NCBI GenBank assembly: GCA_023301725.1
Contig: JALZUD010000004.1
Location: 1 to 64,000 of the forward strand
Origin: Granulosicoccus sp.
GTDB taxonomy: Bacteria > Pseudomonadota > Gammaproteobacteria > Granulosicoccales > Granulosicoccaceae
DNA length: 64,000 nt
Reading direction: 5' to 3'
The position numbers were made by a program, and so were the translations under genes. Below are positions 1 to 64,000 of the stretch, piece by piece. Position 1 is the stretch's first letter, and each line of letters opens with the position of its first letter. The notes under the pieces are model-generated. The model saw only the letters and a program-made list of their open reading frames with translations. It ran no database searches and was not told the DNA's origin.

Positions 1-833
1 CAGTCGTAGTGTTGTGTGTTGTTTGCCAATACATAGGAGCGAAGTAAAAGGACGCCTATGGTGCCTTGCGTTTTACCATTGGCAGGCGAATCTAGTTTAG
101 GTAAGTTTTTCAGGTGTGCCGAAATACGTTTGCATCCAGATTCACTTGCCTGCATGCGCGGGTGGTACAAGCCGTTTTCTGGGTAATCAAGCGGTGGGGA
201 GTCTTTGAGAAGCTGACGCATCGGCGTCCGCTCACCATCGGCATATCGCTGTACGAGTGTGCGCACCATGACGGCGACATTTTCTTCTGAACCCGCCAGC
301 CAACATTGCAGCATGATGAAGTAGGCACGTAAATCTTGCGCAGTGCCTGGAATAAATTTCAGAATTTTGGGTAGGCGCTTCAGAGTTTTCATCTGAGTGG
401 CACCGCTGTTCTTGCCCGATTTTTTTGAACCGCGCAATTTTTTAAGCATGGCCATGGGGCCCTTGAGTTCACCACCCATGGTGAGCTTGCCCATACGAGT
501 CAGGTTGACAATTTCGGAACTGGACATCGCTCCGACCATAGCGTCGCAATGAGGCGCTCGAGCTTTTAGTGCAGGCAGTACAGCGTTGATATGAGGTTCG
601 AGAAACATCATGGTGCAAACCACAATATCTGCCTCTTCAATCGCTTTATGGCATGCCGCCAGCGCTGTGTCGTCATCACCCCAGTCGCACGCAGGGTGCA
701 TGCTGAGGTTCAAGCCCGGTATTTCTCTACGTAAACGCGCTTCAGCACGTTCGATAGTGTTACCCAGGTGTCCGTCGAGCGTAACAATCGTTACGTTTAT
801 GGGCGTATTTTTAACGTGCTTATCAGCGTGCAT
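1..833 (-). CDS. bchH: Magnesium chelatase subunit H, N-terminal part
   Basis: Large porphyrin-binding subunit of Mg-chelatase, which with BchD and BchI inserts Mg2+ into protoporphyrin IX at the first committed step of bacteriochlorophyll synthesis. The minus frame is open from an ATG at 833 to the window edge, giving about 277 of the roughly 1200 residues normal for the family. The start reads [20 protein letters not shown], and a later [16 protein letters not shown] stretch fits the BchH/CobN family N-terminus. The start lies inside the last codons of bchB, an 11-nt overlap, so the two are probably translationally coupled. It is the last visible gene of a bchF-bchN-bchB-bchH operon. Identification is by remembered family sequence and operon order; the C-terminal part is not visible. 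Confidence 0.93.
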
Positions 834-2505
834 AATGAGCCTTTGCATCGTAAAGCGTATCAATGGTGATTAGCGCATCACCACGCATACGCGCGAAATT
901 TTCGGTGTTACGTCGCGCCTTTCCTCGTACAAAAAAAGGAATTTTCTTCAATTCTTTTTCAGCATCTTCTGCCCAGCTTGATTCGGCTGTGCTGTCGGCC
1001 GCGCTAACAGTCGAATTATTGACAAGATGTTCAGTTGTCTTTTCTAAACCTACGTCGGGGTTGTCGTGCGTCTGTACTGATGCAATAGCGTGAGCAGGTT
1101 CGTTACGGTGCGCATCCTGAGTCGGTGCCACACTGCCTTCGCTGCCGTGCAAATGTGAAGGCGTAGAAGAGTCGTTGAATTCAAAGTCGTCTCGGAACAT
1201 GTGCAACAGGTGTTCTTCCAGACCCATTAGCAGTGGATGTACCCACGTATCGAAAATAACGTTTGCACCTTCAAAACCCATTTGCGGTGAATAGCGTGCT
1301 GGAAAGTCCTGTACATGCACTGGAGTGGAGATTACGGCGCATGGCATGCCCAATCTCTTGGCAATATGACGTTCCATTTGTGTGCCCAGCACCAGCTCTG
1401 GGTGTAGTGCAGCAATATGCTCTTCCACTTCCAGATAATCGTCGCTGATAAGTGCTTCGAGCCCAAGCTCCTTTGCCATGGCCCGAACATCTTTAGCCAT
1501 TTCGCGACTAAAAGTTCCTAGTCCGACTACTTCGAAGCCCAGCTCGTATCGTGCAATGCGTGCAGCGGCTATAGCGTGTGTGCCATCAGCAAAAATGAAT
1601 ACTCTCTTTCCAGTCAGGTAAGTGGAGTCAACTGAACGTGAGTACCAGGGCAGGCGGCTTTGTTCTGCATCTTTGATGCTACCGGCATCGATGCCTGTTA
1701 GTGTTTCAATTTCTTCTATGAACTCAAGTGTTGCTGTGACACCGATTGGTACAGTCTTGACGGTAGGTTGTTTGAAAGTACGCTCAAGCCACGTACACAG
1801 TGTCCGTGATGTTTCTGGGTACAGACTGATATTGAAGTCGGCTTCAGGTATGCGACGTAAATCGTCGGTGGTGGCGTCTAGCGGGGCAACAACGTTGACA
1901 TCAACACCAATAGATTCGAGCAGACGTGAAATTTCCACGACATCATCGCGGCAACGAAAACCCAAAGCGGTGGGTCCGAGCACATTAGCCTTTGGCCGCC
2001 TTTGTTTACCCTCAGTGAGTTCATTCTCTGTGGCTGCCGGTGCTTCACGATTCTGCGAAGAAGGGTGTGCTAGTACATGTCTGACCAGGTAATAGAAAGA
2101 TTCGCTTGCTCCCCAGTTTTCTTTTTTGGAATAGGAAGGAAGCTCTAAAGGAACGACGGGTACCGGAATACCCATGCCTTGCGCCAGTGAACCCGGTTGA
2201 TCTTGTATGAGTTCAGCGGTACACGACTCACCCACCATCAGTGCCTCAGGCTTGTACCGATCATATGCGGCTTTAATACCACTTTTGAGCAGATTGGCCG
2301 TATCGCCGCCCAGATCTCGTGCTTGAAAAGTGGTGTAGCTAACAGGTGGACGCTTATCACGGCGCTCAATCATAGTGAATAACAGATCGGCGTATGTGTC
2401 GCCTTGCGGTGCGTGTAGAACGTAATGCACATCGCGCATGGAGGTCGCAACTCGCATGGCTCCAATATGCGGTGGTCCTTCATATGTCCAGAGGCTAAGT
2501 TCCAT
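823..2505 (-). CDS. bchB: Light-independent protochlorophyllide reductase subunit B
   Basis: BchB forms with BchN the catalytic NifDK-like component of dark-operative protochlorophyllide reductase, which reduces ring D of protochlorophyllide using electrons from BchL. The N-terminus [20 protein letters not shown] is typical. Asp36, in the motif QGDTY, is at the position that supplies the single aspartate ligand of the NB [4Fe-4S] cluster in the Rhodobacter enzyme. The [13 protein letters not shown] stretch near residue 295 probably carries the catalytic Asp. At 560 residues it is longer than the usual 510-530. The excess sits in a short hydrophilic insert near 150-175 and in a Ser/Thr/His-rich linker near 445-515, before the conserved C-terminal domain ([19 protein letters not shown]). 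It lies 6 nt after bchN. Confidence 0.97.
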
Positions 2506-2511
2506 TGTTAG

Positions 2512-4255
<1,744 letters not shown>

Positions 4256-4305
4256 GCTGGTGAGGCAGTCTGTCTTTATGCGTTAGTTGGGCAAGTCGCT
4301 GATGC

Positions 4306-4334
4306 AGTCTACGACCGCTAGAACAAAGTGTCAA
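4306..4334 (-). promoter_or_regulatory. Predicted bchF sigma-70 promoter
   Basis: On the minus strand a perfect -35 hexamer TTGACA (4334-4329) is followed by 17 nt and TAGACT (4311-4306) as -10. The inferred transcription start near 4299 gives a 5' leader of about 44 nt before the bchF ATG. The -35 hexamer is part of the upstream PpsR-type palindrome, so repressor binding would block RNA polymerase. Confidence 0.6.
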
Positions 4335-4346
4335 CTTAAATGGACA
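4329..4346. promoter_or_regulatory. PpsR/CrtJ operator 1
   Basis: TGTCAACTTAAATGGACA fits the established TGT-N12-ACA consensus of the PpsR/CrtJ repressor. It overlaps the -35 hexamer of the predicted bchF promoter. The gene for the repressor lies about 1.1 kb away. Confidence 0.75.
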
Positions 4347-4355
4347 CATTTGAAA

Positions 4356-4373
4356 TGTCAATAAATAAGTACA
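4356..4373. promoter_or_regulatory. PpsR/CrtJ operator 2
   Basis: TGTCAATAAATAAGTACA is a second exact TGT-N12-ACA site, starting 27 bp after the first. Tandem sites are typical of cooperatively repressed bch/crt promoters. A possible ppaA -10 element TATACT lies at 4392-4397, with this operator overlapping where its -35 would fall, so the pair may control both divergent genes. Confidence 0.7.
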
Positions 4374-4496
4374 CTACGGTTAAATAGCGGTTATACTGCG
4401 CTCGGCACCTCGTTAACTAGAGAGTTGTGTACAAATCTAGGCACTGTGCGTAAACTAAACCTAACGCTTCTTTAGATCGCTACAGGGCCCTCACGC

Positions 4497-5423
4497 ATGG
4501 CAACACACCCGGGAGACCACAAGGTGGGAGCTGAGCATAAGGCTGACATTGACTTGACTGAAATACCCGGTAGTGGCTCCAGCCCTAGTACTGAGTCGTC
4601 AGCTGAGCTGGATGCGCCCAGCCAAATTGAATTATTGCTTCGCACCGTTGAGTCGGAACTCATTCCGCGCTTGTTTGTAAATCATTTGATGGACGTTCCA
4701 TCGAATGCTGCGTTGGTAGAAAATCATTCTGCCGAACCAACGACGGGTCCGTGGAGCACTGACGACAGCGTAGCGGCGTTTGCGCAAATGTGTATCGACG
4801 ATGATGCTAAGGCGCTCGACGAGCACATTACAGACCTGCTGTCTCAGGGAGTGTCCTTAGAATCATTGTTTCTGAACCTACTAACGCCTGCTGCACGGCA
4901 TTTGGGTGATGGCTGGTTGTCAGATGAGCTCAGTTTTGTCGATGTGCAACTTGGATTGTGTCGTTTACATCGAGTAATCTGCGAATGCGAAACAATCGGT
5001 TACCACACTGAAAACACGGGGTTGCCATTAAACTCCATTTTATTGTCGTCCACACCTGGTGAGAACCACACCTTCGGCGTAGCCATGGTGTGTGATTTCT
5101 TTCGTCGGTATGGATGGCGAGTCAGTAATCTTTGCGGACTCGGCACCGACTTCATATTAACGAGAATTGAATCTACGCACTACTCGGCAGTGGGGTTTTC
5201 CCTGCATAACGAGTATTGCTACGACGATTTAGCGAAGCTAATCAAAGATGTAAAGTCAGTATCGAAAAATCCAGACATTGTAATCATGGTGGGTGGAGAT
5301 TTTTTCACTCGCTTTCCAAACAAGGTACGACCTATCGGTGCTGACTTTAGCGCATCTGATGGACGTCGGGCCGTGTTGAAGGCCACCAAAGCCTGTAGCT
5401 CACGACTTTCGGCCGTAACATGA
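4497..5423 (+). CDS. ppaA: PpaA/AerR-type cobalamin-binding photosynthesis regulator
   Basis: AerR/PpaA proteins bind hydroxycobalamin in a light-dependent way and act as antirepressors of CrtJ/PpsR. The 308-residue product has a low-complexity N-terminus of about 80 residues and a helical region carrying WLSDELSFVDVQLG (about 140-153). A Rossmann-like B12 domain follows, starting near 180, with GENHTFG at 188-194; its His191 resembles the lower-ligand motif of B12 proteins, and IVIMVGGDFF lies near 261-270. It stands directly upstream of ppsR, the usual partner arrangement, and divergent from bchF across the PpsR operators. Which His binds cobalamin is inference. A short (SCHIC-type) B12-domain protein is the only alternative. 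Confidence 0.9.
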   Translation: MATHPGDHKVGAEHKADIDLTEIPGSGSSPSTESSAELDAPSQIELLLRTVESELIPRLFVNHLMDVPSNAALVENHSAEPTTGPWSTDDSVAAFAQMCIDDDAKALDEHITDLLSQGVSLESLFLNLLTPAARHLGDGWLSDELSFVDVQLGLCRLHRVICECETIGYHTENTGLPLNSILLSSTPGENHTFGVAMVCDFFRRYGWRVSNLCGLGTDFILTRIESTHYSAVGFSLHNEYCYDDLAKLIKDVKSVSKNPDIVIMVGGDFFTRFPNKVRPIGADFSASDGRRAVLKATKACSSRLSAVT

Positions 5424-5473
5424 ACGTACTCTTAACTCACAGGCTCGGTGCCAATGTGCAGCGGACAAAATGA

Positions 5474-6886
5474 ATGAATAGTTTTAAAGCGCCAGCTGAG
5501 AATCTAGGCACAATCGATGGACAAACCGCATCGAATCTTCTCGGAGCAGCCGCAGATATTGCGCTGGTCATCGATAAGCGGGGTGTCATACGCGACCTCT
5601 CTGTCAGCAGTGAAGAAATTGCCGGTAAGAACACGCAAAGGTGGATCGGTAAAAAATGGGTTGATACCGTCAGTATTGACAGTCAGGATAAGGTGCTCGA
5701 ATTACTGGCGACCACATCCAGAGTGGAGTCAGGTCAAAAACAGATCAATCACCGCACCGAAGAAGGTGAAAATATTCTCGTGCTTTACAGCACCGTATCG
5801 CTTGACGATAAAGGTAACTGTATTGCCGTTGGTAAAGATCTCAGCTCATTGACTCGCATGCAGCAACGGTTAGTTAGTGTGCAACAGTCAATGGAGCGTG
5901 ATTACTCTCAGTTGCGTCAGTTTGAAACCCGTTACCGTCTTTTGTTCAAGACTGCAGGCGACGCTATCATTATTGCCGAGGCCGATTCCTTCAAGCTCGT
6001 TGAAGCCAATCCTGCGGCTTGTACATTGCTGGGGTCCACCGAACGCAAGCTAGTGGGTAGTAATTTGTTGCGCTGGTTTGATAAGCAAGCCAAGCAGAAT
6101 GTTGAAGATGCGTTGGCGTCTGTCAGAATGAATGGTCGCAATGTCAGCATAACGCTTGACCTTGAAAATGCAGACGAAGCGTTGTTGGTTAATTTAGCTC
6201 TATTTAAAACCAGCAGCCAATCACACGTTCTGGTACGTCTTGAGAAAAAGGCCTCTGAGACCAATCAGCTTTCCCAGCCAGAGCAAACGCAGCGTTTGCT
6301 TGCACTGGTAGAAAACGCACCAGACGCTCTTGTGGTGACTGATTCAAAAGGTGTTGTGCTCACAGCCAACACTGAGTTTCTTGATCTGTCGCAGTTGGCA
6401 GGCATCGACTTGGCTAGAGGTCAGGACTTGTCCAACTGGTTAGGACAGGGTGGCATTGATTTTCAGATCATTATGTCCAGCTTGCGTGAGCACGGCTCCA
6501 TTCGCCTGTACAGCACGCAAATGCGCGGTGAATTTGGTTCAGTATGTGATGTTGAGGTGTCAGCCGCCGCTGTTACCGATGCGGGCCTAGATTGCGTTGG
6601 CTTTTCCATTCGCAATATCAGTCGTCGAGTAGCTGCCAATGACGAAAGTCTAGCGTTGGCCCCCAAGTCTATTGATCAGCTGACCCAGCTAGTGGGGCGT
6701 GTGCCACTCAAAGATTTGGTGCGTGAGTCCACCGAACTTATAGAGCAGCTTTGCATTCAATCTGCTCTGAAGCTCACCAATAATAATCGTGCCTCTGCAG
6801 CCGAGATGCTTGGCCTAAGTCGACAATCACTCTACGTGAAGCTAAGGCGCTATTCACTTGACGATGAAGATTCTCCTGCAGCTTAA
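5474..6886 (+). CDS. ppsR: Photosynthesis repressor PpsR/CrtJ
   Basis: Redox-responsive repressor of bch, crt and light-harvesting genes. The 470-residue product has an N-terminal PAS-like region (about 20-130), two further PAS domains (about 150-270 and 275-390) separated by a Q-rich linker (MQQRLVSVQQSMERDYSQLR), and a Fis-type helix-turn-helix at the C-terminus (NNRASAAEMLGLSRQSLYVK). Cys427 at the start of the HTH domain is close to Cys424/Cys420, the redox-sensitive residues of the Rhodobacter homologues. It begins 50 nt after ppaA. An earlier ATG 4 nt upstream runs straight into a stop, so 5474 is the start. Its expected binding motif occurs at both neighbouring bch promoters. Confidence 0.95.
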   Translation: MNSFKAPAENLGTIDGQTASNLLGAAADIALVIDKRGVIRDLSVSSEEIAGKNTQRWIGKKWVDTVSIDSQDKVLELLATTSRVESGQKQINHRTEEGENILVLYSTVSLDDKGNCIAVGKDLSSLTRMQQRLVSVQQSMERDYSQLRQFETRYRLLFKTAGDAIIIAEADSFKLVEANPAACTLLGSTERKLVGSNLLRWFDKQAKQNVEDALASVRMNGRNVSITLDLENADEALLVNLALFKTSSQSHVLVRLEKKASETNQLSQPEQTQRLLALVENAPDALVVTDSKGVVLTANTEFLDLSQLAGIDLARGQDLSNWLGQGGIDFQIIMSSLREHGSIRLYSTQMRGEFGSVCDVEVSAAAVTDAGLDCVGFSIRNISRRVAANDESLALAPKSIDQLTQLVGRVPLKDLVRESTELIEQLCIQSALKLTNNNRASAAEMLGLSRQSLYVKLRRYSLDDEDSPAA

Positions 6887-7011
6887 GGAGGTCGTCTGAA
6901 AAAACACTGATCGAACCGGTGGTCAATACACCAACTCGCGGTATTTCGGTTAGTCTTTTTCGGTCTTAGGCGTTAATTCGCCTAAACCTGATCGAATCAT
7001 GAAGTTATTGC

Positions 7012-7043
7012 TTGACACATCAGAGTGTCAAGTTTAATTTACA
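7012..7043 (+). promoter_or_regulatory. bchG promoter with overlapping PpsR/CrtJ operator
   Basis: A perfect -35 TTGACA (7012-7017) is followed after 17 nt by TAATTT (7035-7040) as a weak -10. An exact TGT-N12-ACA PpsR site, TGTCAAGTTTAATTTACA, occupies 7026-7043 over spacer and -10. TTGACAC at 7012-7018 and GTGTCAA at 7025-7031 also form a perfect 7-bp inverted repeat. The predicted transcript would start almost at the bchG ATG (7048). Confidence 0.65.
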
Positions 7044-7047
7044 CTTA

Positions 7048-7959
7048 ATGATTCGAAGCCACACACAAATTCCCGACAGCCGGCTCTTTGCACCTTCCGC
7101 TGTGCTTGAGCTTCTCAAGCCGATCACGTGGTTTCCACCGATGTGGGCGTTCGCTTGTGGTGTGGTCTCCTCTGGCATGGCGGTTGGCGAGCACTGGCTA
7201 ACCATTGTGTTGGGGGTTCTGCTCACGGGCCCATTGGTTTGTGCGACGAGTCAAGCTGTTAACGATTGGTTTGACCGGCATGTTGATGCCATCAATGAGC
7301 CCCAACGTCCTATCCCCAGTGGCCGCATTCCTGGTAGATGGGGTCTCTATATCGGAATTATCTGGACTTGCCTATCGTTGCTGGTTGCAGCGGCACTGGG
7401 CACCGTAGTATTTATTGCGGCAGTGATTGGTCTTTTGTTGGCTTGGGCTTACAGCGCGCCACCGTTTCGGCTCAAGCAAAACGCCTGGTTCGGATACGCT
7501 GCTTGTGGCGCCTGTTATGAGGGGCTTCCGTGGATCACAGGCGCAGCTGTCATGCTTGCAGGCGCAGCTCCTAATGCACAGATATTCCTTGTGGCTTTCC
7601 TATTCAGTGTGGGTGCCCATGGCATCATGACGTTGAATGATTTCAAGGCGGTGGAAGGGGATACTGCACTGGGCCTCAAGTCACTACCAGTGATGATGGG
7701 TAGTGACAAAGCGGCCCGGTTTGCCTGTTTGGTTATGCTCATTCCTCAGTTGCTTGTGTTCGCTTGTTTGCTGTACTGGGACCAGCCATTGTTTGCACTA
7801 ATCATGTTGTCATCAATAGCATTGCAATTGCTTTGTATGCGTCGGTTTGTGTCTGATCCTTTGAAGTATGCCCCTTGGTACAACGCAACTGGCGTAACGT
7901 TGTATGTACTAGGAATGATGGCAACTGCTATCGCGTTGCGCCCAACAATCACTCTATGA
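7048..7959 (+). CDS. bchG: Bacteriochlorophyll synthase (chlorophyll a polyprenyltransferase)
   Basis: UbiA-family membrane prenyltransferase that esterifies bacteriochlorophyllide a with geranylgeranyl diphosphate. The product of about 303 residues has the family hallmark NDWFDRHVDAINEPQRPIPS (Asp-rich motif 1, near 70-90) and the second motif DFKAVEGDTALGLKSLP. Several transmembrane helices are visible. I prefer the ATG at 7048, which aligns with known BchG N-termini (LLKPITWFPPMWAF soon after), over an in-frame TTG at 7012 that is part of the promoter. No ribosome-binding site precedes 7048, so a leaderless transcript is possible. It is the first gene of bchG-pucC-like-bchP. Confidence 0.95.
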   Translation: MIRSHTQIPDSRLFAPSAVLELLKPITWFPPMWAFACGVVSSGMAVGEHWLTIVLGVLLTGPLVCATSQAVNDWFDRHVDAINEPQRPIPSGRIPGRWGLYIGIIWTCLSLLVAAALGTVVFIAAVIGLLLAWAYSAPPFRLKQNAWFGYAACGACYEGLPWITGAAVMLAGAAPNAQIFLVAFLFSVGAHGIMTLNDFKAVEGDTALGLKSLPVMMGSDKAARFACLVMLIPQLLVFACLLYWDQPLFALIMLSSIALQLLCMRRFVSDPLKYAPWYNATGVTLYVLGMMATAIALRPTITL

Positions 7960-7969
7960 GTTGCCTGTT

Positions 7970-9346
7970 ATGAACAACCGTTACATCAACTGGTTTGGTG
8001 TTTTTCGTTTAGGTCTTGTGCAAACCTCATTGGGTGCCGTGGTGGTATTAACCACGTCCACTGTCAACCGTATCATGGTGGTCGAGCTTGCATTACCTGC
8101 ATTGTTGCCAGGTCTGCTGGTAGGCCTGCACTACGCTATTCAAATTACCCGGCCTAGGATGGGCTATGGTTCTGATGCAGGTGGCAAGCGAACGCCGTGG
8201 ATCATCGGCGGTATGTTTGTGTTGGCGCTAGGTGGTTTTCTGGCTGCGTACTCCACATCGCTAATTCCTGAAAACGCGGCACTGGGTATTGGTGTTGCTG
8301 TTTTAGGTTTCGTGCTTGTAGGGCTTGGGGTCGGGGCTGCTGGCACCTCTTTGCTGGTGCTGCTGGCTAAATCGGTCGCACCCAGATACCGCGGTGCTGC
8401 CGCCAGTAGCGTCTGGGTCATGATGATATTAGGGTTTATTGTTACGGCTATAGTTGCTGGCAAGCAGCTTGACCCGTTCAGTTTTGAACGGCTAATAATG
8501 GTGACTGGAAGTGTTTCTGTTATTGCTTTTATGGTGACTTGTATAGCTGTTCTGGGTGTTGAATCCAGTGTGAATCCGGCAGTTGACAGCACTGAATCCG
8601 CAATCGCTGCGCAGAGTAAAACAGAGGCGGAGGCTACTGTGGCCCAAGCCGGTTTCAAGGCTGCTATGCAGGCTGTCTGGTCAGAACCAGACTCAAGGCG
8701 CTTCAGTGTTTTTGTGTTTGTGTCTATGCTGGCCTACAGCGCTCAGGACCTTATTCTTGAGCCTTTTGCAGGTGCTGTCTTTGGTATGACTCCAGGGCAA
8801 TCGACGCAACTTTCTGGCACACACTCTGGAGGCGTACTCGCAGGCATGTTGATGGTGGCTTTTCTTACAAGCGTGGTGGGTGGCAGGTATTTTGGCTCGT
8901 TGAGGCGTTGGACCATCACCGGATGTCTTGCTTCGGCTGTTGCCATACTCGCTCTAGCTGTTGGTGGACAGATTGGTCAGAGTTTCCCTTTACAAGCCAC
9001 AGTGTTCGCATTGGGATTGGCAAATGGGGCGTTTGCGGTCGCAGCCATTGGATCAATGATGGATTTAGTGGGTCGTGGAACTAAGCAACGCGAGGGTGTG
9101 CGCATGGGCATGTGGGGGGCAGCGCAAGCAATCGCATTTGGTTTAGGGGGCATTGCTGCTACCTCGGCTATTGATCTTTCAAGGGCCTTACTGGATGACA
9201 TTCCGTTGTCTTATGGTTTTGTTTTTGGCATGCAAGCCTTGCTGTTTATCTGGGCTGCTCGTCTGGCTTCTGGCGTTTATAAGCCAGCCGCCACCGAAGA
9301 GACCGGGCAATTCTCGCCTGGCCGTATCGTATTAGGAGACAACTAA
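7970..9346 (+). CDS. PucC-family (BCH2/Orf428-type) major facilitator protein
   Basis: Member of the bacteriochlorophyll-delivery branch of the major facilitator superfamily (PucC, LhaA, Orf428/Bch2). The 458-residue product has about 12 hydrophobic segments. It carries the family stretch NRIMVVELALPALLPGLLVG followed by RPRMGYGSDAGGKRTPWIIG. Its place between bchG and bchP is the same as orf428 in Rhodobacter. An ATG at 7970 is favoured over a TTG at 7961. The gene starts 10 nt after bchG and its stop overlaps the bchP start, so the three genes form one operon. The role, pigment or assembly transport, is inferred from the family. Confidence 0.9.
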   Translation: MNNRYINWFGVFRLGLVQTSLGAVVVLTTSTVNRIMVVELALPALLPGLLVGLHYAIQITRPRMGYGSDAGGKRTPWIIGGMFVLALGGFLAAYSTSLIPENAALGIGVAVLGFVLVGLGVGAAGTSLLVLLAKSVAPRYRGAAASSVWVMMILGFIVTAIVAGKQLDPFSFERLIMVTGSVSVIAFMVTCIAVLGVESSVNPAVDSTESAIAAQSKTEAEATVAQAGFKAAMQAVWSEPDSRRFSVFVFVSMLAYSAQDLILEPFAGAVFGMTPGQSTQLSGTHSGGVLAGMLMVAFLTSVVGGRYFGSLRRWTITGCLASAVAILALAVGGQIGQSFPLQATVFALGLANGAFAVAAIGSMMDLVGRGTKQREGVRMGMWGAAQAIAFGLGGIAATSAIDLSRALLDDIPLSYGFVFGMQALLFIWAARLASGVYKPAATEETGQFSPGRIVLGDN

Positions 9347-10608
9347 TGAACTCTGAAATCTATGATGTGATCGTTGTTGGCGGAGGACCCGCGGGTTCAA
9401 TAGCTGCTGAAGATCTTGCAAAGCAAGGGCTGAGTACTCTGTTGCTTGATCGCGCTGGCCGCATCAAGCCATGTGGCGGTGCGGTGCCGCCGCAGATGCT
9501 GCGTGACTTTGATGTTCCACGTGAAGTGCTTGAAGCTGAAGTAACATCAGCCCGTATGGTATCTCCGAGCAATAACGCTGTAGATATGCCCATCGAGATT
9601 GGTTTTGTAGGCATGGTTGATAGAGGACATTTTGACGAGTGGCTACGCGAGCGGGCAGCAACCGCCGGTGCAGTTCGCCGAGACGGCACATTTGTCTCGC
9701 TGGGTGACTCTGATGGATACAGCCGCGAGCTGGTTTACAAGCCCGGTAAAAAGGGCTGCACTACTGCGCCTGTTAGCGTAAGAGCTCGCTACATTATCGG
9801 GGCTGACGGCGCAAAAACGAAAGTGGGTCGTGCGGCAGTGCCTGGTGCCGAGAAGCTACAGAGCGTTTTTGCATATCATGAAATTGTAGAAGCCCCTCAG
9901 CATGAGTCCTCACTCAACCGTTCCGAGGACTTTAATCCTGCACTGGAAGCCGATCCAATGCGCTGTGACGTGGTGTACAACGGCACCCTGTCACCCGATT
10001 TTTATAGCTGGATATTTCCTCACGGCAAAACAATCAGTGTGGGCACGGGCACTGCGGTGCAAGGATTTGGTATTCGTGAAGCGGTAACAGCACTTCGTAA
10101 GCAAAGTGGTCTTGATACGGCAAAAACTGTGCGAACCGAAGGCGCACCTATTCCAATGAAGCCGCTGAAGCGTTGGGACGATGGACGTCATGTTGTGCTA
10201 GCAGGGGATGCTGCAGGTGTGGTCGCTCCTGCTTCGGGTGAAGGTATATTCTATGCAATGACCTGTGGACGTATCGTGGCAGAAGCTGTGGCTGAAGCTA
10301 TAGCAACAGATAACCCTGCTTGCATTAAGAAGGCAAGAAAGCGTTTTATGAAAAAACACGGTAAAGTTTTCTGGGTGCTAGGTATCATGCAGAAGTTCTG
10401 GTACCACAGCGACAAGCGTCGCGAGCGTTTTGTTACCATGTGCGCAGATGCTGACGTGCAAAAGCTTACATGGGAGTCCTACTTAAACAAAAAACTGGTA
10501 GGTCGTGACCCTATGGCGCATGTGCGGGTTTTCATAAAGGATGTGGGGCATCTGCTCGGTATCGGTTCTGAAACTGGCAAGCCTGACAACAAACCAACTC
10601 AACTGTAG
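9346..10608 (+). CDS. bchP: Geranylgeranyl reductase of bacteriochlorophyll synthesis
   Basis: FAD-dependent enzyme that reduces the geranylgeranyl tail of bacteriochlorophyll to phytyl with NADPH. The N-terminus has the dinucleotide-binding motif VVGGGPAGS (residues 10-18). CGGAVPPQM, GADGAKTKVGR and LAGDAAGVVAPASGEGIFYA follow, all typical of this family. The 420-residue product is slightly longer than most BchP. The start overlaps the preceding stop (TAATG) and has an AGGAG ribosome-binding site. The 140 bp after the gene contain a weak inverted repeat (10645-10680) but no clear terminator. Confidence 0.96.
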   Translation: MNSEIYDVIVVGGGPAGSIAAEDLAKQGLSTLLLDRAGRIKPCGGAVPPQMLRDFDVPREVLEAEVTSARMVSPSNNAVDMPIEIGFVGMVDRGHFDEWLRERAATAGAVRRDGTFVSLGDSDGYSRELVYKPGKKGCTTAPVSVRARYIIGADGAKTKVGRAAVPGAEKLQSVFAYHEIVEAPQHESSLNRSEDFNPALEADPMRCDVVYNGTLSPDFYSWIFPHGKTISVGTGTAVQGFGIREAVTALRKQSGLDTAKTVRTEGAPIPMKPLKRWDDGRHVVLAGDAAGVVAPASGEGIFYAMTCGRIVAEAVAEAIATDNPACIKKARKRFMKKHGKVFWVLGIMQKFWYHSDKRRERFVTMCADADVQKLTWESYLNKKLVGRDPMAHVRVFIKDVGHLLGIGSETGKPDNKPTQL

Positions 10609-10748
10609 GTCAACAAATGTAGAGTTTTGTCCGCGACAGTAGCGATCAAACCTGGTCAAGTTACTGTGGTCTGGCTTGATCAGCCAACTCCGGGGCAAGA
10701 TTCTAAGCGTTTGTTGGTACTGCACAACAACGTAGCCTAAAAAATTCT

Positions 10749-11222
10749 ATGTGGATGTCATACGCCGCTATCACAGCAGCCATTGTGGTAGTCGGAGGTG
10801 TCGGTGGCAAAGCTACCGATGTAGGTCCTTGGTACCGAAACCTGACAAAGCCAAGCTGGAATCCGCCAGATTGGGCTTTTCCGGTGGCTTGGAGCACCAT
10901 ATACCTGTTTATCATCGCTGCTGTGGGTGGCGTCTGGAATGTGGCAGACCCTGCTCAACAATCACTGATATTGTGGGTTGTGCTGGTCAATCTACTCCTG
11001 AATCTGTTCTGGAGCGTCGTGTTCTTCGCTATGCGAAAACCTCAATGGGCGTTATATGAGGTTGTTTTTTTGTGGTTGTCGATTGTGGCTATGATGGGTG
11101 TTTTTGCCAGTGTGAAGCCACTGTATGCCGCGTTGTTAGTGCCCTATTTAGTGTGGGTGAGTGTTGCCACACTGCTTAATCTGCGCATAGTGCAGCTCAA
11201 TCCCGTGCAGGCCCGTATTTAA
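10749..11222 (+). CDS. tspO: TspO/MBR family tryptophan-rich sensory protein
   Basis: Five-helix outer-membrane or membrane protein that binds porphyrins. In Rhodobacter it modulates photopigment gene expression in response to oxygen. The 157-residue product has the family length and the motifs GPWYRNLTKPSWNPPDWAFP and VAWSTIYLFIIAAVGGVW, with a C-terminal helix ending LLNLRIVQLNPVQA. It is separated from bchP by 140 nt and has no visible PpsR site, so it may have its own promoter. Its location at the edge of a bacteriochlorophyll cluster fits a role in tetrapyrrole sensing. Confidence 0.93.
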   Translation: MWMSYAAITAAIVVVGGVGGKATDVGPWYRNLTKPSWNPPDWAFPVAWSTIYLFIIAAVGGVWNVADPAQQSLILWVVLVNLLLNLFWSVVFFAMRKPQWALYEVVFLWLSIVAMMGVFASVKPLYAALLVPYLVWVSVATLLNLRIVQLNPVQARI

Positions 11223-11357
11223 CTGATGCTAGCCAATAGTAATGATTACTAGTAATTTTAGTGAATAACGGCGAACCTACATAAACAAAAACAATTTCGC
11301 CACAAGATTTGTATAAGCTTGTGCCAATGTTACCGATAATAATCTGGGGAGTGTTTT

Positions 11358-12914
11358 GTGCTGATTGGAGTTCCAAAAGAAACCTACGCTGGGGAAAAGC
11401 GTGTCGCATTGACACCCGAAACAGCCTCTCACATTCAGAAACTGGGGCACACATTGTGTATCCAGAGCGGTGCAGGCCAAGGTGCTGACATCTCTGACGA
11501 ACTGTATGCGCAAGCCGGAGTCGAGGTTCTCGACAGCGTGGAAGCTGTATACAGTAAAGCCGACATTATCATTAAGGTCAGAGCTCCTGATCCTCAATCA
11601 GCTGTTGGTGATGAAGTGGCAATGCTCAAGGCTGGCACCGTGTTGATCAGCTTTATCTGGCCTGCCCAGAACGAGGCGCTCATGAGCCAATTGAGCGCTG
11701 GCGAAATCACCACCTTAGCGATGGATTCGGTACCTAGAATTTCACGAGCGCAAAAACTCGATGCGCTTAGTTCCATGGCCAATATTGGCGGCTATCGGGC
11801 AGTGGTTGAGGCGGCCAATCAGTTCGGGCGGTTTTTTACAGGCCAGATCACCGCTGCCGGCAAAGTGCCTCCTGCCAAAGTGCTTGTTATTGGAGCAGGG
11901 GTTGCGGGCTTAGCGGCTATTGGTGCAGCTCGTGGCATGGGCGCTATTGTTCGCGCTTTCGATACCCGACCTGAAGCTGCCGAGCAGGTTGAGAGCATGG
12001 GGGCTGAGTTTCTCATGCTTGACTTCGAAGATGATGAAGATGGTGCTGGCGAAGGTGGCTATGCAAAATTGATGAGTAAGGAATTCATCGACGCAGAAAT
12101 GGCGCTGTTTCGCGAACAGGCGAAAGAGGTGGACATCATCATTACCACTGCGCTGATCCCGGGGCGTGATGCGCCTGAACTAATCACCACCGATATGGTT
12201 GAGTCAATGAAGCCGGGTAGCGTCATTGTCGACCTGGCCGCGGAGCGAGGTGGTAATTGCAAACTCACGGTAGCTAATGAGATTACTCGTCACGGCGATG
12301 TCACATTGGTTGGGTATACCGATTTACCCAGCAGAATGGCAGCGCAATCCAGCCAGCTGTATGGCACAAACATACGTCATTTACTGACCGACCTTACGCC
12401 AGAAAAAGAAGGCGTGGTCAACGTCAACATGGAAGATGAAGTTATCCGTGGTGCCACTGTTGTGAATGGCCGTGACATTACCTGGCCACCCCCTGCGCCA
12501 AAGCTCTCAGCTGCGCCCAAGGCCAAGCCCAAACCTGTAGCACCACCAGTCGCTGCGCCTGTTGAAACCGGTGGAGCTGGCGGCACAATTATCGCCGCGG
12601 CCATTGGTGCGGTGGCTTTGCTGGCTGTAGGTAGCGTTGCCCCTGAAGACTTCATGAAGCACTTCACGGTCTTTGTTTTAGCGTGTTTCGTGGGCTATCA
12701 GGTTGTCTGGAGCGTGAGCCCGGCACTGCATACTCCATTGATGAGCGTAACCAACGCTATCAGCGGCATCATCGTAGTAGGTGCGTTGTTGCAGGTATCG
12801 GCAAGCTCTGGGTTTGTCATCTTTCTCGCAGCTATTGCTACTCTCATCGCCAGTATCAACATCGTCGGCGGCTTTCTCGTGACTCAGCGCATGCTGAAGA
12901 TGTTCAGGAAATAA
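11358..12914 (+). CDS. pntA: NAD(P) transhydrogenase subunit alpha
   Basis: Alpha subunit of the proton-translocating transhydrogenase, which makes NADPH from NADH at the expense of the proton gradient. The 518-residue product begins [20 protein letters not shown], as in all PntA. An NAD-binding domain follows ([20 protein letters not shown]), then [14 protein letters not shown], an Ala/Pro/Lys linker near 385-405 and four C-terminal transmembrane helices. It is full length, not split into PntAA and PntAB. It starts with GTG, preceded by GGGGAG. pntB follows after 5 nt. Photosynthetic proton pumping nearby could drive it; that link is inference. Confidence 0.97.
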
Positions 12915-12919
12915 GAATA

Positions 12920-14338
12920 ATGAATGATGGAATGGTGAATGCGGCTTATATCATTGCCGCGATATTGTTTATATTAAGTCTGGCAGGATTATCCAAGCAA
13001 GAGACGGCAAGACGCGGTAATCAGTTTGGTATTGCAGGTATGGCGCTAGCCATTCTTGCGGTGATCTTCAGCAAGGATGTGAGCAACTATGGCGTGCTGA
13101 TTGTTACTATCGGCATAGGTGGCGGTATCGGTGCTGTGCTTGCAAAGCGTGTAGAAATGACGCAAATGCCTGAGCTTGTGGCCATACTGCACAGCTTTGT
13201 TGGTATGGCTGCTGTTCTGGTTGGCTTTGCAACGTACCTCGATCCAGACTCAAACTACTTGGGTACTGAGAGAACTATCCACGATGTTGAAATCTACTTG
13301 GGCATTCTCATTGGTGCTTTGACGTTCACAGGATCAGTTGTAGCGTTTGGAAAGCTCAGTGGAAAGGTCGGAAGCAAGCCGCTCATTTTGCCAGCAAGGC
13401 ACATGCTTAATATTGGAATTGGTATCGCGTGTCTTATACTGCTAATGCTGTTTATCGGTACCGCACCAGATACAGCTAATGAAGTTGCTGGGAAAGGTGC
13501 AGGCACAGCCATATTGATCATCATGACGCTTCTGGCTTTCGCCTTTGGTGTGCACATGGTGATGGCTATTGGCGGTGCAGATATGCCCGTGGTTATTTCC
13601 ATGCTCAACAGTTACTCAGGTTGGGCAGCAGCGGCCACAGGTTTTATGTTATCCAACGATTTGCTCATTGTTGTGGGAGCGTTAGTTGGTTCCAGTGGCG
13701 CAATTCTGAGCTACATCATGTGTCGCGCTATGAACCGAAAGTTCTTTAGTGTCATCATGGGTGGCTGGGGTGATGCACCCAAAGGTGCTGCATCAGATGA
13801 CGACGAAGAGCAGGGCGAAGCGGTTGCGATCTCTGCTGATGAAGTTGCTCAAATGTGCAAAGACGCTGAGTCCGTGGTCATTGTTCCGGGCTATGGAATG
13901 GCTGTGGCACATGCGCAGCATCCTGTCTCTGAACTAACCAACAAGCTCAAAGCAGCTGGTGTCAACATACGTTTTGCTATTCATCCGGTAGCCGGTCGTA
14001 TGCCTGGGCATATGAATGTTCTACTTGCCGAAGCTAATGTGCCTTATGATCTGGTATTGGAGATGGATGAGATCAATGAAGATATGCCAAAGACTGATGT
14101 TGTTATCGTTATAGGTGCCAACGATATCGTCAATCCTGCAGCTCTGGATAATCCAAACAGCCCTATTGCTGGCATGCCTGTCCTAGAGGTATGGAATGCA
14201 AAGCAGGTTATTGTGTCTAAACGTTCAATGGCAACTGGCTATGCTGGCGTGGAAAATCCATTGTTCTTTAAAGAAAACACACGCATGCTATTCGGTGATG
14301 CAAAGGATAGCGTTAACGGGATATTAGCTAACCTGTAA
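12920..14338 (+). CDS. pntB: NAD(P) transhydrogenase subunit beta
   Basis: Membrane and NADP(H)-binding subunit of transhydrogenase. From the ATG at 12920 the product has 472 residues, close to the 462 of E. coli PntB. It has about nine N-terminal membrane helices (for example [20 protein letters not shown]) and a C-terminal dIII domain with [40 protein letters not shown] and [15 protein letters not shown]. The frame is open further upstream, but that part lies inside pntA and does not look like PntB. It is co-transcribed with pntA. A long inverted repeat lies just after the stop. Confidence 0.97.
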
Positions 14339-14355
14339 GTCTTTGTTAATTGCGT

Positions 14356-14428
14356 GAGATACTCGACTGCGTAGTTGTACTGCGACGTTAAAAGCGTCTG
14401 GTATGGCTCACTAGCAGTTGAGTATCTC
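14356..14428. terminator. Long inverted repeat between convergent genes
   Basis: A 15-bp arm at 14356-14370 (GAGATACTCGACTGC) pairs with 14414-14428 with one mismatch that is a G:U pair on one strand. The 43-nt loop holds a smaller stem, GACG...CGTC. It lies between the end of pntB and the end of the response-regulator gene and probably acts as a two-way terminator, although no long T-run follows. Confidence 0.5.
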
Positions 14429-14429
14429 G

Positions 14430-15329
14430 TTACAAGCCTTCAACCAGTTTGCGTTGAGGTCTGCCGGTAAACATGTATCCCGCACCGCGAACGGTTTTAA
14501 TCCATTCTGAACTATCGTCTTGCTCAATTTTTTTGCGTAGTTGAGCCACATGGTTGTCGATAATTCTGTCAGATGGATTCCAGGGTCTGCCAGTTAGTCT
14601 TTCCATCAAGTGCTCACGAGATAACACTCGTTGAGGGGCATTAACAAATATATCCAGCAGGTCGTATTCGGCAGTAGTTAGGTTGGTGAGTTGCCCGTTG
14701 GTATTGCTTAACTCTCTGGAAGCAGTATTGATAGACCAATCCCCGAACGAGATATGTTCAAACGCCTGTTCATCGTTTTTATGATGAATCCCTCGATACG
14801 TTGAATAGCCTGTTCCGGAGGAGGTTCCGGCGGACATTCCTGCAGATTCGTTAGCGTTGCCTATCTGCTTGTTAAGGCCTGCACTGGATTTTGAGCGACG
14901 CAACACTGAGCGAACCCGAGCGATGAATTCTCGTATCGGGAAAGGCTTGGTTATGTAATCGTCAGCACCCAACTCCAGTCCCATGACTGTGTCGATCAAG
15001 TCAACTCTTCCTGTAACCAGAATTATGGGCACGTCGCTCTGCTTTCGGAGATCTCGAACCAAATCAAGTCCACTCTCTTGATCAAGGACGACGTCCATCG
15101 TTATGAGGTCGACCTTTGTGGTTGTAAGTATGTTGTAGAGATCAGCACTAGTTTCGGCTTCGTGAACGCTGTAATGTTCGGCCTCTAGGGCAGCTCGTAG
15201 TAAATCTCTGATTCGTGCATCATCATCGACGACTAATATGGAGTCGGTACTGTTTTCCGGTTTGGATATAGTTGAGCCGTTTGTTGGCTCCACTGTGCCC
15301 GTTCCGTTGTTTAGATCAGCTCGGCGCAC
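14430..15329 (-). CDS. OmpR/PhoB-family response regulator
   Basis: Two-component DNA-binding response regulator. From the chosen start the receiver domain spans about residues 30-150, with acidic pocket DDD 35-37, phospho-acceptor Asp79 (TMDVVLD) and Lys128 (ITKPFP). The winged-helix domain is C-terminal (TTAEYDLLDIFVNAPQRVLS, later IKTVRGAGYMF). The frame is open to a TTG at 15410. I choose the GTG at 15329 because a GGGGGG ribosome-binding site lies 8 nt upstream and no ATG exists before the receiver. A 50-residue Ser/Gly-rich linker separates the domains. No sensor kinase is in the window, so it is an orphan and its signal is unknown. Confidence 0.88.
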   Translation of the reverse strand: MRRADLNNGTGTVEPTNGSTISKPENSTDSILVVDDDARIRDLLRAALEAEHYSVHEAETSADLYNILTTTKVDLITMDVVLDQESGLDLVRDLRKQSDVPIILVTGRVDLIDTVMGLELGADDYITKPFPIREFIARVRSVLRRSKSSAGLNKQIGNANESAGMSAGTSSGTGYSTYRGIHHKNDEQAFEHISFGDWSINTASRELSNTNGQLTNLTTAEYDLLDIFVNAPQRVLSREHLMERLTGRPWNPSDRIIDNHVAQLRKKIEQDDSSEWIKTVRGAGYMFTGRPQRKLVEGL

Positions 15330-15606
15330 CGAAAATTCCCCCCAAACTCTAGCATTACATCGGTAGCGGACCAGATGAAGCCAATTGGCAGTAAACTGGT
15401 CTACATACAATGACGATTAGAAACAGCCTCCAAGCTGAGCATTTACGCCACTTTGTGGTCGTTTAGTAGGCCAATAACAAGCCCACTTATCATTAGCTAC
15501 GTGATTTCAGAGAATCTGTACGAAAAAAAGATCTAGCATTTACCGTACCTTTACAATTCACCGTCACACTGTGTCCTGACGTTATTCTCAAAAAGAGAGT
15601 TCAGTT

Positions 15607-16686
15607 GTGGATATCACAGAAGCAAACATTACAGATACAAACAACGATGTAGCACCCGTCGAAGCAGACAGAAATATTGTACTCGCGGAGCTTCAACGTG
15701 TCATGCAAAATAGGCGTTTTTCTAGCGCGCCGCAAATGTCCTCGTTCCTCAAATACATTGTCGAACAGACTCTCGACGGCCATGGTGACCGGATAAAAGC
15801 GTATTCAGTGGGAGTGGACGCACTTGGCAAGCCCCCTAGCTTTGACGCGCAATCTGATCCCTCCGTGCGCGTACTCGCACTGCGCTTAAGGAAAACCTTG
15901 GCGGAGCTTTATCAGTCTGATGAGGCACCCATAGCTAACATTGTGTTGAACGTTGGGTCCTACGCGCCTGAATTTTACCAGGTAGAAAAAGTGATTGAGC
16001 CTGAGCGACTAGTGCACGATGATTTAGCCAATCAGCGGCCGAGCTACGCGAAGGTGATCTCCCCGAACACTATGGTCGGGGAGCGACACCCTAGCCGGGA
16101 TGAAGCTTTGATTTCTGACGGCAGATCTGCGAATGCCAAGCGTTCATCGTTCTCCCATTCGCCGCTAAAATATAAATATTCGGGCGTCGGGTTGGCACTA
16201 CTTACTTGCGCTGTGTGGCTCTGGGGCACCAACACACAGGCTACGGGTGGAACGACTGCCCCAAATCTGATTTTCAAAAGCTCTGTTGCACCCTCACTGA
16301 ACATTGACACCACGGTGGTGCAATCCGGGCAAGTGAAAGAGGTTGCCTCCTTGATGACAAACTCTCTGCTTAATTCTAGCAAGTTCACTATTCGGACATC
16401 TGCGAGTGACCCCTCCAGTGTCTCTGATAACACTCGCAACTACCGATTGGTGTTCTCTGAATTTTTAATTGATGGTCAACCTCGAATAGACACACAAGTC
16501 GTACATGCAGATTCTGGTGTCATACTTTTTAGCCGTCCGTTGTTATTTGATACCAATCTGTCTGAATTTTCTCTGGCGGAGATGAATGAAATTAGCGATC
16601 TTGCCTCCAGTATTTCGATGGTACTAAGTCCCCTATACGATGACTTTTACGAAAAATCATTGCTTTCAGGGTCGTGTGATTCTTGA
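15607..16686 (+). CDS. Unrecognised membrane-anchored protein with a cyclase-associated-type N-terminal domain
   Basis: I do not recognise this gene as a named protein. Residues about 25-120 resemble a domain found at the N-terminus of some adenylate-cyclase-like or TPR membrane proteins (SFLKYIVEQTLDGHGDRIKA, then DAQSDPSVRVLALRLRKTLA, then VLNVGSYAPEFY). A basic stretch near 165-185 precedes one transmembrane helix near 190-206. About 150 periplasmic residues of no recognised fold follow. The topology, with cytoplasmic N-terminal domain, one helix and an outer domain, suggests a transmembrane signalling role. It starts with GTG after a GAGAG site and is divergent from the orphan response regulator. 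Function unknown. Confidence 0.7.
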   Translation: MDITEANITDTNNDVAPVEADRNIVLAELQRVMQNRRFSSAPQMSSFLKYIVEQTLDGHGDRIKAYSVGVDALGKPPSFDAQSDPSVRVLALRLRKTLAELYQSDEAPIANIVLNVGSYAPEFYQVEKVIEPERLVHDDLANQRPSYAKVISPNTMVGERHPSRDEALISDGRSANAKRSSFSHSPLKYKYSGVGLALLTCAVWLWGTNTQATGGTTAPNLIFKSSVAPSLNIDTTVVQSGQVKEVASLMTNSLLNSSKFTIRTSASDPSSVSDNTRNYRLVFSEFLIDGQPRIDTQVVHADSGVILFSRPLLFDTNLSEFSLAEMNEISDLASSISMVLSPLYDDFYEKSLLSGSCDS

Positions 16687-16846
16687 AAACATCGTAAATT
16701 TATTCGACCGAAGTCTACTCGACTGAGCGCTGTCTCAGTGAACCTGCCTTGACCGACGTGGCCCGCCGAATACAGGAATGCGCGCAGCAGATAGCTTATG
16801 GTCTGTGGGTCAAACTTTGATCGGCTTAACTTCTGTTGGTAAGTGC

Positions 16847-17935
16847 CTAGTCTGGCATTGCATGTATGCCGTGCGTCTGCACAGATATTTGTATGTGTCG
16901 CCCCTGTTCAATACCAAACTCTTTGGCCATGTGCATGGGCACTTTGAAACGCATGGATTTTGGAATCTGCGTTAGACGCAGCCTGACAACAAACTCGTCG
17001 CCAAGAGGTACGCACTCCAGAACCTGGCCATCGAGAGGAATCCGATCACGCGTATCGCTGTTCGGATGTTCAATGACTATTGCCGAGGGAGCAATGAGCA
17101 AACTGGCCTTGTCGCCCACGCTCAGATAAGCCAGTTTTGGACCTTGCACCGGAGGTATCTCACCGATCTGGTACCAGGAATGTTCTTCAGTATGTTTAAT
17201 AAGTGTTGCGTTAAAAATATTCTGATGACCCAGAAGGCGTGCTACTTGGCGTGATTTAGGGTGGTTGACCACGTCTGCAACTAATCCTTGCTGCAAGCTC
17301 TGGCCTCGGTGTATAAGACATAATGAATCCGCGAGTAACTGCACTTCGGTAAGATCGTGTGTGACCAGTATGATCGGGATTTCCACGGTCTTTCTTAGCA
17401 CAGCAAGTTCTCGGTAGAGTCTTCTGCGTGTGGCCTGATCTACTGCCGAAAAAGGCTCATCCAGTAGCAATACACTGGGTTCACGGGCTAAGGCACGGGC
17501 GAGGGCGACCCTTTGTTTCTGTCCACCTGATAGCGTCGCTGGCTTGCGCATCTCCAGCCCCTCCATGTTGGTTCGACGCAACTGAGACAAAGCCTTTTGG
17601 ATTCGCTCAGCTTTTGATGCACCTCGCGTTGCCAGCATGACGTTGTCCAGCGCGCTCTTGTGTGGAAATAGCGCGTACTCCTGAAAAACAAGACCTACTT
17701 TGCGTTTTTGTGTTGGCATGTGGAAGCCGTTGATCGATTCATTCCACAGGTACCCTGCGCAGCTAATATCGGCATGTTGTGCGCGGTGTAAGCCTGCTAT
17801 GGTTCGCAAAATGGTGCTCTTACCGCTCCCCGATGGTCCGATCAGCGCCAGCAGCTCACCTGGTTTGCAGTTGAGCGTTACGTCCATACTGACGGGTTTT
17901 TCTTGCAAAATGGTGAGTGTCAGGCCTTTATCCAT
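16847..17935 (-). CDS. modC: Molybdate ABC transporter ATP-binding protein
   Basis: ATPase of the molybdate importer. The 362-residue product has Walker A GPSGSGKST (33-41), the signature LSGGQKQRVALARALA, Walker B SVLLLDEPFSAVD and a switch histidine in LVTHD. A C-terminal Mop/TOBE-like oxyanion domain follows (LDGQVLECVPLGDEFVVRLR). ModC proteins have this length and layout. The start overlaps the end of modB by 8 nt. Molybdate would feed molybdenum-cofactor enzymes; none are seen in this window. Confidence 0.93.
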   Translation of the reverse strand: MDKGLTLTILQEKPVSMDVTLNCKPGELLALIGPSGSGKSTILRTIAGLHRAQHADISCAGYLWNESINGFHMPTQKRKVGLVFQEYALFPHKSALDNVMLATRGASKAERIQKALSQLRRTNMEGLEMRKPATLSGGQKQRVALARALAREPSVLLLDEPFSAVDQATRRRLYRELAVLRKTVEIPIILVTHDLTEVQLLADSLCLIHRGQSLQQGLVADVVNHPKSRQVARLLGHQNIFNATLIKHTEEHSWYQIGEIPPVQGPKLAYLSVGDKASLLIAPSAIVIEHPNSDTRDRIPLDGQVLECVPLGDEFVVRLRLTQIPKSMRFKVPMHMAKEFGIEQGRHIQISVQTHGIHAMPD

Positions 17936-18575
17936 GCTTGTTCACGCTACGCACAACGGCTAGTGCAACGAGTGAAAATATCAGCAATGCAAGACTGTAC
18001 AAACCTGCAGTGTGCATATCGAAACCTTGTACGCTGTCGTAAATAGCGATCGATATTGTTCTGGTGCTGCCTTCGATATTGCCTCCAACCATTAGCACTA
18101 CACCGAACTCTCCGAGCGTGTGGGCAAATACTAGTGTTGCGCTAGCCAACACACCTTGCCATGTCAGTGGTAATTCGATGTGCCACCAAGCCTTCAAGGG
18201 CGATAGTCCGCAAACCCAAGATGCCTCTCTTAACTCGTGTGGTAAGTGTGAAAATGCTAGTTGGATGGGCTGTATAGCAAAGGGCAAGTTGACCACTACT
18301 GAGGCGATAACAAGTCCCGGGAAAGTGAACACCAATGGCTGACCCACCAGTGAGCTTATAAAATTCCCACTCACTGTCTGGGGACTGAACAATACCAACA
18401 AGTAATAACCTATAACCGTGGGTGGCAGGATCAATGGCAGCATGATTAACGACTCTAACCAGACTTTATAACGCAGAGTACTGAGTGCCAGCCAACGTCC
18501 CACTATCAGACCAATGGGCACGAGCAGTAGCATAGTCCAGAAAGCCAGCTTGAATGAAACGTACAGCGCACTCAT
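17928..18575 (-). CDS. modB: Molybdate ABC transporter permease
   Basis: Membrane permease of the molybdate importer, 215 residues, with about five hydrophobic helices. The cytoplasmic EAA-type loop reads TLGEFGVVLMVGGNIEGSTR, which is characteristic of ModB. LPLILPPTVIGYYLLVLF in the N-terminal half is also typical. It lies 10 nt after modA and overlaps modC, so modABC form one operon. Confidence 0.93.
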   Translation of the reverse strand: MSALYVSFKLAFWTMLLLVPIGLIVGRWLALSTLRYKVWLESLIMLPLILPPTVIGYYLLVLFSPQTVSGNFISSLVGQPLVFTFPGLVIASVVVNLPFAIQPIQLAFSHLPHELREASWVCGLSPLKAWWHIELPLTWQGVLASATLVFAHTLGEFGVVLMVGGNIEGSTRTISIAIYDSVQGFDMHTAGLYSLALLIFSLVALAVVRSVNKHG

Positions 18576-18585
18576 GATCGTCTTT

Positions 18586-19371
18586 TTATGGGTTAGTTGC
18601 CTGCAATCCAGAGTTTTCCAATACTGCTTGTGCTTGACTACTCAAGATCCAATGGGCGAATGTTTTAGCTGCGTCGCTGGCAGTGTCCAGGACCGCTACA
18701 TGATGATTAACCGGACTGTAGAGCTCGGCTGGCAATTCACTAACAATGAGAGCGCTGTGCTGCGCAGCTAGCAAGGTCTGTGGAACGATAGCCGCATCAA
18801 CAGCGCCACTGAGTAAAAATTGTAAAGTTTGACTGGCATTTTCAGCTGCTAATAATTGCCCGTCCCTCAAAGGCCAGATACCAGCCGATGTTAGAGCTTG
18901 CCTTGCAGCGATGCCATAGGGCGCGTGCCGCGGACTGGGAATGGCTAATCTGATGCGTCGCCCGTGGGGGGAATCGTCGAGCCTTATTTTTAGGTTTGCT
19001 AGCGACAGATCGTCTGCCAGTAATGTCTTGGGCTGGACAATGAGCGTAAGTGATCCAAGAGCAAAGATCTGAGCGGGTTCAGCTAATCGTTGTGATGGGA
19101 TCCTGTCAATGCTTGTACGATCAGCTGACAGAAATACTTCAAAAGGCGCTCCATTGGCAATTTGTGTGCTCAAAAGACCGGAAGAGGCAAAACTGACACG
19201 AGGCTCGATACCCCCCGTATCGCTTATATAATGGCTTATCAAGTCAGGCCACAATGTCCGTAAACTGGAGGCTGCAGCCACTAACGGCGTGGGTGTGTTT
19301 TCGGCTTGCGCAGCATTACCGATGGGTGAACAGAGCACACTCACAAGTATTAAACATACAATACGCAACAT
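18586..19371 (-). CDS. modA: Molybdate ABC transporter substrate-binding protein
   Basis: Periplasmic molybdate-binding protein. The N-terminal 23 residues form a Sec signal peptide with a probable cleavage after AQA. The mature part starts with the family-typical PLVAAASSLRTLWPDLISHY. SFASSGLLSTQIANGAPFEV and VFLSADRTSIDRI follow. The 261-residue length is normal. Its ATG (19371-19369) and the dgkA ATG (19370-19372) share the palindrome CATG on opposite strands, so each gene's promoter must lie within the other's coding sequence unless one start is wrong. Confidence 0.92.
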   Translation of the reverse strand: MLRIVCLILVSVLCSPIGNAAQAENTPTPLVAAASSLRTLWPDLISHYISDTGGIEPRVSFASSGLLSTQIANGAPFEVFLSADRTSIDRIPSQRLAEPAQIFALGSLTLIVQPKTLLADDLSLANLKIRLDDSPHGRRIRLAIPSPRHAPYGIAARQALTSAGIWPLRDGQLLAAENASQTLQFLLSGAVDAAIVPQTLLAAQHSALIVSELPAELYSPVNHHVAVLDTASDAAKTFAHWILSSQAQAVLENSGLQATNP

Positions 19372-19753
19372 GAATAAAAATACTGGCCTGAAAAGAATCC
19401 GACTTGCTGGAGTGTACGCGTTTAACGGTGTAATCGCAGCTGTGCGCCACGAAGCTGCGTTTCGTCAGGAATTATTGCTAGCTGCTGTGGCAATACCTGT
19501 CGCTTTTTTTCTGGACATTAGCCGCGTTGAGCGGGTGTTGTTGATTTTAGTAACGTTTATTGTGCTTATTGCAGAATTGATCAACAGCGCTATCGAGGCA
19601 GTAGTAGATCGTGTCGGTGAAGAGATACATGTATTATCAGGCCGAGCTAAAGACATGGGCTCTGGCGCGGTAATGTTCAGTCTAATCTTATGGGCATACG
19701 CTTGGATAGATATTGTTTTGTTGGGGCACTTTTTAAACCGTGCTGCCGGCTAG
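19370..19753 (+). CDS. dgkA: Diacylglycerol kinase (DgkA type)
   Basis: Small trimeric membrane kinase that phosphorylates diacylglycerol to phosphatidic acid and recycles lipid from envelope glycan synthesis. The 127-residue product has three hydrophobic helices. It has an N-terminal RHEAAFRQE motif and the catalytic stretch ELINSAIEAVVDRVGEEIH followed by AKDMGSGAVM. The ATG at 19370 gives the expected short N-terminus (MNKNTGLKRI); an in-frame ATG at 19289 lies inside modA and would add unrelated residues. tup-type genes follow after 13 nt. Confidence 0.93.
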   Translation: MNKNTGLKRIRLAGVYAFNGVIAAVRHEAAFRQELLLAAVAIPVAFFLDISRVERVLLILVTFIVLIAELINSAIEAVVDRVGEEIHVLSGRAKDMGSGAVMFSLILWAYAWIDIVLLGHFLNRAAG

Positions 19754-19766
19754 CTCTGGGTAGCCC

Positions 19767-20489
19767 GTGGAAAGCTTTGCAGACGCCATGATTGCGGCAC
19801 TCACATTGATTTGGGAGTTTGATGCCGATCTACGCGAAATTATTCTTCTATCGCTGAGAGTCAGTATGTCTGCAGTGCTTGTTGCAGCGGTTGTGGGCTT
19901 GCCGTTGGGTGCTTGGCTGGCAACCACACGCTCACCCGTGCGTGGTTTTTTGATAGCGCTCACCAGTACCTTTATGGGTTTACCTCCCGTTGTTGTGGGC
20001 TTGGTTGTTTATTTGTTGCTCTCTAATGCCGGAGTTCTCGGGCCGCTGCAACTGTTGTACACACCAACGGCTATGATTATTGCTCAGACTCTATTGATTC
20101 TGCCCATATTGATTGCCCTGACCCGTGAAACACTGAGTCCACTACAGGCACATTTTCACGAACAGTTGAGTCTGCTGAACGCCACGACTTTGCAACGACT
20201 GCTAACACTGTTGCGGGAAGGGCGTCATGGCTTGATGACTGCATTGCTTGCAGGCTTTGGTCGCGCGATTGCCGAAGTGGGAGCAGTGATTATCGTGGGT
20301 GGCAATATTAATCACGTTACTCGCGTTATGACCACTACCATTGCGCTGGAAACATCGAAAGGAAATCTTGCTCTGGCTCTGGGCTTGGGGATTGTGCTGA
20401 TAACAATCGCATTGCTGATTAACACCTTAGTGTTGATAGTGGGTAGGTCCGCGCGGGACAGCAATAACCCGGCAAGTGCTTCAAGGTGA
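19767..20489 (+). CDS. tupB: Tungstate-type ABC transporter permease
   Basis: Permease of the TupB/WtpB family for tungstate uptake. The 240-residue product has about six hydrophobic segments. The EAA loop reads GFGRAIAEVGAVIIVGGNIN, and LTSTFMGLPPVVVGLVVYLL near the start of the second half is typical of TupB. The start is a GTG at 19767 or an ATG at 19788 in the same frame; neither has a strong ribosome-binding site. It overlaps tupC by 4 nt (GTGA). A binding protein TupA is not seen nearby. Substrate choice between tungstate and molybdate is by family resemblance only. Confidence 0.82.
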   Translation: MESFADAMIAALTLIWEFDADLREIILLSLRVSMSAVLVAAVVGLPLGAWLATTRSPVRGFLIALTSTFMGLPPVVVGLVVYLLLSNAGVLGPLQLLYTPTAMIIAQTLLILPILIALTRETLSPLQAHFHEQLSLLNATTLQRLLTLLREGRHGLMTALLAGFGRAIAEVGAVIIVGGNINHVTRVMTTTIALETSKGNLALALGLGIVLITIALLINTLVLIVGRSARDSNNPASASR

Positions 20490-21265
20490 GCGCCGTTTGC
20501 CCAGTTATAGGGAAACACCTCCTGATATCGCGAGCAGATCGTGTGCTTTTATCAGTCGATCACATAGAATTTGGCCTACCTCTGGCAGATCAATCCACCA
20601 CTGATAAAAAAGCCGATAGATGCCACAACCGCGGTTCAGGTAGTTGTGTTGTTATCCTCGGGCCTAACGGCGCAGGCAAGTCGCTTCTCATTAAAACCTT
20701 ATGTGCATTGCAGATCCCTGATCAAGGCCAGGTGTTCTGGGCAGATGCGGCACCCGATAAACTTCGAAGGCATCAGGTGGGTCTTATGCTGCAGAAACCT
20801 GTACTGCTGCGCAGAAGTGCCGAGTCGAATCTGCTTTACGCCCTTCGTCTAAAGGGCCATGACAAACAGACAAGCTTGCGCCTGAGTCGAGATGCGCTAG
20901 AGCAAGCGGGGCTTGCGCATGTTGCCAGCGTCCACGCAGCTCGTCTTTCAGGCGGTGAACAGCAACGTCTGGCCTTGCTCCGCGCATTGTTACTTGAACC
21001 CGATATTCTGTTTCTTGATGAGGCAACGGCCAGCGTCGACCCCAGCTCTACGCTGGCAATTGAGCAACAATTGGCTCAGGCAAAGGCGAGTGGCGTTACG
21101 CTCGTTATGGTAAGCCATGATATTGCTCAGGCACGACGACTTGCAGATGAAGTCATACTTATGCATCAAGGCCAGATCGTTGAACGGGCACAGTGCGCTA
21201 CATTTTTTCAATCGCCTACAAAAACCCTGACCAAGCGCTGGATTGCCGGAGACTTATTGGTTTAA
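20486..21265 (+). CDS. tupC: Tungstate-type ABC transporter ATP-binding protein
   Basis: ATPase partner of the preceding permease. The 259-residue product has Walker A GPNGAGKS, the signature LSGGEQQRLALLRALLLEP, Walker B DILFLDEATASVDPSS and LVMVSHD. It has no Mop/TOBE domain, unlike modC, as expected for TupC. The start is a GTG overlapping the stop of the permease gene. It ends the operon; a palindromic repeat follows. Confidence 0.83.
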   Translation: MSAVCPVIGKHLLISRADRVLLSVDHIEFGLPLADQSTTDKKADRCHNRGSGSCVVILGPNGAGKSLLIKTLCALQIPDQGQVFWADAAPDKLRRHQVGLMLQKPVLLRRSAESNLLYALRLKGHDKQTSLRLSRDALEQAGLAHVASVHAARLSGGEQQRLALLRALLLEPDILFLDEATASVDPSSTLAIEQQLAQAKASGVTLVMVSHDIAQARRLADEVILMHQGQIVERAQCATFFQSPTKTLTKRWIAGDLLV

Positions 21266-21308
21266 TGGCTAGGCTAAGCAATCAAGAGTTAGCACGGAAA
21301 TTCAGCGT

Positions 21309-21429
21309 GTCACTCCCGTGTTTCAGGCCCGAGTTTCAAGTAGTCATTACCGCGTTTCAGATCGTCATACCCGCGGCGGCGGGAATCCATTAACTCGAAT
21401 ACGTGGATTTTCGCATGCGCAGGAATGAC
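21309..21429. repeat. Palindromic intergenic repeat with degenerate direct repeats
   Basis: Two 26-nt arms, 21364-21389 and 21404-21429, form an imperfect inverted repeat beginning GTCATACCCGCGG and ending CAGGAATGAC. This is the form of the GTCATNCCCGC-type hairpin repeats dispersed in many proteobacterial genomes. Just upstream lie two related 18-nt copies, GTCACTCCCGTGTTTCAG (21309-21326) and GTCATTACCGCGTTTCAG (21343-21360). No second full copy is in the window. Confidence 0.65.
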
Positions 21430-21474
21430 AATAGATAATATTTTGTCCAAGTAAGTGCCATTCAGGTTAAAAGT

Positions 21475-22518
21475 ATGGCAACTTCCTTACTCTCTCAATT
21501 GTTTTACAGGACCGTAGAAATGGCTGGCGACTTTGGTACACGATTCTTGCCGAAAATGGCAATTAGCTACTACGGCAACACGGGTTGGTCGGCAGAGCAG
21601 ATGGTGCCTAGCGATAGTCTCGCCATGCACCCCGGGGCGCACGTATTTCATTACGCGAGTACGTGTTTTGAGGGGCTCAAAGCCTTTCGGCAAGCAGATG
21701 GCTCAATCGCTATCTTTCGAATGGATAAAAATATTGCACGCTTCGCCCAAAGCAGCCAATTGCTTTGCCTGCCAGAGATAGATCTTGAGCACACAGCGCG
21801 TATGATTCGCGAAAGCGTTGCACTGTATGCCGATGAGGTTCCTGCAAGCCCGGCATCACTTTACATTCGGCCCACCCATATAGGCACCGAGGCTGCCATC
21901 GGCAAAGCCGCAGCGCCGTCGGATACTTCCTGCCAGTACATCCTGTTGTCGCCTGTTGGTGATTATTTTGAGGGTGGTGAAGCTACTCTGCGATTACTAC
22001 TCGATACACAAGGTGTGCGTTGTGGTCCTGATCACGGCATGGTGAAAGGTGGGGGTAATTATGCCAGTGCGCTCAAACACATTCAGCGAGCTGCCAAGCA
22101 ACACAATGCTAATCAGGTATTATTTTGTCCTGATGATGATGTGCAGGAAACTGGGGCTGCCAATTTCATTCTGATAGACGATGATGAGATCATCACCAAA
22201 TCGTTGGATGAATCGTTCCTGCATGGCGTCACACGTGAGTCTTTGCTTACCCTAGCTCGCGCCAAAGGCCTGAATGTTCAGGAAAGAAGCCTGAGTGTGT
22301 CGGAGCTACTGGAGCGGGCCGCAAAACCGGACTGCGAAGCGGGTCTGACTGGCACAGCTGCGGTAGTTGCAGCGGTTGGCACGCTCATACATGAGGGGAA
22401 AGAGCATCCGGTTGGTAGCGGTCAGCCGGGCCCGCGAATACGTCAGATGCGAGATGAACTCAATGCTATCCAGTGGGGACAAACACCTGATCCGCATCAA
22501 TGGCTAACTCACCTGTAA
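21475..22518 (+). CDS. ilvE: Branched-chain amino acid aminotransferase
   Basis: PLP fold-type IV transaminase that interconverts branched-chain amino acids and 2-oxo acids. The 347-residue product matches the longer BCAT form. It has HYASTCFEGLKAFRQADGS, the arginine motif LYIRPTHIGTEAAIG, the PLP lysine in MVKGGGNYASALKHIQRA, and QETGAANFILIDDDEIIT with SFLHGVTRESLLTLA near the C-terminus. It stands alone between a repeat and yhhQ. A D-amino acid or aminodeoxychorismate lyase paralogue is less likely because of length and motifs. Confidence 0.9.
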   Translation: MATSLLSQLFYRTVEMAGDFGTRFLPKMAISYYGNTGWSAEQMVPSDSLAMHPGAHVFHYASTCFEGLKAFRQADGSIAIFRMDKNIARFAQSSQLLCLPEIDLEHTARMIRESVALYADEVPASPASLYIRPTHIGTEAAIGKAAAPSDTSCQYILLSPVGDYFEGGEATLRLLLDTQGVRCGPDHGMVKGGGNYASALKHIQRAAKQHNANQVLFCPDDDVQETGAANFILIDDDEIITKSLDESFLHGVTRESLLTLARAKGLNVQERSLSVSELLERAAKPDCEAGLTGTAAVVAAVGTLIHEGKEHPVGSGQPGPRIRQMRDELNAIQWGQTPDPHQWLTHL

Positions 22519-22588
22519 ACCGATGGGTTGAACAGTGTTTGATAGGGGCTGGTGGTGTAAACTGCTACCTCATCTGCGGGTACTATAA

Positions 22589-23191
22589 ATGAACAAGACA
22601 TTTCCTTGGTTGGCAATTTTCGGTATGGCGATTATCGTCGCCGCGTCCAACTATCTCGTTCAGATTCCTATCAACGATTGGCTCACTTGGGGTGCACTCA
22701 CGTATCCGTTAGCGTTTCTGGTTAATGATCTGGCTAATCGCTTTCATGGTGCTGCCACGGCACGCAAGATCATCTATCTAGGTTTCCCCCTCGGTGTGCT
22801 TTTATCGCTGGCGATAGGCAGCATCGGTTTTAGCATTGACCTCTCATCTGAGGCACCCTCGCTATTTGCTCAATTGCTGGATGACAACAACGTCGGCACC
22901 CGCATCGCCTTGGCGTCGGGTACAGCCTTTCTTCTTGCGCAGTTACTCGATGTGAGCATCTTCAATCGACTGCGCGATGCAAAGTGGTGGATTGCGCCCA
23001 GCACTTCCTCGGCGATAAGCATGGTTGTCGACACCGTGCTATTTTTTGGTCTTGCGTTTGCGGGTACTGGCTTGCCTTGGGTGCAATGGGCTGCAGGCGA
23101 CTTGGGGGTCAAGTGGGCGGTAGCTATTTTATCGGTTCTGGTTTACGGACTGGTAGCACGCAAGCACTTCGCTCCACAAACACAGCACTGA
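22589..23191 (+). CDS. yhhQ: Queuosine precursor transporter, VUT/YhhQ family
   Basis: Integral membrane protein of the VUT family that imports queuosine precursors such as preQ0/preQ1. The 200-residue product has about six hydrophobic segments. It carries the family signature LTYPLAFLVNDLANRFHGAA followed by ARKIIYLGF, and AFLLAQLLDVSIFNRLRD in the second half. Its start is 70 nt after ilvE. It converges with the next gene, with only 12 nt between the stops and a small stem (AGACT/AGTCT). Confidence 0.88.
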   Translation: MNKTFPWLAIFGMAIIVAASNYLVQIPINDWLTWGALTYPLAFLVNDLANRFHGAATARKIIYLGFPLGVLLSLAIGSIGFSIDLSSEAPSLFAQLLDDNNVGTRIALASGTAFLLAQLLDVSIFNRLRDAKWWIAPSTSSAISMVVDTVLFFGLAFAGTGLPWVQWAAGDLGVKWAVAILSVLVYGLVARKHFAPQTQH

Positions 23192-23203
23192 GACTATTCA
23201 GTC

Positions 23204-24274
23204 TTAATCCGCGTCTTTGGTGTCGATGTCGGTGTTTGTCGCGGATGATTCAACCGCTTCAATCTGACGTGTAGCAACAGCCGGTAAAAAACTGTTGTCA
23301 AAAATATCATCGCTACTGAGTTCAGATGCGAAATCATGAATGGTGTCGAGCTGTGTGATTGACTTTTCGAGCCTGCCTTGTACGATGTCACCAAGTCCTA
23401 AGCTGCGCACTTCGTCAGTAACAATGTGATGCCCAATGGCCATTACCAGACGTTGTAGTTCAACTTCCGGGTCGGCATCTTCCACACGATCGGTGACATA
23501 CGAGATTGCCGCTGCAGGATTGGCAATGGTTTCCTGATACCCGCGAATAGCTGCTCGCAAGAAAGCGGTGACTTCAGCAGGATACGATTGGGCGAAATCA
23601 GGGTTAACGATAATGGCGTTGCCGTAGAGGTCCAAGCCAAAATCGGACATCAGCATTAACGAGATATCATCTTCGGGTACGCCGTTCTCACGCAAGGTGA
23701 TGTAGGAACTAAAAGAGAAGCCTGTAATGGCATCCACGTCGCCAGCCGCTAGCATGGATTCGCGAACAGGAAAGCCTACGTCTTGAATATCGACGCGATC
23801 TTCCAGAATACCGTTTGCAGCTACAAAAGCCGGCCATTGCGCATAAGCGCCGTCAAAGGCGGGTGCACCCAATGTGTGGCCTTCCAAGTCAAGTGGGCCA
23901 AAAACGCCCTGTGAGGGTCTTCCCAAGACGGCAAAAGGCGGCGCGTTGTAGATGATATAGATCGCTTTCATGTCTACATTGGCGTTGTCAGCTCGCCAAG
24001 TAATCAGTGAGTTGATATCTGCCGATCCCATATCATATTCGCCAGAGGCCACGAGCGGGATAGCATTGACGGATCCAGTGCCAGGGTCCAGCACAACATC
24101 AAGTGCCTCCTCCGCAAAATAACCTTTGTCCAGAGATAGCAGTAAAGGCGCAGCCTGTCCTTCCCACTTCCAGTCGTTGATAAAACGAACCTTTGTGTTT
24201 TCAGCGTTCGCTGTTGACACGCTGACTACGGCTAGTAGCAGGCCGGCAAGTGTATTTAAGTGTCGTGGAGTCAT
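23204..24274 (-). CDS. NMT1/THI5-like ABC transporter substrate-binding protein
   Basis: Periplasmic binding protein of the nitrate/taurine/thiamine-precursor class. The 356-residue product has a Sec signal peptide ending in ANA near residue 24. The mature start reads VRFINDWKWEGQAAPLLLSL, with DKGYFAEEALDV next, as in NMT1/THI5-like proteins. GSADINSLITW and DVDAITGFSFSSY follow. The acidic C-terminal tail of about 20 residues is unusual. No permease or ATPase lies beside it, so its transporter partners must be elsewhere. The ligand cannot be told from sequence alone; a pyrimidine, riboflavin-like or sulfonate ligand is possible. Confidence 0.8.
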   Translation of the reverse strand: MTPRHLNTLAGLLLAVVSVSTANAENTKVRFINDWKWEGQAAPLLLSLDKGYFAEEALDVVLDPGTGSVNAIPLVASGEYDMGSADINSLITWRADNANVDMKAIYIIYNAPPFAVLGRPSQGVFGPLDLEGHTLGAPAFDGAYAQWPAFVAANGILEDRVDIQDVGFPVRESMLAAGDVDAITGFSFSSYITLRENGVPEDDISLMLMSDFGLDLYGNAIIVNPDFAQSYPAEVTAFLRAAIRGYQETIANPAAAISYVTDRVEDADPEVELQRLVMAIGHHIVTDEVRSLGLGDIVQGRLEKSITQLDTIHDFASELSSDDIFDNSFLPAVATRQIEAVESSATNTDIDTKDAD

Positions 24275-24380
24275 GCGAGCGTTTGATTTTTAGGCGATTT
24301 ACAACACCGACTATAGGTGAGCTGTACGGCCTTTGAAAGCCGGCGGGTGTTTGTTACGTGTCTTGGGGGGTTAGCTGCAA

Positions 24381-25082
24381 TTATCGTGCAATTGCCCTGA
24401 TGTGCTCTTCACATTGCATGGAGACCGTGTTTAGGCGGAGCGTCATTTGCTGACACGCGCCCGCAAAATTATTGCCTGCCAATGATTTGTCTACCTCCAA
24501 CGCTGGCCCGATACCGATCACAATGCTTGAAAATGGCATGGGCAGCATGAATCTATCCCAGGAGTCTAGCCTCCATATTCGTGTGCCAAAGTAGGCCACA
24601 GGCAGAAGGGGTGCACGACTGAGTTGAGCCAGCATCGCAACACCAGGTTTGCATTGATAGATGGGTCCTGTTGGTCCATCAGGTGCGACGATGGGTGATA
24701 TTTTTTGATCTTTTATGGCCGTGTAGATGTTTCGCATCGTTTGGGCGCCGCCTCGCGTTGCCGATCCGCGAATAATGTGGATGTTTTGATTTTTCAATAT
24801 GCGACTCGCAATATCACCATCGACAGACGGGCTAATCAGGCACCCTAGCTGCAATGAGGGACTCTGTTTTGCCATTTCCAGCAAATACCGGACGCTGAAT
24901 ATCTGTTGCTGGTGCCAGTGACAAGGAATAAACGGCTCACCCGATGCAAGCAAGGCTTGTAGATGCTCCTCGCCGATGACCTTTTGGATCTTGCAGGTGC
25001 GCCAGATACAGCCAACAATAGCCCAGATCAATGGAGATAAAACACGGGCGGCCATGAGTTTGCGCCGTTGCTTGAAGGTCAC
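24381..25082 (-). CDS. DUF374-type lysophospholipid acyltransferase family protein
   Basis: Probable membrane-associated acyltransferase of the DUF374/LPLAT group. The 233-residue product has HWHQQQIF near residue 55 in place of the classic HxxxxD block. SPSVDGDIASRILKNQNIHI and IRGSATRGGAQTMRNI come next, then the strongly conserved IVAPDGPTGPIYQCKPGVAM. It starts with GTG (25082); an ATG lies 27 nt further in. It is divergent from the P450 operon across 94 nt, which suggests shared control and a possible role in placing the operon's acyl product on a lipid. That role is inference. Confidence 0.8.
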   Translation of the reverse strand: MTFKQRRKLMAARVLSPLIWAIVGCIWRTCKIQKVIGEEHLQALLASGEPFIPCHWHQQQIFSVRYLLEMAKQSPSLQLGCLISPSVDGDIASRILKNQNIHIIRGSATRGGAQTMRNIYTAIKDQKISPIVAPDGPTGPIYQCKPGVAMLAQLSRAPLLPVAYFGTRIWRLDSWDRFMLPMPFSSIVIGIGPALEVDKSLAGNNFAGACQQMTLRLNTVSMQCEEHIRAIAR

Positions 25083-25176
25083 GTTTGTTATGGGCCGTTG
25101 CTCGATGGAAGATCAACCCCAATGATATACTCAAGTTACCTAGATTGCGTCTAAACACAAACGCATTACCCGGATA

Positions 25177-26619
25177 ATGAGCATTACTTACAAGGCACCG
25201 CCAGGGGTGTCCATCACAGCTGTTTGCCATACCGCAAGCCAAAATTCTGGGCAAAACAGTGGGCAAAAACCTGTCCATATCTCTGGTGGCACGTCAGGAC
25301 AGTTTTCTGGCGATACGGTATGCAATGCTCCAGGCCCCAGCGAGGCTTTTGACGTCAACGCCGATCAGCTTACATTCGATAAGCTGACGCAGTGGAAGCG
25401 TGACTATGGTGATCTCATCGCTATCACGCCGGCCAAGAGAGGTGATCCTGCGATTGTCCTTAACAATCCAGAACACGTTAAACACGTTCTGATTTCCCAT
25501 CATCACAACTATACAAAGGGCGTAGGCTTTGAACGTGTGGCCATGATGCTGGGGAACGGCCTCATTGTGAGCAATGGGAACACGTGGCGCACTCAGCGCC
25601 GAATGGTACAGCCGGCGTTGCAACGTAATAGGGTTGCCCAACATGCGCTCATGATGCAGCGCTGCAACCTGAGTAAACTAGAGCGGTGGCTATCGAAAGC
25701 TGCCCGCGGTGAAGCGATTGATATCACTACTGAGGTGAGTGATCTTGCTTTGGAAATTATCTTGCGGGCGTTGTTCAGCGGCGATCTTGATTCGTTAATT
25801 ATCAGGCAAGGCAAAAATCCGTTCTCGTTTCTGGTGGAGGATTTTACGCGTGATTTACAGCTTGCCATGCGCTTTCGTGCGTTAACAAAGCATGTGGTGG
25901 ATATCATGAGCAGACGACGTGCGGAGAACCGTATCGAGCACGATTTTCTCTCCTTACTCATGGAATCGCGTGACAAAGACACAGGCTTACCCATGTCAGA
26001 CAAGGCGCTCATAGATGAAGTTATGACGCTTATCGTGGCAGGACATGAAACAAGCTCTGGTTCTTTGAACTGGGCCTGGTATTTACTGTCTCAAAATCAG
26101 GAAGTAGAAAGCCAGCTACACAAAGAGGTAGATGCACTGGCCAACGATCCAGGAATTGATGACTTGGCGCAACTGAAATACACGCGTGCGGTAATAGATG
26201 AGACATTACGCCTCTATCCACCGGTATGGCTGTTCTCGCGAAAAGCCATTGATGAAGATTGCTTTGCAGGCGACAAGTTTACAGTCCAAATCCCCGCTGG
26301 TACGGATGTTTTTCTGTGCCCTTATCTGATGCATCGAGATGAACGGTATTGGTCTGATCCTCAAACGTTTGCACCTAATCGCTTTTTGGGCGATGGTGCT
26401 AAGCAAAGAAACCCTCACACCTACTATCCATTTTCTTTAGGTGCACGCCGGTGTATCGGAGAGTATTTTTCGGTGGTAGAAATGCAACTGCATTTAGCGT
26501 TGCTGGCAAAACACATACGTTTGAAACCCATCTCAGCTGATCCTGTATGCATGGATTTATCCATTAACCTGCGTTCTCGTGGCAGCATCATGATGATGCC
26601 GATAGCAAGAAAAGCATGA
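25177..26619 (+). CDS. Cytochrome P450
   Basis: Haem-thiolate monooxygenase. The 480-residue product has the I-helix oxygen motif AGHETSS (A288-), the K-helix ETLRL (E342, R345) and the haem ligand Cys426 in FSLGARRCIGEYFS. The overall pattern resembles CYP102/CYP4-like fatty-acid hydroxylases. About 70 N-terminal residues are of low complexity (SQNSGQNSGQK), with no membrane anchor. No ferredoxin or reductase domain is fused or adjacent. Its last codons overlap the next gene (ATGA), so it is translationally coupled to a fatty acyl-AMP ligase with an acyl carrier domain. An acyl-carrier-bound fatty acid is therefore a likely substrate; this is inference. Confidence 0.92.
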   Translation: MSITYKAPPGVSITAVCHTASQNSGQNSGQKPVHISGGTSGQFSGDTVCNAPGPSEAFDVNADQLTFDKLTQWKRDYGDLIAITPAKRGDPAIVLNNPEHVKHVLISHHHNYTKGVGFERVAMMLGNGLIVSNGNTWRTQRRMVQPALQRNRVAQHALMMQRCNLSKLERWLSKAARGEAIDITTEVSDLALEIILRALFSGDLDSLIIRQGKNPFSFLVEDFTRDLQLAMRFRALTKHVVDIMSRRRAENRIEHDFLSLLMESRDKDTGLPMSDKALIDEVMTLIVAGHETSSGSLNWAWYLLSQNQEVESQLHKEVDALANDPGIDDLAQLKYTRAVIDETLRLYPPVWLFSRKAIDEDCFAGDKFTVQIPAGTDVFLCPYLMHRDERYWSDPQTFAPNRFLGDGAKQRNPHTYYPFSLGARRCIGEYFSVVEMQLHLALLAKHIRLKPISADPVCMDLSINLRSRGSIMMMPIARKA

Positions 26620-28670
26620 CAGACCACAGTCATTTTCACACTCTGGTTGAGTTGCTACAGGCGCGAGCAAACAGCGAGCACAGCATCACCTTTATTTATG
26701 CCGCAGATAGTCGGCAAAGTGTCAGCTTTGGTGAGATGCTGCAAAGAGCCAGACACAGGCTTGCGCACTTCCAATCAAAAGGCGCTATTGCTGGTAGTTA
26801 CCTGCTTATACACAGTGGTGACAACGCACTGTTTATTGAAGCATTCTGGGCGTGCCTGTTGGGCGGCATTGTGGCAGTGCCTGTAGTCACAGGTAACCAT
26901 CACGAGCACAGATTATTTCATATTGCACAAAAGCTGAATTTACCTTTCTTGTTTATCGACGAGAGTACTTTGGCGAAAATCAAGCGATTTTCAGCACAGT
27001 CTGGTCTACAAGAGGAGTACAGCGCTCTGCTTGCGCGTGCTTGTTTCACCGATACGGTGGCCTCCCTTGAGAGCGAACCCGTATTGGTAGATTCTGCTCC
27101 TGATGATGTGGCATTTATCCAGTTCTCCTCTGGTTCTACGCGTGAGCCGCAGGGAGTTGTACTTTCACACCGTAATCTGCTGTGCAACGCAGGTGCCATC
27201 ATTAACGGCTGTGAAATGAGCACTGATGATCGCTTGTTGAGCTGGATGCCACTTACTCATGACATGGGTCTTATTGGCTTTCATTTGACGCCGCTACTGT
27301 GCAATACGAGTCACTCTTTAATCAGCACTGATGTTTTCGTTAGGCGCCCAGGTATCTGGTTGAATGAAGCTCAAGAGATGCAGGCAAGTATTCTTTGCTC
27401 CCCCAACTTTGGCTACCAACATGTGTTGAAGTCGTTCAACCCAGAGAAGCAGCCCCGTCTAGATCTGACATCAGTACGTCTTCTGTTTAATGGTGCAGAA
27501 CCTATATCTGTCAGTCTGTGTCAAGAGTTTATGCGTGCGATGTCTCCATTCGGGCTCGACGCTGACGCTATGATACCTGTGTACGGGCTTGCTGAGGCCA
27601 GTCTTGCAGTAACGTTTCCGTCGTTGCAAAAGCGCTTCTCGACTCTCACGCTGGATAGATCTTGTTTAGCGCTTGGTGAAACGGTTAAACAGCTTGGCGT
27701 CGGTGGCGATGGTGTGCAATTTGTCTCTGTGGGTGAGCCGGTGACGCACGTGCAGCTATTGATAAAAGATGGCTACGGTGTTCACTGCAAGGATAACGTG
27801 ACAGGTCGTATTTGTATTAAGGGTGCTAACGTCACTCGTGGCTATTTCAATGAGCCTGAGCTGAACGCACAGCTTATCGACAAGGAGGGCTGGCTGAACA
27901 CCGGTGATCTGGGGTTTATTCACGACAAGCAGTTGTATATCACCGGGCGTGTAAAAGACATCATTTTTGTTAATGGCATGAACGTTTATCCACACGACTT
28001 GGAAGAATTGCTAGTTCAACGGGGCCTTGTTGAACGTGGCAAAGTTGCAGTAGCTAGTCAGGCTGCGACTGATCAAGCCAGCGAACGCTTACTGGTATTC
28101 GTAGTGCACAGGACTGAAATTGTCGAACTTGCTTCGTTAGCGCGCGATATAGCAAAAACTCTAACAAAGGAGGCTGGTGTTAGTGTGCACTCTGTTATTG
28201 CTGTGCCGCGCATTGCCAAGACAAGCAGTGGCAAGGTTCGGCGTTTTCATTTAGTGTCTGAGTTTGTACAAGGCAGCTACCCAGGCATTATTCAAACATT
28301 ACCTGCTGATGTATCTGCAGAGTGGGGGCATGGGGCGGTCTCAAACTTGGGGTCGAATACGCGCAGGCAATTGGGTGCTGATGCAAATAAGGCATTATCT
28401 GAGCGTGTTGAAGCTGCAGGATCTGATGCCAAGAACCCCTCTATCAGTCATCAACTGCTTGCTATCTGCAACTTACAAGTAGAAGGTGTACATGTTGGGC
28501 TCAATGACAACTTGTTTGATCTGGGTATCAGCTCCCTGACTTTGGCGCAAATACACGCATCAATTGAAGATACTTGGCCAGAGCAGGTGGATATCACGGA
28601 TCTTTTCGACTATCCAACGGTTGCTGATCTGTCAGCTTACATCAATACAAAAGTGGAAATAGCATCATGA
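26616..28670 (+). CDS. Fatty acyl-AMP ligase fused to an acyl carrier domain
   Basis: ANL-superfamily enzyme that activates a fatty acid as acyl-AMP and loads it on a carrier. The 684-residue product has the adenylation motif FSSGSTREPQGVVLSH (about 169), LSWMPLTHDMGLIGFHLTPL typical of FAALs, PVYGLAEASLAVTFP, LNTGDLGFIH and the C-terminal GRVKDIIFVNGMNVYPHDLE. Residues about 605-680 form an acyl carrier domain whose attachment Ser640 lies in LGISSL, where the usual Asp of DSL is Ser. A linker separates the two. It overlaps both neighbours by ATGA. No ketosynthase or thioesterase is near, so it is not an ordinary polyketide starter module. Confidence 0.92.
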   Translation: MTDHSHFHTLVELLQARANSEHSITFIYAADSRQSVSFGEMLQRARHRLAHFQSKGAIAGSYLLIHSGDNALFIEAFWACLLGGIVAVPVVTGNHHEHRLFHIAQKLNLPFLFIDESTLAKIKRFSAQSGLQEEYSALLARACFTDTVASLESEPVLVDSAPDDVAFIQFSSGSTREPQGVVLSHRNLLCNAGAIINGCEMSTDDRLLSWMPLTHDMGLIGFHLTPLLCNTSHSLISTDVFVRRPGIWLNEAQEMQASILCSPNFGYQHVLKSFNPEKQPRLDLTSVRLLFNGAEPISVSLCQEFMRAMSPFGLDADAMIPVYGLAEASLAVTFPSLQKRFSTLTLDRSCLALGETVKQLGVGGDGVQFVSVGEPVTHVQLLIKDGYGVHCKDNVTGRICIKGANVTRGYFNEPELNAQLIDKEGWLNTGDLGFIHDKQLYITGRVKDIIFVNGMNVYPHDLEELLVQRGLVERGKVAVASQAATDQASERLLVFVVHRTEIVELASLARDIAKTLTKEAGVSVHSVIAVPRIAKTSSGKVRRFHLVSEFVQGSYPGIIQTLPADVSAEWGHGAVSNLGSNTRRQLGADANKALSERVEAAGSDAKNPSISHQLLAICNLQVEGVHVGLNDNLFDLGISSLTLAQIHASIEDTWPEQVDITDLFDYPTVADLSAYINTKVEIAS

Positions 28671-29659
28671 ATACTCGTCGCATTGGCTCCTTATCTGTAT
28701 CGCCCACGGGTTTGGGTTGCATGAACGTGTCATTCGGTTACGGCCATGTCGATGAAGAGGCGGCTGCGCAAGTGCTTCTGCAAGCTCTGGATGCTGGAGT
28801 TACGTTTTTCGACACCGCACACATGTACGGGGCGGGACATAACGAGACGCTGATAGGCAAGGTGCTCAAACCACATCGTCAAAAATTTATGTTGGCCAGC
28901 AAATGTGGCCTCAGCAATGATGGCATTGACGGTAGGCCAGACACCATTCGCAGGCAATGCGAACTCAGCCTCACACGCATGAAAACTGATGTTATTGATC
29001 TGTACTATTTGCATAGGCTGGATGGCAACGTGCCGATAGAGGAGAGCGTGGGCACCATGGCCGATTTAGCTGTAGAGGGTAAGGTTCGTGAATTGGGCTT
29101 ATCGGAAGTGTCATGTGAGACTCTCAAGCAGGCACAAAAAGAGACAAGTATTGCAGCAGTGCAATCGGAGTATTCATTGTGGAGCCGCACTCCCGAGCAC
29201 GGTATGCTCGATTTGTGTGCTAGAACTGGAGTCACCTTTGTGCCGTTTTCACCTTTAGGCAGAGGGTTTCTGGCAGGTTCAGCAAAACAGGTGTCAGAGT
29301 TGCCTGAGGATGATTTGCGGGCAACTATTGCGCGTCCACGTTTCGAAGCAGACGCTTATGCTCACAATATGAAACTACTGGCTGGTTTGAATGATATCGC
29401 ACAGCAGTACCAGTGCACCATGGCCCAAATTTCATTAGCGTGGTTGTTAGCAGTGGAAGAGCAGCGCCTTGTGCCAATACCCGGAACTCGGAATGTGCAA
29501 CATATGAAAGACAACGCTGCAGCCGCAGCGATTGAACTAAAACCTGCAACGTTGAGCCAGCTCAACGATTTGATTAATGAATCAACGGTGCAGGGCACGC
29601 GCTATACAGCCGACCGCATGGCATCGACTGATAGCGAGCGCGATGTGGAATCTGCCTGA
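28667..29659 (+). CDS. Aldo/keto reductase
   Basis: NADPH-dependent oxidoreductase with a TIM-barrel fold. The 330-residue product has the catalytic tetrad Asp49 and Tyr54 (FFDTAHMYGAG), Lys79 (LASKCG) and His116 (YYLHRLDG). The C-terminal cofactor motif VPIPGTRNVQHMKDNAAAA resembles AKR13/YakC-type enzymes. It overlaps the preceding ligase gene by 4 nt (ATGA), making it the third gene of the P450 operon. It would reduce an aldehyde or ketone in the product, possibly one formed by the P450; this is inference from context. Confidence 0.92.
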   Translation: MNTRRIGSLSVSPTGLGCMNVSFGYGHVDEEAAAQVLLQALDAGVTFFDTAHMYGAGHNETLIGKVLKPHRQKFMLASKCGLSNDGIDGRPDTIRRQCELSLTRMKTDVIDLYYLHRLDGNVPIEESVGTMADLAVEGKVRELGLSEVSCETLKQAQKETSIAAVQSEYSLWSRTPEHGMLDLCARTGVTFVPFSPLGRGFLAGSAKQVSELPEDDLRATIARPRFEADAYAHNMKLLAGLNDIAQQYQCTMAQISLAWLLAVEEQRLVPIPGTRNVQHMKDNAAAAAIELKPATLSQLNDLINESTVQGTRYTADRMASTDSERDVESA

Positions 29660-29694
29660 GCGGGTTCAACAATAGCGGGTTAGGCAACCTGGTT

Positions 29695-30306
29695 TTATTC
29701 TAAGTTCCAGGTGAACCACTCAGCCAGATAACCATTGATGTACAGTTGCTGAACAATATGAACCCCCTTAGAGTTTTCTCTCACTTGCGTGGAAGTTTCT
29801 CTAATATTTGTAAATTGACCACCACGCAAATTTTTACTGGTGTGTCTATGTTTAGCATTGACGGCTAAGCTTTTATCGGCACTGGAGATAGCATCCAAGC
29901 CGGACAAAGGCAGGCGGACCTCTGAGCGTCTGGAAGAACGATCATCGCTATCATGTTCCCAGGCTTGAATAACAATTTCGTTGAAACGATTAACCTGAGT
30001 GGGTCGAATCTCTTTAATTGAAAACTGGTGGGTTTCTGCGCGCAATTCGGACACCCCAAAACACTGCGTTCTGGTGCCTTCGCCGTGTTTGAATCTACTT
30101 GAACTCAAATCATCTAGCAGGCGTTTATCAGCGCGGCTTAAAGACTTCAGATCTGCATGTTTTTCGTGGTCCAGATCATAGTAATCATCGCCCATCAACT
30201 GAAGATTTGGCGATATTGCCCCGCAGTAATCAGCCAGCGCGGGAGTTGTAAAGCCGAGCGACACAGATACGATAGCCAGCCATACAAATTTTTTAGAAAT
30301 TTTCAT
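29695..30306 (-). CDS. Secreted protein of unknown function
   Basis: Not recognised. The 203-residue product has a clear Sec signal peptide (FVWLAIVSVSLGFTTPALA, cleavage near residue 25). The mature part is hydrophilic and rich in charged residues and Ser, with two Cys (one just after the signal, one near residue 82) that could form a disulfide. The C-terminal part has a beta-rich look (GVHIVQQLYINGYLAEWFTW). It is transcribed alone, convergent with the aldo/keto reductase, so it is probably not part of that operon. Confidence 0.6.
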   Translation of the reverse strand: MKISKKFVWLAIVSVSLGFTTPALADYCGAISPNLQLMGDDYYDLDHEKHADLKSLSRADKRLLDDLSSSRFKHGEGTRTQCFGVSELRAETHQFSIKEIRPTQVNRFNEIVIQAWEHDSDDRSSRRSEVRLPLSGLDAISSADKSLAVNAKHRHTSKNLRGGQFTNIRETSTQVRENSKGVHIVQQLYINGYLAEWFTWNLE

Positions 30307-30592
30307 GTTGTTGAGCTTTATTTGCCAGCGGTTAAATTAGTGAATTTCTACCGGCAGGTGGGATTTGATCGGCTGAAAGTGTGCGCTGGGTCAATGCTTG
30401 AAGGTGTTTGCTCGAATTTGTGAGAACTGATGGGCTGTTTTTCTCTTTAGAAATACAGAAGGCACTAATGACTGAATTGATGTTGAATTCAGCATTCGTT
30501 ATCATGAAAAGTGTTACAGAAATGTGGGTTATTTGTGTATTGTTGAAGGTAGTGAGTGCGCAGCGTCAACAATAGGGATATCCAACGGTGTT

Positions 30593-31183
30593 ATGGCATT
30601 AAAACGAACATTTATCGAACAGGAGCAGGAAGCAAAACGAGTTGCTGAGGTGGCCATACAGCGCATGCGCACAGGTGCTGTAGTGACAGAGCATCGTTCT
30701 GATCTGCGCAGCCGGTGGTTCAAACTTTTCATTGGTCTTTCACTGTTTATGGGGCTGATTGCATTAGGTTCTTTGGATTTTGTCAATCAGACGCCGGGAT
30801 CTTCGGTGACTGATGAGGGTGTTCTTGTTGTGACATTGAAGCAGGATCGTCAGGGTCACTACTTTGCAATGGGCAAGATCAATAACGAGCCCGTAAATTT
30901 TATGTTGGACACTGGTGCAACGTCCGTGGCTATTCCTGAATCATTGGCTTCACGCCTGCAGTTGCCTTACGGTCAGAGGATGCAAATTTCTACGGCAAAT
31001 GGAATCGTTACCGGTTATCGTACAAAACTGAGAGATGTATCCTTGGGGGGAATCGAAAAAACCCACGTTGAGGCAGCGATTGCGCCAGGATTAGCAGATA
31101 ATCACATTTTGCTAGGTATGAGCTTTCTGAAGTCGCTGGATATTCGGCAGTCTGGAGGGGTTATGGAGATATCTCTGCCCTGA
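30593..31183 (+). CDS. Membrane-anchored retropepsin-like aspartic protease (TIGR02281 type)
   Basis: Clan AA aspartic protease with one active-site motif per chain, probably working as a dimer. From the ATG at 30593 the product has 196 residues. It has a charged N-terminal segment, one transmembrane helix (LFIGLSLFMGLIALGSL), then a periplasmic domain with the catalytic NFMLDTGATSVAIPES and a C-terminal HILLGMSFLKSLDI flap-like motif. The frame is open to a GTG at 30524, but the extra residues are not family-like. Substrate unknown. Confidence 0.85.
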   Translation: MALKRTFIEQEQEAKRVAEVAIQRMRTGAVVTEHRSDLRSRWFKLFIGLSLFMGLIALGSLDFVNQTPGSSVTDEGVLVVTLKQDRQGHYFAMGKINNEPVNFMLDTGATSVAIPESLASRLQLPYGQRMQISTANGIVTGYRTKLRDVSLGGIEKTHVEAAIAPGLADNHILLGMSFLKSLDIRQSGGVMEISLP

Positions 31184-31361
31184 TGCCGCGCGATCGCTTG
31201 TTGGCATTAATTGCGCGCTTGCTTCAATAATACTCTGTGAACAAAACTGCGATAATACCGGCGGCGCTAGGTACTATACTTTCAACCTCGTCAATGTATA
31301 GGTCGGGCAGCGTAGTTTTATATCACTTACCCCAATACGGGCAATAACTGGAGAGCAGACC

Positions 31362-31682
31362 ATGTTTGTACATAACGACAATGTAGTTCTGGAAGATCTG
31401 GGCGATGGCATCAGCCGAAAAGTACTAGCTCATTCAGACAACATGATGTCTGTACAAGTCTATTTTGAAGAAGGTGCTGTGGGAGCAATGCACAATCACC
31501 CGCATGAGCAGATAACGTATGTGTTGTCGGGTGAATTCGAATTCACGATTGGTGATGAAACCAAAGTAGTAAAGACCGGTGACACCATGTACAAGGAACC
31601 CAACATTATGCATGGCTGTCGCTGCTTAAAGTCGGGTGTGCTTATCGATACCTTCACTCCCATGCGTCAGGATTTCACATAG
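31362..31682 (+). CDS. Small cupin-domain protein
   Basis: Single-domain cupin of 106 residues. Metal-binding motif 1 is seen in AMHNHPHEQITYVLSGEFEF (His, His, Glu) and motif 2 in YKEPNIMHGCRCL (His). This is the form of small RmlC-like cupins annotated as pectin-degradation or sugar-binding (KdgF-like) proteins. A GGAGA site 8 nt before the ATG supports the start. It stands alone. The substrate is unknown; KdgF-like uronate linearisation would need uronate genes, which are not seen here. Confidence 0.82.
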   Translation: MFVHNDNVVLEDLGDGISRKVLAHSDNMMSVQVYFEEGAVGAMHNHPHEQITYVLSGEFEFTIGDETKVVKTGDTMYKEPNIMHGCRCLKSGVLIDTFTPMRQDFT

Positions 31683-31765
31683 GACTTTACTTGGGGTTTC
31701 ACATAGGGATTTTTGGTAACAAATGGGTTACTGGCATGGGTTGATAAGGTATCGCTCCTTGTAGT

Positions 31766-33394
31766 TCAACCCTGACGCGCAATAGCCTCATCAAGCCATC
31801 CTGCTTGCATCTGTGGAACAGATGACAGAAGCAGGTCAGTGTAATCATCAAATGGTGGCTTGAGCACATCACTCTTAGTGCCGTATCGCACTACTTTGCC
31901 TTGGTGCATGATAGCAATGGAGTCGGCGATCGCTTTTACGGTGGTAAGATCATGAGTGATAAACAAATACGCGACGTTTTCGCGTGCTTGCAAATCAAGC
32001 AATAATTTGAGGATGCCATCGGCCACTAGAGGGTCCAGTGCACTAGTCACCTCGTCACAAATAATTAATCGAGGTTTGGCGGCTAGTGCTCGTGCAATAC
32101 ACACACGTTGTTTCTGTCCACCTGAGAGCTCTGCAGGGTAACGATCAGCGAAGCCTGTACCCATCTCTATAGAGTCCAGTAATTCGGCCACACGGTCGCG
32201 GCGCACCTTGCCACGCAGCTTGAAATAATAGGTGAGTGGTCTGCCAATGATGGTACCAACGGTGTGTCGCGGATTCATCGCCACATCTGCCATCTGATAG
32301 ATCATCTGGAGTTGTTGTAGCTCTTCGCGGCTGCGTTTTTTCAAGTAAGGGGGTAGTTGTTGGTTGTCAAAGGTGATGGTGCCGCTTTTCGGCGGCAACA
32401 GACCTGTGATAACACGCGCTAAAGTTGATTTCCCCGATCCCGATTCACCCACTATGGCTAGGGTCTGGCCAGCGCTGAGCTGCATCGATACGTCTTTTAA
32501 TACATTAATGTCGGTACCTGGGTAGGCGGCTGTTACCCCGTCAATAGTGAGCAATGGATTATCGCTAGGCATCTTTTGTTCATGCTCAATACCGCGAACA
32601 TTAACAAGCTCACGAGTGTATTGCTCTTTAGGGGCTTCGATAATGCTGCGCGTATCATCATACTCCACCGTCTTACCATTTCTCAACACCATGATTCTAT
32701 CGCTGACTTGAGCAACAACTGCTAGATCATGTGAGATGTAAAGTGCGGCCACACCGGTTTTCTTGATGGCTCTTTTTATCGCCGCCAGAACATCAATTTG
32801 TGTGGTGACATCCAGTGCTGTGGTGGGTTCGTCAAACACGATAAGGTCGGGTTCGGAGCACAGTGCCATAGCGGTCATAACACGTTGCAATTGTCCACCT
32901 GAAACCTGATGTGGATAACGATTGCCAATCGTTTCAGGGTTGGGTAAGCCTAGTGTGTCGAACAGTGCAATAGCTCGCGCCTGAGCGTCCTTACGAGAAG
33001 CGATGCGGTTAAGCACCGTGCTTTCAACCACTTGGTCGATCAATCTATGAGCCGGGTTAAAGCCTGCAGCCGCTGACTGCGAGACGTAGCACACTTGCAG
33101 CCCACGTATACGGCGCAACTCTTTGCGACTGGCATCGCTGATATCAACACCATTGAGTAGAACCTCTCCACCGCTGATGTGTACACCGCCACGTCCATAG
33201 GCCATCGCAGCAAGACCAATAGTGGATTTGCCGGCTCCTGATTCACCGATTAGTCCAAGCACTTGTCCTTTTTCAAGCGTGAATGACACATCGTCTACGA
33301 TGGTGATTTTATGTGGCTTTGCATCTGGCGGATACGCCATTGCAGATAGTTGCAGATGACGAACATCAAGTAGTACCGTGTCGCTATTGACCAC
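31766..33394 (-). CDS. Dipeptide/oligopeptide-type ABC transporter ATPase, two fused ATP-binding domains
   Basis: DppD and DppF-like ATPases fused in one chain. The first domain has GESGAGKST and VSGGQLQRVMTAMALCSEP, the second GESGSGKST and LSGGQKQRVCIARALAAKP, each with a Walker B (LIVFDEPTTALD, LIICDEVTSALD). The frame is open to 33508, inside the permease gene. I prefer the GTG at 33394, which follows a GGTGG site and overlaps the permease stop, giving 542 residues. It is the last gene of a binding protein-permease-permease-ATPase operon. Confidence 0.9.
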   Translation of the reverse strand: MVNSDTVLLDVRHLQLSAMAYPPDAKPHKITIVDDVSFTLEKGQVLGLIGESGAGKSTIGLAAMAYGRGGVHISGGEVLLNGVDISDASRKELRRIRGLQVCYVSQSAAAGFNPAHRLIDQVVESTVLNRIASRKDAQARAIALFDTLGLPNPETIGNRYPHQVSGGQLQRVMTAMALCSEPDLIVFDEPTTALDVTTQIDVLAAIKRAIKKTGVAALYISHDLAVVAQVSDRIMVLRNGKTVEYDDTRSIIEAPKEQYTRELVNVRGIEHEQKMPSDNPLLTIDGVTAAYPGTDINVLKDVSMQLSAGQTLAIVGESGSGKSTLARVITGLLPPKSGTITFDNQQLPPYLKKRSREELQQLQMIYQMADVAMNPRHTVGTIIGRPLTYYFKLRGKVRRDRVAELLDSIEMGTGFADRYPAELSGGQKQRVCIARALAAKPRLIICDEVTSALDPLVADGILKLLLDLQARENVAYLFITHDLTTVKAIADSIAIMHQGKVVRYGTKSDVLKPPFDDYTDLLLSSVPQMQAGWLDEAIARQG

Positions 33395-34208
33395 TTCGTC
33401 CACCCTTGAGATCGGTTGTTCGATTGAGTATCCAGTCAGCAATGAGATTGACTGAAATTGCCAATAGGGCAATGGCTCCTGCTGGAATAAGCGCTGCAGG
33501 AATGCCAAAAATAATGCCGTCTTTATTCTCTTTCACCATACCGCCCCAGTCAGCATCAGGGGGTTGTATGCCTAAGCCGAGAAACGACAACGCCGACAGG
33601 AACAGCACTTGAAAGATAAAGCGCAATCCCAGCTCAGCAATGAGTGGTGTTAAGGCATTGGGGAGTATTTCTCGAAACACAATCCAGACACGACCTTCGC
33701 CACGTAGTCGGGCGGCTTCGACGTATTCCATCACGTTAATATCGACCGCCACGGCTCGCGCTAATCGATAGACACGGGTGGAGTCAAGAATTCCCATAAC
33801 AAGGATGAGAGTAACCAAGTTGCCTGGCAACACAGACAACACCACCAATGCAAATATCAACGTAGGTATGGACATCAGCAAGTCGACGAAGCGAGACATC
33901 AGCAGGTCGAACCAACCACCGACCACTGCAGCCGTTAAACCCAGCAGAGTGCCCAATGAGAACGACAAGGCCGTGGCCATAAGGGCTATGAAGATGGTCG
34001 TGCGCGCACCGTAGATCATGCGCGATAGTAAGTCTCGCCCTAGGTTATCTGTGCCGAGCCAATACTGCGCAGATGAGGGTTCCCAAACACTTCCAACAGT
34101 TTCCCCCAATCCATGCGGAGCAATCCATGGCGCAAAAATGGCCGCCAATAAAAATAATGAGGTGAGCACGAGTCCTATGATGGCACTGAGCGGGATGTTT
34201 CTAAACAT
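33384..34208 (-). CDS. Dipeptide-type ABC transporter permease (DppC-like)
   Basis: Membrane permease of 274 residues with about six helices. It has an N-terminal RNIPLSAIIGLVLTSLFLLA helix and the family stretch WLGTDNLGRDLLSRMIYGAR. The EAA loop reads EAARLRGEGRVWIVFREILP. It lies 21 nt after the DppB-like gene and overlaps the ATPase start. It is the second permease of the importer. Confidence 0.93.
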   Translation of the reverse strand: MFRNIPLSAIIGLVLTSLFLLAAIFAPWIAPHGLGETVGSVWEPSSAQYWLGTDNLGRDLLSRMIYGARTTIFIALMATALSFSLGTLLGLTAAVVGGWFDLLMSRFVDLLMSIPTLIFALVVLSVLPGNLVTLILVMGILDSTRVYRLARAVAVDINVMEYVEAARLRGEGRVWIVFREILPNALTPLIAELGLRFIFQVLFLSALSFLGLGIQPPDADWGGMVKENKDGIIFGIPAALIPAGAIALLAISVNLIADWILNRTTDLKGGRSGQ

Positions 34209-34229
34209 GCTGGGTTTGCTGTTTGCCTG

Positions 34230-35183
34230 CTAGCGAGGGTGACGAATACGCGGATTAGCCACAATGGCAACAATATCAGCCACCATGTTTAATCCGATAT
34301 AGAACGCTGCGAAGATTAGACCACAGGCCTGTACCACAGGAACATCACGCTTGGATACATGGTCAACTAGATATTGGCCCATACCGGGATACACAAAAAT
34401 GACCTCTACAACCACAACACCAACCACCAGAAAAGCAAGGTTGAGCATCACCACATTCACGATTGGCGCAATGGCGTTAGGCAAGGCGTGTTTGGCGATC
34501 ACACGCAATGCTGATAGGCCTTTAAGCTCGGCAGTCTCTATGTATGCTGATTGCATTACGTTGAGTATGGTAGCGCGTGTCATACGCATCATGTGTGCGA
34601 GCACCACGAAGGTAAGTGTGGCTGCTGGAAGTGCCACTGCTGACAAGCGCTCAGTAAATGTCATTGACTCGTAGACAGTGGCCACGCTGGGGAACCATCC
34701 AAGTTTGACCGCTACAAAATAAATCAGTAGGTAGCCAATGAAAAACTCTGGTAGTGAAATAAGTGCCAGTGTTGTTCCAGAGATCAGTTTGTCTGGCCAT
34801 AAATTTTTGAACCGCACCGCCAGTAGTCCAAGAATTATCGCGAGCGGTACAGCCACTACAGCTGCAACAGAGGCCAGAAATACGGTGTTATAAAGACGTT
34901 TGCCTATAGCATCGGCGATGTCGCTACCATTGGTGAGCGCGGTGCCTAAATCTCCCTGGGCAATACCACCCAGCCAACTGAAATAGCGTGCTAGAGCGGG
35001 CTCGTTTAATCCCATATCGCGGCGCATATTGGCCAAGGCTTCAGGGGTAGCTGACTGACCCAGAATAGATTGCGCCACATCACCAGGCAATATTTCGGTG
35101 CCAGCGAAGATCAATGCTGACACGGCCAACAGTAGAAGCGCACTGATCGCCAAGCGTTTGATCAAAAGTGTGAGTATATACAT
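34230..35183 (-). CDS. Dipeptide-type ABC transporter permease (DppB-like)
   Basis: Membrane permease of 317 residues with six predicted helices. It has the DppB-type N-terminus (YILTLLIKRLAISALLLLAV) and ILPGDVAQSILGQSATPEAL, with an EAA loop ETAELKGLSALRVIAKHALP. It follows the binding-protein gene after 70 nt that include a strong stem-loop. Confidence 0.93.
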   Translation of the reverse strand: MYILTLLIKRLAISALLLLAVSALIFAGTEILPGDVAQSILGQSATPEALANMRRDMGLNEPALARYFSWLGGIAQGDLGTALTNGSDIADAIGKRLYNTVFLASVAAVVAVPLAIILGLLAVRFKNLWPDKLISGTTLALISLPEFFIGYLLIYFVAVKLGWFPSVATVYESMTFTERLSAVALPAATLTFVVLAHMMRMTRATILNVMQSAYIETAELKGLSALRVIAKHALPNAIAPIVNVVMLNLAFLVVGVVVVEVIFVYPGMGQYLVDHVSKRDVPVVQACGLIFAAFYIGLNMVADIVAIVANPRIRHPR

Positions 35184-35192
35184 GAGCGTATC

Positions 35193-35224
35193 TTTACCGC
35201 AGCAGCGCTACCTACTGCGGTAAA
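35193..35224 (-). promoter_or_regulatory. Intercistronic stem-loop between binding-protein and permease genes
   Basis: Ten-bp perfect arms, TTTACCGCAG (35193-35202) and CTGCGGTAAA (35215-35224), enclose a 12-nt loop. It sits after the binding-protein stop and before the permease start. Such hairpins often protect the upstream mRNA from decay, keeping the binding protein in excess. It could also be a partial terminator. Confidence 0.5.
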
Positions 35225-35253
35225 AAATGCCTTATTTTAAATGGCTTAGGCCC

Positions 35254-36840
35254 TTAGGCTTTTAACCAGCAACGAGAAAGTGCCTGTCCATTCATCATGG
35301 TCTGGTTGGCGTTTTGAGTCCAACCGTCAACTGTACTTGCTACACCTTCAACCCAGTCGTTGAACATGGGGCAAATCAAGCCTCCATCGTTATGCACAAT
35401 GGTACCCATGTCGGCATAGATCTGCTTACGTTTTGTTTCATCTAGCTCGCCACGTGCTGTGAGTAACATCTTGTCAAACTCTTCATTTTTGAAGCGCGTG
35501 TCGTTCCACTCAGCTGTTGAAAGATAGGCAGTGGAGTACATTTGGTCCTGTGTTGGGCGTCCGCCCCAGAACGATGTGCAGAACGGTTGCTTGTTCCATA
35601 CTTCAGACCAGTAACCGTCGCTAGGCTCACGCTTAACTTCCAGTTTGATTCCAGAGGCCGAGCAGCTCTGCTGAAACAACTGTGCCGCATCAACCGCTCC
35701 CGGGAAAGAGTTTTCAGATGTGCGCATAACCACAGAGCCGCTGTGCCCTGATTTTTTGTAGTGAAATGCTGCTTTCTCAGGATCATAGCTGCGTTGTTCA
35801 ACAGCATCTGAAAAATACGGATAGGCCGCATTGATAGGCATATCGTTACCCAATGAACCGTAGCCGAACAAAATCTTGTCCACCATTTCCTGGCGATTCA
35901 TGGCGTACTTGAGAGCAAGGCGTAGGTCGTTGTTTTCAAACGGTGCTGTGTCGGTGTGCATGATAAACACATAGTGACCACGACCCGGTGTTGATTTTAT
36001 TTCGACACCTGGTATACGTTCGACCAGTTCAACGATTTTCGGAGGTACACGTTCAATCATGTGTACTTGCCCAGATTGAAGCGCTGCAACACGCGCGGTG
36101 TCGTCATTGATAACCAGAATTTCTATTTGATCAGCGTGTCCACGATTAGGATGCCAGTCGTTTGCATTTTTTTCGTAGCCATGGCGTACACCAGGTTCAT
36201 TGACCACCATCTTGTAAGGGCCCGTGCCGATCGCCGCCGTTGGGTCGTCATTGCCACCATCGGGCTGAATCATCAGGTGGTAATCGGACATCAGGAACGG
36301 TAGATCAGCATTAGCGTCTTTAAGTCCGACTACCACGTTGTCGCCATCGATTTTTAGCGTGTCAATGCTGCGCATCACGCCTAACGCTCCAGACTTGGAT
36401 TCCTCACCAGAGTGGCGCTTCAGAGTGGCCACGACATCTTCAGGAGTCAGCGTTTTACCGTTATGGAACTCAACGCCCTTACGGATCTTGAAGGTCCATG
36501 TTTTGGCATCGGCAGATGCACCGTACTCTTCCGCGAGTCTGTGTTCGATACCGCCGTCATCAGCGATATCGACCAGTAGATCGCCCCATGAATGGTTATT
36601 GAATAAGGGTACAGCACTGGCTGCCAATGCCGGGTCGAGGCTATCCGTGGATCCACCACCAGAGCTGCCCAACTTTAGCAGACCCCCTTTGACAGGGTCT
36701 GCAGCCATAGCTGATGAGCTCAGTAAGCCGTTAGAAAAGGCTACGCTTGCGCCCATGGCAGCTGCGCGCTTCATGAATGTACGTCGGTCTAACTTACCGC
36801 TATTAACCAGTTTTCCTAAGTGCTGCAGAGAGTCTGTCAT
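35254..36840 (-). CDS. Dipeptide-type ABC transporter substrate-binding protein with Tat signal
   Basis: Family 5 extracellular solute-binding protein (SBP_bac_5), 528 residues. The N-terminus carries a twin-arginine signal (DRRTFMKRAAAMGASVAF, cleavage after AMA near residue 47), so the protein is probably exported folded. Typical family segments include EYGASADAKTWTFKIRKGVE, FHNGKTLTPEDVVATLKRH and AIGTGPYKMV. It begins the importer operon and is divergent from the CocE-type hydrolase gene, which may process the imported compound. The ligand is unknown; peptides, opines and other amides are all possible. Confidence 0.92.
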   Translation of the reverse strand: MTDSLQHLGKLVNSGKLDRRTFMKRAAAMGASVAFSNGLLSSSAMAADPVKGGLLKLGSSGGGSTDSLDPALAASAVPLFNNHSWGDLLVDIADDGGIEHRLAEEYGASADAKTWTFKIRKGVEFHNGKTLTPEDVVATLKRHSGEESKSGALGVMRSIDTLKIDGDNVVVGLKDANADLPFLMSDYHLMIQPDGGNDDPTAAIGTGPYKMVVNEPGVRHGYEKNANDWHPNRGHADQIEILVINDDTARVAALQSGQVHMIERVPPKIVELVERIPGVEIKSTPGRGHYVFIMHTDTAPFENNDLRLALKYAMNRQEMVDKILFGYGSLGNDMPINAAYPYFSDAVEQRSYDPEKAAFHYKKSGHSGSVVMRTSENSFPGAVDAAQLFQQSCSASGIKLEVKREPSDGYWSEVWNKQPFCTSFWGGRPTQDQMYSTAYLSTAEWNDTRFKNEEFDKMLLTARGELDETKRKQIYADMGTIVHNDGGLICPMFNDWVEGVASTVDGWTQNANQTMMNGQALSRCWLKA

Positions 36841-36926
36841 GGTGCAAATTCTTCCTTAGTGAGTTACTTTGATTAAAACCTAGTGGTACAAGGAAACGAT
36901 AATAAGCATCAAATTGCAAGCGTTTA

Positions 36927-38927
36927 ATGATAATTCACCCGCACATCGAGATTCCTCACCAGATTATCGTCATGTCAGATGGTTGCCAGCTATCGGCACG
37001 AATCTGGATGTCAGAGGATGCCCACGAGCGTCCAGTACCGGCAATCGTTGAGCATTTGCCTTACCGAAAACGCGACGGCACTATAGTGCGTGATCAATTG
37101 ACGCATCCTTGGTTTGCGGCCAACGGATACGTGAGTATTCGTGTTGACATGCGCGGAAATGGCGATTCGCAGGGTCTGATGCTCGATGAGTACATCCAAC
37201 AGGAGCTTGATGATGCCTGTCAGGTTATCGCATGGGCAGCCAAACAGCCGTTTTGCAATGGCGCTGTTGGCATGATGGGCATTTCTTGGGGCGGATTTAA
37301 CGCATTGCAGGTGGCTGCAATGCAACCACCAGCGTTAAAGGCCATTATCACGCTGTGTTCCACTGTTGATCGCTTCGCTGATGATATCCACTACAAAGGT
37401 GGCTGTTTGCTTGGAGAGAACATCGGCTGGGCGGCGAACATGCTGTCTTATTCGTCCCGACCACCCGATCCTGCGCTGGTGGGTGATCAATGGCAAGATC
37501 TGTGGATGCAGCGTTTGGAGAATATGCCGTTTCTTGCCTCTACTTGGTTGTCACATCAGCATCGAGATGATTACTGGAAGCATGGTTCTGTTTGTGAAGA
37601 CTATTCTTCCATAAAGGCGGCAGCGCTTTCGATCGGTGGTTGGCATGATGGGTATCGCAACACCATTAGTCATTTGGTGAGTAATCTTCAGTCGCCGGTA
37701 AAAGGCATTGTGGGGCCCTGGATTCACAAATACCCTCATTATGCGGCGCCACAACCTGCCATAGGTTTTTTGCAGGAAGCAAAGCGTTGGTGGGATCAAT
37801 GGCTTAAAGACGAGCAAACTGCTGTGCATGACGATGCTGCCTATCGTGTCTGGCTAATGGATAGTATTGCCCCCGCGCGATGGTTGCCGGAACGTCCCGG
37901 GCGTTGGATAGCAGAGAGTGATTGGCCATCTGATAATATTAAAATGCAAGAGTGGCACTTCAAAGAAAATGCCTGTCTTGATATACAGCCTGCCGATGAA
38001 AAGCTACACCTGGCAGTGAATAGCCGTCAGACTTGTGGGCAGGCAGGTGGTGAGTATTTTCCGTTTATGTTTGGCCCAGAATTACCTGATGAGCAATCAT
38101 TGGATGATGCTCAATCGATTGTTTTTGATTCCGAGTTGCTGCCTGCGACCCTTGATATAGTGGGTGCACCTGAGTTCAATTGCTCATTAACGTTGCAGGG
38201 AACATCAGGCAATTGTTGTGTACGCCTGTGCGATATCCGTCCTGATGGGCAAAGTGCATTGATAACCATGGGCGTGCTTAATTTGTCGCACCATCAGTCG
38301 TCTGAAGAACCGGCTCTATTGGCCGCGGGCCAACGTCTTGATGTGTCTTTTACTCTTGATCAGATCGCTTATCGTATACCTGCAGGGCATCGTCTCCGCG
38401 TGGCTATTTCCAGTGCTTACTGGCCTCTGATCTGGCCTTCTAAAGGGCAGGGTGGCTTTCACATTAGCGCCGGTGCGTTAAGTATTCCTTGCCGAAAAGG
38501 AACACTTGCTGATGAGAATGAATGCCACTTCGAAGTACCTGAATCAGCACCTGCGTGGCAAGCAACAGAGTTACGTTCATCATCTTCAACGCGCGAACTG
38601 GAGGTGGACCAGGCAACTGGTGTAATGCGTACGTTGGTTGTGAATGATTTTGGTGAAAACAAGGATGCAGATCATGGTTTAATTTCGGGCAGTAGTATGC
38701 GCGAATGCTGGTCTATACACCCAGATGATCCCTTGTCTGCAGAAGTGACTATCGATTGGCAGCAGAACGGTGGCCGTGATGATTGGCAGTGGTCAACATC
38801 CGTGGTTGTTACTCAGCATTGCGATGCAACGCATTTTCATATATCAGGGTATTTGCGGGCTATGGAAAACGATGAGCTGGTCTTTGAAGCAGAGTATGTT
38901 GACAGTATTCGCCGAGAGTTTGTGTAA
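36927..38927 (+). CDS. CocE/NonD family (peptidase S15-like) hydrolase
   Basis: Alpha/beta hydrolase of the X-Pro dipeptidyl-peptidase/cocaine esterase family. The 666-residue product has the oxyanion Tyr in EHLPYRKRDG (about 46), the nucleophile Ser120 in GMMGISWGGFNALQ, and the probable His in GPWIHKYPHY. A jelly-roll C-terminal domain follows (about 400-560). About 100 extra residues follow that domain. No signal peptide is seen, so it is probably cytoplasmic and may act on a substrate brought in by the divergent ABC importer. Esterase, amidase or peptidase activity cannot be decided from sequence. Confidence 0.88.
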   Translation: MIIHPHIEIPHQIIVMSDGCQLSARIWMSEDAHERPVPAIVEHLPYRKRDGTIVRDQLTHPWFAANGYVSIRVDMRGNGDSQGLMLDEYIQQELDDACQVIAWAAKQPFCNGAVGMMGISWGGFNALQVAAMQPPALKAIITLCSTVDRFADDIHYKGGCLLGENIGWAANMLSYSSRPPDPALVGDQWQDLWMQRLENMPFLASTWLSHQHRDDYWKHGSVCEDYSSIKAAALSIGGWHDGYRNTISHLVSNLQSPVKGIVGPWIHKYPHYAAPQPAIGFLQEAKRWWDQWLKDEQTAVHDDAAYRVWLMDSIAPARWLPERPGRWIAESDWPSDNIKMQEWHFKENACLDIQPADEKLHLAVNSRQTCGQAGGEYFPFMFGPELPDEQSLDDAQSIVFDSELLPATLDIVGAPEFNCSLTLQGTSGNCCVRLCDIRPDGQSALITMGVLNLSHHQSSEEPALLAAGQRLDVSFTLDQIAYRIPAGHRLRVAISSAYWPLIWPSKGQGGFHISAGALSIPCRKGTLADENECHFEVPESAPAWQATELRSSSSTRELEVDQATGVMRTLVVNDFGENKDADHGLISGSSMRECWSIHPDDPLSAEVTIDWQQNGGRDDWQWSTSVVVTQHCDATHFHISGYLRAMENDELVFEAEYVDSIRREFV

Positions 38928-38940
38928 GGTTTTTGTCGTG

Positions 38941-39031
38941 GTTGAGCCGCTCAGGTTGAGCCGCTCAGGTTGAGCCGCTCAGGTTGAGCCGCTCAGGTTG
39001 AGCCGCTCAGGTTGAGCCGCTCAGGTTGAGC
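38941..39031. repeat. 14-bp tandem repeat array of quasi-palindromes
   Basis: Six exact copies of GTTGAGCCGCTCAG (38941-39024) are followed by a 7-nt partial copy. Each unit contains TGAGC-C-GCTCA, a five-bp inverted repeat around one base. The array lies between two convergent genes, 13 nt after the CocE stop and 32 nt before the end of the esterase gene. Confidence 0.95.
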
Positions 39032-39063
39032 TTTCACATATCAATCGCGACGCGTCAAAGGCG

Positions 39064-40062
39064 TCAAACTAACAACAAATTAACAGCCTGCACAATACGC
39101 TCAAAGCTAGCTTCTGCTCTTTTTACCGTGTGACGTGCGCGAAGGTAGCCGTGAACCAGGCCGTATTCATTCACCCATTGAGCATCCCCGCCTGCCTCGT
39201 TAAGACGTTGGCAGTAGTGCATTCCGTCGTCGCTGAGAGGATCGCATTCGGCACTAAATACGTGTGTGGCAGGCAGGCCGGAAAAGTCATGATCCTGTAG
39301 CGGTGCGAACAGTGGGTCTTGCCGTTGGGTATCGGGCGCGCAACGTGCATCGGAGTAGAAGCTCATTTCTTCTGTTGTTAGCATTGGAGCCCGTGCATGT
39401 GTCTTGTAAGACCCTTTGCTCATATCTCCACCCAGACTTGGGTATATCAGTACTTGGCCTCTGATTCGCGGCAATGGCTTATGGTTTTGTTTTGCTAAGT
39501 TGCGATATGCGTGAGCTGCTGCCGCGCACAGTGTGGCTCCAGCGCTATCGCCGCATAGAACAATGGCTTGACCGTGCTGCTGCCACAAGTGATCTATAAC
39601 GACAAGAGTATCGTCTAGTGCTGCCGGGTGTTTCGCCTCTGGTGATAAGCGATAATCAACCGAGGTGAGTTGGCACTGGCTTCTATCACTAATTTCAGCA
39701 CAGACATCGTCGTGGCTCTCTAGTCCGCCAACGACAAACCCTCCACCGTGCACGTACACGAGTTGTATTGTTTGTTTTGCCTGTTCTGGTAGGTACGTTC
39801 TTATGGGTACATGACCAACAATATCGTCTCGCGTGATAACACTGGGTGCTCTTCCCGCATGAAACGATTCGCACATCGCATTGTACAAAACACGCTGTTC
39901 TGCAATGCTAAGTGATGCCGCATTTTCGGGAAAAGCAGCTGTGGTGCGATGGATGAAGGACCAGGTTTCAGAGTCGATATGTTTCTGATAGTCAAAAGGA
40001 GAGTCCGACTGCGTGTCTGAGTGCGATGTAAATTGTGTTTCAGGCTGAGAGTCAAACGTCAT
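39064..40062 (-). CDS. HSL-family alpha/beta hydrolase (esterase)
   Basis: Hormone-sensitive-lipase-type carboxylesterase. The 332-residue product has the oxyanion motif VHGGGFVVGG, the nucleophile in LCGDSAGATLC, the Asp in SAECDPLSDDG and the His in LVHGYLRARH. The ATG at 40062 overlaps the stop of the preceding gene (ATGA), and is preferred over a longer open frame to 40083. It is the last gene of a three-gene operon with a TPP enzyme and a hydroxypyruvate-isomerase-like protein. Substrate unknown. Confidence 0.9.
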   Translation of the reverse strand: MTFDSQPETQFTSHSDTQSDSPFDYQKHIDSETWSFIHRTTAAFPENAASLSIAEQRVLYNAMCESFHAGRAPSVITRDDIVGHVPIRTYLPEQAKQTIQLVYVHGGGFVVGGLESHDDVCAEISDRSQCQLTSVDYRLSPEAKHPAALDDTLVVIDHLWQQHGQAIVLCGDSAGATLCAAAAHAYRNLAKQNHKPLPRIRGQVLIYPSLGGDMSKGSYKTHARAPMLTTEEMSFYSDARCAPDTQRQDPLFAPLQDHDFSGLPATHVFSAECDPLSDDGMHYCQRLNEAGGDAQWVNEYGLVHGYLRARHTVKRAEASFERIVQAVNLLLV

Positions 40063-40829
40063 GCGGGGTACGCCTTGAGCCAATCAAGCCCTTCTTCAGT
40101 GGTACCACGGGGTTTGTATTCAGCCCCGATATAGCCACACCACCCCATGGCATCAACAGCTGTCAGCAAGTTGCGATAATGAACCTCACCATTGTGTGGT
40201 TCAGAACGATCCGGAACCGCTGCAATCTGAATATGCCCAATGTGCGGTAGGTGCTGTTCTAGTCGACGAAGCAGATCACCATGCATGATTTGCAGGTGAT
40301 AGCAATCAAACATGAGTTTCAGCTGATCGTCGTTAACGCTGTTGAGTGTTTCCATAGCGCCATCGAGCGTTGATAGATGATAGCTGGGTGCATCGTAATG
40401 GTTAAGTGGCTCTATAAGGATAGTGATGTCTTGAGGTTTCGCCAACTCACACGCGTAGGTCAGATTGTTGCAGAATGTGCGTTGCGCTTGAGCCTTGTGA
40501 TCGGTGAAACCTGCCATCACATGCACATTGGGGCAGTTGATTTTCACGGCATAGGCAATGGCCTCTTCAATAAACAATCGCGCTTCGCTCTCACGCCCAG
40601 TGATTGCAGCTACCCCGTTATCGCCGTTGGCGACATTGCCGCGTTGTGTATTTAAGCCAAGCATGGTCAAACCAGTTTCTTGCAGTGCTGCGTTGACATC
40701 AGCTGCAGGCGTTGCATAGGGCCAGTGACATTCAACAGCACTAAAGCCTGCGGACGCTGCTGCACGAATAGCATCAGGCAAACTCAGTTCAGTCCATAAG
40801 AAACCCAGATTGGCGGAAAAACGGATCAT
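40059..40829 (-). CDS. Hydroxypyruvate isomerase family TIM-barrel protein
   Basis: Xylose-isomerase-like TIM barrel of the Hyi family, which interconverts hydroxypyruvate and tartronate semialdehyde. From the ATG at 40829 the product has 256 residues, as usual. It has FSANLGFLWTELSLPDAIRA, the metal-binding Glu in LIEPLNHYDAPSYHL, FDCYHLQIMHGD, HIQIAAVPDR and GAEYKPRGTT. The longer open frame to 40892 lies inside the TPP gene. It starts 10 nt after the TPP-enzyme gene, which recalls gcl-hyi operons, though the TPP enzyme is not a classical Gcl. Confidence 0.87.
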   Translation of the reverse strand: MIRFSANLGFLWTELSLPDAIRAAASAGFSAVECHWPYATPAADVNAALQETGLTMLGLNTQRGNVANGDNGVAAITGRESEARLFIEEAIAYAVKINCPNVHVMAGFTDHKAQAQRTFCNNLTYACELAKPQDITILIEPLNHYDAPSYHLSTLDGAMETLNSVNDDQLKLMFDCYHLQIMHGDLLRRLEQHLPHIGHIQIAAVPDRSEPHNGEVHYRNLLTAVDAMGWCGYIGAEYKPRGTTEEGLDWLKAYPA

Positions 40830-40839
40830 GGCAAAAGGC

Positions 40840-42546
40840 CTATTGGTTCGAAGATTGCTGTTGCGCTTGCGCCGCCGCTCTGATGGCGGCAAGCGTGGTG
40901 GTAGGCGTTATGGCCTCTGGAGAGGTTTTAATATGAATCAGTGCTGGCTTGTTGCAGGTCAGTGCTTGTTCCAGACAGTCCGCAAACTGATCGGTTTGTA
41001 GCACAGTGAAGCTTTGCACACCGTAGGCGGCAGCCAGTGCGGCAAAATCTGGATTGAGTAGCTGTGTGGCACTAACACGACCCGGAAAATGCTTTTCCTG
41101 ATGCATGCGAATCGTGCCGTACATACCGTTATCTACAACAATGACAATAATGTTGGCCTCATGCTGTACGGCTGTACCCAACTCTTGCAGTGTCATTTGC
41201 AAACAACCGTCGCCCGCGAATGCGACAACACATCGTTCGGGGTGATTGAGTTTGGCAGCGATTGCTGCTGGCAGACCATAGCCCATAGAGCCAGACGTTG
41301 GCGCTAATTGCGAACCATAGCTACGAAAGCGCCAGTAACGATGAATCCAACTGGCATAGTTACCAGCACCATTTGTCACTATGGTATCTACTGGTACTTG
41401 TTCTTGAAGGGTGCTCATCACTGAGGACATTTGCACATCACCCGGTGTGACAACGCGCTCAGAAGACCAGTTGATGTAGTCCTCATGGCAGCTCTTCACA
41501 TAGTCAGCACGAGCTGCTGATGCTGCAGGTATTGTCTGTACGCAAAGTAGCTCCAGCATATTCACGGGGCTGGCATTGATAGCCAGTGATGCGTGGTAAA
41601 CACGTCCCAGCTCCTCAGCACCGGGATAGATATGCACCAGTGTTTGCTTGGGACGCGGCACGTCAAGCAAGGTGTAATCCTGTGAGGGCATTTCTGAAAA
41701 TCTGCCACCAAAGAGCACAACAAGATCACTGTCGCGCACCCGTTGTGCCAACTTGGGGTTTACGCCAATGCCGACATCGCCTGCATAGTTCGGATGTTCA
41801 TGGTCAAACAACATCTGACGTCGCAAAGAGACAGACACTGGCAGCTGCCACTGTTCAGTAAACGCTTGAATTCTGCCTACGGCTGTCTCATCCCAGCATG
41901 AACCGCCCAGAATAAGCAGCGGATGTTCGGCTTGTTTGAACAGGGAGACTAGTTGCATGATGCTCGACATGCCGGGGTGTGCCTGCACTGGCAGATACGG
42001 GCGCGGTGCCGGACTTTGACTTAAGGCTGACAGCGTGGTTTCAGGCAAGGCGAGGGCTACGGGTCCGGGTCTGCCGGACGTGGCTGTACTGAAAGCACGC
42101 GAAATATACTCGTCAATACGACTCACATCATCGATCTCGGCCACCCATTTGACGCAAGCACCCAGAAAACGGCGGTAGTCGATCTCCTGAAAGGCTTCGC
42201 GCTCGCGAAGGTGAGTTCCGATTTGCCCGATGAACAAAATCATGGGTGTAGAATCCTGCTGAGCAACGTGTAATCCCGCACAGGCATTAGTAGCCCCGGG
42301 CCCGCGGGTGACAAAACAAACCCCCGGAGTGCCTTGTAGCTTGCCCGTGGCCTCAGCCATCATCGACGCTCCACCTTCATGGCGACAAACTACCGTGTCG
42401 ATATCACTGTTATATAACGCGTCCAGAACAGGTAGGTAACTCTCGCCTGGTACGCAAAAAATGCGTTGCACGCCGTGAGTTTCTAGGGCGCGAACCACTA
42501 GCTGGCCGCCATTCAAAGGTCGGGAGTGACTGGGTGAGGAATTCAT
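40840..42546 (-). CDS. Thiamine pyrophosphate-binding protein, acetolactate-synthase-like
   Basis: TPP enzyme of the IlvB/POX family. From the ATG at 42546 the product has 568 residues; the frame is open to 42702 but the extra part is not family-like. The N-terminal domain has the catalytic Glu in VVCRHEGGASMMAEA and FVTRGPGATNACAGLH; the C-terminal domain has the TPP motif FAGDGCLQMTLQELGTAVQH ending in VVDNGMYGTI. Glyoxylate carboligase has Val instead of this Glu, so despite the hyi neighbour this is probably a carboligase or decarboxylase of another 2-oxo acid. Confidence 0.88.
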   Translation of the reverse strand: MNSSPSHSRPLNGGQLVVRALETHGVQRIFCVPGESYLPVLDALYNSDIDTVVCRHEGGASMMAEATGKLQGTPGVCFVTRGPGATNACAGLHVAQQDSTPMILFIGQIGTHLREREAFQEIDYRRFLGACVKWVAEIDDVSRIDEYISRAFSTATSGRPGPVALALPETTLSALSQSPAPRPYLPVQAHPGMSSIMQLVSLFKQAEHPLLILGGSCWDETAVGRIQAFTEQWQLPVSVSLRRQMLFDHEHPNYAGDVGIGVNPKLAQRVRDSDLVVLFGGRFSEMPSQDYTLLDVPRPKQTLVHIYPGAEELGRVYHASLAINASPVNMLELLCVQTIPAASAARADYVKSCHEDYINWSSERVVTPGDVQMSSVMSTLQEQVPVDTIVTNGAGNYASWIHRYWRFRSYGSQLAPTSGSMGYGLPAAIAAKLNHPERCVVAFAGDGCLQMTLQELGTAVQHEANIIVIVVDNGMYGTIRMHQEKHFPGRVSATQLLNPDFAALAAAYGVQSFTVLQTDQFADCLEQALTCNKPALIHIKTSPEAITPTTTLAAIRAAAQAQQQSSNQ

Positions 42547-42735
42547 GTAATTAGAATGAGTATTAGTTCTGAATAAGTCTTTGGCACAAATAGTGGCAGT
42601 AAAACATAACGTTATAGTCGATACTATACCGGCGTGCAGTTCTTGCCGCGCATACATCCTAAGCACGGGCAACAGACCTTGTGCGCCTATTGGACGCCGC
42701 ATTGCTGCGAAAAGTCCACTTAAAAAATAAAATAT

Positions 42736-44088
42736 ATGTCATTTGAAGAATTGGGCCTTTCATCCGAAGTGCTTCGCGCCCTGGATGAGCAAGGCTACGA
42801 CACGCCTACGCCCATACAGAGCAAAGCTATTCCGGTGGTACTCAGCGGTATAGATGTCATGGCTAGCGCTCAGACAGGCACAGGTAAAACTGCTGGTTTT
42901 ACATTGCCGTTGCTGCAGCGCTTGTCCCAGAACAAGCCACCAACACCCCGCCGAAATGGGGCTGTCCGTGCGCTGATATTGACGCCAACACGTGAGCTAG
43001 CTGCTCAAATTGTTGAAAGCGTTCAGTTATATGGCAGGTATCTGGATATGCGCTCAGCCGTTGTATTCGGTGGCGTCAGCATTAACCCGCAGATCTCCAA
43101 ACTGCGCAAAGGCGTGGAAATCCTCGTGGCAACACCTGGTCGCCTTTTAGACCATGCCGGTCAGGGTACCGTTGACCTTTCCAGCGTTGAAATTCTGGTG
43201 CTCGATGAAGCAGACCGCATGCTCGATATGGGTTTTATTCATGATGTTAAGCGCGTTCTGAAGCTGATTCCTGAAAAGACAGAACGACAGAGCTTGCTGT
43301 TTTCAGCCACATTTTCAGCGGATATTAAAAAGCTGGCCAACAGCATGCTTAATAACCCTAAGCTGGTTGAAGTAGCACCTCAAAATGCGACAGCTGATCG
43401 TATTGAGCAACAGGTTTATAAAGTTGACAAGGCGCGTAAGCGTGAGTTGTTGTCCAAACTGATCGAAGATGAAAACTGGTCGCAGGTACTTGTCTTTACC
43501 CGCACAAAGCACGGCGCTAATCGTCTCGCCGAGCAACTAGGAAAAGACGGGCATACGGCGGCAGCTATTCATGGTAACAAAAGCCAAGGCGCTAGAACCC
43601 GTGCGTTGGCAGGTTTCAAGGATGCCAACATTAAAGTTTTGGTAGCTACTGACATCGCAGCGCGCGGTTTGGATATCGATCAACTGCCAAATGTGGTCAA
43701 CTTTGAACTACCCAATGTGCCAGAAGATTATGTACATCGCATCGGGCGTACGGCACGCGCCGGCATGTCCGGTAAAGCGGTATCTCTGGTCTGCATTGAT
43801 GAAGATAAATTGCTGGCAGGTATCGAGCGTTTAATCGGCCGCAGTGTGCCGCGAGTGGACATTGAAGGATTTGAGCCAGACCCGAGTATCAAAGCCGAAC
43901 CTATCCGGCAAGGTGGTGGCGGTGGTCGAAGTGGCGGCGGTCCTAGCGGCAACAGGCCAGGCCAAGGACGTGGTGGCCAGCGTAATAGCCATGGGCCGCA
44001 AGGTGGTAGATCCGGTCGTCCACAGGGACAACAGGGCATCAGCCGTGCAGGTAGTGGACGCGGAGCAGCACGACGCAATAGCGGCTAA
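42736..44088 (+). CDS. rhlE: DEAD-box RNA helicase, RhlE type
   Basis: ATP-dependent RNA helicase acting in ribosome assembly and RNA turnover. The 450-residue product has the Q motif ([13 protein letters not shown]), motif [11 protein letters not shown] (43-52), [24 protein letters not shown] in [20 protein letters not shown], and [13 protein letters not shown]. About 65 C-terminal residues are rich in Gly, Arg and Gln (for example [19 protein letters not shown]), typical of RhlE tails. It is transcribed alone. The stop lies within a 12-bp repeat, and a strong hairpin follows. Confidence 0.93.
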
Positions 44089-44115
44089 TTCAGCGGCTAA
44101 TTCAGCGGCCAATAC
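44080..44115. repeat. Three 12-bp direct repeats over the rhlE stop codon
   Basis: AGCGGCTAATTC occurs at 44080-44091 and 44092-44103, with a third degenerate copy at 44104-44115. The first copy includes the last two codons and the stop of rhlE, and the second repeats the in-frame stop, so the unit probably duplicated the gene's end. Confidence 0.7.
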
Positions 44116-44143
44116 TGCAGTTAATTAGCGTACAGCGTTGTAT

Positions 44144-44185
44144 CCACATGTTGCAACGAACGACACCAGATATTGCAACATGTGG
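44144..44185. terminator. Bidirectional terminator hairpin after rhlE
   Basis: A perfect 13-bp inverted repeat, CCACATGTTGCAA (44144-44156) and its complement (44173-44185), encloses a 16-nt loop between the convergent rhlE and aminotransferase genes. The position and stem length fit a shared terminator, although a T-run is short. Confidence 0.65.
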
Positions 44186-44191
44186 TCGGCT

Positions 44192-45448
44192 TTAGTGGCT
44201 TTGAGCAAACTGCTCGAACTGCTGTAAAGCCCCTGATACCCCGGGCGCAAATTCATCTATGTTCAACAGTAGTTTGTCTGCACCGTGTTTTTCGAGTGTC
44301 GACAAGGCGAGCGCACCATCGTAGTCGCACCCTGAGAGCCTGAGTCGCAGTTTGCTCGGATCCTCTCCAAAGGCTTCGCCTGGCAAGCTCACAATCCCGT
44401 AGTTTTCAAGAAGATGGTCAGCCAGTTGCTGGGAATCGCTAAACCGTGTTGACGTGGCGTCGGGCTTGCTAGCTATTTCGGGCCAGGTGTAGAAAGCCCC
44501 CGTCGGTGTAGGGCAGTCAAATCCCATGAGCCTGAGTTTATCGGCAATGTGTGTGTTAACGACCTTGTGAATCTGCCTGCTGTTATCAATAAACCGTTCT
44601 ACATCAGCGTGCAGGGTATAGGCCTCAATGGCTGCGAACTGCACGGGTGTGCTCACACAAGACCAGGTTTCACTGGCGATTTGTATGAGACTCTGGTGCA
44701 GGCCATCAATGGCTTTTGGCACAATGCCGACGCCCAGTCGCCAACCACCCAGTGACAGATGTTTGGATAATCCTGTCGTCACCACCGCACCTTCAGGGAA
44801 GTGTGAGGATGCGCTCCGGTACTGCCCATCGAAGGCAAGTCGCCCATAGATTTCATCGGATATTAACGTTGTTGAATGCTGACGACAAAACTCGGTGATG
44901 GCTTGAAGCTCTGGATCGCTGATAGTGATTCCCGTTGGATTGCCGGGAAAGTTTATCAACAGCTTTGTAGGGTTTAAACCATTGCGTTTTGCCTCGTGCC
45001 ATGCTGTCTCAAGGCTTTCAGCGGTGAGTTGCAAGGTGTTGTTGACTGATACAGTTGGCACATCAATAACGCGTTGCCCGAGCAGACCTGCCTGCGGCGC
45101 GTAGCTCACCCAGGACGGCACCGGAAGCATGATGTCACCGGGGATTGCCATTTGTAGAGCATAGAGAATCAGCTTGCTGCCAGGTCCCACAATTACGTCA
45201 TAGTCGTCAGGGTTCAGACCAGTGAGTGCGGCCTGATGTGACAGCACTGCCTCACACAGTTCAGGTAGGCCTGCTACGCCAAGGTACTGCTGTTGATGTG
45301 CGTTGTCACACAATGCTTTGTGCAGTCTGGGGTGAACTGGAAAAGGGGCTTGCCCAAAGCCCATGTGATAGACCTTGCGGCCGGCGGCGCGCAGAGCAAT
45401 GACCTTTTCGTTTGCTGCAAGCGTGGGCGAGAGTATGGGGCGTTTCAT
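44192..45448 (-). CDS. Class I/II pyridoxal-phosphate aminotransferase
   Basis: Fold-type I aminotransferase, 418 residues. It has the substrate/cofactor motif INFPGNPTGITISDPELQA, DEIYGRLAFDG and the PLP lysine in TTGLSKHLSLGGWRLG. The C-terminus has GAFYTWPEI and the arginine motif KLRLRLSGCDYDGALAL. It follows the GntR-type regulator after 42 nt on the same strand, so the two are probably one transcript. The amino donor and acceptor cannot be told; aspartate-type and aromatic aminotransferases are both plausible. Confidence 0.87.
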   Translation of the reverse strand: MKRPILSPTLAANEKVIALRAAGRKVYHMGFGQAPFPVHPRLHKALCDNAHQQQYLGVAGLPELCEAVLSHQAALTGLNPDDYDVIVGPGSKLILYALQMAIPGDIMLPVPSWVSYAPQAGLLGQRVIDVPTVSVNNTLQLTAESLETAWHEAKRNGLNPTKLLINFPGNPTGITISDPELQAITEFCRQHSTTLISDEIYGRLAFDGQYRSASSHFPEGAVVTTGLSKHLSLGGWRLGVGIVPKAIDGLHQSLIQIASETWSCVSTPVQFAAIEAYTLHADVERFIDNSRQIHKVVNTHIADKLRLMGFDCPTPTGAFYTWPEIASKPDATSTRFSDSQQLADHLLENYGIVSLPGEAFGEDPSKLRLRLSGCDYDGALALSTLEKHGADKLLLNIDEFAPGVSGALQQFEQFAQSH

Positions 45449-45490
45449 TGTGGATGCATAACCTGATAGGTTTGTTGATATTTTCTGTTG

Positions 45491-46213
45491 CTAGTACCGC
45501 GCAACAAATCTTACCTGAGTGGGGTCAAACCAAGTGCGCGAAAACTCCGCAATCATGCCATCCTGATCACGTGCATAACGGTCAATGTATCCCCACTCGG
45601 CGATATCGCGTGTTTTTAAGCTTGTGGGTGCCCAGTCTGGCAAAGGTGCCACACTCACACGATCTTCGATGCGGGTTATGCGCAGCCCAAGTGCCTCTTG
45701 GTAGAAACGATAGAGCGCCTCGTGAACGGCTTCTGTTTGCAGTGAATCAGCAAATCGACCATCAAGAAATATCTCTTCCAAAGCGGCATCGATATTGTCC
45801 AGTTGTCTGATGCGAGTGATGCGGAACACGTGCTGCTGAGGGCTCGTAAAGGGGAGCTCGCTAGATTTTTTCAGTGTTTCCAGACCGAGTAGGTTCGCAT
45901 TTGGAGTAGCTGGTCCATCAAGGCGCTCTAGCCTGAACAGGGCGTACGCAGTATCTAAATCCGGCGAATATCGCACGAAGTTTCCCGAACCCTGCACACG
46001 TTCCAGCAGATTCTTGCGTTCCAGTTCAGCCAGCGCCTTACGAAGCGTGCCTACAGAAATACCTAAGGTGGAGGCCATACGACGTTCTGGAGGTAATTTA
46101 TCACCGTCACATAACACCCCCGTGTGGATGTCACGGGCAAGCATGATGGCAATCTGATCTGAAAGTGGAATCTTTATGGGAATCGGCAACACGAGGATAA
46201 ATTTACAACTCAA
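45491..46213 (-). CDS. GntR/HutC-family transcriptional regulator
   Basis: Regulator with an N-terminal winged helix (LPPERRMASTLGISVGTLRK, then RVQGSGNFVRY) and a C-terminal UTRA-type ligand domain. The 240-residue frame begins with TTG at 46213; a GTG at 46192 is another possible start, and neither has a good ribosome-binding site. It lies divergent from a flavin monooxygenase gene, with a pair of direct repeats between them that may be its operator. It probably controls both arms of the locus. Confidence 0.85.
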   Translation of the reverse strand: MSCKFILVLPIPIKIPLSDQIAIMLARDIHTGVLCDGDKLPPERRMASTLGISVGTLRKALAELERKNLLERVQGSGNFVRYSPDLDTAYALFRLERLDGPATPNANLLGLETLKKSSELPFTSPQQHVFRITRIRQLDNIDAALEEIFLDGRFADSLQTEAVHEALYRFYQEALGLRITRIEDRVSVAPLPDWAPTSLKTRDIAEWGYIDRYARDQDGMIAEFSRTWFDPTQVRFVARY

Positions 46214-46228
46214 TTTGTGGTTTGACTA

Positions 46229-46248
46229 ATTGATACACTATTGATACA
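46229..46248. promoter_or_regulatory. Direct repeats, possible GntR-type operator
   Basis: ATTGATACA occurs at 46229-46237 and 46240-46248, an 11-bp period that puts both copies on the same face of the helix. The repeats lie between the divergent regulator and monooxygenase genes, where an operator is expected. Assignment to the adjacent regulator is inference. Confidence 0.4.
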
Positions 46249-46276
46249 TTAAATGCAAGAAACTAAAGAGTCGCTT

Positions 46277-47434
46277 ATGTCTATTGTGCCGATTAGCTCA
46301 AACACTCTAACCGCTGCAGAAGTGTCGTGGTTTGCTCCATTGTGTTCTGACGACTATCAATACTTGGGGCTGCCTGATGGAACGCTTCGTAGTAGTTGGG
46401 CAAATACATCGGCTGTTGTTAAACGTGCAGATGAACTGGGTTTTCGCAATATTCTTTGTCCGTCGTCCTATCAAGTGGGTCAGGACACCCTCAGTTTTGT
46501 GGCTGGCAACGCGCCACTAACCACCAACATCAATATGCTTGCCGCGGTGCGATGTGGAGAAATGCAGCCGATCATGTTGGCACGTACGTTGGCAACACTT
46601 GACCACATGCTGAAAGGCCGACTTACCGTTAACATCATCTCTTCCGACTTCCCCGGTCAAAAAGAAGATAGTAATTTCAGGTATCAGCGTTCGCGCGAAG
46701 TGGTGCAAATCTTGAAGCAGGCGTGGAGTCAGGATGAGATCAATTTCAAGGGCGAGGTGTACCAGTTTGAAGGTCTGACTACTGATCCTGTGAAACCCTA
46801 TCAAATTAATGGGGGGCCAATGTTGTATTTTGGCGGTTACTCACCTGCAGCTCTGGAGCTGTGTGGTGAACATTGTGATGTATATCTTATGTGGCCTGAG
46901 AAAAAGGAAGATTTAGCGCAGCGTATGAAGGCGGTTCATCAGTGTGCACAAAAGTATAATCGCGTGCTTGATTATGGTCTTAGGGTGCATATGATTGTGC
47001 GTGATACTGAACAGGAGGCGCGTGAATATGCACGCATGTTAGTTTCCAAACTTGATGATGAGCAGGGAAAATTAATTCGTGAGCGAGCTCAGGATTCCAC
47101 CTCATTAGGTGTTGCACATCAGGCGAACAGTCGTGCGCTTGCAGATCTTGAAGGCTATGTTGAACGACATTTATGGACGGGAGTAGGGCGTGCACGATCC
47201 GGTTGTGGGGCCGCCTTAGTGGGCAGCGCTGATCAAGTGCTGAGTGCCATTGAGGACTACAAAGCTATGGGTATCAGGTCATTTATTTTTTCTGGCTATC
47301 CGCACTTGCAAGAATGTGAGCATTTCGGAAAACTGGTGTTACCGTATCTTGATACCTGCTCTTTGCCGCAGGCACTTGGCAGAGTGCCTGAAAAAACACC
47401 GGCAACCCCATTGGGTGTCGGTGAGCGTCGCTAG
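46277..47434 (+). CDS. LLM-class flavin monooxygenase, SsuD-like
   Basis: Luciferase-like FMNH2-dependent monooxygenase related to alkanesulfonate monooxygenase. From the ATG at 46277 (AAAGAG site 7 nt upstream) the product has 385 residues, near the SsuD length. An upstream in-frame ATG at 46253 lies almost on the operator repeats. Family features are TAAEVSWFAPLCSDDYQYLG, NINMLAAVRCGEMQPIMLAR, GRLTVNIISSDFPGQ and MLYFGGYSPAALELCGEHCD. No flavin reductase or sulfonate transporter is adjacent, so the substrate, whether sulfonate, sulfone or amine-type, is open. Confidence 0.87.
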   Translation: MSIVPISSNTLTAAEVSWFAPLCSDDYQYLGLPDGTLRSSWANTSAVVKRADELGFRNILCPSSYQVGQDTLSFVAGNAPLTTNINMLAAVRCGEMQPIMLARTLATLDHMLKGRLTVNIISSDFPGQKEDSNFRYQRSREVVQILKQAWSQDEINFKGEVYQFEGLTTDPVKPYQINGGPMLYFGGYSPAALELCGEHCDVYLMWPEKKEDLAQRMKAVHQCAQKYNRVLDYGLRVHMIVRDTEQEAREYARMLVSKLDDEQGKLIRERAQDSTSLGVAHQANSRALADLEGYVERHLWTGVGRARSGCGAALVGSADQVLSAIEDYKAMGIRSFIFSGYPHLQECEHFGKLVLPYLDTCSLPQALGRVPEKTPATPLGVGERR

Positions 47435-47439
47435 CGCAC

Positions 47440-47955
47440 TTGAAAGTGACACCATTTCCTGCATCAGTATTTGACCAGCAAGCGCCTGCGCAATTAAGGC
47501 AAGGTGCATGGACCGATAACACTGCATTTTTGGAGAATCTGCGTATTTCGTGGGTGAGCCAATTTGCTGATTACATGGGGGCGCAAGCGGCCAGCTTGCA
47601 TTTTAAGTCGCTTCAAAACGATGGCCTTTTGTATACCGACAATCCGGATCAAACGCTGCATGCCTGGAAGGGCGATCGCTTGGTGGGAGTGACAGCGCTA
47701 AGACCGTTGAGTGGCATTGATCTGATTACCATGCTTGAAGTTGATGCGGCTTTCCGTGGTCAAGGTATAGGTGGTCAGTTACTTGAGGCACTGTGTCTTA
47801 CTAGCGATTGTCTGATGGCACATGTATCCATACATCAGCCTAGAGTGAAAGCGTTCTATAAGCGCATGGGATTTCACGTCTTGCACAGAGACAAGGTTCA
47901 GCATGGCATACACCTGCTCGAATTTGATGTGGTTGCAAAGAGCCAGAAACCTTAA
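47440..47955 (+). CDS. GNAT-family N-acetyltransferase
   Basis: Probable acyl-CoA-dependent N-acyltransferase of 171 residues. The acetyl-CoA-binding motif A is visible in MLEVDAAFRGQGIGGQLLEA, and the C-terminal motif B in RVKAFYKRMGFHVLHRD. The N-terminal 60 residues are less conserved. It begins 5 nt after the monooxygenase with TTG; a GTG two codons later is an alternative. It is co-transcribed with the monooxygenase and may modify an amine in the same pathway, or detoxify its product. Confidence 0.82.
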   Translation: MKVTPFPASVFDQQAPAQLRQGAWTDNTAFLENLRISWVSQFADYMGAQAASLHFKSLQNDGLLYTDNPDQTLHAWKGDRLVGVTALRPLSGIDLITMLEVDAAFRGQGIGGQLLEALCLTSDCLMAHVSIHQPRVKAFYKRMGFHVLHRDKVQHGIHLLEFDVVAKSQKP

Positions 47956-48086
47956 GAGCTCCCATCGGGTTTGATAACTGTATCCCAACTCTACAAAACG
48001 CGTGGCAAATAAGGGTGATTTGCGGTATCGATTGGACTGCTTAGTGCTGCCGATCGCTACTGTCATTTATCTAGGTCAAGACAAGC

Positions 48087-51000
48087 ATGAATTCGTGCTT
48101 AATCAATCGAGTGTTGGAATACAGACGCGTGTTTTGGGTTGCCGCAGTGTCTCTATTAAAAAAACACCATGTCAACTGTGTTAAAAAAGTGCACAAGGCT
48201 GGCGCTGTGTCTGATGGCATTGTTACGAAAGCGCTTGTGGATACGCTCGACCAACGTCTGTTGTTCTCTGCTGAGCATCCCTTGGGTTTATCGCTGGCAA
48301 TCAATGATGATGTCAGTGATGAGGCGCATCAGGCGGATTCGGATTTCATTTTACAGGCTCTGGGCCAGCTGCACGAGCAACAACGTAACATTCTAGATGA
48401 CGATATTCCTGCCAACGATGATTCAGGAATTGATAGCGCGTTCGTTGTTATCCATGTAACCACAGACGAGGATATCTTAGATGCGCCAGAGCGAGGTACT
48501 TTCGAGGCAATTATGGCGGATCCGGGTGCTGATAATGCCATCTCCTTGCGCGAAGCCATCGATGTCGCTAATGCTGATACTAGAGTGGATGTTGTTCGTT
48601 TGCCGGCAGGCACGTACGCTCTAAACCTTAATCCATCCGGGGCTCAATTTGAAAACCTGAATCAAGAAGGCGATCTTGATCTAGGTATGAATGCCGACAG
48701 TCAATATATTATTCAAGGTGATAGTGCTGATACCACGATTATCAAACAGGATTTAAACAATGAGCGCGTGATGGAGGTGCAATCTGGCCATATCATTATT
48801 AATGATCTTACGATTAGTGAGGGCACGGCGGTAAATCGCGGTGGTGGCCTCGTTGTTGAAAATCAATCAACCGTTGTATTGCAGAACGTTAGCATTGAAG
48901 ACAATGAAGCTAGGAATGAAGGTGGAGCTCTTTTTGTACGTGGGAACGCAGTTCTTGATAACGCATCTTTGTCTGGCAATAAATCTTTGTCTGGTGCGGC
49001 TATTTCGATAGAAAATACTGGATCAGTGACCATCATCAACAGTGATATTAGTAATAATGAAGCATACTCTTTGGGTGGCGCAATAGCTGTAGAGGGAGAA
49101 CTGTTCTTATACAACTCCACTGTTGAAAATAACGTTGTGGATGATGATGATGCAACAAGCCGTGCTGAACAAGGTGGTGGGATCTTCATTTTTAGCAATG
49201 GTAATGCGACCATAGCTGATACCTTGATAAAAGGGAATGTGTCTTCGAGTTTTGGTGGCGGCATTTCTAATCTGGGTTTGTTGAATTTATCTGACTCGCA
49301 AGTTGTCGAAAACAGAGCAACGTTACTGGGGGGCGGCATATACAATAATGCAACCGCTATATTGGAACGTACATTGATTTGGGGAAGCCGTGAAGTGGAA
49401 ATCACGAGCGAGTTTGGTGGTGGAATATACAATGATGAATTGGGGGACCTCACATTACATTATTCTGTTGTTGCAAATAATTCCAGTGACCTCGGCGGGG
49501 CCGGAATACAAAGCAAGGGAAACATTGATATTCGCCGCAGTATAATCACTAATAATGATGTTGTTGACAGCTCAATCGGTGGAGCGGGAGGTTTGTATAT
49601 CAATCGCAACGAACCCCTTAACATACACATATCTGACTCGCTAATAGCGAACAATACAGCATCTGGTCAAGATGTTGACGTGGACAGAATTAGTGGCAAT
49701 AAATTGGAATCCTCAGGGTTTAATTTTATTGAAAATGCTTCAAATTTCGAAGCACTCGATACCGATGTTATCAATATTGATCCATTGTTCAATAGTCTGA
49801 GATTATTTGAAGATCAAGTAATTTTGGAGATAAGCGAGGCTAGTGCAATATTTAATTCAGGAAGTTCTGTAGGTATCGGCGATATGACCATGGCTGGTAC
49901 CGCTGTAGATTCCACACCAAATATTGGCGGCATAACAACGAACTTCGAAGGTGGCTTGGTCTTTTGGGTTGGCTCTTCAGGGGATATATTTCGTTCCTCA
50001 CCTGCATTCACGTTCAATCAACGAATCGTTGCAAGTTCTGGTGCAGGTAACTTTACGGAACTTGAAGTCAATACTGCGCAGAACCGCCTGTTCTTCCTTG
50101 TTGAAAACACAGACAACAACGTCATAAAAAGTTCAAAGCTCGATGGAACCGATGTGAAAGATGAGATTTCGGTGAGCTCGGATGCTGTGTCCTTTGCCAT
50201 TGACGCTGATGACCAACGAATTTATGTGGCCGTAGCTGGCACTGATCCAAGTATCATCCAATACGACATGAGTGTGAACAGTGTTAACCCTGTTATTGAA
50301 GAAATTGCATCGCTTACGGGACGTCCAACAGACATAGAATATGACGATCAAAACCAGACACTTTATTGGTCTAGCATAGGAGAAGATGCCAGTATAGAGT
50401 CGCTGCAAAGGGATAGCTCAGATCCACAGATCTGGCAGGATTCACCCATTGGACTCACTGATGACACAATTGACGATAGACCCTTTGAAATCGCGATCGA
50501 TGAATCTAATAATGTTGTCTATTGGTCAGATGAATTTAATGACACACTTTCATCTTACGATCCTACTAGAAACACAGAAGTATTAACTGAACTCTTTATC
50601 GGCAATGGAAGGCCGCAGGCGGTTGTTTTCAACAGCTTGGATAATGATTTGTTGGTTAGCAACAACAATAACAGCAATAGCCGAGTTTTGTCGGTAGATT
50701 CCTCATTGGATTCTACCGGCTTGGCCAGCCTATCAGAGTTCATGCTTCGATCTGATTTTGTAGGTTTGGAAGCAGACGAACAAACGGTTATTTTTGTTGG
50801 GCCTACGCCGTTAACCAATGGTGGCATTAATGTTACGGAAGGTGTCACCGAGCTGTTGATTAACCAAAATCTAGAGTATTGGGATGATGATTCTCGTCCT
50901 GACCAAATTACCTATACCCACAATACAAGCGTTTCAGATGTCGATGAGAATATTGGTGAACTCATTATTACCGTTGATACTATTGTGACTGATACATTCA

Positions 51001-54000
51001 CGCAAGACGACATTAACAACAGACGCGTGCGTATTACTCACAATGGCGTGCATGAAAGCACAGAAAGTAATTGGACAATTGGGGTCCACTTTGATGTTAC
51101 GGATCATAACTCGGTGTCAATGGACACCACTGTTTTTGATGTAAGAGTGACAAATATCAACGATGCTCCTGTATTCACTACAGGTGATGCAGTTGTTGTC
51201 AACAATGCTGATCCTGTGCAAATTGGAATTCAACACTTAATCACCTCAGATGAAGATACCGCTGAAGGTGATATTCGGTACGATATTGTATTCTCACACG
51301 ATTACAGTTTTGTAAAAAATATGTCTGATACAACATCTTTCACAGCTATGGAGCTTGAGAATGATGAAATATTTTTCAGGTACTCCGGTTCGCAAGACGA
51401 TACCACTATCGATATTCCCCTTCTGGTAAGCGACGGTAACACTGACGTTGATGCAATACTAAGTGTTGTTCTCGATTTAGAACCGGTCAACGATAATGCT
51501 CCTGTGGCCGTAGACCACACAGTGAGTGGTAAGCGTAATGACATCCTAGATTCTGTGGAGCCTTTGTCTGGGGAATCTAACACCAATACATTACTGCATG
51601 GTTCATCGGATGAGGATCTTCCAGATGATGCGTTAGAAGTAAGATTAATATCCGGACCAAGCTCAGGGTTACTTGATGTTCGAGCTGATGGAACATTCAC
51701 GTACTCAGTTGATGAGTCAATACCCAAAGATACAACGGTACTAGATTCATTTACCTATGAAATAATAGACGAAGTGAATAATGTCTCTCCACCGGCCACT
51801 GTTAGCATCGAAGTGGAAGGTTTACAAAGACCAGCTATCAATGGTGATCTTTCCGATGTAACAGTCGATGAGCTGCAGTCACTTGATCACACCTTTGAAC
51901 AAGATGTATTCACAAGTTCAGAAACGTCAGAGCCCTTTGAATGGTCAATTTACATTGACAACAGACCTATTCCTGCCTGGTTATCTCTGGATAAAGATAC
52001 CGGCACGTTGTCTGGCACACCCGCCGATAATGATGTTGAGTCTTTTGAACTGCATGTATTGGTTACTGACGAACATGGGCTTGAATCAGATGAAGTATCC
52101 ATCACAATAACCGTTAATGACATTAACCAAACACCGGTAATACATTCAGCACCGACAGAGATTGTGGAAGAAAACAGCGAAGGTCAGCTGGTTGCCACGG
52201 TAAACGCCTCTGATCCTGACGCCAACGATGTATTGATATATAGCACAGATGATTCAAGATTTAGATTTGACGATAATAAACTTAAGCTTCGCGAGTTTGA
52301 ATCACTGGATTTTGAAACTGACGAAGAAGTAGTTCTGACGGTAACAGTGGATGATCAACAAGGTGGTATAGCAGTATCGGAAGAGATCACTATTCAGGTT
52401 ACTAACGTAAACGAGCCGCCAACATTAGAAATCACTGATCTGGTTGTTGTGCAAGAGAACACATCAGATGTTGATATTGGCACTGTCACAGTGAATGATC
52501 CTGACGCGGGTGCACAACTGGATGTGACAGTTAGTGATGCTAGGTTTGAAATTGTTGGAGATAAACTGCGCTTAAGAGCTGGAGAAGAACTAGACTTTGA
52601 CACCGAGCCGCAGGTGCTATTAACGGTGTCGGTAACAGATGGTGTGAATGATCCGGTTTCGCAAGAAATCACGGTTACGGTCACTAACGTAAACGAGCCG
52701 CCAACATTAGAAATCACTGATCTGGTTGTTGTGCAAGAGAACACATCAGGTGTTGTTGTCGCCACTGTCACAGTGAGTGATCCTGATGCGGGTGCAAAAC
52801 TGGATGTGACTGTTAGTGATGATAGATTTGAAGTGGTTGGGGATAAACTGCGCTTAAGGGCTGGAGAAGAACTAGACTTTGACACCGAGCCGCAGGTGCT
52901 ATTAACGGTGTCGGTAACAGATGGTGTGAATGATCCGGTTTCGCAAGAGATCACGGTTACGGTCACTAACGTAAACGAGCCGCCAACATTAGAAATCACT
53001 GATCTGGTTGTTGTGCAAGAGAACACATCAGATGTTGATATTGGCACTGTCACAGTGGATGATCCTGACGCGGGTGCACAACTGGATGTGACCGTTAGTG
53101 ATGCTAGGTTTGAAATTGTTGGGGATAATTTGCGCTTAAGAGCTGGAGAAGAACTAGACTTTGACACCGAGCCACAGGTGCCGTTAACGGTGTCGGTAAC
53201 AGATGGTGTGAATGACCCGGTAACGGAAGATATCACGGTTATGGTTACCAACGCCAACGAGCCGCCAACAGTAGAAATCACTGACTTGGTTGATGTGCAA
53301 GAGAACACATCAGATGTTGTTGTCGCCACTGTCATAGTGAGTGATCCTGATGAGGGCGCAGAACTGGATGTGACTGTTAGTGATAACAGGTTTGAAATTG
53401 TTGTTGACAAACTGCGCTTAAGAGCTGGTGAAGAACTAGACTTTGAGAGGGAGCCGCAAGTTTCACTCACGGTGTCGGTACAAGATGGATCTGGAGTAAG
53501 AATTACTCGTGACGTAGATATCACCGTTCTCAACGTTAATGAGAATCCAGTACAAACCGTCGCTGTACCGGATCAGCAAATCGAGGATGGCGATGTGCTC
53601 ACCTCCATGTTCAATGCGTATATTGATCCTGATGGTGATGAACTGACTTACACGCTCACTCTAGCCAATGGTGATGCACTGCCATCGTGGCTGGTCTTCG
53701 ATCAGGTCGCAGGCGAATTGCGTACCGGAGATCTACCTCGTGATGAGGTGAGTGCGCGTTTGAAACTCAGTGCTGATGATGGTAACGGTGGAGTATTGCA
53801 ACTGGAATTTACAGTGAGTTTTTTGCCAGAGCCTGAAATTGGTTTTGGCAGTCCTTTGGAAGAGGAATTGCCTGATATTGAACCCATCGAATTCGCGCCG
53901 GAGGTTCCAACTACAGAAAGAGAATCAGAATCTGCATCAGAAACCTCTACCGATACAGAGCTTGAAGAGAGCACAGAGTCAGAGTCTAGAACGGCTGAGA

Positions 54001-54497
54001 CCAGTGACGCTCTGTCGGGCATTTTCATAGACAGTGATGATGATTCCATTTCGACGGGCGTCTCACGTACCAATGCAATATCAGAATTTTTATCAGCACA
54101 AAGCGATAATCGTGCGGATGGATCTGATATCAGTATCATGCAACGTGATGTGTTCGATGAGTCAACAAGCCTTACTGATTTGTTTGCGATAACAAGCCAG
54201 CTTGATCCTGATGCGTTCTCAGCCTTTCAGGAGAATTTTGAAAAGCAGCGTGAAATATTTGAATCAGACATCGCGGCATCAAAGGGTATTGTCGTGTCAT
54301 CTATAACGCTGAGTTCAGGCCTCTCAGTCGGTTATATCCTCTATTTGCTCAGGGGCGGCGCTATTATGACAAGCATGCTAAGTTCCTTGCCTGCCTGGCG
54401 ATTTGTCGACCCGTTGCCCATACTAGGCCACATGGAGGGTTCTCTGAACGTTGATGAGGAGTCTTTGGAGACTCTGGTTACAGAGTCTGGGCAATAG
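48087..54497 (+). CDS. Giant mosaic LEPR-XLL-like surface protein with cadherin-type repeats
   Basis: A 2136-residue acidic protein. Residues about 40-70 hold a motif like the LEPR-XLL export-type signature (LDQRLLFSAEHPLG). Residues 130-540 begin with a CSLREA-like segment (NAISLREAIDVANADTR) and form a right-handed beta-helix rich in NNEA.G/GGG turns. Residues 614-890 look like a YWTD-type propeller (QTLYWSSIG, NVVYWSDEFND). CSPG-like, VCBS-like and dystroglycan-type cadherin domains (about 890-1350) come next. A divergent cadherin-like unit then precedes four 94-residue repeats (1439-1814), then a Glu/Ser/Thr-rich stretch and a C-terminal hydrophobic helix (LSVGYILYLLRGGAIMTSML) ending in a PLPILGHM tail. 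It probably acts in adhesion or as a large secreted matrix protein; the secretion route is not visible. Confidence 0.82.
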   Translation: MNSCLINRVLEYRRVFWVAAVSLLKKHHVNCVKKVHKAGAVSDGIVTKALVDTLDQRLLFSAEHPLGLSLAINDDVSDEAHQADSDFILQALGQLHEQQRNILDDDIPANDDSGIDSAFVVIHVTTDEDILDAPERGTFEAIMADPGADNAISLREAIDVANADTRVDVVRLPAGTYALNLNPSGAQFENLNQEGDLDLGMNADSQYIIQGDSADTTIIKQDLNNERVMEVQSGHIIINDLTISEGTAVNRGGGLVVENQSTVVLQNVSIEDNEARNEGGALFVRGNAVLDNASLSGNKSLSGAAISIENTGSVTIINSDISNNEAYSLGGAIAVEGELFLYNSTVENNVVDDDDATSRAEQGGGIFIFSNGNATIADTLIKGNVSSSFGGGISNLGLLNLSDSQVVENRATLLGGGIYNNATAILERTLIWGSREVEITSEFGGGIYNDELGDLTLHYSVVANNSSDLGGAGIQSKGNIDIRRSIITNNDVVDSSIGGAGGLYINRNEPLNIHISDSLIANNTASGQDVDVDRISGNKLESSGFNFIENASNFEALDTDVINIDPLFNSLRLFEDQVILEISEASAIFNSGSSVGIGDMTMAGTAVDSTPNIGGITTNFEGGLVFWVGSSGDIFRSSPAFTFNQRIVASSGAGNFTELEVNTAQNRLFFLVENTDNNVIKSSKLDGTDVKDEISVSSDAVSFAIDADDQRIYVAVAGTDPSIIQYDMSVNSVNPVIEEIASLTGRPTDIEYDDQNQTLYWSSIGEDASIESLQRDSSDPQIWQDSPIGLTDDTIDDRPFEIAIDESNNVVYWSDEFNDTLSSYDPTRNTEVLTELFIGNGRPQAVVFNSLDNDLLVSNNNNSNSRVLSVDSSLDSTGLASLSEFMLRSDFVGLEADEQTVIFVGPTPLTNGGINVTEGVTELLINQNLEYWDDDSRPDQITYTHNTSVSDVDENIGELIITVDTIVTDTFTQDDINNRRVRITHNGVHESTESNWTIGVHFDVTDHNSVSMDTTVFDVRVTNINDAPVFTTGDAVVVNNADPVQIGIQHLITSDEDTAEGDIRYDIVFSHDYSFVKNMSDTTSFTAMELENDEIFFRYSGSQDDTTIDIPLLVSDGNTDVDAILSVVLDLEPVNDNAPVAVDHTVSGKRNDILDSVEPLSGESNTNTLLHGSSDEDLPDDALEVRLISGPSSGLLDVRADGTFTYSVDESIPKDTTVLDSFTYEIIDEVNNVSPPATVSIEVEGLQRPAINGDLSDVTVDELQSLDHTFEQDVFTSSETSEPFEWSIYIDNRPIPAWLSLDKDTGTLSGTPADNDVESFELHVLVTDEHGLESDEVSITITVNDINQTPVIHSAPTEIVEENSEGQLVATVNASDPDANDVLIYSTDDSRFRFDDNKLKLREFESLDFETDEEVVLTVTVDDQQGGIAVSEEITIQVTNVNEPPTLEITDLVVVQENTSDVDIGTVTVNDPDAGAQLDVTVSDARFEIVGDKLRLRAGEELDFDTEPQVLLTVSVTDGVNDPVSQEITVTVTNVNEPPTLEITDLVVVQENTSGVVVATVTVSDPDAGAKLDVTVSDDRFEVVGDKLRLRAGEELDFDTEPQVLLTVSVTDGVNDPVSQEITVTVTNVNEPPTLEITDLVVVQENTSDVDIGTVTVDDPDAGAQLDVTVSDARFEIVGDNLRLRAGEELDFDTEPQVPLTVSVTDGVNDPVTEDITVMVTNANEPPTVEITDLVDVQENTSDVVVATVIVSDPDEGAELDVTVSDNRFEIVVDKLRLRAGEELDFEREPQVSLTVSVQDGSGVRITRDVDITVLNVNENPVQTVAVPDQQIEDGDVLTSMFNAYIDPDGDELTYTLTLANGDALPSWLVFDQVAGELRTGDLPRDEVSARLKLSADDGNGGVLQLEFTVSFLPEPEIGFGSPLEEELPDIEPIEFAPEVPTTERESESASETSTDTELEESTESESRTAETSDALSGIFIDSDDDSISTGVSRTNAISEFLSAQSDNRADGSDISIMQRDVFDESTSLTDLFAITSQLDPDAFSAFQENFEKQREIFESDIAASKGIVVSSITLSSGLSVGYILYLLRGGAIMTSMLSSLPAWRFVDPLPILGHMEGSLNVDEESLETLVTESGQ
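52401..53528 (+). repeat. Four tandem 282-bp repeats inside the giant protein gene
   Basis: Units start at 52401, 52683, 52965 and 53247, each 282 bp (94 codons). The first three are nearly identical at DNA level, including silent positions, which points to recent duplication or gene conversion; the fourth has drifted. Each encodes a cadherin-like domain with VQENTSD near its start and GEELDFDTEPQV in the middle. A fifth, much older relative precedes them at about 52130-52400. Confidence 0.95.
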
Positions 54498-54599
54498 CTC
54501 AAGCAAGCGTCCGAAAAAATAGTGGTAACTTTTTTTTCAGGCGCTGCTCTAAAGCCAGCGTTATTACTGAATCGGGTTCTCTACTCGGTATAAGCTACC

Positions 54600-56384
54600 T
54601 CAGCTTTTGACAGACACGTAGCTTCCAGGAGCGTCTTCTAGCACTTTGAGTTTGCCTGCGCCCGGTATGCGTTTGGCCACTTTTTTGCCAGAGTGCTTCG
54701 ACAACCATTTGTCCCAGTCAACCCACCAAGAGCCTTTATGTTCTTCTGCACCCTCGAGCCACTGGTCTAGGTCTTTAGGTTGATCATCGTTTGTCCAGTG
54801 GTTATATTTCTCAGCTGCAGGATGGTTGATGACGCCAGCAATGTGACCAGAGCCTGCTAACATGAAGCGTACCGGGCCCCCATACAACCCAGTGGATTTA
54901 AACACTGATGGATAAGGGGCTATATGGTCTTCTTTAGCAGCTTGTAGGTATATTGGAATGGTGATCTTCGACAGGTCTATCGGGACACCTTTCAAGGATA
55001 TGCCACCAGGCTTGGACAAGTTGTTGTTGATGTACATTTCGCGCAAATAAAACAGATGTGTTTCGCGTGGCATGCGAGTGGAGTCGGCGTTCCAGTAAAG
55101 TAGGTCGAACTTTAGCGGGTCCTTGCCCAGCAGATAATTATCAACATAGAACGACCAGATAAGGTCATTGGAACGCAACATGTTGAATGTAGTTGCCATT
55201 GATTTGCCTTCTAAGTAGCCCTTATCTTCCATTGCACTTTCAAGGTTATCTACCTGAACCTCATCTGCGAATAGTTTCAAATCACCAGCTTCTGAAAAAT
55301 CAGCCTGTGAGGCGAAGAAGGTTGCCGCTTTTATTCGGTCATCGCCTTTTTCGGCCATGTACGCAAGGGTCGCGCTGAGCAACGTTCCACCAATGCAGTA
55401 TCCAATCATGGATACGTCCTTCACGCCAGTGGCCTTTTCAACGGCATCAAGCACGTCGAGTATGCCTTCTTGCATGTAATCTTCGAACGTCTTGCCGCCA
55501 AGTTCTGAATCCGGGTTGACCCACGAGATGACAAAAACCGTGTACCCCTGCGCAACCGCCCAGGCGATGAAAGAATTTTTAGGTTGTAGATCCAGGATGT
55601 AGTATTTGTTTATCCATGGCGGCGCAATAACCAGCGGACGCTCATGTACTTTGGCGGTAGTGGGTTCGTACTGTATGAGCTGAAGCAAGTCGTTCTGGTA
55701 AACAATTTTGCCAGGCGTGGTGGCGATGTTCTTGCCAAGTTCGAATGCATCAGGGTCTGTCATCATGATGCTAAGCTGGCTTGTCGTAGGGTCCAGGTCG
55801 CGTTGAAGATTTTCCATGCCCTTGACCACACTCTCGCCATTGGTTTCCACCATAGTTCGAATAGCTTCAGGGTTAGTCATGAAAAAATTAGTGGGGGAGA
55901 ATGCATCTGCGAGCAATTGGGAGTGAAAAACAATCTTCTTCTTGTCGCTTTCACTTAAGCCGTCTACAGATGTCATTGTGGTCACCATCCACTTGCTGGT
56001 AATCAAATATGATTTCTTGATGTACTCAAACATCGGATTATTAGCCCAGTCTTCATGTTTGAAACGACGGTCGTATGGTTGTGAGGAGTCTTTGGGTGCG
56101 GGTTGCCTTTGCATCATGTCCATGCTGGCTTCTTGCATCAATGCAATATGCTCTTTCCATAGATCGTAGTTTGCCTCCATCATCTTCATTGGATCGTTCG
56201 AAAAATATTTCGAAGCCTTGCTGAACGCAGGGCCGATATTCATCGGATCGAGGTCTTTGGTAAGCATCTGATGGGACTGATTAAACAGTTCAGTCATCAT
56301 GGATGCATTCTTTTGCCAAACGTCAGTGAACGTTTTGGTCATGTCTTCCATGTGTTCTTTGACAATCTTTTCTTGGTCACTCAC
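54600..56384 (-). CDS. phaC: Class I polyhydroxyalkanoate synthase
   Basis: Polymerises (R)-3-hydroxyacyl-CoA, mainly 3-hydroxybutyryl-CoA, on the PHA granule surface. The 594-residue product fits class I. The catalytic Cys330 lies in the lipase-like box MIGYCIGGTLL, the Asp in AAKEDHIAPYPS and the His in LAGSGHIAGVINHP. The conserved VIAPPWINKYYILDLQPKNS block is intact. It is the last gene of a phasin-phasin-phaR-phaC series on the minus strand, 68 nt after phaR. It converges with the giant protein gene; a T8 tract at 54531-54538 lies between them. Confidence 0.96.
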   Translation of the reverse strand: MSDQEKIVKEHMEDMTKTFTDVWQKNASMMTELFNQSHQMLTKDLDPMNIGPAFSKASKYFSNDPMKMMEANYDLWKEHIALMQEASMDMMQRQPAPKDSSQPYDRRFKHEDWANNPMFEYIKKSYLITSKWMVTTMTSVDGLSESDKKKIVFHSQLLADAFSPTNFFMTNPEAIRTMVETNGESVVKGMENLQRDLDPTTSQLSIMMTDPDAFELGKNIATTPGKIVYQNDLLQLIQYEPTTAKVHERPLVIAPPWINKYYILDLQPKNSFIAWAVAQGYTVFVISWVNPDSELGGKTFEDYMQEGILDVLDAVEKATGVKDVSMIGYCIGGTLLSATLAYMAEKGDDRIKAATFFASQADFSEAGDLKLFADEVQVDNLESAMEDKGYLEGKSMATTFNMLRSNDLIWSFYVDNYLLGKDPLKFDLLYWNADSTRMPRETHLFYLREMYINNNLSKPGGISLKGVPIDLSKITIPIYLQAAKEDHIAPYPSVFKSTGLYGGPVRFMLAGSGHIAGVINHPAAEKYNHWTNDDQPKDLDQWLEGAEEHKGSWWVDWDKWLSKHSGKKVAKRIPGAGKLKVLEDAPGSYVSVKS

Positions 56385-56452
56385 AAGCTATTCTCGCGAT
56401 TTTTATGTTTTGACTGGGTTGTCGAACGGCATATCTGTGTGATCAAAATTAG

Positions 56453-56932
56453 TTATTTTTTATCGGTGTTGCCTTTACTGGCAGCACCTTTGAACAAGGT
56501 ATCCCAGGTTTTCAAGTTTTGTTGCATCAGATCGCTCATGGTGTCCGCCGGAGTGTGGGACAGCATGTGTTGCATTTGTTCTTGAATGGTGCTTTGTTGC
56601 TGCACGAAAGTGCTGACGCTTTTTTGCAGGTACTCGGACATCATACCTTGCATTGGATTACCGTAAAAGCGAATCAACTGAGACAGCAGCACCTCGGTGA
56701 GAATAGGTTGCCCACCATTGCCTTCTTGTTCAGCGATTATTTGCAGCAGTAGCGGCCTTGTAATATCGTCGCCGGAGGTGTCTTCGATGATTTGTATCTC
56801 GAAACCTTCCACGACTAACTTGCGGATATCGCTCAGGGTGACATGCTTGCTGGCAACAGTGTCGTACAACCGCCTGTTTGCGTACTTTTTAATTAGTCTG
56901 TTTTGGCTCACAAATACGCTCGGGTTGTGCAT
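56453..56932 (-). CDS. phaR: Polyhydroxyalkanoate synthesis repressor PhaR
   Basis: DNA-binding regulator that also binds PHA and controls phasin expression. The N-terminal domain has the family signature IKKYANRRLYDTVASKHVTL followed by DIRKLVVEGFEIQI. The accumulation-regulator repeat follows (ILTEVLLSQLIRFYGNPMQG). I start at the ATG at 56932 (159 residues); an upstream ATG at 56968 would add 12 residues without homology. Its probable targets are the TTGCA-N-TGCAA palindromes seen upstream of the phasin and depolymerase genes. Confidence 0.93.
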   Translation of the reverse strand: MHNPSVFVSQNRLIKKYANRRLYDTVASKHVTLSDIRKLVVEGFEIQIIEDTSGDDITRPLLLQIIAEQEGNGGQPILTEVLLSQLIRFYGNPMQGMMSEYLQKSVSTFVQQQSTIQEQMQHMLSHTPADTMSDLMQQNLKTWDTLFKGAASKGNTDKK

Positions 56933-56984
56933 AGACGACTCGCTACACAATGCTTGACTACAACGCATTCGTCAACAATCAAAG

Positions 56985-57027
56985 ACAATCGCCCACCAGA
57001 GCCTTTAGAGCTAGGGCGGGCGATTGT
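56985..57027 (-). terminator. Terminator hairpin after the first phasin gene
   Basis: Perfect 10-bp arms, ACAATCGCCC (56985-56994) and GGGCGATTGT (57018-57027), enclose a 23-nt loop. Read on the minus strand, it follows the phasin stop by 27 nt and is followed by a T-rich stretch. It would make abundant phasin mRNA end before phaR. Confidence 0.65.
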
Positions 57028-57054
57028 ACTTACTGCTTCACCGCAAACTGCCAG

Positions 57055-57450
57055 TTACTTGGCTTTTGCAGCTTTTTTCTTAGCAGCAGTCTTCTTTGCT
57101 GCGGGCGCGGCTTTCGCTGGAGCACTTGAGGCAGGAGCGTTGGCCGAAACCATTTCACCCAGCTCACCAGCCAGCTCTACGTACTCCGCAGCGCGAGCGT
57201 TCACTTTGTCAGCGAATGCTTTTGTCTCAGCTACACGTTGGTCGTAGACCTTCTGTGCGTCGAGTTCACCTTCAGGCATTTTCGCCTGCGTGACTGCGTA
57301 GTCAACCAAATCGCCCATCAGATCGTAGTTTTTACGAGCGATGCGTTCGAAAGCTTGTGCAGCAACGTTACCCATGTTTTGCATTGGCTCTAGGCCTTCA
57401 AGGGTCTTTTTTTGCATCTCTGCAAATTGTTCGTTAAATTCTGTATTCAT
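57055..57450 (-). CDS. Phasin family protein with Lys/Ala-rich tail
   Basis: Small amphipathic protein that coats PHA granules. The 131-residue product has a phasin_2-type helical domain (NEQFAEMQKKTLEGLEPMQN, then FERIARKNYDLMGDLVDYA). Its C-terminal tail of about 30 residues is rich in Ala, Lys and Pro (AAPAAKKTAAKKKAAKAK). Such histone-H1-like tails in PhaF-type phasins bind DNA and help distribute granules at cell division; that role here is inference. It lies 45 nt after the other phasin gene. Confidence 0.9.
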   Translation of the reverse strand: MNTEFNEQFAEMQKKTLEGLEPMQNMGNVAAQAFERIARKNYDLMGDLVDYAVTQAKMPEGELDAQKVYDQRVAETKAFADKVNARAAEYVELAGELGEMVSANAPASSAPAKAAPAAKKTAAKKKAAKAK

Positions 57451-57495
57451 GGTAACTCCGTGATGAGTATGGCAGTAGCAGTAAAGCAGTCTGTT

Positions 57496-57846
57496 TTATT
57501 TGAAAGAAGAAGTCGCTGACTCAGCCGCTTCTTTAGCTTGTGTAGCGAAAGATTGTGCCAATTCAGAATACTCCGTAGCGCGTGTGTTCATTAGCTCTGA
57601 GAATGTTGACATTTCAGCTGCCTGAGCAGAAGCAACGTCTTGCATGTTGTCGCCAGCTAAAGGCAGGTTTGCTGATTTAGCAGCGAAATCGAGAACGTCA
57701 CCAGCTACTGCGTGGCTGTGGCGAGCGAATTGCTCAGCAGCGTCAGTAGTCAAGCTTGCGAAGATACGCATTGGCTCGAGGCTTTTTGCTTGGAGGTCAG
57801 CGAAAGTTTTGAATTGCTCGTTCATGTTTTCTGTAAAGTTTTGCAT
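57496..57846 (-). CDS. Phasin family protein
   Basis: Second PHA-granule coat protein. From the ATG at 57846 the product has 116 residues, beginning MQNFTENMNEQFKTFADLQ. It is helical, with the phasin_2 pattern (SLEPMRIFASLTTDAAEQFA) and an Ala/Ser-rich C-terminus without the basic tail of its neighbour. The frame is open to 57945, but the extra residues run into the promoter region and do not resemble phasins. An exact palindromic candidate PhaR box lies 74 nt upstream. Confidence 0.88.
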   Translation of the reverse strand: MQNFTENMNEQFKTFADLQAKSLEPMRIFASLTTDAAEQFARHSHAVAGDVLDFAAKSANLPLAGDNMQDVASAQAAEMSTFSELMNTRATEYSELAQSFATQAKEAAESATSSFK

Positions 57847-57919
57847 GATAGTAGTCCGATCTAAGGTTGAAAGAAAAAGGTTTAATTCGTCTTGTTGCAG
57901 TGCATTATAAGGATGCTTT

Positions 57920-57934
57920 TGTTGCAATGCAACA
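57920..57934. promoter_or_regulatory. Candidate PhaR box upstream of the phasin genes
   Basis: TGTTGCAATGCAACA is a perfect 15-bp palindrome located between a likely minus-strand -10 region (TATATT/TATTAT near 57960-57970) and the phasin ATG. Its core TTGCA-N-TGCAA recurs upstream of the depolymerase gene. Binding by the adjacent phaR product is inference. Confidence 0.55.
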
Positions 57935-58105
57935 TACAACGGCAAAAAATAGTAGAAGTTTAATATAATATTTTTAAATCATTGATTTTTAATAATTTAA
58001 AATTAAATTAAATGGAGAAATATATTGAGTATCAGCAGTTATTAGCTGTAATTTATTGAATAATATTGCAGTGCGGTGCGTTAATGTGGCGATGAACTGT
58101 GCCAC

Positions 58106-58146
58106 AACCGCCCTTATTTCTCCCAGATAGGAGAGTTGGGGCGGTT
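58106..58146 (+). terminator. Orphan terminator-like hairpin
   Basis: AACCGCCC (58106-58113) pairs perfectly with GGGCGGTT (58139-58146), and an inner CTCC/GGAG stem extends the structure. On the plus strand TTTACGTTTC follows. Both flanking genes are transcribed away from here, so it does not end any annotated gene and may belong to a small RNA. Confidence 0.5.
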
Positions 58147-58703
58147 TACGTTTCAAGGCCTTTCAATTTTTGCCGCTAAGGATAGTTAGCAGCGAGGGTT
58201 TCGTTGGTGCGACTTCCCTCGGTACAAAGGAGGTGCAGGTAGGCTTGACGGTTCAGCGAGCTTGTTTCACTGGCTAATTTGGATGTCAATTTCTGCTCTG
58301 CAGTTGTGTATGGCCAAATGGCAAAAAAAGACGATTGGCAGTGCTATTGCAGTTCTGTATCAAGCGTCTTTGCACGCAGTGCAGCGTCCGTGACTCTGGC
58401 GATGCTATCCCAGAAGCAAGAGCTATGGCTTTTACACAGTGCAACGTGCGTGACTCTGGCGTCCTGATTGATCGAAAACTCGTAGTTTCGCGTTGTGATC
58501 TTGTTCTTGTGACTTGACTACAACACTCGTATTAGAGTTACATTGGTGACGAAAAATTGCACACAGCGAATTGCACAGTGCACTGCCAGTATTTCATGTC
58601 AACTTCTTGAAAATTCAGAATTGTTGTGCAAGCTATTGAACTCGTTAGTTATTATTGCAAAGAACTTTCATACTTGTTCACAATAAACGGATGGAAATGG
58701 TTG

Positions 58704-58714
58704 TTGCATTGCAA
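58704..58714. promoter_or_regulatory. Candidate PhaR box upstream of the depolymerase gene
   Basis: TTGCATTGCAA is a perfect 11-bp palindrome 45 nt before the start of the PHB-depolymerase-family gene. It has the same core as the box at 57920-57934, which suggests joint control of granule coat and breakdown functions. Confidence 0.5.
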
Positions 58715-58759
58715 TACACTATGTTAACTCGCCTAGTTGTATGGAAGTTGGTCCATTAG

Positions 58760-59755
58760 ATGATTAGACAGAACGATTTGGAAGTCGCGCTCGATCGCCA
58801 TCATGTGAAGGCGAAAGGCGGGCAGATAGTTGATCATGAAATTCTCAAGCAGGACGGTCATGTGTCGCGGCAAAGGCAGTACAGGGTGTACCTGCCAAAA
58901 GGGTACTCAGAGAATCAGCAATACCCATTAATTCTGGTGTTGCACGGATGTAAACAAGACCACCTCTGTATTCAGGATATATCCGGGTTCGATGCCATTG
59001 CAGACAGGGAAGGTGCCATCGTCGTGTACCCTTTTGTTACCACTTATTCCGGCATGAGGAACAGTAACTGCTGGGGCTGGTGGCTGACTCGTCAACGCCA
59101 ACGTGGACGAGGCGAGGTGTCGGATCTGCACCGCATTGCAGAGGAGGTTAGCGAGCTCTATTCGGTAAACGAAAAAAGAAGACACATTTGCGGTTTGTCC
59201 TCGGGCGCTGCCATGAGTGTGGTTTCGCTGGCGTCCTACAGTGATTTCTGGACCAGTGGGGCAAGTATCGCTGGAGTTCCCTACGGCGAAAGCTCTCGAT
59301 CAGTCAAGTTTATCCGGCAACTTCCCGTGGTGAGAAAAACCGTTAGCACGCTGGTGCGGCTCCTCAAGCGTGAGCTTGTGGCTCCGGCACCACCGTTGCT
59401 TGTCATACAGTCGAAAGCGGACAAAACTGTGGGCCCTAAGTTAGGTGCCAATTTGCGTGATAGCTGGCTTGCTGCTTCAGGCTGCGAGGACGAGCCTGAT
59501 TCGTTATTCAGTGAATCCACGCCTGAGCCATCGTGGCGATTTGAGCAATATAGTTCAGAAGGTTCATTGCAGGTTGCGCATTTCCTGTTAGATGATTCGC
59601 CTCATGGCTGGCCTGGTGGGTTGCCGGGTGAATTTAGCGTGCCGGAAGCGCCAAACGTGAGTGAGTTAATCTGGGTATTCTTCAAGCAATCAGCGGCAAG
59701 CCGATTGGAATCGTCACCCGATGAATCGTCCAACAAACAATCACGAGCTGCCTAG
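58760..59755 (+). CDS. PHB depolymerase family esterase
   Basis: Alpha/beta hydrolase of the Esterase_phd family. The 331-residue product has LILVLHGCKQDHLCIQDISG, the conserved SNCWGWW segment and the nucleophile Ser147 in GLSSGAAM. A probable Asp lies in QSKADKTVGPKLG and the His in DDSPHGWPGG. There is no signal peptide, although many family members are secreted. A location beside phaC, phaR and phasins and a shared upstream palindrome suggest intracellular PHA mobilisation. A non-PHA esterase such as a feruloyl-esterase-like enzyme is the main alternative. Confidence 0.85.
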   Translation: MIRQNDLEVALDRHHVKAKGGQIVDHEILKQDGHVSRQRQYRVYLPKGYSENQQYPLILVLHGCKQDHLCIQDISGFDAIADREGAIVVYPFVTTYSGMRNSNCWGWWLTRQRQRGRGEVSDLHRIAEEVSELYSVNEKRRHICGLSSGAAMSVVSLASYSDFWTSGASIAGVPYGESSRSVKFIRQLPVVRKTVSTLVRLLKRELVAPAPPLLVIQSKADKTVGPKLGANLRDSWLAASGCEDEPDSLFSESTPEPSWRFEQYSSEGSLQVAHFLLDDSPHGWPGGLPGEFSVPEAPNVSELIWVFFKQSAASRLESSPDESSNKQSRAA

Positions 59756-60381
59756 CTGAGCACTAGTAGCCTGACCCTGCACACCGCTACCTGCCTTTAC
59801 TTGCGGCTCGGGATCAACAAGTGCTCTGTCCAGTGCTCAAGCTTGATCAACCGGTGAGATAGGGTGGCCGAGAATGGCCACCCATACATTTGTTAGATGC
59901 ATCAGTGTCGACATTTATCACCGCTGCCTATATATTAACGTCCTACCGAGCCGCTGCGGTATCCTTAAGCAGTTTTCAATGAACTAGGTGGCGATGAAAT
60001 TGATTAGAGCAGTAATTCTGGAGTTCGCTCCAGCCTGCACGGTGCGGCGCCGTGTTGCTTATACACTCAGGGTCCTATCCTCAATTTGCACGAGCATCAT
60101 TTCTGTGTGCTCCCGCTTGACAGACTTGTTATCAGCGTCATCAAGCCAGCTGCGAACCCCCACATCCAGTCCTCGATGCCAGGTGACCAAGGATCTCTTT
60201 AGGTGAGTCCTGTACCTCTTTGCGCGGCTTGCACGAGCTGGTCGGCAAGGCGTCACCTGTCGCCAACTGATATCCCTTTCTTGGCAGAATGCGGTAATCT
60301 CAAAACAAATGCGCTTCCACGTGTGCTCAATCTGCAGCCGCTGCGTGCGCCATTTCTTACAGATCTAACAGAGTCAAAACC
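59756..60381. other. Intergenic region upstream of aceE with three hairpins
   Basis: A 626-bp stretch with no supported gene. GGGTGGCC (59862-59869) and GGCCACCC (59876-59883) form an 8-bp stem with a 6-nt loop, a probable terminator for the depolymerase gene. CTGGAG-TTCG-CTCCAG (60018-60033) is a stem with a UUCG tetraloop, followed at once by CACGG...CCGTG (60038-60054). The last two could be part of the aceE leader. Short frames here look like chance. Confidence 0.55.
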
Positions 60382-63039
60382 ATGAACGAAGAAGTCAACG
60401 ACATTGATCCGGTCGAAACCTCCGAATGGAAGGATGCCATTGCGGATGTCATAGAAAAAGATGGTGGAGAGCGTGCTCATTTTTTACTGGACAGTGCAGT
60501 TCAAGAAGCTCGCTCAGGCGGTGCTAATCTGCCATTTTCCTCTACCACGTATTATCTGAATTCAATCCCTGTAGATCAACAGGCACCGTACCCCGGTGAT
60601 CTCGACATGGAATGGCGAATTCGTACCATCAATCGCTGGAATGCCATGGCTACTGTTGTGCGTCGCAACAAAGTCAGTTCCGAGTACGGTGGTCACATTG
60701 CATCGTTCGCCTCATCTGCGGTCATGTACGACATAGGCCTTAATCATTTCTGGCGCTCACAATCTGAACAGCATGGTGGCGACTTGGTCTTTTTTCAGGG
60801 CCATGTAATTCCCGGTATTTATGCGCGTAGTTTCATGGAAGGCCGAATCAGCGAGGAGCAGCTGCTCAATTTCCGCTCAGAAGTTGATGGCAAGGGCTTG
60901 TCATCGTATCCACACCCTTGGCTAATGCCTGACTACTGGCAGTTCCCGACGGTATCTATGGGCTTGGGGCCGCTGTGTGCGATCTATCAGGCGCGCTTTA
61001 TGAAGTACATGCACAACCGTGGTCACATCGATATGGCCGATCGTAAAGTGTGGTGCTTTCTGGGCGATGGTGAGATGGATGAGCCAGAATCTTTGGGCGC
61101 GATTACGTTGGCGGCTAGAGAAAGTCTGGACAACCTTATATTTGTCGTTAACTGCAACTTGCAACGCCTTGATGGACCCGTGCGTGGCAACGGCAAAATC
61201 GTCCAAGAGTTAGAAGGTGAATTCCGTGGCAGTGGCTGGAACGTAATCAAGCTACTTTGGGGCAGAGGCTGGGACGATCTTCTCGAAAAAGATACTAGCG
61301 GTAAGTTGCGACAGCTGATGGAAGAAACCGTGGATGGTGACTATCAAACCATTAAATCTCGTGATGGCGCTTACGTTAGAGAGAATTTCTTTGGAAAGTA
61401 CCCCGAAACGGCCGAGATGGTCAAAGACTGGAGTGACGATGAGATCTGGAACCTCAAGCGTGGCGGCCACGATCCTGAGAAAGTGTTTAGCGCCTTCAAA
61501 AAGGCTAGCGATACCGTCGGTCAACCCACCTGTTTGCTGATTAAAACGGTCAAAGGCTACGGCATGGGTAATGCCGGCGAAGGCCAGAACATCACGCACC
61601 AGCAAAAGAAGATGGCGGAAGATCAGCTACGTGCGTTTCGTGATCGCTTCAAAATTCCGGTCAGTGATGAAGACTTGCCAAACGCGCCATTCGTTACCTT
61701 AGATAATGATCAAAAAGCCTACTGGGCTAAGTGTCGCGCAGCATTGGGTGGTGAGTTTCCAAAACGTCAGTGGCGCGATGCGCCCAAGCTGGAAATTCCC
61801 GAGCTGTCCAAGTTTGATGCGCAGCTAAAGTCCAGCGGTGAGCGTGAGATTTCAACCACCATGGCGTTCGTCAGAGTGCTAACCACGTTGCTTCGCGACA
61901 AGAAAATCGGTAAGCAGGTGGTGCCTATTGTGCCTGACGAAAGTCGGACCTTTGGTATGGAAGGATTGTTCCGTTCGGTGGGGATCTATAACCCGAAAGG
62001 ACAGAACTATACACCTGAAGATTCCGAGCAAATGATGTACTACAAGGAAAGTAAAAGCGGGCAAATTTTGCAAGAAGGTATCAATGAAGCAGGTGGTATG
62101 GCTGACTGGATTGCTGCGGCCACGTCTTACAGCGTGCACGGCGTGCCAATGATTCCTTTTTTCATCTACTACTCCATGTTCGGATTTCAGCGAGTCGGTG
62201 ATCTTGCCTGGGCGGCGGGTGACTCGCGCGCACGAGGTTTCATGTTGGGTGGCACAGCAGGGCGCACCACTCTCAATGGCGAGGGACTACAACACGAAGA
62301 CGGTCACTCGCATATTCTTGCGAGCACCGTGCCTAACTGCATCAGCTACGACCCAACATTCAGCCATGAAGTTGCGGTTATCGTTCATAACGGCTTGCAA
62401 CGCATGTTTGTTGATCAAGAAGATGTGTTTTTCTATATCACGTTGATGAATGAAAACTATCAGCATCCCGATATGCCTGAAGGCTCTGCAGAAGGCATTA
62501 TTCGCGGCTTGTATTGTCTGGACAAAGCAGCAAGTCCAGCGGCTAAGCATGTCAACTTAATGGGCTCAGGTACTATTCTGATGCAAGTGATCAAAGCGGC
62601 TGACATGTTGAAAGAGCATTTTGGTGTCAGCTCTGATGTGTACTCAGCAACCTCATTGAACGAGCTGGCCAGAGACGGACAGGATGCGCTTCGTTGGAAC
62701 AGATTGAACCCATTAGGTGAAGAAAAAATACCTTACGTAACGCAAGTGCTGAGTGATGCCAAGGGGCCGGTTATCGCAGCTACCGATTACATGAAAAACT
62801 ACGCAGAGCAGATCCGCGAGTTCGTGCCTCAGTCTTTCACCGTACTAGGAACCGACGGTTATGGTCGATCAGATAGTCGTGAAAACCTGCGTCGTTTCTT
62901 TGAGGTGGATGCTGAGCATATTGCTGCGGCCGCCATGGTATCGCTGTACCGCGAAGGTACAGTCAATAAGGCAGATCTTGAAAAGGCGCTGAAGCTGTTT
63001 AAGGTAGACGGCAGCAAACCTAATCCTAGAATTTCCTGA
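60382..63039 (+). CDS. aceE: Pyruvate dehydrogenase E1 component, homodimeric type
   Basis: Thiamine-dependent E1 of the pyruvate dehydrogenase complex, which decarboxylates pyruvate and acetylates the lipoyl group of E2. The 885-residue product has the normal length. It has the TPP/Mg motif GDGEMDEPESLGAITLAARE (from residue 228), ending in NCNLQRLDGPVRGN, as well as ISEEQLLNFRSEVDG and TVKGYGMGNAGEGQN. The ATG at 60382 gives a typical MNEEVNDIDPVETSEWKDA start. It is followed after 68 nt by aceF. The homodimeric form is usual in gammaproteobacteria. Confidence 0.97.
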   Translation: MNEEVNDIDPVETSEWKDAIADVIEKDGGERAHFLLDSAVQEARSGGANLPFSSTTYYLNSIPVDQQAPYPGDLDMEWRIRTINRWNAMATVVRRNKVSSEYGGHIASFASSAVMYDIGLNHFWRSQSEQHGGDLVFFQGHVIPGIYARSFMEGRISEEQLLNFRSEVDGKGLSSYPHPWLMPDYWQFPTVSMGLGPLCAIYQARFMKYMHNRGHIDMADRKVWCFLGDGEMDEPESLGAITLAARESLDNLIFVVNCNLQRLDGPVRGNGKIVQELEGEFRGSGWNVIKLLWGRGWDDLLEKDTSGKLRQLMEETVDGDYQTIKSRDGAYVRENFFGKYPETAEMVKDWSDDEIWNLKRGGHDPEKVFSAFKKASDTVGQPTCLLIKTVKGYGMGNAGEGQNITHQQKKMAEDQLRAFRDRFKIPVSDEDLPNAPFVTLDNDQKAYWAKCRAALGGEFPKRQWRDAPKLEIPELSKFDAQLKSSGEREISTTMAFVRVLTTLLRDKKIGKQVVPIVPDESRTFGMEGLFRSVGIYNPKGQNYTPEDSEQMMYYKESKSGQILQEGINEAGGMADWIAAATSYSVHGVPMIPFFIYYSMFGFQRVGDLAWAAGDSRARGFMLGGTAGRTTLNGEGLQHEDGHSHILASTVPNCISYDPTFSHEVAVIVHNGLQRMFVDQEDVFFYITLMNENYQHPDMPEGSAEGIIRGLYCLDKAASPAAKHVNLMGSGTILMQVIKAADMLKEHFGVSSDVYSATSLNELARDGQDALRWNRLNPLGEEKIPYVTQVLSDAKGPVIAATDYMKNYAEQIREFVPQSFTVLGTDGYGRSDSRENLRRFFEVDAEHIAAAAMVSLYREGTVNKADLEKALKLFKVDGSKPNPRIS

Positions 63040-63107
63040 ATAGCGTGTCGTCATGACAATCACCCTACAAACACAACAAATGCATAGTAAGCAAGCAGGA
63101 GAACAAC

Positions 63108-64000
63108 ATGTCAGCGCTTGAGGTTAAGGTACCTGATATCGGCGATTTTACCGATGTACCCGTCATCAGTATCCTGGTGGCAGTGGGAGACACGGTGAGT
63201 GAAGAAGATCCACTGTTGGAGCTGGAAAGCGACAAGGCAACTCTGGAGGTTCCCAGTCCTGCTAACGGTGTTATTAAAGAAATCAAGGTAGCCGAGGGTG
63301 ATGTTGTCTCTCAAGGCAGCCTGATTTTTATCTTTGATTCTGCAGCAGCACAGGCTCCTGCAAGTGCACCAGCTAGCGAGCCTGCACCTGCTAAAGCTGA
63401 AGCCACTCCGGCAGCTACGCCAGTTGCCGCTCCAGCGCCGCGTACGGCTAGTGGTGCAATCGACGAAGCAGGATTTGCCAAAGCACATGCTTCGCCTTCG
63501 GTTCGCGCTTTTGCTCGTCAGCTAGGTGCTGATCTGTCACAGGTCAAAGGCAATGGCCGAGCAGGTCGTATTTTGCGTGAAGACGTCACTGCCTGGTTTA
63601 AAGGCTCAGGTGCGGGCGCAGGTGCTGCAGGTGCTGCCATGTCCGGTGGTGGTATGGGTATTCCGCCCATTCCAGCGGTTGATTTTTCAAAGTTTGGTGC
63701 TGTCGAAGATGTCGATATGTCTCGCATCAAGAAGCTATCAGGGCCAGCCTTGCATCGCAGCTGGTTGAATATTCCGCATGTCACGCATAACGAAGCAGCT
63801 GACATAACGGATCTAGACAAGTATCGCAAAGACATGGATACGCACGCCAAAACTGAAGGGTATCGAGTCACTTTGCTCACTTTTCTTATCAAGGCAAGTG
63901 TTTCGGCCTTGAAAACGCATTGGGAGTTCAACAGCTCACTGCATCCTGATGGCGACAAGCTTATTAAGAAATCGTACTACAACATTGGCTTTGCAGCAGA
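63108..64000 (+). CDS. aceF: Pyruvate dehydrogenase E2 (dihydrolipoamide acetyltransferase), 5' part
   Basis: Core acetyltransferase of the pyruvate dehydrogenase complex. The frame starts at an ATG with an AGGAG site 7 nt upstream and is open to the window end (297 codons). One lipoyl domain is present (VKVPDIGDFTDVPVISILVA; lipoyl Lys in LELESDKATLEVPS). An Ala/Pro linker follows, then an E1/E3-binding domain (ASPSVRAFARQLGADLSQVK) and the beginning of the catalytic domain (LHRSWLNIPHVTHNEAADIT). E. coli AceF has three lipoyl domains, so this is the single-lipoyl form. Confidence 0.96.
   Translation, partial: MSALEVKVPDIGDFTDVPVISILVAVGDTVSEEDPLLELESDKATLEVPSPANGVIKEIKVAEGDVVSQGSLIFIFDSAAAQAPASAPASEPAPAKAEATPAATPVAAPAPRTASGAIDEAGFAKAHASPSVRAFARQLGADLSQVKGNGRAGRILREDVTAWFKGSGAGAGAAGAAMSGGGMGIPPIPAVDFSKFGAVEDVDMSRIKKLSGPALHRSWLNIPHVTHNEAADITDLDKYRKDMDTHAKTEGYRVTLLTFLIKASVSALKTHWEFNSSLHPDGDKLIKKSYYNIGFAA

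Follow-up and report, generated by a model that had tools for sequence, protein, structure and literature searches.

A conserved cytochrome P450, FAAL-carrier and acyltransferase gene set in Granulosicoccus sp. as a putative module for oxidized acyl chains of envelope lipids

Eight families of the class to which Granulosicoccus sp. belongs include genomes in which three genes stay linked, namely those for a cytochrome P450, an acyltransferase and a fatty acyl-AMP ligase that bears its own acyl carrier domain (FAAL-carrier). The same linkage is seen at most of the 80 top-ranking loci related to that of Granulosicoccus. We propose, with a probability of roughly 0.58, that the DUF374 acyltransferase, P450 and FAAL-carrier protein constitute a PKS/NRPS-independent module that would deliver P450-oxidized acyl chains to an envelope lipid, a reading based on gene conservation, domain content, active-site residues and predicted fold. 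The neighborhood search called for by the first-pass annotation was carried out, and it contradicts the possibility that relatives never keep these genes together.

Results

Organization of the locus

The window, i.e., the whole 64,000-nucleotide stretch of DNA that was analyzed, contains the following features.

24381..25082, minus strand: DUF374 (LpxJ-like) LPLAT-superfamily acyltransferase, 233 aa (PF04028, 56.7 bits)
25083..25176, no strand: divergent intergenic region of 94 nt, read in the sequence
25177..26619, plus strand: cytochrome P450, 480 aa (PF00067, 250 bits)
26616..28670, plus strand: FAAL-carrier protein (fatty acyl-AMP ligase plus acyl carrier domain), 684 aa (PF00501, 171.4 bits)
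28473..28643, plus strand: acyl carrier domain of the FAAL protein, residues 620-676 (PF00550, 45.5 bits)
28533-28535, plus strand: codon of Ser640, the predicted phosphopantetheine site (G637 and S640 unchanged in all 24 rows of the alignment)
28667..29659, plus strand: aldo/keto reductase, overlapping neighbor, 330 aa (PF00248, 238.5 bits)

The list of open reading frames agreed exactly with the first-pass annotation in the coordinates and strands of the four genes, and the 4-nt ATGA overlaps (26616-26619 and 28667-28670) and the 94-nt gap that it had described between the DUF374 and P450 genes are present in the sequence. The promoters of the divergent genes presumably lie within this gap, inside which no match to a sigma-70-like consensus was found. 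A terminator-like hairpin at 29676-29691 lies 3' of the last gene, that of the aldo/keto reductase; it is a consensus match only, of a kind that occurs 14 times in the region as compared with 5.3 times in shuffled sequences. Pfam scanning of 21 window proteins, including most of the open reading frames between 19.7 and 36.8 kb, revealed no PKS/NRPS genes, and no biotin gene was present among the scanned neighbors. An NMT1-type substrate-binding gene adjoins the DUF374 gene in the window and in six of eight Granulosicoccaceae loci (L001-L005 and L008) and was not detected beside the module in the other 74 loci; this arrangement looks like local synteny.

Properties of the encoded proteins

The ligase most resembled 3kxw (247 bits), which we take to be a Legionella FAAL, among the solved structures, with 3pbk and FadD32 chains next and 4r0m (McyG) also present. 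The stretch that is presumably the FAAL-specific insertion aligned to 3kxw without a large gap, whereas 4r0m exhibited gaps of 13 and 7 residues at this position. With FAALs as its nearest relatives and the insertion filled, the protein is assigned by sequence as a FAAL. Its carrier domain possesses both the PF00550 domain and the phosphopantetheine serine, Ser640, which is invariant in all 24 aligned relatives. Below threshold, the NCBIfam models matched by the ligase included the Aas-type NF006386. The P450 contains the PF00067 domain, the ExxR motif and the heme-binding cysteine; across 20 homologues E342, R345 and C426 are invariant, as are A288, G289, E291 and T292, with H290 nearly so. 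Its nearest solved chains are LUT5, 3dbg, CYP4B1, CYP46A1 and P450 BM3.

The DUF374 protein has no relative among solved structures by sequence search, and structure prediction models it as an LPLAT fold. Six residues are essential in R. typhi LpxJ according to the available part of that study (PMC6148475), and all six, matched by motif, are found in the DUF374 protein. The Granulosicoccus genome also encodes two PF03279 proteins (214.6 and 154.8 bits) that are probably LpxL and LpxM, so the usual late acylations of lipid A would not need a DUF374 enzyme. For this reason the protein is considered unlikely to be a missing LpxM and is termed LpxJ-like rather than LpxJ. It shares PF04028, the six essential residues and the LPLAT fold with LpxJ, the late lipid A acyltransferase of Helicobacter, Campylobacter and Rickettsia, but belongs to a lower-scoring DUF374 subgroup that is linked to P450 and FAAL-carrier genes. 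The residue following Trp-His is Gln in 48 of 51 module DUF374 proteins; the other DUF374 proteins that were fetched have Gly, Asn, Asp, Glu or Gln there, so the Gln mark is not exclusive to the module.

Conservation of the gene set

We compared 81 loci, comprising the window and the best 80 of at least 583 confirmed stretches, and identified neighbors by phmmer (>100 bits, except >40 bits for PPTase and >60 bits for GGDEF/EAL) among naive open reading frames within 6 kb. An LPLAT gene, either DUF374 or LpxL-type, was located within this distance of the FAAL-carrier gene in 68 of the 81 loci, and P450 and DUF374 genes occurred together in 48, with divergent orientation in 44. In 63 loci, which are all those with a P450 gene, this gene precedes the FAAL-carrier gene in the same orientation. 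No P450 above threshold was detected in the other 18, some of which are on contigs that end early and two of which (L030 and L012) hold fragments only; these cases suggest that the oxidation may be non-obligatory. When the comparison was restricted to the 52 loci whose flanks reach 2.8 kb or more upstream and 1 kb or more downstream, leaving out 29 loci with short flanks, P450 was present in 41, DUF374 in 41, an LpxL-type gene in 11 and at least one acyltransferase in 48.

In a separately drawn set of 185 genomes of the class, a full-length FAAL-carrier protein was encoded by 8, including that of Granulosicoccus itself, and in these an LPLAT gene was adjacent in 8 of 8 (six DUF374 and two LpxL-type) and a P450 in 7 of 8. 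DUF374 was present in 7 of these 8 genomes versus 16 of the 177 others (Fisher p = 1.4e-6), where the total of 23 includes one match under the family cut-off. This survey left out matches that are not of the 684-aa type, namely G116 (644 bits, in a frame of 2523 aa) and ten weaker matches (403-440 bits) whose frames span 934-1124 aa. Nine of the ten covered just the ligase portion, whereas one (G182) extended along the entire model. In one genome, G167, FAAL and DUF374 genes are accompanied by a KASIII-like gene with no P450. Only two matches at E 1e-170 were obtained from 299 genomes of the phylum, the Granulosicoccus genome and G361 (1938-aa frame), indicating that few species carry the module. 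Distance matrices of FAAL, P450 and DUF374 from 46 loci correlated at 0.90-0.95, a level reached by none of 2000 permutations; shared descent alone may account for this agreement.

In several lineages the gene adjoining FAAL encodes a relative of LpxL/LpxM (PF03279). Such LpxL-type genes were found in 24 loci, in 22 of which they are convergent and within 300 nt of the FAAL end, and the family was confirmed by Pfam for L015 and by genome search for G017 and G156. The module copies, picked by position and by hand, score 97-130 bits; a second PF03279 copy in G189, G188, G017 and G156 scores 151-277 bits, above the module copy, the other copy in G208 is lower (58.5 bits), and G203, G206 and G207 have no other copy. 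At least two changes on the FAAL tree are needed to explain the LpxL-type state.

Additional genes, which lay outside the view of the first-pass annotation, recur near the module in other genomes. A PPTase-like gene (>40 bits, within 6 kb) was detected in 22 of 81 loci and confirmed by Pfam in L041, L031 and L014, with matches near 40 bits (L035 and L049) being doubtful. A phmmer comparison of the PPTase-family gene of the Granulosicoccus genome (L084, 241 aa) with three module PPTases yielded no match at E 10, and orthology is therefore not claimed. A GT2 and PMT_2-like pair adjoins the module in several loci.

Alternative explanations

The first-pass annotation viewed the locus as a four-gene pathway of activation, P450 oxidation, aldo/keto reduction and transfer. 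Its P450, FAAL-carrier and DUF374 members are conserved as a set, whereas the reductase probably does not belong to it: apart from the ATGA overlap with FAAL in the window, the same adjacency is found only in L001, whose reductase is 91% identical, i.e., in 2 of 81 loci. In the sister genomes L004 and L005, an orthologue of the reductase (70% identity) closes a methylamine-type operon that encodes a DAO-GCV_T protein, and the operon of L004 also includes a trimethylamine-methyltransferase-like gene (PF06253). The position of the reductase in the window is thus best explained by loss of intervening genes, perakine reductase and IolS are the solved structures that it resembles most, and the enzyme is probably a neighbor outside the pathway; we regard the four-gene scheme as very improbable. 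Equally little credence, or slightly less, is given to a role in feeding or decorating an aryl-polyene-type lipid, with the acyltransferase moving the aryl polyene or a partner chain. This idea derives from two of the 81 loci: L006 and L007 adjoin an aryl-polyene-like cluster, continuing into GT2, PF03279 and ketosynthase genes, and the DUF374 open reading frame of L006 also contains an ApeI-like dehydratase. That cluster could represent another product class. ApeI-like matches exceeded the cut-off in just 2 of 22 genomes searched and none was found in the Granulosicoccus genome (94% complete, 148 contigs), which led us to reject aryl-polyene membership for the window module.

Fatty acid scavenging, in which FAAL-carrier and acyltransferase would re-acylate lysolipids and the P450 would be a separate detoxifying enzyme, is in keeping with the sub-threshold Aas-type match of the ligase and with the 18 loci devoid of a P450 above threshold; it is highly unlikely given that the P450, where detected, always occupies the same upstream position and that P450 and FAAL distances vary together (r = 0.90). 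A less remote though still improbable alternative is that the module makes a small secreted or signaling lipid by transferring the oxidized chain to a small soluble or amphiphilic acceptor instead of a structural envelope lipid. FAALs typically belong to natural-product pathways according to the available parts of PMC11837247 and PMC8460268. At 13 of 24 loci a GGDEF/EAL-type gene occurs no more than 6 kb away, versus about 2 expected (binomial 5e-9, with kinship ignored), where the observed number comes from GGDEF and GGDEF-EAL queries and the background from GGDEF domains only; the product or its control may be tied to lifestyle signaling. Moreover, an AcrB-type pump gene in 10 loci and a membrane-fusion-like gene in 11 are situated 0.8-6.5 kb downstream, so that the product may be exported, the AcrB family having been confirmed for one member (L009) and the membrane-fusion protein recognized by eye; antisense frames clustered together in GC-rich loci, and cluster sizes there were used for the pump genes only. 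Against this alternative, pump genes are common and missing from most loci, the GGDEF excess disregards kinship, and both alternative acyltransferase families (DUF374 and LpxL-type) are known from lipid A.

Discussion

For the envelope lipid module, we envision the following steps. Judging from their families, a PPTase encoded elsewhere in the genome, and located beside the module in many relatives, would prime Ser640, and the FAAL would adenylate a free fatty acid and load it onto its own carrier domain, bypassing CoA. The gene overlap and conservation suggest that the P450 would then oxidize the carrier-bound chain. Since a lipid-A-family acyltransferase is near-constantly present, the LpxJ-like DUF374 protein would be expected to move the oxidized chain to a cell-envelope lipid, with an LpxL-type acyltransferase replacing it in other lineages. 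Release by transfer to a lipid acceptor, as the genes are read, fits best; for the acceptor we tentatively favor lipid A or an outer-membrane glycolipid related to it.

E. coli Aas, an acyl-ACP synthetase/lysophospholipid acyltransferase, activates a free fatty acid, tethers it to ACP and moves it to a membrane lipid. The module would share this activate-tether-transfer logic; it differs in having separate genes, a dedicated fused carrier, a P450 acting before transfer and a DUF374 or LpxL-type enzyme in place of the PlsC-type domain. P450 BioI (CYP107H1) oxidizes acyl-ACP in biotin synthesis, and a carrier-bound fatty acid is likewise the substrate proposed here, whereas the module P450 is nearest to other solved chains, those named above. 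FAAL-ACP didomain proteins, in which FAAL and carrier are fused as in the present protein, occur in PKS/NRPS and olefin synthase pathways (PMC11837247, available part); in contrast, the Granulosicoccus protein is encoded alongside a P450 and a lipid acyltransferase, with no PKS/NRPS among the scanned neighbors. PMC8460268, in its available part, states that bacterial FAALs of the typical kind are "always found" alongside PKS or PKS/NRPS genes; it also mentions FAALs that sit among dehydrogenases and oxygenases, a small number joined to lysophospholipid acyltransferases, and recruitment that does not depend on PKS/NRPS. We found no description of a FAAL, DUF374 and P450 set in the literature as covered by titles and abstract openings, with few subscription papers, which is weak evidence of novelty.

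Bacterial FAALs have so far been described mainly as servants of PKS/NRPS lines, and with a conserved set of FAAL-carrier, P450 and acyltransferase that lacks a PKS they would acquire a second, definable role, the modification of membrane lipids. The module would also connect a P450 with the envelope lipids of Gram-negative bacteria, predicts oxidized acyl chains on these lipids and suggests a function for a divergent subgroup of DUF374 proteins. A broader and more doubtful possibility is that it represents an undescribed, spread-out envelope pathway of the class, in which a fatty acid oxidized by the P450 on a dedicated ligase-carrier protein would be passed by a swappable LpxJ- or LpxL-like enzyme to lipid A or an outer-membrane glycolipid under c-di-GMP-linked control; if true, the outer membrane would undergo an additional, P450-dependent late acylation.

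Gene content of the window

The first-pass annotation had proposed a four-gene acyl pathway, and its four open reading frames, two ATGA overlaps and 94-nt divergent gap were all found in the window sequence:

24381-25082 (-), DUF374 (LpxJ-like) acyltransferase
25177-26619 (+), P450
26616-28670 (+), fatty acyl-AMP ligase fused to an acyl carrier domain (FAAL-carrier, 684 aa)
28667-29659 (+), aldo/keto reductase

Pfam assigned the products to DUF374, P450, AMP-binding plus carrier, and aldo/keto reductase, respectively, and the P450 contained the ExxR and haem Cys signature. Judged by its closest solved relatives, the ligase is a predicted FAAL; its nearest relatives, among the best 80 of at least 583 confirmed, came from assemblies named Granulosicoccus. 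Elsewhere in the window, 48087-54497 encodes a protein of 2136 aa containing cadherin-like and putative Ig repeats.

Conservation of the module

The best 80 relatives and the window gave 81 loci, whose flanks were searched first with the window's proteins and then with additional representatives. A P450 (>100 bits, within 6 kb) was present in 63 of the 81 loci, window counted, and in all 63 it lay upstream of the FAAL on the same strand. P450 and DUF374 occurred together in 48 loci, divergently in 44 of these. Among the 52 loci with sufficiently long flanks, 41 had the P450, 41 had DUF374 and 11 had an LpxL-type (PF03279-like) acyltransferase; at least one acyltransferase type was found in 48, and neither at L017, L054, L055 and L068. 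The P450, FAAL-carrier and acyltransferase of the proposed grouping were kept together in most loci; the reductase was not, adjoining the FAAL in just two of the 81, the window and L001. At L030 (7660-7992) and L012 (651-1095), short P450 fragments alone lay upstream of an intact FAAL-carrier, which suggests P450 decay or assembly errors.

Because these loci were best matches, we analyzed a second sample of 185 genomes of the window's class, drawn without regard to the locus. A full-length FAAL-carrier (770 bits or more) occurred in eight, window's genome included, from eight different families. DUF374 adjoined it in six and an LpxL-type gene took its place in the remaining two (G017, G156); the P450 adjoined it in seven and was absent in G167. 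DUF374 was encoded anywhere in 7/8 of these genomes versus 16/177 others (Fisher p = 1.4e-6). In a phylum-wide draw of 299 genomes the family was rare: besides the window's own genome there was a single match, whose frame was much longer. A KASIII-like gene directly follows the FAAL-carrier at L131:9330-10298, in a genome whose module lacks the P450. In genome G086, where no FAAL-carrier was found at this threshold, DUF374 adjoins a phosphopantetheinyl transferase (PPTase)-like gene (L129:7998-13957), along with glutamine amidotransferase, Maf, biotin-carboxylase and carboxylase genes.

The aldo/keto reductase

The reductase had been read as a pathway step, a role at odds with its scarcity beside the FAAL and with the position of its orthologue elsewhere in L004 and L005. 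In L004 an AraC/DJ-1 regulator, a trimethylamine-methyltransferase-like gene and a DAO-GCV_T gene precede the orthologue (70% identity), which overlaps the DAO-GCV_T gene; L005 has the regulator and DAO-GCV_T gene, then the reductase; L003 has the regulator and DAO-GCV_T gene, with no reductase in the stretch examined. From its gene families, the operon in these relatives may serve methylamine breakdown, and the simplest history is that loss of intervening genes brought the reductase beside the FAAL. A 203-aa ORF without Pfam match (29695-30306, -) is also kept in L001, 3' of the reductase.

Variable partners

On the FAAL tree, the LpxL-type state needs at least two changes among counted loci. 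Another clade, whose eight loci are all titled Betaproteobacteria or beta proteobacterium, likewise carries the LpxL-type gene but was left out of the count owing to short flanks. A PPTase-like gene (>40 bits, within 6 kb) occurred in 22/81 loci, between DUF374 and P450, upstream of the FAAL, or beyond the LpxL-type gene. GGDEF/EAL-type genes lay nearby in 13 of 24 checked loci, where a background of 627 GGDEF domains in 87.4 Mb predicts about 2; this comparison ignores kinship. At L006:5337-6599 DUF374 and an ApeI-like dehydratase share one ORF, and at L007:5344-6641 the two overlap; in both Granulosicoccaceae loci, aryl-polyene-type genes border the module, these ORFs lying at the cluster's edge. 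Three unnamed ORFs without Pfam match adjoin the module at L041:4118-5212 and L048:6480-7949.

A GT2 and PMT_2-like gene pair adjoins the module in L016, L019, L049, L074, L062 and L126. PMT_2-like sequence is present in L027 as well; Pfam confirmed PMT_2, which resembles ArnT, for L126 only. Downstream of the module lay an AcrB-type cluster in 10 loci (L009 member confirmed) and a membrane-fusion-like cluster in 11; at L009:5542-9893, and similarly in about ten loci, both kinds of gene are 3' of the module.

Proposed pathway and acceptor

Family knowledge and the conserved order of the genes lead us to infer that a fatty acid would be adenylated by the FAAL and tethered on the fused carrier, the P450 would oxidise the tethered chain, and the oxidised chain would be handed to a lipid. 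An outer-membrane lipid is the favoured acceptor on two grounds: the families of both acyltransferase types are known from lipid A, and glycosyltransferase genes are found repeatedly near the module. The pump genes near some loci would allow a secreted product instead. When module PF03279 copies were placed by manual comparison of positions, the sole PF03279 match of genomes G203, G207 and G206 was located in the module, which fits lipid A, with the caution that these assemblies may be incomplete. Counting against a lipid A acceptor are further PF03279 proteins in the window's genome and in the other genomes with a placed module copy.

A review (PMC11837247) and a study (PMC8460268) place FAALs chiefly with PKS/NRPS genes, and the word P450 is absent from the main text of both. 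PKS/NRPS-independent uses are nevertheless not a new idea: as examples, the study mentions FAALs that sit among oxygenases and dehydrogenases, and a few that are fused to lysophospholipid acyltransferases. The titles and abstract openings retrieved from the searchable literature did not describe this gene set; within that literature the parts are known, and their combination and spread appear to be new.
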